From a virus: a stretch of 26,816 bases of DNA. Made by a program: the position numbers and the translations under genes. Shown one piece after another: positions 1-26,816 of this stretch. The stretch covers positions 1 to 26,816 of IMG/VR virus record IMGVR_UViG_3300004095_000012. The stretch is one strand, 5' to 3'. Under the pieces are notes generated by a model, which saw only the letters and a list, made by a program, of their open reading frames with translations, was not told the origin of the DNA and did no database searches. Each line of letters opens with the position of its first letter. Positions within the stretch are counted from its first letter, which is position 1.

Positions 1-173
1 AAGATCATTGTACCGTCTTGCTGTAATCTCTTTGCATACAATTCCTTAGGATCATTATTTCCTATCACTGTAGGATTAAAGAACTTTAAGTATGTATTAT
101 ATACAAGACTAACCTGTCTCTCTTCTTCATCTGAGAGAGTACTCTCTACTATAAAGGATTTAAAGGGAAGCAT
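1..173 (-). CDS. hypothetical protein, C-terminus beyond window edge
   Basis: An open frame starts at ATG 173 and runs off the left edge, giving the first 57 residues. It begins MLPFKSFIVESTLSDEEE and is charged and apparently soluble. The start lies 9 nt beyond the stop of the bS21 gene, so it is probably the next gene of the same minus-strand operon. There is no clear Shine-Dalgarno sequence. I do not recognise the family, and the missing C-terminus prevents a function call. Confidence 0.6.
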   Translation of the reverse strand, partial: MLPFKSFIVESTLSDEEERQVSLVYNTYLKFFNPTVIGNNDPKELYAKRLQQDGTMI

Positions 174-182
174 TAAAGATAC

Positions 183-365
183 TTATCGACCCTGCTTTAT
201 CTTTCTATCTAACGCCTTTTGCTTGCGCTTACGCTTTTGACCTGATGACTCAAAATATCGGTGATTACGTACTTCCTCTAAAACACTATCAGAATCTATT
301 TTAGTTTTAAGACGTCTTAAAACACGATCAATATCTTCACCTTTTCTTACTTCTACCGAATGCAT
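183..365 (-). CDS. rpsU: phage-encoded ribosomal protein bS21
   Basis: A 60-residue, highly basic protein that reads as bS21 along its whole length. VEVRKGEDIDRVLRRLK matches the N-terminal VKVRENEPFDVALRRFK pattern of the bacterial protein. VLEEVRNHRYFES matches the conserved VLxEVRRREFYEKP segment, and it ends in a Lys/Arg-rich tail (KRKRKQKALDRK). It is slightly shorter than the E. coli protein (71 aa). In the 30S subunit bS21 sits near the anti-Shine-Dalgarno end of 16S rRNA and aids initiation. A phage copy could replace host bS21 and bias initiation to phage messages; that is inference. Its ATG follows the previous gene's stop by 3 nt, suggesting coupled translation. The same genome carries a tmRNA and unusual start regions. 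Confidence 0.88.
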   Translation of the reverse strand: MHSVEVRKGEDIDRVLRRLKTKIDSDSVLEEVRNHRYFESSGQKRKRKQKALDRKIKQGR

Positions 366-368
366 ATT

Positions 369-731
369 CTATTGCTGATGTAAAGCTAAATCAACAAGCC
401 TATCATACTGATCCTCTTCTATCTCATGATGCTTACCCTCGTCCTTGTATACTACAAAGTAATCATAATAATAACGATCACCATCACTATACCTATCATC
501 CCATACAACATAGACTCTACCGTTGTTAATACCTACATGTGCTCTAGCTTGATTTCCAATTGAAACATATTGCTCAACCCAACTTTTATCTTGTAACTGT
601 TTTTGTAATTCTTTATGTTCAGCTTCTGGTTCATGTACTTTAGCTGAAGAAGGCATTTGTTCACGGAAATCTGAATCTGATTCCTGATAAATTCTTGTGT
701 ACGCTTCGGCAATAAGCTGTTCGTCGTTCAT
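369..731 (-). CDS. hypothetical acidic phage protein
   Basis: 120 residues. The N-terminus MNDEQLIAEAYTRIYQE forms a short amphipathic helix of the kind (LLxEAYxxI) found at the start of many T4-like and jumbo phage small proteins. The middle is rich in acidic residues and Gln. The C-terminal part (GRVYVVWDDRYSDGDRYYYD) is Tyr/Asp-rich and beta-like. No catalytic motif or membrane segment is visible. The ATG is preceded by AATAAATA (741-748) with a 9-nt gap, resembling a late promoter directly before the gene. It is followed 3 nt later by bS21, so it probably leads the bS21 transcript. Function unknown. Confidence 0.7.
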   Translation of the reverse strand: MNDEQLIAEAYTRIYQESDSDFREQMPSSAKVHEPEAEHKELQKQLQDKSWVEQYVSIGNQARAHVGINNGRVYVVWDDRYSDGDRYYYDYFVVYKDEGKHHEIEEDQYDRLVDLALHQQ

Positions 732-740
732 ATGTCGAAT

Positions 741-748
741 TATTTATT
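741..748 (-). promoter_or_regulatory. late-type promoter box AATAAATA
   Basis: AATAAATA ends 9 nt before ATG 731 and overlaps the stop codon of the upstream gene. It matches the T4 late consensus TATAAATA at 7 of 8 positions. If active, the transcript would begin about 4 nt before the start codon of the operon containing bS21. Confidence 0.45.
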
Positions 749-1073
749 AAAAATCATCGTTGTTTTCTATAATAGCGGTCTCTGCTTTTAGTTTTTCAAG
801 ATGAGCTACAATTTCTTGGGTTACAAGCTCTTTTGCTTCTTCCTCCATCCATCCATAATGACAAATAGCTTCATTACTCTTTCGTTCTTCAATAAGATAA
901 CAGAGTTCACTGAGCTCAGAGAAAATAGCTTTGACTCTCTGATTATGTCCACGAACAAAATCTGCACGAGATAGCTCATGATTAATGATTCTATTCTGTA
1001 CATACCAGTTATAGATATGCTTATTGAATTCCTCTGTTAGTTCGATTTCTTCTAAGGAATATTCGTTATTCAT
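747..1073 (-). CDS. hypothetical helical protein
   Basis: The chosen start is ATG 1073 (MNNEYSLEEIELTEEF), giving 108 aa. The frame stays open further upstream to 1121, but this ATG overlaps the end of the preceding gene in the typical ATGAATAA arrangement, which suggests translational coupling. The protein is strongly acidic and predicted mostly alpha-helical, with a Glu/Lys-rich C-terminal half and no membrane segment. I do not recognise the family. The rest of the operon is small phage proteins, Hsp20 and bS21. Confidence 0.65.
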   Translation of the reverse strand: MNNEYSLEEIELTEEFNKHIYNWYVQNRIINHELSRADFVRGHNQRVKAIFSELSELCYLIEERKSNEAICHYGWMEEEAKELVTQEIVAHLEKLKAETAIIENNDDF

Positions 1074-1266
1074 TTTCAGGTAATTTCCAAATAATATATC
1101 CAGCTCTCTCATCGTATTCAAGAGAAAGCTTCATAAATTTACTATATAGACTCCAGGCAGGCCCTGCAATAAGCTTACGAGTTATTTCACTCCAATCAGT
1201 ACGGCAGACGATCTTCCAACAAATATTACCGAGATGGTAAAATAGTAAAGCTAAAAATTTATTCAT
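1066..1266 (-). CDS. small conserved phage protein, possibly membrane-associated
   Basis: 66 aa: a hydrophobic N-terminal helix (MNKFLALLFYHLGNICWKI) followed by SLYSKFMKLSLEYDERAGY. Large phages often encode a small protein with this plan (N-terminal helix, then an LYxKLMxxSxxxDE-like stretch). A 17-base inverted repeat at 1267-1283 (GTAGAT/ATCTAC arms) lies directly before the ATG. No Shine-Dalgarno sequence is visible. Its stop overlaps the start of the next gene. Membrane association is inferred from the N-terminus. Confidence 0.6.
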   Translation of the reverse strand: MNKFLALLFYHLGNICWKIVCRTDWSEITRKLIAGPAWSLYSKFMKLSLEYDERAGYIIWKLPENE

Positions 1267-1279
1267 GTAGATATATAAT

Positions 1280-1519
1280 CTACTTTTTTTGTTTACCGAG
1301 CTTCTTTACAAAGAAGTTAATCTTTGCCTGTTCCATAGTCTTCTCGACAACAATCCAGCGAAGTGGTTTTCCTTCGTGCTCGTTTTGCTCATTAAAAATA
1401 GCTCTACGAATAATTGATTCACGTTCATCGTAAGTAGGCTCATACTTAAAGACAATAGTCCTAGTATACTTTGTTTCGTTCTTAGGTTTTGATTTTGCTT
1501 TTAATGGTAATTTAGCCAT
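1280..1519 (-). CDS. hypothetical small basic protein
   Basis: 79 aa with Lys-rich ends (MAKLPLKAKSKPK and VKKLGKQKK) and a compact alpha/beta-looking centre (TRTIVFKYEPTYDERESII and LRWIVVEKTMEQAKINFF). Its basic character would suit nucleic-acid binding, but no known domain is recognised. It has its own sigma70-like promoter, with the -10 box ending 6 nt before ATG, so the message may be leaderless. It is the first gene of the operon leading to bS21. Confidence 0.65.
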   Translation of the reverse strand: MAKLPLKAKSKPKNETKYTRTIVFKYEPTYDERESIIRRAIFNEQNEHEGKPLRWIVVEKTMEQAKINFFVKKLGKQKK

Positions 1520-1553
1520 TTCTATATACTATAGGAATTATATTTTTTTACAA
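1520..1553 (-). promoter_or_regulatory. sigma70-like promoter abutting start codon
   Basis: The -35 box TTGTAA (1548-1553) is preceded by AAGC. After 16 nt comes the -10-like TAGTAT (1526-1531), then exactly 6 nt, then ATG 1519. With normal sigma70 geometry +1 is the A of ATG. The AAGCTTGTA context recurs at other promoters in the window. Confidence 0.5.
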
Positions 1554-1557
1554 GCTT
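1540..1557. repeat. 18-bp exact repeat, copy 1
   Basis: ATATTTTTTTACAAGCTT on the plus strand is identical to 12748-12765. On the minus strand both copies supply the -35 region (AAGCTTGTAA) of a promoter reading into the next gene, so this looks like a conserved promoter module. Confidence 0.7.
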
Positions 1558-1568
1558 AAAAAGTGCTC

Positions 1569-1581
1569 CAGGTGCTCAACC
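1569..1581. repeat. 13-bp inverted repeat flanking hsp20, 3' side
   Basis: CAGGTGCTCAACC lies 17 bp beyond the stop of the Hsp20 gene. Its exact reverse complement lies upstream of the gene at 2131-2143. In the messenger the two copies could base-pair and close the transcript into a loop, or they could be binding sites. A second GTGCTC at 1563-1568 lies next to this copy. Confidence 0.6.
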
Positions 1582-1598
1582 AGAAACTAAATTAAACT

Positions 1599-2084
1599 TT
1601 ATTTAACCTCGATACTAATATTGTGTACCTCCGGTTTCACTGTCGGGACCTTAACTCGTAGTAACCCGTCGGTGTATGTTGATGAGATGTTTTTAACATC
1701 CGTATTGTCATTAAGAGAGAAGGACAATTGTCCCTTTCTACGGCTAATGCCTTTACGATGGAAGACTACTGTCTCATCATATTCAACTTCTTCCTTATCA
1801 ACAGCGATCACGAGCTTACCCTCCTTGACCGATACGTTGATATTATCCTTTCCTACACCAGCCAATGCTACTTCGATGTAGTAGGTGATTGGGTTGCCGT
1901 CTGGATCGGTTTCTGATACAATGTTATAAGGATAGACTGCATTTGGAATATCAAATGCTTTATCGAAGTCCTTAATGACATCGGTTAGCCACTTATCGTT
2001 AAACAGCGCAGGGAGGTGACTGAATCCCGTCGCTGTAGCAGGAATGATCCTGCCAATCGTGTATGGTGTTATTGTGTTTGTCAT
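1599..2084 (-). CDS. small heat shock protein, Hsp20/alpha-crystallin family
   Basis: 161 aa. A variable N-terminal arm (1-55) precedes an alpha-crystallin domain (about 56-155): PYNIVSETDPDGNPITYYIEV, ALAGVGKDNINVSVKEGKLVI with the usual A-x-x-G-V/F loop, the strand LSFSLNDNTDVKNIS, and GLLRVKVPTVKPE with a G-L-L-x-V-x-V-P segment. Such proteins are ATP-independent holdases that form oligomers, and T4-like phages commonly carry one. A clear Shine-Dalgarno (AAAGGAG, 2092-2098) and a perfect TATAAATA late box about 70 nt upstream of the start suggest strong late expression with a normal leader, unlike most neighbours. It is flanked by a 13-bp inverted repeat. Confidence 0.92.
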   Translation of the reverse strand: MTNTITPYTIGRIIPATATGFSHLPALFNDKWLTDVIKDFDKAFDIPNAVYPYNIVSETDPDGNPITYYIEVALAGVGKDNINVSVKEGKLVIAVDKEEVEYDETVVFHRKGISRRKGQLSFSLNDNTDVKNISSTYTDGLLRVKVPTVKPEVHNISIEVK

Positions 2085-2130
2085 ATGTTTTCTCCTTTGT
2101 TAAGCGAGTTAATATGTTCACTCTAGTCTC

Positions 2131-2143
2131 GGTTGAGCACCTG
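2131..2143. repeat. 13-bp inverted repeat flanking hsp20, 5' side
   Basis: GGTTGAGCACCTG is the exact reverse complement of 1569-1581. It lies in the predicted 5' leader of the hsp20 message, just downstream of the late promoter. The related 9-mer GCACCTGAG (2137-2145) recurs at 5190-5198, upstream of the DUF932 gene. Confidence 0.6.
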
Positions 2144-2151
2144 AGCAATAT

Positions 2152-2159
2152 TATTTATA
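2152..2159 (-). promoter_or_regulatory. T4-type late promoter, hsp20
   Basis: A perfect TATAAATA on the minus strand, upstream of the Hsp20 gene. Transcription would begin about 6 nt downstream, giving a leader of roughly 60 nt that contains a 13-nt repeat and a Shine-Dalgarno. Confidence 0.6.
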
Positions 2160-2224
2160 TAGGCTATTCTAAAAAATAGCAATTATTTTTTATACCGATA
2201 ATAAAAGTAAAGTGTTATAAGATA

Positions 2225-2455
2225 TCAAACAATACCAAAACAATAATTTACAAATAACCAGAGCTGAAATCCTTTACCTAAGAGATAAAACATTGCAAAC
2301 ACATACCCTGCTAAAACAAGATAAATCATCGCAGCAGAAAAATCTTTAGCAGATTTTGTTTTAAAGAGTTTATAGAGCTGAGGGAACCAACTTACTGCCC
2401 AACATATAGACATGAGAAACCCGCTTATTTCAATGGCATCTCTCGTAATCTGCAC
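2225..2455 (-). CDS. PQ-loop / SemiSWEET-like membrane protein
   Basis: 76 aa, mostly membrane-embedded. Helix 1 runs about 9-27 and ends in the PQ signature FPQLYKLFKTKSAKDFS, very close to the SemiSWEET/MtN3 pattern (hydrophobic-PQ-x-x-K-x-x-K-T-K-S-x-K-x-x-S). Helix 2 is AAMIYLVLAGYVFAMFYLL. A short third segment is QLWLFVNYCFGIV. SemiSWEETs are three-helix half-transporters that dimerise to move small sugars or related solutes; a typical one is about 85-95 aa, so helix 3 is short here. The start is GTG 2455, 5 nt after CTTAAATA. It is unusual cargo for a phage. Transport activity and substrate are unknown. Confidence 0.72.
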   Translation of the reverse strand: MQITRDAIEISGFLMSICWAVSWFPQLYKLFKTKSAKDFSAAMIYLVLAGYVFAMFYLLGKGFQLWLFVNYCFGIV

Positions 2456-2469
2456 GTAAATATTTAAGC
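2456..2469. promoter_or_regulatory. divergent start region with palindromic late box
   Basis: Only 14 bp separate GTG 2455 (minus) from ATG 2470 (plus). They hold the palindrome TAAATATTTA. Read leftward it gives CTTAAATA then 5 nt then GTG; read rightward GTAAATA then 7 nt then ATG. A single box could drive both genes with leaderless or near-leaderless messages. No room exists for a conventional ribosome binding site on either side. Confidence 0.4.
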
Positions 2470-2628
2470 ATGCTGACAGAATATATATTCGAACTTGTGG
2501 AGAATGAAACGCCTAAGCTTCTTAATGTTGTAGCTACAACAAAGGAAGAAGCTGAAAAGAAGCTTAAAGCTCGTTACGGAGAACAAGTAGATTTAAAGTT
2601 ATTAGATCTTAGAAGACTTATCTACTAA
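2470..2628 (+). CDS. small hypothetical protein, plus-strand in a minus-strand region
   Basis: 52 aa, ATG 2470 to TAA 2626-2628. It begins MLTEYIFELVENETPKLLNV, continues VVATTKEEAEKKLKARYG and ends LDLRRLIY. The pattern 'xVxATTKEEAExKxKxxYG' resembles small phage proteins with a beta-alpha-beta fold. Codon use looks coding, and the protein is well balanced in charge. It overlaps the 3' end of the convergent metallopeptidase gene by 27 bp. Function unknown. Confidence 0.6.
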   Translation: MLTEYIFELVENETPKLLNVVATTKEEAEKKLKARYGEQVDLKLLDLRRLIY

Positions 2629-3228
2629 ATTTATAGCAACATCGTGGAAATTAATTTGCTTTAGTAGACCATTTACTATTCGTATTTGTAACTTCACTCT
2701 TTCTTCTAAGCTGTATGACTTGACAGGTGTCTCAACCGTTACACTAGGGATATCACGTTTCCTTAATGCTCTTTCAAGTGTCCCTGCTGTTGGTAGATGG
2801 CCACGCACTATAACACCTTTATCAGTCTTATCTCCTATTGCCGACTTTGCCAATGGTACATCCAATTCAGCTAAAACAGCTTGAACTTTGTCCTTCATAC
2901 CTGGAGAGCAATAAGCATATACTTCATCAGTTGTATCATCTTCATGAAGTGCTATAACCAATCTTGGCTGAACTTCTTCAATTTTAGCTAGAATTTCATC
3001 TTCTATTGGTAAAGAATCCTTTTTATCAAAATGTCTATTAGGATCAACTCCATCCAATCTTCTCTTACCTGTTGGATTAACATCAGCAATTACAACAATG
3101 TTCTCTTTTCCTTTATACCTTTTAGCTGCTATATTACCAGCTGGTTCATCACCGTGAATACCGCCAATCAAAACAACAGGTCCTTCTGTTGTCGCTAGAA
3201 TAGATTCTACTAGAATATCAAACTTCAC
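2602..3228 (-). CDS. M14-family (carboxypeptidase / aspartoacylase-like) zinc hydrolase
   Basis: 208 aa. Motifs in order: GGIHGDEPAG (His25 and Glu28, the HxxE zinc pair), ADVNPTGKRRLDGVDPNRHF with the substrate-binding Asn64-Arg65, VIALHEDD with the third zinc ligand His95, and VTVETP with Glu166 as likely catalytic base. This is the signature of the M14 / succinylglutamate desuccinylase-aspartoacylase fold. There is no signal peptide. In a phage it could trim peptidoglycan peptides or modify small amides; that is inference. The start is GTG 3228, five nt after CTTAAATA (3234-3241), the same arrangement as the neighbouring PQ-loop gene. Confidence 0.8.
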   Translation of the reverse strand: MKFDILVESILATTEGPVVLIGGIHGDEPAGNIAAKRYKGKENIVVIADVNPTGKRRLDGVDPNRHFDKKDSLPIEDEILAKIEEVQPRLVIALHEDDTTDEVYAYCSPGMKDKVQAVLAELDVPLAKSAIGDKTDKGVIVRGHLPTAGTLERALRKRDIPSVTVETPVKSYSLEERVKLQIRIVNGLLKQINFHDVAINLVDKSSKI

Positions 3229-3233
3229 AGAAT

Positions 3234-3241
3234 TATTTAAG
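3234..3241 (-). promoter_or_regulatory. late-type box CTTAAATA 5 nt before GTG start
   Basis: CTTAAATA is followed by ATTCT and GTG 3228. By T4 late geometry (+1 at the sixth base after the box) the transcript starts at the G of the GTG codon. The identical octamer and spacing precede GTG 2455. Confidence 0.4.
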
Positions 3242-3245
3242 TTAA

Positions 3246-3920
3246 TTACACCTTTATCTTTTCTCTATAAGGCTTAAAATGTTCTTTAAATCCCTTAACT
3301 ATAGCGTCATAGTTCTTTAGCTCTTTTGTATTGAGCTTTTTATTAGCTTTGAGAGAATTAAAGCCTGTAGTAAGATATGCTTGAAGCTCATCGTTAAAAA
3401 CAGCTTTTGTATATCCTAGTTCATAAAGAACATCTTCTGCCTTTTTACGAACTGATTTATTAAGCTTTTTAAGAATATCGTTTGCTTTCTTTTTATATTC
3501 TTTATCTAAAAAGTATAGAGCGTGACAACATTCATGTTCAATTGTATTAGTGTCGTTATTTGATCCAATGAGATAGTAGTTACGACTTTCAATTTTACCT
3601 ACAATCTTATCATGAATATCGGTTATAATACTATCGTAAATATTAAAGTCCTCTACCTCATTATCATATAGATCTGAAATAACAGGACCAGGTATATTAA
3701 ACCCACCCCAATCTATAGGATAGGTAAAAGAGCCTTCATTACCTTTTGAATAGATAGCCATGAGCTCTACTAAGGTAAAGCGCTTACCGCGGATTTGTTT
3801 AAAAGGAGATTCGTAGAATTCTTGTACCCTGCAAAACGTCATAGCAAGATCATACATATCCTCTATCTGACAAAGATAAATTCCTGGGTATAGATTTTTA
3901 AGAGAATATTTGATCTTCAT
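3246..3920 (-). CDS. HExxH metalloprotease-like phage protein
   Basis: 224 aa. The central TIEHECCHALYFLDKEY holds a canonical HExxH zinc motif (His129, Glu130, His133). About 45 residues later FNDELQAY (Glu178) fits the third zinc ligand of gluzincins. The N-terminal 110 residues contain a conserved-looking FTLVELMAIY and YPIDWGGFNIPG. Large phages encode similar proteins (HExxH within 'EHExxHALFYLDxxY'), often mis-annotated as ABC transporter ATPases; I see no Walker motifs here. The ATG lies only 12 nt from the 3' CCA of the tRNA-Glu gene, with AATAAATA in between, so it probably shares the tRNA transcript. Substrate unknown. Confidence 0.7.
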   Translation of the reverse strand: MKIKYSLKNLYPGIYLCQIEDMYDLAMTFCRVQEFYESPFKQIRGKRFTLVELMAIYSKGNEGSFTYPIDWGGFNIPGPVISDLYDNEVEDFNIYDSIITDIHDKIVGKIESRNYYLIGSNNDTNTIEHECCHALYFLDKEYKKKANDILKKLNKSVRKKAEDVLYELGYTKAVFNDELQAYLTTGFNSLKANKKLNTKELKNYDAIVKGFKEHFKPYREKIKV

Positions 3921-3931
3921 TTTATATTTAT

Positions 3932-4006
3932 TGGCATCCTCGACGGGATTCGAACCCGTGCTAAGCCCGTGAAAGGGGCTGGTGCTAACCGCTACACTAC
4001 GAGGAC
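3932..4006 (-). tRNA. tRNA-Glu (anticodon UUC)
   Basis: A full cloverleaf can be drawn: acceptor GTCCTCG pairing CGAGGAT (first pair G-U), D-arm GTGT/GCAC, anticodon arm AGCCC-CTTTCAC-GGGCT with anticodon TTC, T-arm CGGG-TTCGAAT-CCCG, discriminator G and an encoded CCA. It decodes GAA, a frequent codon in these AT-rich genes. The 5' end directly abuts the U-run of the DUF932 terminator, so it is probably made by read-through or processing. Confidence 0.95.
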
Positions 4007-4007
4007 C

Positions 4008-4057
4008 AAAAAAAGACCGGGCGTGAGATAGCTTGCATGTGCAGAGGCCCGCCCGGT
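4008..4057 (-). terminator. Rho-independent terminator after DUF932 gene
   Basis: On the minus strand, 8-bp arms ACCGGGCG (4050-4057) and CGCCCGGT (4016-4023) enclose a 26-nt loop. After one C comes a run of seven U ending one base before the tRNA. It lies 13 bp beyond the DUF932 stop. The long loop may make it partial. Confidence 0.7.
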
Positions 4058-4070
4058 TTACTTTATTTAC

Positions 4071-5171
4071 TTATGCTTCAAGATTCGCTGGTTCAACATT
4101 ACGGAATGGATCCGGTGCTACTGCAGCAAAATCAGGTCCTTTAAAGAACATCTCTGAAGCAAGACGATTGAGCTCCATACGGAATGCAATATTCTCATCA
4201 GATTGAATATGATGGGTTGCAACATTGGTTAGGTTATTGAACAGGTCATACGCATTAACGTTTGAGTTAGCGGTTGACTGCCAACGGGTACCTTTCTTCG
4301 CTGTATCAATTCCAAGAGTCTTATAACGACCCTTGATCTCGTTATCGTTAAACATTGTTACAGCAAGCTCCTTATCTAAATCCATAACAAGCTTACGAGC
4401 GTTATAGTACTCACGGAGAGAGGCGTTATTGTTACGAAGACGATTAGCGCTAGCTGAAACTTCCTGACGGAGAGCATCTCCAGTCAAGAACTTACGAACT
4501 TGCGTATCGAAGGTACGCTGACTGAAGTCTGCGCTATCAATAAAGCGCTGAGCCATACGATGAACAGCAGTCATTCCGTTAGAGCAGACCAAGCGAAGGA
4601 GATAGGGGAAGAACTGCGACTTATTCATCGAGAAGTTCATACCAAAACCACCCTTCCACATATCCTTACCATCACCGAAGACATCGATATCAGAATCAGG
4701 GTTCTTAAAATTAATGTTGATACAAATATTTGTAGGATCGAAATCAAAATTTCGAAGCTCAAGATTGGTATCATTATCGCGCAGATAAGCCTCTGTATAA
4801 CGGAGACCGGCAGTAAGGTCAATTGCCTTCTCCTCCTTAATCGGACGATCGAAGATATTAACAATCTCGTTGTTGCTACTGTCCTGAATAGCTGTAACAC
4901 GCTTATTCTGACGGATGTTAGTGAGTGCATTATGGAGCGGGGCCCACTGAGCGTTATCATCTTTAATCTCGTTAACGAGCTTATCCTTAACACCAAGAAC
5001 ACCAAGCAGACTGCTCAATGACTTAGTACCAAGGCGATTATTATTATAAGAGAACGTATTACCGCTCTTCTCAATGTTTTCAATATCCAGAGGGACAAGG
5101 CTGTAGCCCTGAAGTGTCTGGCGGATTTCTGCGCTTTTAGCGACGAACTGATCTAGTGTTGTTGTACTCAT
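4071..5171 (-). CDS. DUF932 phage/plasmid-like protein
   Basis: 366 aa. The diagnostic core is FPYLLRLVCSNGMTAVHR (about residues 190-207), matching the 'xRxVCxNGM' signature of DUF932 (phage/plasmid-like TIGR03299) proteins. It is preceded by a beta-rich half and followed by a helical half (SANRLRNNNASLREYYNAR). No enzymatic motif or membrane segment is visible. The family is widespread in phages and mobile elements; its molecular role is unsettled. A good Shine-Dalgarno AAAGGGG (5175-5181) stands before ATG, and a strong terminator follows, so it looks like a highly expressed single-gene unit. G+C looks somewhat higher than its neighbours. Confidence 0.85.
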   Translation of the reverse strand: MSTTTLDQFVAKSAEIRQTLQGYSLVPLDIENIEKSGNTFSYNNNRLGTKSLSSLLGVLGVKDKLVNEIKDDNAQWAPLHNALTNIRQNKRVTAIQDSSNNEIVNIFDRPIKEEKAIDLTAGLRYTEAYLRDNDTNLELRNFDFDPTNICININFKNPDSDIDVFGDGKDMWKGGFGMNFSMNKSQFFPYLLRLVCSNGMTAVHRMAQRFIDSADFSQRTFDTQVRKFLTGDALRQEVSASANRLRNNNASLREYYNARKLVMDLDKELAVTMFNDNEIKGRYKTLGIDTAKKGTRWQSTANSNVNAYDLFNNLTNVATHHIQSDENIAFRMELNRLASEMFFKGPDFAAVAPDPFRNVEPANLEA

Positions 5172-5174
5172 GAC

Positions 5175-5221
5175 CCCTTTATAATAAAGGCACCTGAGAA
5201 GGAATTCCAGAATTATTTTTA
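5175..5221 (-). promoter_or_regulatory. DUF932 upstream region: SD, -10-like and shared 9-mer
   Basis: AAAGGGG (5175-5181) is the ribosome binding site, overlapping a TATTATAA -10-like box. GCACCTGAG (5190-5198) repeats the 9-mer found in the hsp20 leader (2137-2145). TAAAAATA (5214-5221) is a degenerate late box. Which promoter is used cannot be told from sequence. Confidence 0.35.
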
Positions 5222-5248
5222 AATTCCCGGAAATAGTTTCTAATTTAC

Positions 5249-6307
5249 TTAATAACCAGGTAGTTCCGGAAGATTACAAATTTGTTGAAATTTATCTCTT
5301 ACAAGGTTGAACCCTTGCATGATGGTATTTTTATCACTTGTAGCTTTTTCTTCTGAAGCTTTATCCCGCTTTGAGCTTGAAAGATTTACATCAGTTTTTG
5401 CTTTATAGATATCAAAAAATTTTGTAAGATATTCTGTTTCATTTTGATATTTGGAGAGAGTTCCTTTTCCAAACATATCATTATTATAGAAACTTCTAGC
5501 AAGTCCCTTAATGCCCTTAATCAGTATTTCAATATCAACATCTTTTGGCTCTTTAGCAATGACACCTGGGTTTTGTATAAGAAGAGGGTCTGGTGTAGCG
5601 TTCTTAACTCCGTTTATTTCCGCTTCATGCTTAAAGATATCTAAAATAAACGAACGAATGCTTGCTGATGCCGTCTTTACTTCAACGTTTGCACCTCTTG
5701 TAGAGCGGAAAGGAGAGCGAACATTATCTTTTAATTTATATTGAGCGCCTGCATGCTGGATACTCATATCAAGAGTATCACCTAATACGCTAAACATATT
5801 CCCGTATAGAAGTCCCTTTAAACCATGCTGTGGTGTTGTTCTCCACCTACCCCACTCTGCTGTGTCAGATGGATGAATAATAAGATCAACCTGAACGTAA
5901 TCGTCACCGCTTACATGAAAAATTGGATGGCCTGAATTACCCTCAGAAACATCTCTTGGCTTGACGTCTTTAATAAATTGATCAAACAGTCCCCACCAAT
6001 AGGTCTGTGCTGCTGAAGGTGTTTTATGTGCTTCGTTTTTTGGAACAATGATTTGAAGATCTAAATCACCGTACGTCTTGTTTTCCTTGTCGTATTCATA
6101 ATGTGCAGTACTACCAAGAGGAGACCCCATTTTAATCATTGGAATGCCATGTTTATTAGCATATAAATTAAATTGATCTATAAACTGTTTAACTTTTGGT
6201 AATACCATTCGTATAACTGAAGGGGTTATAACTGTATTTTGTGTTAAAGGAGAATCGTATCCGCCTTCATTTATCTGAGCATAAAATTTACTGAACGTTA
6301 ACGGCAT
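5249..6307 (-). CDS. nucleotidyltransferase-fold protein
   Basis: 352 aa. The polymerase-beta-like nucleotidyltransferase signature is present: MGSPLGSTAHY (Gly61-Ser62), then YGDLDLQIIVP with the paired carboxylates Asp81 and Asp83, then DDYVQVDLIIH with the third carboxylate Asp141. These residues would bind two metal ions and a nucleotide. The C-terminal ~200 residues are helical and charged and could select the acceptor. Possible roles are RNA or tRNA end modification, protein nucleotidylation or antibiotic-type modification; I cannot choose. It stands between DUF932 and the large RNA. CATAAATA ends 6 nt before ATG, so the message is likely leaderless. Confidence 0.78.
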   Translation of the reverse strand: MPLTFSKFYAQINEGGYDSPLTQNTVITPSVIRMVLPKVKQFIDQFNLYANKHGIPMIKMGSPLGSTAHYEYDKENKTYGDLDLQIIVPKNEAHKTPSAAQTYWWGLFDQFIKDVKPRDVSEGNSGHPIFHVSGDDYVQVDLIIHPSDTAEWGRWRTTPQHGLKGLLYGNMFSVLGDTLDMSIQHAGAQYKLKDNVRSPFRSTRGANVEVKTASASIRSFILDIFKHEAEINGVKNATPDPLLIQNPGVIAKEPKDVDIEILIKGIKGLARSFYNNDMFGKGTLSKYQNETEYLTKFFDIYKAKTDVNLSSSKRDKASEEKATSDKNTIMQGFNLVRDKFQQICNLPELPGY

Positions 6308-6313
6308 AAAAAA

Positions 6314-6321
6314 TATTTATG
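6314..6321 (-). promoter_or_regulatory. late-type promoter box CATAAATA
   Basis: CATAAATA is followed by six T and ATG 6307. Predicted +1 is at or one base before the start codon. It lies just beyond the U-run of the upstream terminator (6331-6371), which is where a new transcription unit would be expected to begin. Confidence 0.5.
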
Positions 6322-6330
6322 CTATTTTCT

Positions 6331-6371
6331 AAAAAAAGAAACCCCTATTACCTGATCAGGGCAATAGGGGT
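6331..6371 (-). terminator. strong Rho-independent terminator of the 6.3-7.0 kb RNA
   Basis: Arms ACCCCTATT (6363-6371) and AATAGGGGT (6341-6349) pair perfectly and extend through a G-U and two G-C pairs, with loop CTGATCA, followed by TTCTTTTTTT. It reads on the minus strand and ends a stretch that contains no convincing gene. Confidence 0.9.
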
Positions 6372-7031
6372 GAGTTCGAACTCTGTTTTTCTATTTCTTT
6401 ATCTCTCTGCATTTTAGGGAGAGCGACTCCTTTCCGGACTTGAGACCGGCAACTGGTAGCATTACTAAAGAAATTTGTGGTATTTGAAAAGCTTTTGTTC
6501 CGGAATTTGTTCTTTCCTCAACGGGACTCGGCATGGAGCCAAGTTTACCGTCCAGTCTGTGTTTACTAAAGCAAAGGATCAAAGCTGTATGTAAGTTTTT
6601 GGCTCCCCTTATGAAAATACGTCTACTAACATACCAACAGACAACTCAACGTATCTCTCCCACGGATTATACCTACAACGCGGGAACTTAATTTATATGA
6701 CTAGAAAACCTCATTCGTTTTCACGGAGATTTATCTTACAGGCTACACGTTCACTCGGCCGAATGCTTCGCTATCACCTATCGCGGGAGTCCTTTTGCAT
6801 ATCAGACTTGCGCCTAGTCAAATTTTTAAAATGTACTATCAAAGATCAATTCTTATTCTTTTAATATAGTGACTGAATAAGGAAGTGGCAACTAGAAAAT
6901 TTGTAAGTCTTTTTGTCCTGATAACTTGAAGCGTCCCTCATTATGTATCAGTTTTGTTATGACTTACGACGAACCGGTTCCATACATACAGCCTTTCGAA
7001 CAGCTGTAGAGAGGGTTTTACCGATTTCTGT
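6331..7031 (-). ncRNA. candidate large structured noncoding RNA (~700 nt)
   Basis: The 740 bp between the beta-barrel gene and the nucleotidyltransferase gene hold no credible CDS. A perfect late box TATAAATA (7037-7044) and a strong terminator define a transcript of about 700 nt on the minus strand. Pairings seen by eye: TACAGC/GCTGTA hairpin (6987-7008), GTAAGTC/GACTTAC long-range helix (6903-6909 with 6961-6967), GAAAAC/GTTTTC hairpin (6704-6722), and GGCTCC/GGAGCC (6601-6606 with 6535-6540). It is more GC-rich than the flanks. Length, phage setting and a tRNA and tmRNA nearby recall ornate phage RNAs such as GOLLD or ROOL, but I cannot confirm a family. It is not recognisably RNase P RNA, tmRNA or a group I intron. 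Boundaries are predicted. Confidence 0.68.
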
Positions 7032-7036
7032 GAATT

Positions 7037-7044
7037 TATTTATA
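7037..7044 (-). promoter_or_regulatory. T4-type late promoter of the noncoding RNA
   Basis: A perfect TATAAATA starts directly after the stop of the beta-barrel gene. Predicted +1 is near 7031. The only thing downstream before the terminator is the noncoding stretch. Confidence 0.6.
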
Positions 7045-7048
7045 TTTA

Positions 7049-7696
7049 TTAAAATGAATATCCAAGAGTTGTTTCGAGACCATTACCCTGATAATTCTGA
7101 CCAAAGGCAGTAATGTATCTTGCTCCAAGCTCTACGTTCTTTGAAATTTTATAGGTTATACCAAACTTAAAGGTATTAACGAACGTATCACCGTACTGTG
7201 AGTTAAGAGCGCTACCTGGATCATAACGTAGGAACGTGCTCCATCTTTCACTAAGCTTACGCTCAAGCTTAGCCTGCGCTAGCCAATATCCAACGTTAGG
7301 TGATGTTGGATCAGTATAGCTATAACCATCACCTAGACCACCACGAAGACTGAACTCCCAATCCTTACCAAGAGCCCATGTATATCGAAGCTTAAGCTCT
7401 GTATAACCATCGGTTTGTTGATCAGGTCCTGTTATACGTGAAGCACCGGTTTCAGCTTCTAGATCCCAACCATTCTTAAAGTTAGCACCCATAGAGAGTT
7501 GCTCGGTATTGTTCCACTGGTACGGTCCCCATTGACCATCTGTTTTTGTACGCTGATACATACCTGTCCAGTGAGGCTCGATATTATATTCAATTGGTTC
7601 ATTCGTACTGATGAGTACTACTTTGTTCGTGTCACCAGCGTAAGCAGCGACCGTGGTTAGCGTTGCGACGATTAGTACAATGTATTTGTTTTTCAT
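7049..7696 (-). CDS. outer-membrane beta-barrel protein (porin-like)
   Basis: The chosen start is ATG 7696, which gives a clean signal peptide MKNKYIVLIVATLTTVAAYA with likely cleavage after AYA; total 215 aa. The mature part alternates polar and hydrophobic residues in strands joined by Gly/Asn turns (WDLEAETGASRI, ELKLRYTWALG, WEFSLRGGLGDGY, FKFGITYKI, VELGARYITAFG) and ends LETTLGYSF. The terminal Phe is the recognition signal for outer-membrane insertion. The size suits a barrel of about 10-12 strands, KdgM-like among others. The gene begins 20 bp after the transporter gene and is probably co-transcribed. Phage-encoded barrels (such as Lom) can alter the host surface; here uptake or superinfection exclusion is possible. 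Confidence 0.78.
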   Translation of the reverse strand: MKNKYIVLIVATLTTVAAYAGDTNKVVLISTNEPIEYNIEPHWTGMYQRTKTDGQWGPYQWNNTEQLSMGANFKNGWDLEAETGASRITGPDQQTDGYTELKLRYTWALGKDWEFSLRGGLGDGYSYTDPTSPNVGYWLAQAKLERKLSERWSTFLRYDPGSALNSQYGDTFVNTFKFGITYKISKNVELGARYITAFGQNYQGNGLETTLGYSF

Positions 7697-7716
7697 ATTT
7701 GTGTACGTGGGTTGAA

Positions 7717-8790
7717 TTACTTGATAAATGTAAAGGCAGCTGCGGTTGAAAGCAAAAGCAATACCCAAACACAAAGTGTTGAATAATATGTCCAAAGACT
7801 TGTCCCAAAATAGCGTTTACCAATAAGAACACATTCATGAAGCGGGGAGATAAGGTATCCGGCGTAATCCAGAGCAAAGAACCAGAGAAGATATTCTTTA
7901 CCAAAGATCGTCGACATAAGGACGGTTAGTGCAGCGAACTTTCCATCAGATCCCATACTATACGAGGCGATAAATGTAATAATACTAATTACAATAAAAC
8001 CAACAGATGTGTGCATTGATACACCAAGATTCTTTACAGACGATTCAATCCAATCATGATGCTCTTGCATATAATCAGATAAGAAGAAGACAATACCAAT
8101 TATCCAAATTGTATTCCAGTTAATATAGCTATTAAGTTTTTTGAGATTAAAATTCTTTGTTAGAATCAGATAATAAGCCATTAGCGTACCAAATACCGTA
8201 AACACAGCCAATGGACCTTCACCACCTAGAAGAATGTACCCAACGATAGCTAGAAGAAACGGTACAACGTTCTTAATAAATCCAAGAACATTAAATTTAG
8301 GTCTTTCGGTAATCTCTACTTCCTCTTCTTTAACATTAAACCAAATATAATAACCAATAAAGAGAGCAGAAACAGCAATTAACGGCCAGATCATTCCTAA
8401 CCAAGCTGTATAACCGATAGAGAAAGCAGCCATCGGTAAAATAACAGGCTTCTCTAACGGTGACCACATATAGAAATGATGGGTAGTTAAGAAATCAACA
8501 ATTCCTAGCTTTTTTCGACTTTCTGAATTCTCAGATTCATGATTAGTACAGTTACAATTTGATGTAGCTGTATCAAGAATTCCTGCTGATACTGTTGCTC
8601 TTCCTTCAATAGGAAGGATACCTGATACAAACGAAAGTAGAGATATAACTACTCGATTACTCTTAAACTTTGACTTTAGATATCCGTAAATATCCTGGAA
8701 GATGCCATGCTCTTTAATAGTTCCAGATACAATCATGATCGCAATGAGCACGAATAGATATATCTCGTCTTCTAGATATGACCAATTCAT
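7717..8790 (-). CDS. inner-membrane transporter, DUF401 / ion-transporter-like
   Basis: 357 aa with about 9-10 hydrophobic segments. Landmarks: SGILPIEGRATVSAGILDT (56-73), like the 'LLPxPGGAxLSAP' hairpin motif of DUF401 proteins in the ion transporter (CitMHS-like) superfamily; IASYSMGSDGKFAALTVL (274-291), which fits the second re-entrant region; and ISPLHECVLIGKRYFGTSL (314-332), matching 'SPxHxCLxLTxxYF'. Inserted after the first hairpin is a short Cys/His loop CNCTNHES (79-86). The family probably moves organic anions or ions; substrate unknown. It is followed by the beta-barrel gene and preceded by the tmRNA. This is unusual phage cargo. Confidence 0.65.
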   Translation of the reverse strand: MNWSYLEDEIYLFVLIAIMIVSGTIKEHGIFQDIYGYLKSKFKSNRVVISLLSFVSGILPIEGRATVSAGILDTATSNCNCTNHESENSESRKKLGIVDFLTTHHFYMWSPLEKPVILPMAAFSIGYTAWLGMIWPLIAVSALFIGYYIWFNVKEEEVEITERPKFNVLGFIKNVVPFLLAIVGYILLGGEGPLAVFTVFGTLMAYYLILTKNFNLKKLNSYINWNTIWIIGIVFFLSDYMQEHHDWIESSVKNLGVSMHTSVGFIVISIITFIASYSMGSDGKFAALTVLMSTIFGKEYLLWFFALDYAGYLISPLHECVLIGKRYFGTSLWTYYSTLCVWVLLLLSTAAAFTFIK

Positions 8791-8794
8791 TATT

Positions 8795-8824
8795 ATAATA
8801 TAATATAAATGTTGATAAATTCAA
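8795..8824 (-). promoter_or_regulatory. sigma70-like promoter of transporter operon
   Basis: TTGAAT (8819-8824), 18 nt, TATTAT (8795-8800), then only 4 nt before ATG 8790. The message would be leaderless or nearly so. The region from -10 to ATG is A/T only, with no Shine-Dalgarno. Confidence 0.4.
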
Positions 8825-8825
8825 T

Positions 8826-8916
8826 AAAAAAAACTACAACTAGAGCGAATTCAATCTTTCGGAGGATTACTAGTACCTCGTTCTAAACAGGAATTCTACC
8901 TGCTCTCTAATTGTAG
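8826..8916 (-). terminator. terminator of the tmRNA gene, branched
   Basis: Outer arms CTACAATTAGAG (8905-8916) and CTCTAGTTGTAG (8834-8845) form 12 pairs with one G-U, followed by eight U. The 59-nt interior contains further hairpins (CAGG/CCTG, GAGG/CCTC). It begins 5 nt after the tmRNA CCA end. Confidence 0.75.
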
Positions 8917-8938
8917 TAAATTGGTGGAGGCGAGGGGA

Positions 8939-9144
8939 CACTTAATCTCTAGCTTTCGCTAAAGCGTGGACTATATCTTCACCCTCGCGGGTGTTGGATG
9001 CTCAAGCCGGTACTCCGGTAGTCTCTGCACCTTCCTATTTCTAGGCTCGGCTCAGTATTGCCATGTTGCTTTCGCAATTTAGGTTCCACTGAATTCTTCC
9101 AATTTATACATTATCTATTGCTAGATAAGTCGACCTGCTTGTTG
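8939..9144 (-). other. group I intron inserted in the tmRNA T-loop
   Basis: A 206-nt self-splicing-type intron without ORF. P1: exon UCGAU pairs with internal guide GUCGA, leaving the G-U at the 5' splice site; the intron ends in G. P2 is a 7-bp hairpin (TTATCTA/TAGATAA). P5-like TTGC-GAAA-GCAA and CCTA-GAAA-TAGG hairpins follow. The P7 strands are AGACTA and TAGTC within GCAGAGACTA and AAGATATAGTCC, a classic group I core string. P7.1-like CCGG-AGTA-CCGG suggests an IA-type intron. P8 is CACCC-GCGA-GGGTG and P9 is CTTTAGC-GAAA-GCTAGAG. Removing it restores AGGGG-TTCGATT-CCCCT, a perfect T-arm. T-loop introns are known in some bacterial ssrA genes. Confidence 0.93.
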
Positions 9145-9371
9145 ATCGAACCCCTGTGTTTATACTGTTACGTTAATATCTCTACACGCTTAGATAAGTT
9201 TAGCATTTGATTGACTACAGGCTGCTATGGCTTACCGACCTATCTTTTTTAGTCTGCCTATTATAGTGAAGAGTCTACAACCACCCCCTGTACTATGTTT
9301 TCTAAGTATCACAGGTACTACTTTAACCTATTATTATTTCCAAAAGCTTAATAGGATCTGCTTCTGGTTCC

Positions 9372-9479
9372 TTAGGCTGCGATAGCGAGGGGAGCCATTT
9401 CGTCACAGAGACAAAACTCTGTAATTGTGTTGGCTGCCTTCTTTACCTTGGCAAGGATTGCGGAGACCTTAGTCTTTGC
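9372..9479 (-). other. tmRNA tag reading frame, 35 codons
   Basis: It starts at the GCA resume codon 9477-9479, 11 nt after pseudoknot 1, and ends at TAA 9372-9374. The peptide starts AKTKVSAIL, has a basic middle (KVKKAA) and ends APLAIAA, close to the usual hydrophobic-Ala-Ala degron. Most bacterial tags are about 8-20 residues, so 35 is long. A 6-bp hairpin (ACAGAG/CTCTGT) lies inside the frame. A later resume codon would shorten it, but spacing from the pseudoknot favours the first GCA. Confidence 0.7.
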
Positions 9480-9576
9480 ATTTATGTTTTAATCAGCTTT
9501 TATAGTGGCCAACTGATTAACCACTGCGTGCAATACTAATTTCGAGTATAAGTCGAAGCCAGTACGCCCCCAAAAT

Positions 9577-9584
9577 TATTTATC
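9577..9584 (-). promoter_or_regulatory. late-type promoter of tmRNA
   Basis: GATAAATA, then ATTTT, then the first G of tmRNA (9571). The sixth base after the box is the expected T4 late +1, so transcription may start directly at the mature 5' end, bypassing RNase P. Confidence 0.6.
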
Positions 9585-9600
9585 AAAGAACAAAAATTAT

Positions 9601-10233
9601 TTAGTACATGTTTCTAAGCACCCACATTTGAGCACTACTTAAAGCTTTAGACCATGTTCCAAGAATCTTTGAAATATTCTGCCAAACTGTAGACCAGTAT
9701 CTAAAAGTGATCTTATTAAGAATCTTCTTAGTCTTAGTCCAAGGATGATTTTCATGAGCCTTGAGTCGATCTTGCCAAGCTTTTTCATTAGCTGCATTTA
9801 CTTCAGCTGTTGTTATAATCTCTCCCTTTACAAGTTCTAAAGACTTAAGCTTGCCTTTTACAAATACAGCATCAAATTCAATGTCCCAGGTATTACCCTC
9901 GTCGTCATCACTATAATCGTAGAAGTTAATAGTGTTTGTAATCTCTTCTTTAACTGAGGTACGACTTGACTCTACAAACTCATAAGGCCAGCAAAATTTG
10001 CCCTGCTTCTTAATCTTCTTTTCTTCAGCTTCAGACATTGTACGAACATGTTCTCCCTCTACTTTTTCAGTATAGAGATAACCATTCTTCTTAATATAAT
10101 AAGCAGTCATTGTATTATCTAAAGACTTTGTTTGAAAGTCAGCTTTTGTCCAATCCTTGTTAGGAAAGGCCTTTTTAATTGCTTTAATCAGAGGAAGCTT
10201 ACGTTCACAAAATACATAATCAAACATTCCCAT
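9601..10233 (-). CDS. conserved phage protein of the MGMFD type
   Basis: 210 aa. It begins MGMFDYVFCERKLP, a start shared by a widespread phage/bacterial hypothetical family ('MGMFDxxxCxxPLP'). The middle contains YIKKNGYLYTEKVEGEH and an acidic NFYDYSDDDEGNTWDIEFDAVF. The C-terminus is helical, basic and Trp-rich (WSTVWQNISKILGTWSK). No catalytic motif is evident. A strong Shine-Dalgarno GGAGGT (10241-10246) stands 7 nt before ATG, in contrast with most neighbouring genes. It lies between tmRNA and the 2OG oxygenase. Function unknown. Confidence 0.75.
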   Translation of the reverse strand: MGMFDYVFCERKLPLIKAIKKAFPNKDWTKADFQTKSLDNTMTAYYIKKNGYLYTEKVEGEHVRTMSEAEEKKIKKQGKFCWPYEFVESSRTSVKEEITNTINFYDYSDDDEGNTWDIEFDAVFVKGKLKSLELVKGEIITTAEVNAANEKAWQDRLKAHENHPWTKTKKILNKITFRYWSTVWQNISKILGTWSKALSSAQMWVLRNMY

Positions 10234-10282
10234 TTTTTATACCTCCAAATTTACTTTTCATATTTTTATATAATAGTATATA

Positions 10283-10921
10283 TTAAACTAAAGTCAAGGT
10301 TTGAATTGGTTTATGACTAGGTTTCATTTCTTCATTAGTTGTATAATTAATGTTTATTGCTACTCTTCTAGACACTGTTGTTGGTGTACTACCACTATGA
10401 TAGAGATGACCATCGAAAATTATCATTCTATTTGCCTTAGGTGTAACTGTTTGTCTAATAGTTAGATTAGGGAGTGTATCATCATCGATGATTATATTAC
10501 CGCCAAAAGCTGTAAGCGAGGGACTAAAGCGCTCGTTATAGATAACCGTATCACCGTCTGAATCATTTAGATAAATTAAAGCGGTTCGATGTGGTTGATT
10601 TAAATCAATATGTGTACCGAAATCATAGTTCTTATCAGCTGGTGTATTTAAAATACAACGAATACGTAAAATTGATTTAATATTTTCCCCTGCATATCCA
10701 AGAGCATATCTTACTGATGCTTCTATTATACCATGAGGATCAAAGACAAGCGTGCCATTATTCATAACAACACGTACAAAACTACATAAGAATGGATTTG
10801 TTAATATACGTCTATCATCAGCTACTCGTCCATAGTTCCAAGGAAAATCAATTTGCATGATTTCATCATGTAGTCGCTTAAAATCATATGCAGGTAAAAT
10901 ACTATCAAGAACTTTTATCAT
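10283..10921 (-). CDS. 2-oxoglutarate/Fe(II)-dependent oxygenase
   Basis: 212 aa with the double-stranded beta-helix oxygenase signature: FGTHIDLNQPHRTALIYLN gives the HxD iron ligands His104 and Asp106; MIIFDGHLYHSG gives the distal His175; STPTTVSRRVAININY gives the 2-oxoglutarate-binding Arg (185 or 186). It resembles the prolyl-hydroxylase-like 2OG oxygenases common in T4-like cyanophages and other large phages. Substrate is unknown; phage relatives are suspected to modify protein side chains or nucleic acids. It has its own sigma70-like promoter with the -10 box 7 nt from ATG and no Shine-Dalgarno. Confidence 0.85.
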   Translation of the reverse strand: MIKVLDSILPAYDFKRLHDEIMQIDFPWNYGRVADDRRILTNPFLCSFVRVVMNNGTLVFDPHGIIEASVRYALGYAGENIKSILRIRCILNTPADKNYDFGTHIDLNQPHRTALIYLNDSDGDTVIYNERFSPSLTAFGGNIIIDDDTLPNLTIRQTVTPKANRMIIFDGHLYHSGSTPTTVSRRVAININYTTNEEMKPSHKPIQTLTLV

Positions 10922-10928
10922 ATCTTAT

Positions 10929-10956
10929 ATTATAGATTTTTAATAACAGGAATCAA
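10929..10956 (-). promoter_or_regulatory. sigma70-like promoter of 2OG oxygenase
   Basis: TTGATT (10951-10956, preceded by AGC), 16 nt, TATAAT (10929-10934), 7 nt, ATG 10921. The -35 box overlaps the end of the upstream HAD gene. Predicted leader 0-1 nt. Confidence 0.55.
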
Positions 10957-11594
10957 GCTAAACTCTGTAAGAGTTTATTAACAATAATATTAAATGATTC
11001 TACCGTTACATCTTCTCCATCAATTTTTTTCTTGGCAGCTAATAGTTTTTTGGTAAGATCACGCTCTATGTCACTAACAGAACTATAACTATCTGTACGC
11101 ATTTCTATTGGCTCACCACCGGCTGCTTTCCATGCTTTAATATATTTTGGAAAATCATCAATAAGAACATTAGGCTTACCTGTTTCTTTATTAAAAGCTA
11201 CCTTGGTTTTATCGGTAATAAATCGCATTTCTTCAGGAGGTGGATTAAGATGTTTTTTAATCCATTCTCTTTTACCAGCTTCAGAAGCTGCACGGTCAAT
11301 ACCAGCAGGGCAGGAACAAATACTATAGCTACCTGCGATGTTTATTACCGTTTTTATTATAGCATGGGTTAGTTCACCATTCTCACCAAATGGAGGAAGA
11401 TTAGCGAAGAAATTTTTAACTCCACCATGTTTTTTAAAGAATGCTGGTGCTGCTACTTCCCTATCTCTCCAAATTTGTCGAGTAGATTCTTTTTCATGAT
11501 CTAATAGCTCTTTATAAGGCTTTCCTTCTGTACCTAATGAGACTGTATCAAAAAGGTTAGCAAGTAACCCATCCATGTCGAGATAAACTTTCAT
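10953..11594 (-). CDS. HAD-family 5'-nucleotidase-like protein
   Basis: 213 aa. HAD motif I is YLDMDGLLANLFD (Asp6 nucleophile, Asp8), motif II is likely the Ser in YSICSCP, a Lys lies in the KREWIKKHLNP...TDKTKVA stretch, and motif IV is VLIDDFPKYIKAWKAAGG (Asp-Asp). This order and the size fit the 5'(3')-deoxyribonucleotidase (NT5C) group, which removes phosphate from nucleoside monophosphates and may adjust dNTP pools during infection. The ~40 C-terminal residues are an added helical tail. Its ATG overlaps the stop of the upstream Cys-rich gene (TAATG). Confidence 0.8.
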   Translation of the reverse strand: MKVYLDMDGLLANLFDTVSLGTEGKPYKELLDHEKESTRQIWRDREVAAPAFFKKHGGVKNFFANLPPFGENGELTHAIIKTVINIAGSYSICSCPAGIDRAASEAGKREWIKKHLNPPPEEMRFITDKTKVAFNKETGKPNVLIDDFPKYIKAWKAAGGEPIEMRTDSYSSVSDIERDLTKKLLAAKKKIDGEDVTVESFNIIVNKLLQSLA

Positions 11595-11812
11595 TACTCT
11601 CTATCCTTTCTATGTGCTCTCTTCCACCACTTGCACCATCCATTAGGTTTAATATCACCTGCTACTGCCGAACATTTATTTGGTGGTCTCCACATCGTAC
11701 ATACATCACATCGTTGACCTTTAACAGTATGAGCTACATACCCTGCTTCAGCCTTAGAGTGTTTCGCTTTAGCTTCTGCTAAAAATTCCTGTATTAACTT
11801 ATTAAAGATCAT
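11594..11812 (-). CDS. four-cysteine small protein, HiPIP-like pattern
   Basis: 72 aa. The C-terminal half reads CDVCTMWRPPNKCSAVAG, then IKPNGWCKWWKR: Cys35, 38, 47 and 60 with the 'C-x2-C-x8-C-x12-C' and 'GWC-x-W' layout. High-potential iron-sulfur proteins have a related CxxC...C...GWC arrangement, and several phages carry such short versions. It could bind an Fe-S cluster or zinc. The N-terminus MIFNKLIQEFLAEAKAKHS is a helix with no signal peptide. It sits in an operon with the HAD nucleotidase (overlapping) and a short gene upstream (2-nt gap). Confidence 0.65.
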   Translation of the reverse strand: MIFNKLIQEFLAEAKAKHSKAEAGYVAHTVKGQRCDVCTMWRPPNKCSAVAGDIKPNGWCKWWKRAHRKDRE

Positions 11813-11814
11813 TA

Positions 11815-12057
11815 TTAAGGTTTATTTGCAAGTATAACAGTAAAACGAAAGAGAAAATATCCTTTGAAGTGTCTGTTTATAAATTCTTTCTTTGCGCTAA
11901 CTACAAGTTTTGACTCTTGATCAACAATACGCTTTATTTTATCTTCTAAATTGGTTTGCGCTTGTTCTGTTGTTGCAAAATAACCGCTCCATTTAATAGT
12001 ATTACGATCGATCGTCGGAGCTGAAGCATGCGGTGGATAGTGGTCGACGAGTGACAT
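11815..12057 (-). CDS. hypothetical protein, 80 aa
   Basis: It starts MSLVDHYPPHASAP and contains a Gln/Glu-rich helix (TTEQAQTNLEDKIKRIVDQE) followed by a hydrophobic beta segment FKGYFLFRFTVILANKP at the C-terminus. No recognised family. ATTAAATA (12067-12074) lies 9 nt before ATG, and a weak AGAGGA lies upstream of that. It leads a three-gene unit with the four-cysteine protein and the HAD nucleotidase. Confidence 0.6.
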   Translation of the reverse strand: MSLVDHYPPHASAPTIDRNTIKWSGYFATTEQAQTNLEDKIKRIVDQESKLVVSAKKEFINRHFKGYFLFRFTVILANKP

Positions 12058-12066
12058 GATGTAAAA

Positions 12067-12074
12067 TATTTAAT
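12067..12074 (-). promoter_or_regulatory. late-type box ATTAAATA
   Basis: ATTAAATA, 9 nt, ATG 12057. The same octamer precedes GTG 17299. Predicted leader about 4 nt. Confidence 0.35.
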
Positions 12075-12079
12075 CCTCT

Positions 12080-12727
12080 TTATGACCAAAAGAAGTGACG
12101 ATATCTAACAAGTTGAGATAAAACTTCAGTATCCTTATCTTGAATAAGTTGCTCAAGACGATTTACCTCGCCGTACAGTTCTTCAAATGATTCCTTCCGT
12201 TCAACCATCTTAAGCATTTTAACCCTACCTTTTTCATCCGTTTCACACGGTATAAACATTTCGTTAAGTGGACGTAGTGGTGGGTAGGCATTATCCATAT
12301 CTTTCTCTAGTTGTACACGTTTAATGGTAATATAATCGTAAGCAGATTCTAACCATTTGGCAAATGCTACAGCGTGCTCTCCTGTACCCTCCCAATCTGT
12401 ATGACCGTGAAGATATTCATTTTCATAAAAACCTTTAATAAATTCAAAATTTACAATCTCAATGAGATGCGACACATCAGACCAAATACGAGGTATGACC
12501 TTACGATAGCGTTTGTTCTGTGGAACAAAGATTGGACGAATCTTATCATAATAATAAAGATCAGCCCAGCGAGGTACAAATGGAATCAACTGCCAAAGCT
12601 TTCTTGTACCAAACTTTTCATATAAAAAGTTATTAAATTTGTAACGAAAAGATTTTTTATATTCTTCGTAGTCAAAATTATCACAGCGAAGCTTGTGGTT
12701 ACGCGCTTCAAATTTTTCTGATGTCAT
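12080..12727 (-). CDS. conserved phage hypothetical protein
   Basis: 215 aa, aromatic and charged. The core FVPRWADLYYYDKIRPIFVP, then VIPRIWSDVSHLIEIVNFEFIKGFYENE, is a combination found in conserved proteins of large phages. The C-terminus is a probable coiled coil (SFEELYGEVNRLEQLIQDKD). No enzymatic motif. The promoter TTGTAA-16-TATAAT ends exactly 6 nt from ATG. It follows the 41-aa gene and the RadA-like gene. Function unknown. Confidence 0.7.
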   Translation of the reverse strand: MTSEKFEARNHKLRCDNFDYEEYKKSFRYKFNNFLYEKFGTRKLWQLIPFVPRWADLYYYDKIRPIFVPQNKRYRKVIPRIWSDVSHLIEIVNFEFIKGFYENEYLHGHTDWEGTGEHAVAFAKWLESAYDYITIKRVQLEKDMDNAYPPLRPLNEMFIPCETDEKGRVKMLKMVERKESFEELYGEVNRLEQLIQDKDTEVLSQLVRYRHFFWS

Positions 12728-12733
12728 GCTATT

Positions 12734-12761
12734 ATTATAACAGCTTAATATTTTTTTACAA
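12734..12761 (-). promoter_or_regulatory. sigma70-like promoter, -10 six nt from ATG
   Basis: TTGTAA (12756-12761, preceded by AAGC), 16 nt, consensus TATAAT (12734-12739), AATAGC, ATG 12727. This is the best-formed example of the leaderless layout. The 14 bases ATAATAATAGCATG are shared with the RadA-like gene start. The -35 region lies inside the end of the 41-aa gene. Confidence 0.6.
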
Positions 12762-12870
12762 GCTTTCCTTTCATCTTTACAAAGCCTTCGACTTTGCCTG
12801 TAGATTTAGGAAAATTTTCCTTGTATTTTTTTTGATCAGTTACGCGTGATTTTGAGCCTTTTCCTGCCAT
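12745..12870 (-). CDS. small basic phage protein (MAGKGSKSR type)
   Basis: 41 aa, ATG 12870 to TAA 12745-12747. It begins MAGKGSKSRVTDQKKYKENF and ends VKMKGKLVKKY. The start 'M-GKGSxxR' followed by K-x-Y/F-xxNF is a pattern of tiny conserved phage and bacterial proteins. Strongly basic, so nucleic-acid contact is possible. It starts 5 nt after the RadA-like stop, suggesting co-translation. Confidence 0.65.
   Translation of the reverse strand: MAGKGSKSRVTDQKKYKENFPKSTGKVEGFVKMKGKLVKKY
12748..12765. repeat. 18-bp exact repeat, copy 2
   Basis: Identical to 1540-1557. Here it encodes the C-terminal residues KLVKKY of the 41-aa protein and at the same time supplies the -35 region of the next promoter. 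Confidence 0.7.
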
Positions 12871-12875
12871 ATATT

Positions 12876-13793
12876 TTAGTGTTTGGTTATTGTTGCTTCG
12901 ATCTTATTTACACACCAGCGTGCGTAGGATCCACGCTCGTTATTCTTTTTTAGCTTACCTTCAGTTGTAAGTTCACGCAAAAGGTAGCCAGCGCGCGAGG
13001 CATCTACATTTAGGAGAGAGCAAATATCTGAAACTCCAAACTTACCATTAATTTTAAGAATTTCTTCTTTATCTTTTTCCTTTCTCTCCGTTTTCTTATT
13101 CTTTTTCGGCTCAGCATTCTCAACGTTAGCAGAGACAGCGGTAAAGTCATAACCACGACTCGTAAACGAACATGTATAATCAATACCAGGACCAAAACGG
13201 TTCTTCGAGAAATAAATTCGACGAAGATCAGGTGTCTCTCCCAATTCAACGAACATATTCACATCAACAGCGTAGGTAAGATGATTTGTACCACGCATTA
13301 CACCGCCTTTGGTTAAGTGACAAATAATAACTACCGAACATTCCGTTTCCTTTGCACGTTGAATAAGCTTTTCAATAGCTTCCTTCTCCTCGAGATTACC
13401 TTTATCCATTGCCTGAAACGAATCAATAACGATTACATCCATATCTTCCATAAACGAAAGAACTTTGCTAAACTTAGTTTCATTACATACACCTACATCT
13501 TCAATACCAAGTCGACGGCAACTGAAAGCAACTTGATGAATAGATTCTTCAGCGCTAATGTAGCCGACAGAACGACCTGTTTTAGTCATTCCATTAAGAA
13601 TCTGAAGAACCATCGTAGACTTACCAACACCTGCTTTCGAGGAAAGAGTAATACAAGAACCTGGAAGAATTCCTCCACCAAACATCTCATCGATTTCAGG
13701 GATATTCGACTTTACACGACGAAAGTAGATATCAGGAATCTGAACATCCTTAGCAGCTGTGAACGAAGTGGGTATAATATGATTAAGTTTCAT
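12876..13793 (-). CDS. RadA/Sms-like RecA-family ATPase with C-terminal winged helix
   Basis: 305 aa. Walker A SSKAGVGKST (51-60), YISAEES (79-84), Walker B VIVIDSFQAM (120-129), a VIICHLTKGGVMRGTNHL segment (155-172) and the RadA-specific KNRFG motif (197-201). It lacks the N-terminal zinc finger and C-terminal Lon-like domain of bacterial RadA (~450 aa). After a Lys/Glu linker (229-244) there is instead a winged-helix-like domain (VSDICSLLNVDASRAGYLLRELTTEGKL). RadA is a DNA-stimulated motor that helps extend recombination intermediates by unwinding; the phage form may serve replication or recombination and bind DNA through the wing. Promoter TTGCCG-17-CATAAT lies 6 nt from ATG. Confidence 0.85.
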   Translation of the reverse strand: MKLNHIIPTSFTAAKDVQIPDIYFRRVKSNIPEIDEMFGGGILPGSCITLSSKAGVGKSTMVLQILNGMTKTGRSVGYISAEESIHQVAFSCRRLGIEDVGVCNETKFSKVLSFMEDMDVIVIDSFQAMDKGNLEEKEAIEKLIQRAKETECSVVIICHLTKGGVMRGTNHLTYAVDVNMFVELGETPDLRRIYFSKNRFGPGIDYTCSFTSRGYDFTAVSANVENAEPKKNKKTERKEKDKEEILKINGKFGVSDICSLLNVDASRAGYLLRELTTEGKLKKNNERGSYARWCVNKIEATITKH

Positions 13794-13799
13794 GCTATT

Positions 13800-13828
13800 A
13801 TTATGGTTGGTTTTTGTAAAATCGGCAA
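13800..13828 (-). promoter_or_regulatory. sigma70-like promoter of RadA-like gene
   Basis: TTGCCG (13823-13828), 17 nt, CATAAT (13800-13805), AATAGC, ATG 13793. Standard geometry puts +1 on the A of ATG. Confidence 0.55.
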
Positions 13829-13843
13829 TAGGAAAAGGGAATT

Positions 13844-14116
13844 TTATTTCAATTTCTTAAACTTTACCTCTGCCATTTTAAGATCTGTAAAAGTCCACCC
13901 GGCTGTGCCCCATTGAGAGGTTGAAGGATAAGCCTCTCCTGGAGGGATTTTCTGGCCACCGAGCTCATAACCGTTATGACGATTAATTTTTACGACTTCA
14001 AAAGAAACACCTTCTTGTCCCTTTTTTGTTTGTTTGTATATAGCGTTATTACCTATACGCTTTACTTGAGTATAGGTAAATCCCTTTTTATCGAACTGCT
14101 TAGGTAGTGTCTTCAT
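13844..14116 (-). CDS. conserved hypothetical protein, 90 aa
   Basis: Begins MKTLPKQFDKKGFTYTQVKR, then NNAIYKQTKKGQEGVSFEVVKI, GYELGGQKIPPGEAYPS and WGTAGWTF. The line-up 'LPxxFxKxGFxYxQVxRxxxxAIYKQ ... SFEVxxI ... GExYPSxxxWGxxGWT' occurs in small conserved phage and bacterial proteins of unknown function, probably a single beta-rich domain. Promoter TTGTAT-17-TATTAT with the -10 box 9 nt from ATG; no Shine-Dalgarno. Confidence 0.7.
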   Translation of the reverse strand: MKTLPKQFDKKGFTYTQVKRIGNNAIYKQTKKGQEGVSFEVVKINRHNGYELGGQKIPPGEAYPSTSQWGTAGWTFTDLKMAEVKFKKLK

Positions 14117-14125
14117 GATTCTTTA

Positions 14126-14154
14126 ATAATAGAAGCTCCATTTAGGAAATACAA
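14126..14154 (-). promoter_or_regulatory. sigma70-like promoter, AAGCTTGTAT type
   Basis: TTGTAT (14149-14154, preceded by AAGC), 17 nt, TATTAT (14126-14131), 9 nt, ATG 14116. Confidence 0.5.
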
Positions 14155-14156
14155 GC

Positions 14157-14459
14157 TTATTTCCCGTTTATTTCTAGAGCACGTTTTAGAAAATCACTAC
14201 CAAGAGCTATTGTTACACCGATTACCCCAAGCTCTTTTCGAACATCAGCTAGGCTCTTACCTTGTTTGAGAAGAGTGAGAGCATCTCGACAGATGTAGTG
14301 TTTGAGAAACTCTTCCTTTGAACCTGCCCTCTTAGCCTTTTCCTCAAGATACTCACTATTTGTAGGGCGCTCCTTGCCTGTAACAATACAAGTAAGAATA
14401 TTCGAGTCCTTTGCAATCGCTTTCTTAAAGCGTTTATTGATTTCTTCAGCGTTTAACAT
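14157..14459 (-). CDS. CIVTG-domain protein, single domain
   Basis: 100 aa. ILTCIVTGKERPTNSEYLEE (about 21-40) followed by FLKHYICRDALTLLKQGKSL and VRKELGV aligns by eye with SCIVTGIERRVSK, FIENYVGNEAKRLLRQRVSP and VQKQLRPEG of the plus-strand gene at 15569-16175. The two therefore share a domain: a Cys-hydrophobic-V-T-G-x-x-R hairpin, then a helix with xxYxxxxAxxLL and a helix-turn-helix-like end. No enzymatic motif. DNA or RNA binding is possible. Promoter TTGCAT-17-TATTAT lies 6 nt from ATG. Confidence 0.7.
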   Translation of the reverse strand: MLNAEEINKRFKKAIAKDSNILTCIVTGKERPTNSEYLEEKAKRAGSKEEFLKHYICRDALTLLKQGKSLADVRKELGVIGVTIALGSDFLKRALEINGK

Positions 14460-14465
14460 TCTTTT

Positions 14466-14494
14466 ATAATAAAAAATTGTGTATTAAAATGCAA
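14466..14494 (-). promoter_or_regulatory. sigma70-like promoter, leaderless layout
   Basis: TTGCAT (14489-14494), 17 nt, TATTAT (14466-14471), AAAAGA, ATG 14459. Confidence 0.5.
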
Positions 14495-14504
14495 TAATAA
14501 AGTT

Positions 14505-14546
14505 GAAAATAAAAGGACCGACCACTAAATCATAGCAGTCGGTCCT
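14505..14546 (-). terminator. Rho-independent terminator after the 64-aa basic protein
   Basis: Arms AGGACCGAC (14538-14546) and GTCGGTCCT (14514-14522) form a perfect 9-bp stem with a 15-nt loop, followed by TTTTATTTTC. It separates the strongly translated basic protein from the CIVTG gene. Confidence 0.85.
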
Positions 14547-14556
14547 CTTCATTATC

Positions 14557-14751
14557 TTAAGCAACGTTAAGTTCGTTGTTCCTAATAGCACGTGTAATAT
14601 CACGTGCATCAACGCGCTGGACGGAACGCTTAAATTGATTGGTGCGGTTAAGCACCTTAGCACGCTTTACTGTAAAGCTGCCATCACGGTTACGTACCAT
14701 CTTAACGAAGAACGTCTTAGGACGTAGATTCTTGTTTGAATAATCGATCAT
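14557..14751 (-). CDS. small basic protein with strong ribosome binding site
   Basis: 64 aa when started at ATG 14751 (MIDYSNKNLRPKTFFVKMVR); the frame is open 10 codons further up, but the near-perfect Shine-Dalgarno AGGAGGT (14761-14767), 9 nt away, decides this start. Arg/Lys-rich (RDGSFTVKRAKVLNRTNQFKR) with a final helix DARDITRAIRNNELNVA. Likely abundant, given the ribosome binding site and terminator. Could be a nucleic-acid-binding or structural protein; no family recognised. Confidence 0.75.
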   Translation of the reverse strand: MIDYSNKNLRPKTFFVKMVRNRDGSFTVKRAKVLNRTNQFKRSVQRVDARDITRAIRNNELNVA

Positions 14752-14760
14752 TTTTATTTC

Positions 14761-14767
14761 ACCTCCT
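14761..14767 (-). promoter_or_regulatory. canonical Shine-Dalgarno AGGAGGT
   Basis: Strongest ribosome binding site in the window, 9 nt from ATG 14751. It shows that the host anti-Shine-Dalgarno is usable, so the absence of such sites elsewhere is a feature of those genes. Confidence 0.8.
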
Positions 14768-14811
14768 TTTTGTTTTTTCAATAGTGGTCTCTATTTTTTA
14801 ATAATCCACTA

Positions 14812-15009
14812 TTAATTTTTAAAACTCTCAGGAATATTAATTTCCTCAGGAACAGGAAGCATATAACTATCGGTCTTTGCCTTCCTGCTTGTGGCTCTGC
14901 GTTTGTAGCCGATAAGATAATGCTTACCGTTTTGCATGCTTTTAATAATTGGAATAAGACGACCTTGTTTAACCAACTTCATAATATTATCTGGATTCAT
15001 CTTGCTCAT
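14812..15009 (-). CDS. hypothetical basic protein, 65 aa
   Basis: Start chosen at ATG 15009 (MSKMNPDNIMKLVKQGRL); a TTG three codons earlier is also open. The sequence continues IPIIKSMQNGKHYLIGYKRR, is basic and ends in a Pro/Glu-rich tail. A short alpha then beta-hairpin domain is plausible. Promoter-like TTGATA-17-TACTAA lies 9 nt from this ATG. No family recognised. Confidence 0.6.
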   Translation of the reverse strand: MSKMNPDNIMKLVKQGRLIPIIKSMQNGKHYLIGYKRRATSRKAKTDSYMLPVPEEINIPESFKN

Positions 15010-15018
15010 ATGTTTCAA

Positions 15019-15047
15019 TTAGTAGCTTCTTTAATTTGATATATCAA
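15019..15047 (-). promoter_or_regulatory. sigma70-like promoter
   Basis: TTGATA (15042-15047) within the palindrome TTGATATATCAA, 17 nt, TACTAA (15019-15024), 9 nt, ATG 15009. The -35 box overlaps the stop of the Vsr-like fragment. Confidence 0.45.
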
Positions 15048-15229
15048 CTATTTTTTGGATAATTTTTTAAATTTGTTAAAACATCGTTAATTGTATGGTA
15101 GTTTGTTCTGTTAAACCGAATAACTGTCCAGCCAAGCTCCTCTAACTCTCGCGTTCTTTTTCTATCATTTTCTTGTACGTTTTTCATTAAATGTACTTTA
15201 CCATCATATTCAAATGTATTTGCACTCCA
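15044..15229 (-). pseudogene. DUF559/Vsr-like endonuclease fragment, in frame after UGA
   Basis: After TGA 15230-15232 the same frame continues for 61 codons to TGA 15044-15046: WSANTFEYDGKVHLMKNVQE, NDRKRTRELEELGWTVIRF, then a helical end. EYDGKxHLxxxxQxxDxxRxxxLExxGWxVIRF is the C-terminal half of DUF559 / very-short-patch-repair-like nuclease folds. The first half of that fold (with the earlier catalytic Asp) is not visible. It could be a gene remnant, a domain reached by UGA read-through, or a short protein from ATG 15187. Classification as pseudogene is tentative. Confidence 0.5.
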
Positions 15230-15496
15230 TCACCGTGTGTATCCAGGTAAGTCACCATTTTCGGCAATCTTAATCCCTTCATATGGAGCAACAACACGAC
15301 GATAGAACTCGATCTTACAACATTCAAGAGAACCAACGATCTCGTTGAGAGTATTATAACAAAGCTTATGATCATCGATGTACTGCTGACAGATCTTAGT
15401 TATAAGATAGTTAAGATCACCAGCGTTTTCAATATTTGGAACAGCCTTCAGAGCTTTTTCAAATTTTGTTCTTTCTTGTTTTTTGATATATGGCAT
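15230..15496 (-). CDS. DUF6899-like conserved phage protein
   Basis: 88 aa from ATG 15496 (MPYIKKQERTKFEKALKAVP). It matches a widespread small phage family: 'MPYIK' start, AGDLNYLITKICQQYI, YNTLNEIVGSLECCKIEFYRR, VVAPYEGIKIAENGD. The family normally stops shortly after NGD, which fits the TGA here after LPGYTR. Function unknown. The frame, however, stays open past the TGA into a nuclease-like segment. Promoter TTGATT-17-TACTAT lies 6 nt from this ATG, which supports the start over a longer frame to 15544. Confidence 0.75.
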   Translation of the reverse strand: MPYIKKQERTKFEKALKAVPNIENAGDLNYLITKICQQYIDDHKLCYNTLNEIVGSLECCKIEFYRRVVAPYEGIKIAENGDLPGYTR

Positions 15497-15502
15497 GTTT
15501 TT

Positions 15503-15531
15503 ATAGTAGAAATATTTTTTTAAAAAATCAA
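15503..15531 (-). promoter_or_regulatory. sigma70-like promoter, AAGCTTGATT type
   Basis: TTGATT (15526-15531, preceded by AAGC), 17 nt, TACTAT (15503-15508), AAAAAC, ATG 15496. Predicted leaderless. Confidence 0.5.
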
Positions 15532-15568
15532 GCTTGAAATTCATTTTCTACCTACATAATATAAAACC

Positions 15569-16175
15569 AATGAAACATGCCAAGGTAAAGAAAGTCAAAA
15601 AACTTCCTAAACAGAAAGCGAAGCCTGTTATTAAAAAAGCTAAACCTGTTATTAAGAAAACTACCCCCGTTGATAGCAATGGTGGTGTTAAGAGCAGGTT
15701 GATGTCCTGTATTGTAACGGGTATTGAGCGTCGTGTTTCAAAAGCAGGTATAACAAAAGGAATTAAAAAGTTTGGCGATCTTGCTACATTTATTGAAAAT
15801 TATGTTGGAAATGAAGCAAAGCGTCTTCTTCGTCAGCGTGTCTCGCCGGAAGAGGTACAGAAGCAGCTTCGACCAGAAGGACTTAAACCGTTTTCTATTG
15901 ATCATCAAGCTCTTGCAAGACTTAAGCTGCTTAAAAAGCCTCGTAACAAGAAACTAACAATTGAAGAGGTTCAGCAAATTTCAGTTAAGTGGATTCCAAA
16001 GGAACCACGTACCTACCCTACACAGGAAGCGTACATTATTGATAATACAAAGAATGGTTCTTGTATTGCTCCGCAATTATATCTCGATTCAGATCGATGC
16101 TGCGATCATTGCAAATATGTTAAGCACTGTCTATCAACAGCTAAACATTTTTCAAAGAAGTACAAAGCAGCTTAG
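15569..16175 (+). CDS. CIVTG-domain protein with C-terminal Cys cluster
   Basis: 201 aa from ATG 15569; the frame is open to 15534, but AATATAAAACC just before this ATG resembles other start regions here. Lys-rich N-terminal tail with a repeated KPVIKKAKPVIKKTTPV, then the CIVTG domain (SCIVTGIERRVSK, FIENYVGNEAKRLLRQ) shared with the 100-aa protein at 14157-14459, then a Cys-rich end GSCIAPQLYLDSDRCCDHC, YVKHC that could bind zinc or an Fe-S cluster. Possibly a nucleic-acid-binding regulator; inference. Its last 4 bases overlap the convergent membrane-protein gene. Confidence 0.72.
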
Positions 16176-17299
16176 TACCCATCATAGGTCTTTGTATATT
16201 TTACACGGCGTAGATAATTATCTTCCCCTTGAATAACTGGTATAGGTGTTTTTTTCTCGTACCGAATTGTAAACACAATAATAATATCGCCTATCTCCAT
16301 AAGAAAAGCTAAGAAAAAGCAGACAAGTGCAGTAATATCAGCGTGAGTAAGTGCTGTAAAGGATACTTTAATAATATTATCTGTGCCAAGAATTTTTACA
16401 GGTGTGAATTTTGTATTAAGTGTAGAGGCGATAGAAGAAATAAGACTATTCGCATCAATAACAGCTGATTCAAGTTCTTTAAAACTATTTGTTTCGTTAA
16501 TATTCTTTTTGCATGTGATAATTTTATCACCGAGTAGTTTATTTGATTTTTCAAGTGATTGAAGCTGCTCAATTACCTGCTGATCCACAGCATCATCCTG
16601 TTTTTTAATTTCTGCTTTTGTTCCTTGAAGTTCAATATTTGACTGCGCTTCAAGTCTACGAGCTTGGGCCTGAAGTTCCTTTGATTTAGGACCGTCTCCG
16701 GCTTTACCTTTTACACCAACCCGTTCATCAATAACTTCTTGGTTGGCGTCTTCAACTTTTTGTTTAATTTCTGTAACTTTAACAGTTAAATTTTTTTCTA
16801 TTTCAATTTTCTTATCTCGTGCTTGATTGTTTATGTCGAGTTCCTGTGTTTGTACAGCTTTTTTACTTTCAGCTTCAAAATATGATAATGTTTCTGTGAT
16901 TTGTACTTTTGATTCTTGTAAACTATCTCTTACGCCGGTCTCAGAGTATAGACCTGCAAAATCAAAAATAGTTGGTAATAGGCTTAAAAATAAACTTAAA
17001 GTTGCTGCTTTAAGAGGAAATTCTTTTCTACCAAATAAAATTATCTTCACACAATACGGCAAACCAACAACAGCAAAGCTTGCTAAAGCGATTAAACCCC
17101 AATTCCAACTTATAAGAATAACATTAAGAGCGTGAAACGCAAAACAATAAGCTACAAAAATAATAAACCAATATACAATATCAATAGCTACAGAAGCTAT
17201 TTTATTGTTTGTATTAAACCCAAAAATTGTATGATACTGTGGTATAACAGTATTTTCAGTTATAGCTTCTCTGCTAAATAAATTTTTGATAAGCTTCAC
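16172..17299 (-). CDS. membrane protein with long coiled coil, DUF4407-like
   Basis: 375 aa. Three hydrophobic segments near the N-terminus (about 38-58, 62-84, 98-117), a long charged coiled coil (about 120-280, e.g. NQARDKKIEIEKNLTVKVTE and VIEQLQSLEKSNKLLGDK), then a C-terminal membrane helix (ADITALVCFFLAFLMEIGDI, near 320-340). This helix / coiled-coil / helix plan resembles DUF4407 membrane proteins. Start is GTG 17299, 5 nt after ATTAAATA. In a phage it could serve lysis timing, exclusion or membrane organisation; nothing in the sequence decides. It is the last minus-strand gene before the tail-fibre block. Confidence 0.68.
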   Translation of the reverse strand: MKLIKNLFSREAITENTVIPQYHTIFGFNTNNKIASVAIDIVYWFIIFVAYCFAFHALNVILISWNWGLIALASFAVVGLPYCVKIILFGRKEFPLKAATLSLFLSLLPTIFDFAGLYSETGVRDSLQESKVQITETLSYFEAESKKAVQTQELDINNQARDKKIEIEKNLTVKVTEIKQKVEDANQEVIDERVGVKGKAGDGPKSKELQAQARRLEAQSNIELQGTKAEIKKQDDAVDQQVIEQLQSLEKSNKLLGDKIITCKKNINETNSFKELESAVIDANSLISSIASTLNTKFTPVKILGTDNIIKVSFTALTHADITALVCFFLAFLMEIGDIIIVFTIRYEKKTPIPVIQGEDNYLRRVKYTKTYDGY

Positions 17300-17304
17300 G
17301 CTAG

Positions 17305-17312
17305 TATTTAAT
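17305..17312 (-). promoter_or_regulatory. late-type box ATTAAATA before GTG
   Basis: ATTAAATA, CTAGC, GTG 17299. Third case in the window where a T-TAAATA box stands exactly 5 nt before a GTG start. The remaining 17313-17477 between divergent genes is AT-rich, and I see no gene in it. Confidence 0.4.
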
Positions 17313-17477
17313 CGATTTTAAAATACAGCGTATATCTTCTCGTATAATCTCGATCTGTTTATAGAACATTTGATCAAGAAACATTATAACTATTCTCATA
17401 TTTGCATCCTAGGGACACATATATATTTAATCTTTTATAACTAAGTATTCTAGCCTTTGGTATTTTATAGATTTACC

Positions 17478-17485
17478 CATAAATA
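17478..17485 (+). promoter_or_regulatory. late-type promoter box CATAAATA
   Basis: CATAAATA, 9 nt, ATG 17495; no Shine-Dalgarno. Predicted leader about 4 nt. Confidence 0.5.
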
Positions 17486-17494
17486 ATTGTAATC

Positions 17495-20380
17495 ATGTCC
17501 GATAACGCACGGTTCCATAATAAGCTTCACAGAAAGAATCATCACTCCATCTGTACACCAGGATATCCTGATTCAGCAACAGATCCTATTGCCTCACAAG
17601 CAGAACCGTTTCAGGGTGATTTTTATATTAACGGTAATATCAACGCAACAGGCGCTCTTAATACTACATTTGTTACTCTCTCAAACATTAGTATACCTAC
17701 TCCTGTTTTATCAGCTACTATTGGATTTAATCCAACAAATTCTCTCATTGTTCAACTATCTGGCACTCAATACGCTATCCCTGTAACGTATGTAGGTCCT
17801 CTCGGTACATCGGCTCCAGCGATTCTTAGCAACTCTCTTTCTGGTAACCTAGGATTTGGTACAAATGCTCCAAGCTATCCGATAGACATTGTAGGTAGTA
17901 ATAATGGTATAAAAACGTCATTTTATGGTACTTCAAACAACCTAGGCAATGCTACCTACATGTATCAAAGTTCAGCTGGAAGCGCTACTTTTTCAAACAA
18001 TACATACGAACAAAATGGCTCGAGGATAGCATCTCTCTCTACCGGCGGTTGGATGACTATAAGTCAAGCAGGTCAATTTCGCTTTCATCAATTCAGCGGT
18101 CAAGTAGCAGGTCAAACTGTAACTTCAACAACTCCTGTTATTATTTTATCCTCCGGTCAAGTTGGTATAGGAACAACTACACCTAATAAGGCACTAACCG
18201 TCTCCGGCGATATTAGTGCAGCGAATGCTATCTATGATGCGACTGGTAATAGTAATAATTGGAACACTACCTATACAACAGTATGTGCAAATAGTGCAAG
18301 TTGGCAATCTAGTTTAGTTGTTGATAGTTACGTAATATCAAATAGTGCTACCTTCGATAGTTCATATAATGTTACTGTATACGCTAAGCTTTCTTCCCAG
18401 CCCTATACCCTCACGAATGTAAACTCAATTCAAGCAAATATAGGTGGTAACAATGCATTAAGTGCTTATTCAGGTGTACTTGCCGGCTACTACAATACAT
18501 CATCAGGCTATGGATCATTAGTCGTAGGTGGTGGTAATAATATGGCGTCAGGCTATTTTTCAAATGTTCATGGTGGTGTTAGTAACAATGCATTAAGCGC
18601 ATATTCCGCTGTTCTTGCAGGCTTTAACAATACATCATCAGGCTACGGGTCCTTAGTCGTAGGTGGTGGTAATAATACGGCATCAGGCTGTGGAGCGATA
18701 ATTGCCGGTGGTGGTAATAATACGGCATCAGGCTGTGGAGCGATAATTGCCGGTGGTTATAATAATGTAGCTTCAGGATACCTATCCAATATTCTTGGAG
18801 GTACTGGTAATAGTCTTTCAGGCAATAATTCATTTGCCTTAGGGTCAAATATTGTATCAACTACACCTAATTATACATTTGTAAATAATCTATCCTCTCA
18901 ATCCCTAGTACAGTCATCTAGTTCATGTACTGGCTATCTCAATGTAAGTCAAAATAGTGTCGGAGCAGCGCTATCAAATGTTCGTGCACAATTTACTTCT
19001 AATCTTAATAGTTTTTCACAAATTAATCATCAAAATACAAACAGTGGAACATATGCATCGACAGATGTTGTTGTTACAGCTGATAACGGTAATGATACAC
19101 AAAACTATCTCGATTTAGGTATTAATAGTAGTACGTATTCTTCGCCCTCTTATACTATTACCGGTCCTAACGATGCGTATCTGTATACACAAAATTGCAA
19201 CATTGCAATAGGTACGGCGTCAAACGCCAATATACTCTTTCATACCGGTGGCACACTTGCAAGTAATGAACGTATGCGTGTTACAGGTTCAGGATGCGTT
19301 GGTATAGGTACAAGTACACCGAACAACACATTGACCGTTGTAGGTAATATCTCAGCAACAGGTAATGCATATTTTACAAATACCGTTTACTGTGCAGGTA
19401 TAAACCAGGGTTCAATACAACCAGCAAATACAACAAATACTGCATCAAACGTTTATACACTTATCGCTGGTGGTAGTAATAATATTGTCACAGGAGCCGG
19501 TTCAACTGTGGTTGGTGGTTATTGTAATATTGTGTCAAGCTGCTGTGGTAGTATTCTCGGTGGTTTGTGTAATAATAATAGCGGTACTCTATCTATAATA
19601 GGTGGTGGTAATAATAATATTACTTTCTCCGGTTACGGTAGTATTCTAGGCGGAAGTAATAACAAAACATGCTGTTATAGCGTAGTAGTAGGAGGTTACA
19701 ATAACAGTGCTTATGGCTGTTACTCAGTAACTGGGGGCGGGCTTGGTAATACAAGCTCTGGTACTTATAGTAGTGTAGTAGGTGGATGCTGTAATGTAAA
19801 CAATGGAAGTCTTAGCTTTATTGCTGGTGGTTATAATAATACCATACAAAATGGTGTAAACGATGCTTTTATATTAGGTTCTAATATAAACGCTACATGT
19901 TCAAACTACACCTACGTAGAGGGAATTATTGCAAATAACGGTATAAATGCAAACTGCGCTACTATTAATAGCATTTACAGTAATGTCTCAATTTGCACGT
20001 ACAGTCTCAGTGCGTTTAGCGTTAATGCATATAGTACAAATATCTGTGATTCTACTGTTAATAGAAATAGTGTTATTGGTGGTAATTTAACAGTATTAGG
20101 TAATATCTATTCACCTTTATTCTCATCTCTAACCGGTACAGGTTCATTTGTACTCTCAGGTGGTAGTAAATATTCAACTGTATTTGGCGATGGTGTTGCA
20201 TCAACCTTTATTATTAACCATAACTTAAACACAAGCGATATAGTAATGACAGTTATTGACTTTAATACAGCTCAGGTTGTATATCCGACTGTTACGATTA
20301 ATAATTTAAATCAGGTACAAATTAATTTCTCTTTTGTACCGCCACCATTAAGTTATAAGATATCAATCATAGGTCTTTAA
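17495..20380 (+). CDS. large tail fibre with beta-roll (YadA-head-like) repeats
   Basis: 961 aa. N-terminus HNKLHRKNHHSICTPGYPD...DPIASQAEPFQGDFYINGN looks like a virion-attachment segment. Modules of the type VGIGTTTPNKALTVSGDISA (near 230 and 605) are typical of phage fibres. Two blocks of 15-residue repeats (about 319-450 and 653-800), consensus xGGGNNTASGxxSxIx, form the left-handed trimeric beta-roll seen in YadA/Hep_Hag heads. Each block ends in a cap such as SFALGSNI...YTFVNNLS. The second block is rich in Cys. The C-terminal domain (FIINHNLNTSDIVMTVIDF...VYPTVTINNLNQVQINFSF) matches a common fibre-end fold. Probably a trimeric receptor-binding fibre. A CATAAATA box precedes ATG. Confidence 0.82.
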   Translation: MSDNARFHNKLHRKNHHSICTPGYPDSATDPIASQAEPFQGDFYINGNINATGALNTTFVTLSNISIPTPVLSATIGFNPTNSLIVQLSGTQYAIPVTYVGPLGTSAPAILSNSLSGNLGFGTNAPSYPIDIVGSNNGIKTSFYGTSNNLGNATYMYQSSAGSATFSNNTYEQNGSRIASLSTGGWMTISQAGQFRFHQFSGQVAGQTVTSTTPVIILSSGQVGIGTTTPNKALTVSGDISAANAIYDATGNSNNWNTTYTTVCANSASWQSSLVVDSYVISNSATFDSSYNVTVYAKLSSQPYTLTNVNSIQANIGGNNALSAYSGVLAGYYNTSSGYGSLVVGGGNNMASGYFSNVHGGVSNNALSAYSAVLAGFNNTSSGYGSLVVGGGNNTASGCGAIIAGGGNNTASGCGAIIAGGYNNVASGYLSNILGGTGNSLSGNNSFALGSNIVSTTPNYTFVNNLSSQSLVQSSSSCTGYLNVSQNSVGAALSNVRAQFTSNLNSFSQINHQNTNSGTYASTDVVVTADNGNDTQNYLDLGINSSTYSSPSYTITGPNDAYLYTQNCNIAIGTASNANILFHTGGTLASNERMRVTGSGCVGIGTSTPNNTLTVVGNISATGNAYFTNTVYCAGINQGSIQPANTTNTASNVYTLIAGGSNNIVTGAGSTVVGGYCNIVSSCCGSILGGLCNNNSGTLSIIGGGNNNITFSGYGSILGGSNNKTCCYSVVVGGYNNSAYGCYSVTGGGLGNTSSGTYSSVVGGCCNVNNGSLSFIAGGYNNTIQNGVNDAFILGSNINATCSNYTYVEGIIANNGINANCATINSIYSNVSICTYSLSAFSVNAYSTNICDSTVNRNSVIGGNLTVLGNIYSPLFSSLTGTGSFVLSGGSKYSTVFGDGVASTFIINHNLNTSDIVMTVIDFNTAQVVYPTVTINNLNQVQINFSFVPPPLSYKISIIGL
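18449..18754 (+). repeat. tandem 45-bp / 135-bp DNA repeats in fibre gene
   Basis: Two exact 45-bp copies lie at 18665-18709 and 18710-18754. A diverged 135-bp unit (3 x 45) starts at AACAATGCATTAAG 18449 and again at 18584. The 45-bp step equals one 15-residue beta-roll turn, so gain or loss keeps the reading frame. Confidence 0.85.
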
Positions 20381-20383
20381 CTT

Positions 20384-20400
20384 GTATTATAGAATAATAC
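20384..20400 (+). other. AT-rich inverted repeat between fibre genes
   Basis: GTATTAT-AGA-ATAATAC directly after the first fibre gene and just before a late box. It could be a weak stem but lacks a U-run, so I do not call a terminator. Confidence 0.35.
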
Positions 20401-20402
20401 TG

Positions 20403-20410
20403 TATAAATA
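20403..20410 (+). promoter_or_regulatory. T4-type late promoter TATAAATA
   Basis: Perfect octamer, 9 nt, ATG 20420; no Shine-Dalgarno. Predicted leader about 4 nt. Confidence 0.55.
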
Positions 20411-20419
20411 TTAGAGTAT

Positions 20420-22204
20420 ATGCCTAATAATATTAATGCATTACCATCTTCTGGTCCTATCTCTCTACAAGATATAGCGAACGCGTTCTATTTATATAAA
20501 TCATATTCAGATGGTGGTTCTGTTGATCTTTCCGTATATTATGGAGACAATATACGGAAATATAATTCACCATCTGGGCCTAATATACCGTTCCTATCAA
20601 CGTATTCGCCGTCTGCTCCACCAATTGCTACATCATTTACAAAAAAACTTGATGTTGACCCTTTTCATGGTAAGCGTTTTACGTTTCCTATTAATCTTAT
20701 TGTCAATACCCCGATTAAAAACTATAACGTTTATGATCAAGCAGCACTTTCAGCAAAAAATGCATATGGGTTTAATTTAAACACACCTGGTATTCCGTTT
20801 AATATTACTGTAATAAACAATAGTACTATATCATCATCTGCAACAACAGGACCTGGTATAACACCAGGATCATATTCCGTGTCAACACCAGGTACTACAT
20901 ATACTTGGACAATACCAGCTAATACAACATCAGTAAATATACTCGTTGCCGGCGCCGGTGGTGGTGGCGGCGGTGGTGGCGGTGTCAGTGGCGCTGTTGG
21001 AGGCGGTGGTGGTGGCGGTGGTGGTGTTATAGTTACAAACAATATTCCTGTTATACCGGGTATGCCTGTAACTATAACTGTAGGTAAGGGGGGTCAAGCA
21101 GGTACATTTACTACTCAAGGAGATTCAGGTGGTACCTCAACACTTACAATAGGTACTAGTAGTTTTAGTGCGTTAGGCGGTGGAGGTGGTTACCCAGCTC
21201 CTAATGGACCAGGTGGTAACTACGGAGGACCAGGTGGTGCAACAGGTGGAACCGGTACTACTAAAGGAGGATCAGGTGGACTCTCACTTACATCTCCAGC
21301 TGGCACTGGTGGTGCTGGTGGAGGTGGTAATGGAAGCGGTGGTTGGACAGCAGATGGTATACCAGGTAATAATGGCATTATCACTATTACTTGGGCCAAT
21401 GTAAATAGTAACACAACTAACACCCTAGGTACAGCTGCAATGGTTATTGGTACAAGTTCTGATGGATCAAAAGTATTCAATCAAAATACAATTGCATGTT
21501 TTATTAACGGTAATAGTGGCACCATAGTAGGTGCTGCAGATACGTCTCCAGTAGTGACTTGTACTGGAGCAGGTAGTTTTTACGTGAATCAAGGTGAAGC
21601 AAACATATGTTATAAACTATTAGGGGGAGGAGGCCAGGGCGGACATGGAGGCGCTGCTGATCACCATGTTGGTCAAGGTCAACATGGTGGAACGGGCGGT
21701 TGTATAACCGGTTCTGTATCCGTTAAACAGGGCGATCTTGTATGTTACGGGGGGGGAAGCGGTGGTACAGGTGGTAGTTATGTTGGTATCGATGGAAGTC
21801 CGGCTGTGCTCTGTATCAACGGTAATGTAGCAGCTTGTGCCCCTGGAGGGGGAGGTGGCGGAGGTTACGGTACTGATGGTCAAACGTATTACGCAGGTAG
21901 TAATGGGGTTTCATATAGTGGTGGAGGATGTGGAGGCAGCTATGGTGGTTATACTGATGGAAATTGGAGTGGTCACTGCGGGGGCAGCGGTTACCCTGGT
22001 AGTGCTACAGTGTGTTATCAACCAAACCTACCAGGAGGACCAGCACTCTACCTTACGAAAAAAACAAGTATTACAAACAACGGTAATATAATTGGTGGAT
22101 CGAGTTCAATCGGTACAGTAGGTGCTGGTAATGCTATTATCGGTTGTTCCTGTATAGATGGTACAATACAGGGTAGTGGTAAGATTTACGGCCATCAGAT
22201 ATAG
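20420..22204 (+). CDS. glycine-rich tail adhesin, two Gly-rich domains
   Basis: 594 aa. N-terminus GPISLQDIANAFYLYKSYSD followed by DLSVYYGDNIRKY resembles the 'PISLxDIxxxF...SLSxYY' opening of phage tail adhesins. A beta segment (YTWTIPANTTSVNILVAGAG) leads into a first Gly-rich domain (about 175-315: GGGGGGGGG, GGVIVTNNIP, GGQAGTFTTQGDSGG). A second domain (about 390-545) is also Gly-rich, with Cys and His (CYKLLGGGGQGGHGG, ADHHVGQGQHGG). Such Gly-rich blocks pack as polyproline-II bundles in T4-like gp38 adhesins and bind receptors through exposed loops. An 8-base G run (21749-21756) lies in the second domain. Probably a host-recognition protein. Confidence 0.78.
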   Translation: MPNNINALPSSGPISLQDIANAFYLYKSYSDGGSVDLSVYYGDNIRKYNSPSGPNIPFLSTYSPSAPPIATSFTKKLDVDPFHGKRFTFPINLIVNTPIKNYNVYDQAALSAKNAYGFNLNTPGIPFNITVINNSTISSSATTGPGITPGSYSVSTPGTTYTWTIPANTTSVNILVAGAGGGGGGGGGVSGAVGGGGGGGGGVIVTNNIPVIPGMPVTITVGKGGQAGTFTTQGDSGGTSTLTIGTSSFSALGGGGGYPAPNGPGGNYGGPGGATGGTGTTKGGSGGLSLTSPAGTGGAGGGGNGSGGWTADGIPGNNGIITITWANVNSNTTNTLGTAAMVIGTSSDGSKVFNQNTIACFINGNSGTIVGAADTSPVVTCTGAGSFYVNQGEANICYKLLGGGGQGGHGGAADHHVGQGQHGGTGGCITGSVSVKQGDLVCYGGGSGGTGGSYVGIDGSPAVLCINGNVAACAPGGGGGGGYGTDGQTYYAGSNGVSYSGGGCGGSYGGYTDGNWSGHCGGSGYPGSATVCYQPNLPGGPALYLTKKTSITNNGNIIGGSSSIGTVGAGNAIIGCSCIDGTIQGSGKIYGHQI

Positions 22205-22222
22205 ATCTCGCACAGGTCAATA

Positions 22223-22230
22223 TATAAATA
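22223..22230 (+). promoter_or_regulatory. T4-type late promoter TATAAATA
   Basis: Perfect octamer, 12 nt, ATG 22243; no Shine-Dalgarno. Predicted leader about 7 nt. Confidence 0.55.
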
Positions 22231-22242
22231 CTAATAAGATAT

Positions 22243-24195
22243 ATGTCACTTAATTTATTAGATAATGCTTATGTTATTGGTACACTTAGCGCTTCGTCGG
22301 ATGTAGCTACATCTGGAAGATTTCTCTCCGGTGGTGTCGATATAAGCTCGATTATAAGCGCTATTAACATCAGTCCGTATTCTTATAAATTAAGTACATC
22401 ATCTATACAGACATTATATAACAGTAATAATGCTTTAGGTCAATTTTCTGTATCTACAGGTGGTAGCAACAATACAACCACCGGAGCATATTCTTTTATT
22501 GCTGGTGGGTCTGCTAATTATACAAATTATACTAATACTTTTATCTTAGGAACTGGTTTAAGCGCTTCTAAAGCTAATACAACATTTGTTAATAATTTAA
22601 GCACTCCCGGTACTATAACAGCAGGCATTGTAAGTGCAACCGGAAGTATTTATGCTGGTGGAAACGGTGGTATATTTTATGGTGATGCTGCAATTCTTGC
22701 TCTACGTCCACCAGTTGCTACAGCTCCTAATGGTGCAACATTTTTTCAAGATAATGTAGGTAGTATTACCACAATGTATGTTGACAGTAATACTAATTAC
22801 CGTGTCGGTATTGGCACTGTTACACCCAATCAGTTATTAACTGTTGCTGGTAATATTAGTGCGGCTGGTAATTTTTTTACTTCAGCAGCAACAATTACAT
22901 CTAACAACTCAGCTACTAATGCTTTTAATACTAGTCTTTTAACTATAGTAGGCGCTGCTAGTGGTTCTGTATTTGAGTCATTGCAAAATACTGTAGCAGG
23001 GGTTAGTGCAAGTACAGATATATCTATATATAACGATTTAAACAATTATATTGATTTAGGTATTAATAGTTCTAAGTATAATGGTAATTTGTATGGACCA
23101 GCCTTTAACGTTGTAGGTCCTGGAGACGGTTATCTCTATACAACTAATAACAATTTAGCTCTTGGTACAGCAGGTACTACAGGTAATGTCAGTATCTTTA
23201 CTGGAGGTACATTGTCTGGTTCTAATATAAGAGCTAATTTTACAAATGCAGGGTTAACTGTTAATGGTTATATAAGTGCATCCGGGGCTGTTTTTTATAA
23301 TTCAAATTTTAATACAACTAATTTCACAACTAATGGTACTTATATTGTACCAGCTACCGCTTCTTTCGTAAGAATTCAATGTATTGGTGGTGGTGGAGGC
23401 GGTGGAGGCGGATCAGCTAATATAGCAGGGACATCTCACTACGGTGGTGCCGGTGGTGGTGGTGGTGGTTATGTTGATATAACAATACCTGCAAGCCAAT
23501 TAACCTCAACTAATTTAACTATTGGAGTTGGAACTAGTGGAGCTGGTGGAGCTGGCGTTGGACTTACAACTGTAGCTACAGCAGGTACTACCGGTTCAGA
23601 TGGATTATCTAGCTATGTTGCATATACCGCATCTGGTATAAAAATAGCTCTCGCGCCTGGTGGAAGGGGAGGACGCTCTTCGTTAGCGTCAACAGCTATA
23701 ATTGGTGGTGGCGGTGGTGGAGGAAATGGAGGAAATGGGGGTTCTGCCGTTCAAGCATCTGAAACCGGTCTTCCTGGAGGAGATTCTATGTATGGCGGCG
23801 GTGGGGGTGGTGCTGGTGGAGGAACCTTAACTAGTAACAATGGATTAGCTGGAGGAATCGCGTATCCTGGTGGATCTGCTGGTGGTAATATAACAAACTC
23901 TACAGGAGGTACAGCCGGTACATCTGGTATTGCAGGTGGAGCAGGTGGAGCAGGTTCTGCGTCAGTTGCCTTCTCGACTAATGGTATAATTTTTGGTGGT
24001 ACAGGTGGTGGCGGTGGGGGAGGTAGTTATGGTGGAGCAACTGCTTCTGCAGGTGGCAATGGTGGTGTTGGAGCTTTATATGGTGGTGGTGGAGGAGGAG
24101 GTGGATCCGGTACAGCAGGCACAGCACCACAACAAGCAGCTGGTGGAGCAGGTGGTAATGGAGCAAACGGATACGTAAGAATAACAGTTTATTAA
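22243..24195 (+). CDS. tail fibre / glycine-rich adhesin hybrid
   Basis: 650 aa. The first part carries one short beta-roll (TGGSNNTTTGAYSFIAGGSA) and the cap TFILGTGLSASKANTTFVNNL, then the fibre module VGIGTVTPNQLLTVAGNISA. A stretch YIDLGINSSKYNG...YLYTTNNNLALGTA closely matches YLDLGINSSTYSS...YLYTQNCNIAIGTA of the first fibre gene, so the genes share recombining modules. From about residue 360 a beta segment (TNGTYIVPATASFVRIQCIG) opens a ~280-residue Gly-rich domain reaching the C-terminus (ANGYVRITVY), like the first domain of the preceding adhesin. Likely another receptor-binding tip. Confidence 0.78.
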   Translation: MSLNLLDNAYVIGTLSASSDVATSGRFLSGGVDISSIISAINISPYSYKLSTSSIQTLYNSNNALGQFSVSTGGSNNTTTGAYSFIAGGSANYTNYTNTFILGTGLSASKANTTFVNNLSTPGTITAGIVSATGSIYAGGNGGIFYGDAAILALRPPVATAPNGATFFQDNVGSITTMYVDSNTNYRVGIGTVTPNQLLTVAGNISAAGNFFTSAATITSNNSATNAFNTSLLTIVGAASGSVFESLQNTVAGVSASTDISIYNDLNNYIDLGINSSKYNGNLYGPAFNVVGPGDGYLYTTNNNLALGTAGTTGNVSIFTGGTLSGSNIRANFTNAGLTVNGYISASGAVFYNSNFNTTNFTTNGTYIVPATASFVRIQCIGGGGGGGGGSANIAGTSHYGGAGGGGGGYVDITIPASQLTSTNLTIGVGTSGAGGAGVGLTTVATAGTTGSDGLSSYVAYTASGIKIALAPGGRGGRSSLASTAIIGGGGGGGNGGNGGSAVQASETGLPGGDSMYGGGGGGAGGGTLTSNNGLAGGIAYPGGSAGGNITNSTGGTAGTSGIAGGAGGAGSASVAFSTNGIIFGGTGGGGGGGSYGGATASAGGNGGVGALYGGGGGGGGSGTAGTAPQQAAGGAGGNGANGYVRITVY

Positions 24196-24215
24196 AATAA
24201 CTAATATTAACACTG

Positions 24216-25256
24216 ATGTATACACTGCCTCCAAATACTGTTGCGGGTTCAATTATATTTTCACCACAACATCTTGGTATACCACAATATCTTGACGTAT
24301 CGAGAGATATTGTAATTTCATTTGATTACGCTTGCTATGGGCCAACGGTAAGCGGTAGTGAAGGTTTTTGTGTATTTTTTGGAGATACTTTCAATCCAGC
24401 TATCTATGGCGGTGGTCCAGGACCAGGATTAGCGTATAGTTCCGTGTATTCTGTTGATCCTAGTCAGGTAACACCTACGGTACCAGGGTTAAGTGGGTTG
24501 ACATGCGGTGTATTAGGTGTTGGTTTTGATATAACGGGTAATTTTGGTTGCAGTGCTTATTCAAGCTCTGGTTACATTGACCGAGTTCAAAACTCTATTG
24601 CTTTGCGCTCTTCCTATAATAGCGATTTTAATATTATAACAAGAACTCTCAATTTAAATGATACGTCGTTTACAAAAAATATCAATCTCTACCAGCAAGT
24701 AACAGGGAGTGACGTCCCGGTCTTTAAACGTGTACGTGTTAGATTAACAGACTTCGGGCAGCGTATCGTTGTTGACATGAAATTATTGGATGATTTGTAT
24801 TTTACAAACTACTTAGATTATAATTTTGCTAATTATAATAATTCACTTTTATCAAGTACAGTTACTGTATTCGGTATACCATTGAGTACAATACCAGTCG
24901 CTTTCCCGTCTACAGTTAGATGTGGATTAGGTTTTTCAACAGGACAAGACACAACTACTACCTTTAAAATTAAAAACTTTAATACAAATGGTTCATTTAC
25001 CACAGCATATGCTTCTGGTACATACATGTATGATGTTGATACTACGACATTGAGTGCAATTAGAACATATCTTGATACAGCTGCACCGTACTTCTATCAA
25101 GGGGACAGGTTTAATATATTTAATTATGACCCCGATACCACAAATCCTATTGTTACAGGTGGTAACCCACTTATTGTTGCAGGTACAAATGGTGTTGACA
25201 TTGGTGCGCCTTATGTTCCGGGTGATAACTATGTAGTTATTACTGAACATTATTAA
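24216..25256 (+). CDS. L-type lectin-like (concanavalin A-fold) tail protein
   Basis: 346 aa. The first half reads as a legume-lectin-like sandwich: DIVISFDYACYGPTVSGSEG, FCVFFGD, GGGPGPGLAYS, and GVLGVGFDITGNFG, parallel to 'A-D-G-F-A-F-F-L...GGxLGL...xVxVEFDTxxN' in L-type lectins. Middle strands include FKRVRVRLTDFGQRIVVDMKLLDD (lectin 'V-x-Y...L-x-V'). The C-terminal ~90 residues (TTLSAIRTYLDTAAPYFY...PGDNYVVITEHY) form a separate small domain. It probably binds glycans on the host surface. It begins 20 bp after the Gly-rich adhesin and has no late box of its own, so is likely co-transcribed. Confidence 0.7.
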   Translation: MYTLPPNTVAGSIIFSPQHLGIPQYLDVSRDIVISFDYACYGPTVSGSEGFCVFFGDTFNPAIYGGGPGPGLAYSSVYSVDPSQVTPTVPGLSGLTCGVLGVGFDITGNFGCSAYSSSGYIDRVQNSIALRSSYNSDFNIITRTLNLNDTSFTKNINLYQQVTGSDVPVFKRVRVRLTDFGQRIVVDMKLLDDLYFTNYLDYNFANYNNSLLSSTVTVFGIPLSTIPVAFPSTVRCGLGFSTGQDTTTTFKIKNFNTNGSFTTAYASGTYMYDVDTTTLSAIRTYLDTAAPYFYQGDRFNIFNYDPDTTNPIVTGGNPLIVAGTNGVDIGAPYVPGDNYVVITEHY

Positions 25257-25282
25257 GGAAGCTTAAAAAACAAATACTAAGG

Positions 25283-25290
25283 AATAAATA
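25283..25290 (+). promoter_or_regulatory. late-type promoter box AATAAATA
   Basis: AATAAATA (preceded by AAGG), 9 nt, ATG 25300. Same spacing as 17478 and 20403. Confidence 0.45.
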
Positions 25291-25299
25291 ATCATAGTC

Positions 25300-26816
25300 A
25301 TGTCTAATATTGCAGCTACTCTCTCATTAAACGTTCCTGCTATTACTGCCCTCTGCAAGGGTCCGAGAGGGAGCCTGTTCTACGCTGCATCAGGTCTACC
25401 AACAAATCCAAATAATATTTATAGCGGTACTGTCGGTGTGTCCGGTGATTATTATATTGATACATCAACGAGCTTACTATATGGTCCGTTCGGTGCAACA
25501 TGGCCGACGACGCCTCTTTTTGCTTTAAATCTACCTGTTAGTGCTTATCCAATTCAAATTATTCCAGGTACAACCTCACTTGTTATACCTACATACGGGT
25601 CAAATTCCATATCTCAACCAAGCTCATATGTTACTATTCTCGGTGGCTTTAATAATTCTATAACTGGTCTTAATTCTTTTGTTTTAGGATCGAATATTAC
25701 TGCAGCTGTTACCGGCTTTACATTATTAAACAATCTTTCATCAACCGGTACTATTTTTGCTAGCGCGGGTAACAGCAATCAATGGTATAATACCTATACC
25801 GCTGTTTCACCTAATAGTGGTAACTGGTTTTCAACTTATACATCTGTAGGTAGTAATAGTGGTAACTGGAATAGCACTTATACATCTGTAGGTAGTAATA
25901 GTGGTAACTGGAATAATACCTATTCTTCTGTTTTTGCTAATAGTGGCTGTTGGTCTAGTGCTTATTCTCTAGTTAGTGCCGTTGGGTATCAAACATACTA
26001 TGCAAATAATTCTTGCGCTATTCTACCATTTCAACAAACAAATTTTGCTACAGGAACAGCGAGCAATATTGGCGGTGGTAATTGCAATAATGTTTCAGGT
26101 TGTTTTTCAGGTATTTTAAATGGTGTTTGTAATACAGCATCCGGTAATTATAGTAATATCACAGGTGGCTTTAGTAGTAATGCCATAGCTAATTATTCAA
26201 ATGTGGCTGGTGGTGTAAAAAATACAGCATCTGGTTACGGCTCTACCATAGGTGGTGGTATATACAATATTGCTTGTGGTTATAATGCTGCTGTAGCGGC
26301 TGGTGCATATAATTGTTCAAATTGTTGTAGTACCTTTATCGGCGGTGGTAAGTATAATACAGCGTCCGGTATTCGTTCTGCTGTTGTAGCAGGTCAAAAT
26401 AATACAGCTTCCGGTCATTACTCTTATATAGCAGCTGGTTCAGCTAACGACACAAAAGGATATGCTAATACCTTTATCTTAGGTACAGGATTAAGCGCAA
26501 CACAAGCTAATTACACATACATCAATAACTTAAGTGTACAAGGTAGTATAAGTGTTAATGGTGGTATTAATACTGGCGGTACCGGTGGCGCTACATTTAA
26601 TTCATTGGGTGTTACAAATAATGCTACTGTAGGTGGTACATTGAGTAGTGTTGGTGCTGCTACACTAAATTCGCTAAACGTTACCAACAGCGCTACTGTC
26701 AGTGGTACATTAAAGGTTGCAGGTGCTTCTACTCTTGCTTCATTAGGTGTAACAAATAATGCTACAGTAGGTGGTACATTAGGTGTAACAAGTAATGCTA
26801 CAGTAGGTGGTACATT
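25300..26816 (+). CDS. second beta-roll tail fibre, runs off window
   Basis: Open frame from ATG 25300 to the right edge (505 codons, no stop). N-terminus MSNIAATLSLNVPAITALCK, then GDYYIDTSTSLLYGPFG, a tail-fibre-like entry segment. A short beta-roll unit with cap SFVLGSNITAAVTGFTLLNN is followed by 14-residue TSVGSNSGNWNSTY repeats. A main beta-roll block (about 250-400) has xGGGNNxxSG turns and many Cys (GGGNCNNVSGCFSGILNGVC, YNCSNCCSTFIGGG), and a second cap TFILGTGLSATQANYTYIN follows. The end is a run of 12-residue GVTNNATVGGTL repeats. Closely related in design to the fibre at 17495-20380. C-terminus not seen. Confidence 0.82.
   Translation, partial: MSNIAATLSLNVPAITALCKGPRGSLFYAASGLPTNPNNIYSGTVGVSGDYYIDTSTSLLYGPFGATWPTTPLFALNLPVSAYPIQIIPGTTSLVIPTYGSNSISQPSSYVTILGGFNNSITGLNSFVLGSNITAAVTGFTLLNNLSSTGTIFASAGNSNQWYNTYTAVSPNSGNWFSTYTSVGSNSGNWNSTYTSVGSNSGNWNNTYSSVFANSGCWSSAYSLVSAVGYQTYYANNSCAILPFQQTNFATGTASNIGGGNCNNVSGCFSGILNGVCNTASGNYSNITGGFSSNAIANYSNVAGGVKNTASGYGSTIGGGIYNIACGYNAAVAAGAYNCSNCCSTFIGGGKYNTASGIRSAVVAGQNNTASGHYSYIAAGSANDTKGYANTFILGTGLSATQANYTYINNLSVQGSISVNGGINTGGTGGATFNSLGVTNNATVGGTLSSVGAATLNSLNVTNSATVSGTLKVAGASTLASLGVTNNATVGGTLGVTSNATVGGT
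25834..25914 (+). repeat. 42-bp tandem repeat in fibre gene
   Basis: ACTTATACATCTGTAGGTAG... starts at 25834 and again at 25876, identical for 39 nt. It encodes 14-residue units around NSGNWN. A third, diverged unit lies just upstream. Confidence 0.8.
26566..26816 (+). repeat. 36-bp coding repeats at window edge
   Basis: Units of GVTNNATVGGTL; the last two DNA copies (26746 and 26782) are offset by 36 bp and nearly identical. The array continues past the window. Confidence 0.8.

Follow-up and report, generated by a model that had tools for sequence, protein, structure and literature searches.

The window, the whole 26,816-nt stretch of DNA analyzed here, comes from an uncultured, T4-like phage and carries a complete phage tmRNA (ssrA) gene on its minus strand (9571..8922). 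Direct reading, the Rfam tmRNA model (RF00023), and intronless homologues together define it as a standard, non-permuted gene of the intron form, encoding a precursor of 650 nt that would measure 444 nt once spliced. The 5′ exon (9145..9571, minus strand) holds the 5′ half of the tRNA-like domain, P2, pseudoknot 1 (PK1), the tag open reading frame, a downstream pseudoknot region, the T-stem 5′ strand, and T-loop nucleotides 1–6. The sequence of the 3′ exon (8922..8938, minus strand) supplies T-loop nucleotide 7, the T-stem 3′ strand CCCCT, the acceptor 3′ strand CGCCTCC, A73, and CCA. GGGGGCG (9571-9565) pairs with CGCCTCC (8932-8926) in a 7-bp acceptor stem, followed by A73 (8925) and CCA (8924-8922), and AGGGG (9155-9151) pairs with CCCCT (8937-8933) in a 5-bp T-stem. 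Acceptor and T-stems close on CCA, as in the tRNA-like domain of tmRNA (RF00023), and the T-loop lies in two parts, TTCGAT (9150-9145) and T (8938), with 206 nt (9144..8939) between them. A first-pass annotation of this DNA had pointed out the tmRNA ends, PK1, the resume codon, and a T-stem whose strands stand 206 nt apart; we re-read every one of these landmarks and found each coordinate exact.

The 206-nt insert (8939..9144, minus strand) is a group I intron lacking an open reading frame, as assigned by the Rfam model Intron_gpI (RF00028) and by alleles with an empty site. It begins after T-loop U6 (subsite 7) and ends in G. The RF00028 match spans the full length of the model (9171-8947, 77.7 bits, E 2e-18) and recovers P3–P9. 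The 5′ exon UCGAU (9149-9145) and an internal guide GUCGA (9134-9130) form P1 (9130..9149, minus strand), in which U9145 stands opposite G9134 at the 5′ splice site; at its other end, the intron closes with G8939. A U·G pair is usual at group I 5′ splice sites, and the P3–P9 core, the U·G pair in P1, and the terminal G together identify the element as group I, in line with the first-pass reading of the T-loop insert. The catalytic core P3–P8 (8967..9105, minus strand) was delimited by Rfam alignment and RNAalifold covariation; across ten related viral cores, RNAalifold recovered P3, P4, P5, P6, and P7.1, and 10 of the 23 pairs show double compensatory changes. Covariation in P8 is visible by eye, the automatic alignment being off by a gap at this helix. 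Removal of the intron yields a perfect 5-bp T-stem and a 7-nt loop with the junction TTCGAT|T (predicted spliced junction, TTCGATTCCCC), as was first proposed, and empty alleles carry TTCGACT at the same place. The intron thus sits between T-loop nucleotides 6 and 7, with a junction that rebuilds the T-arm, which is the arrangement of intron-form tmRNA genes.

The covariance search proposed at the outset gave a clear result for the intron and a marginal one for its host gene. With the intron in place, RF00023 matched 9563-9143 at E 9e-17 and 45.5 bits, below its curated cut-off of 47 bits. With the 3′ end displaced by the intron, the alignment is forced to end inside the intron, which accounts for the 1.5-bit shortfall; intronless homologues score 90–115 bits, above the cut-off. 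The RF00028 and RF00023 matches occupy adjoining, overlapping positions, and the intron is confirmed far beyond chance, with the tmRNA half and the intron half independently supported. A permuted two-piece tmRNA (RF04321) was considered and rejected, as the gene reads in order from 5′ to 3′ and RF04321 reached just 23 bits versus 47. ARAGORN reported no tmRNA in the window and none on 16 in-silico spliced variants, a silence that is uninformative because the program also missed the intronless homologues scoring 90–115 bits with RF00023.

PK1 (9489..9525, minus strand) consists of AGTGG/CCACT and TTAATCAG/CTGATTAA, evident in the sequence and in homologues, where compensatory substitutions, T-A to C-G and G-C to C-G among them, preserve both PK1 and P2. 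Downstream lies the tag reading frame (9372..9479, minus strand), which opens at the resume codon GCA (9479) and encodes 35 amino acids, AKTKVSAILAKVKKAANTITEFCLCDEMAPLAIAA, before the stop TAA. Between the window and a related allele (L014), the tag differs at seven bases, all seven in third codon positions, with zero amino-acid changes, a pattern indicative of strong purifying selection on the 35-residue tag. A PK1 upstream of the resume codon followed by a short tag frame under selection is the layout of tmRNA. The tag measures 33–35 amino acids across all alleles, the commonest length among tmRNAs being 10 (PMC11915505). Its end, LAIAA, departs from the commonest form, LAA, which we count against the tmRNA reading.

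Upstream of the gene, GATAAATA (9577..9584, minus strand) differs by a single base from the T4 late-promoter box TATAAATA and lies 5 nt ahead of the G that begins the tmRNA. A GATAAATA/AATAAATA box occurs 5–6 nt upstream in six of eight distinct alleles and is absent from the other two (L002, L312). TATAAATA boxes precede tail genes within the window, making T4-type late promoters plausible for this phage. The first-pass proposal that the tmRNA is driven by a late promoter is weak, given the two alleles that lack the box; the motif at most hints at late control. Nearly all eight distinct alleles also carry a TGWTCTTT element upstream (about 9583-9592 in the window) that possibly resembles the boxA antitermination element; a similar motif also precedes some tRNAs in two related contigs (L010, L011). 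Immediately 3′ of the gene, a branched, cloverleaf-like hairpin is followed by eight T (8826..8918, minus strand); its region (8836-8924) has a fold z-score of −2.8, and it is probably a terminator or a decayed tRNA.

Viral contigs searched for the 5′ end of the window tmRNA yielded both filled and empty forms. The intron is present in the window, in L005 (identical), L012, L002, L006, and L008, and partially in L004, and it is absent from L010, L013, L015, L017, L014, L011, and L018. Empty alleles read AGGGG-TTCGACT-CCCCT and filled alleles AGGGG-TTCGAT|T-CCCCT; the base at −1 is U only where the intron is present, so that the U needed for the U·G pair accompanies the intron, as would be expected from co-conversion or from selection for that pair. 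Among four filled alleles, all six pairs show higher identity in the intron (94.2–99.0%) than in the exons (76.7–87.8%), and on the exon tree the distribution of the intron calls for three or more gains or losses. L008 and L010 form the cleanest pair with and without the intron: their 3,468 upstream bases and their 5′ exons are identical (3.9 kb), and they differ in the intron and the 3′ flank. This could be a recent intron gain or an assembly chimera, the latter because L008 ends 33 nt past the gene. While the high intron identity could come in part from constraint on the ribozyme core rather than from transfer, the empty sites make transfer a simpler reading than constraint alone. The comparison of alleles thus supports the view that the intron is a mobile passenger, passed from phage to phage by a route that we infer. 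The earlier suggestion that it moves between hosts holds between phages, where empty alleles occur and the intron is more conserved than the exons; movement into a bacterial host is conjectural.

Two of the relatives, L006 (5141-5735) and L312 (about 1389-2020), carry a further insertion of about 600 nt, within PK1. A stem of some 19 bp bounds it, with arms that pair in each contig despite sequence differences between the two (GTGCTGGTATTCCCTTTA/TAAAGGGAGTATCAGCAC; TGTATTGGCGTTCTCTTTA/TAAAGAGAGCGTCAATACA), and its loop holds an Endonuclease VII-type HNH gene (PF02945) preceded in both by an identical TATAAATA-bearing hairpin. Rfam intron models gave no match at this insertion in either contig, and a literature search for anything similar to the HNH-bearing hairpin in PK1 returned nothing. 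By analogy with the excised spacers of 23S rRNA, the insertion may be cut out to give a fragmented tmRNA. Separately, a small ORF with an HNH-like motif, found by reading, lies just downstream of the tmRNA in L002, L010, and L011, in both intron-plus and intron-minus contexts, and is absent beside the window tmRNA.

Introns in phage tmRNA genes extend beyond this group. Among the matches listed from IMG/VR, about 30 other viral contigs combine signatures of a tmRNA and of an intron, the latter at subsite 3 or 7; they include T4-like phages, as judged by the presence of gp23 (G007 and G009 among them). At subsite 7, a 61-kb record (L169) has an intron scoring 33 bits adjoining its tmRNA. Further subsite-7 calls in L156 (64 kb), L180 (275 kb), and L407 are motif-based, as RF00028 did not recover these introns at their genes; the RF00028 matches for G003 and G036 sit several kb away from the tmRNA. 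In both L156 and L180, an antisense ORF within the T-loop intron matches LAGLIDADG, over the Pfam cut-off in L180 and below it in L156, and some phage tmRNA introns thus probably carry LAGLIDADG genes. Subsite 3 (TT|CGAxT) is occupied in L137, L158, L176, L178, L182, L200, L202, L236, and about fourteen more, several of which score above both Rfam cut-offs.

We compared the window core with these introns and with bacterial ones. With a model made from viral tmRNA introns and a single psbA intron, three phage introns outside it (tRNA, terminase) scored 127–144 bits and bacterial ssrA introns 17–44 bits. Since the intron-core tree is unrooted on the question of origin, with branching from phage-gene versus bacterial ssrA introns unsettled, we used identity ranking alone; a bacterial ssrA origin of the window intron is possible. 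The 302.9-kb genome of Klebsiella phage Muenster (L300) contains an unannotated group I intron at about 570-811, in an apparent tRNA with anticodon CAT, and its core is close to those of phage tmRNA introns. A broader and distinctly tentative proposal is that mobile RNA elements land repeatedly in the tmRNA gene of T4-like phages, with phages carrying T-loop introns between genomes and possibly into bacterial ssrA; the HNH-bearing tmRNAs would then need splicing and also fragmenting, perhaps by RNase III cleavage of the hairpin, before ribosome rescue.

For the window, the explanation that we hold with high confidence is a phage-encoded, standard-order tmRNA with a small group I intron, devoid of an endonuclease gene, inserted into its T-loop at subsite 7. 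In this scheme, the spliced 444-nt RNA would rescue ribosomes with host SmpB, and the intron moves between phages. Splicing, charging, and tagging by trans-translation are here inferred from gene structure. In the predicted course of events, the intron folds once the precursor has been transcribed, and its guide GUCGA pairs with the 5′ exon UCGAU; guanosine would attack after U9145, and U9145 would then be joined to U8938. This would rebuild the AGGGG-UUCGAUU-CCCCU T-arm, required for alanine charging and for EF-Tu/SmpB binding, and the mature tmRNA would act with host SmpB during infection, adding its 35-residue tag. The anatomy of the gene thus predicts that rescue competence hinges on splicing.

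The insert may be a selfish passenger without regulatory meaning, maintained just because phage tmRNA T-loops are convenient and recurrent targets, and we consider this somewhat more likely than not: empty alleles are common, the intron has no ORF, and introns recur at two subsites in other phages. This reading is compatible with a spliced, functional tmRNA and denies just a regulatory role, for which our data offer no support either. It is improbable, by contrast, that the intron no longer splices efficiently and that the gene makes a decoy or inert RNA that, for example, titrates SmpB. There is a precedent in phage DS6A, whose tmRNA is a tRNA-like domain only, a form that inhibits host tmRNA (PMC11915505, PMC4131195), but in the window all core helices, the P1 U·G pair, and the terminal G are intact, compensatory pairs are kept in the intron alleles, and the tag frame is under apparent strong purifying selection that a decoy would not need.

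Evidence on the genomic setting bears out the first-pass description of a phage-borne copy. Three relatives (G015, G016, and G017; 193, 199, and 177 kb) combine a T4-type gp23 capsid gene, a terminase gene, and a tmRNA, and three intronless alleles lie in such records. Among the hits listed, gp23 of a relative is 31–34% identical to cyanophage proteins and at most 34% identical to those of known phages, which places these relatives on what appears to be a distant branch of the T4 superfamily. No close relative of the window tmRNA was found among 50,697 phage records and 72,556 plasmids, and tblastn with a window protein found no relative. SmpB was not found in any of 16 related records, and host SmpB would therefore be used. 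That the gene is instead a bacterial chromosomal ssrA (host DNA, a prophage attachment site, or a misassembly) is very improbable and was rejected: phages and islands often integrate at ssrA and leave fragments, and the source is metagenomic, but the same locus is identical over more than 14 kb in a 76.3-kb viral contig (L005), the 177–199-kb relatives hold the tmRNA inside genomes with gp23 and terminase, the gene is complete rather than an att fragment, smpB is missing from the related records, and the neighboring genes match phage families. Also phage-borne in the window are genes for an Hsp20 chaperone and a DUF401/CitMHS-like membrane transporter (1599-2084 and 7717-8790 (minus), respectively). 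Near the tmRNA/tRNA region, a structured noncoding RNA of about 125–140 nt (6890-7034, minus strand) recurs in L004, L006, L010, L011, L018, and L312; 12 of its 33 predicted pairs show double compensatory changes across seven sequences, and it has no Rfam match.

Intron-form bacterial tmRNA genes were reportedly first described by Williams in 2002. As the first-pass annotation stated, T-loop introns are known in bacterial ssrA; 883 intron-form tmRNA genes are now known from 21 phyla, with T-loop subsite 7 as the main site (PMC11915505), and the Clostridium botulinum intron has been reported to self-splice (PMC2729099). The window intron resembles these in its gene, its subsite (loop nucleotides 6/7), a −1 U paired to an internal G, and a terminal G, and it lacks an endonuclease gene, as do about 96% of bacterial intron-form tmRNAs. 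Unlike them, it is phage-borne, and it is shorter (206 nt versus a 293-nt mean); its guide is GGTCGAC where the Bacillota set mostly has GTCGCC, and its core is nearer the closest viral subsite-3 cores (78–80% identity over 115–137 columns) than the bacterial ssrA introns compared (at most 72%).

Phage tmRNAs are themselves well documented, with 79 unique sequences in one survey (PMC11915505) and 402 tmRNA-bearing phages in another (PMC9004378), including the mycobacteriophage C1 cluster, Bacillus phage G, pelagiphages, and the OM43 phage Melnitz (PMC11915505, PMC9004378). The window tmRNA is like them in being complete, phage-encoded, without a phage SmpB found, and dependent on host factors; those described in the consulted parts of these papers are of standard or permuted form, with no intron form among them (PMC11915505, PMC9004378), and the main text of PMC11915505 makes no mention of phage intron-form tmRNA. 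One survey relied on ARAGORN (PMC9004378), and since ARAGORN finds none of the genes studied here and Rfam is marginal, counts of phage tmRNAs are probably too low. With introns of other phage genes (Vibrio phage terminase, cyanophage psbA, and the tRNA of Klebsiella phage Muenster) the window intron shares core sequence and P7.1, whereas their target genes and P1 guides differ. What is new here, as far as the consulted parts of these sources extend, is the T-loop intron form in phage tmRNA together with a population of filled and empty alleles; the kind of intron is already known in bacteria. Two known things, phage-encoded tmRNA and the T-loop intron form, are thereby joined that the same sources do not describe together. 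Of the four known subsites, two recurrently hold introns in phage tmRNAs, and closely related phages with intron-plus and intron-minus alleles lend themselves as a natural test both of intron mobility and of whether ribosome rescue during infection depends on RNA splicing.
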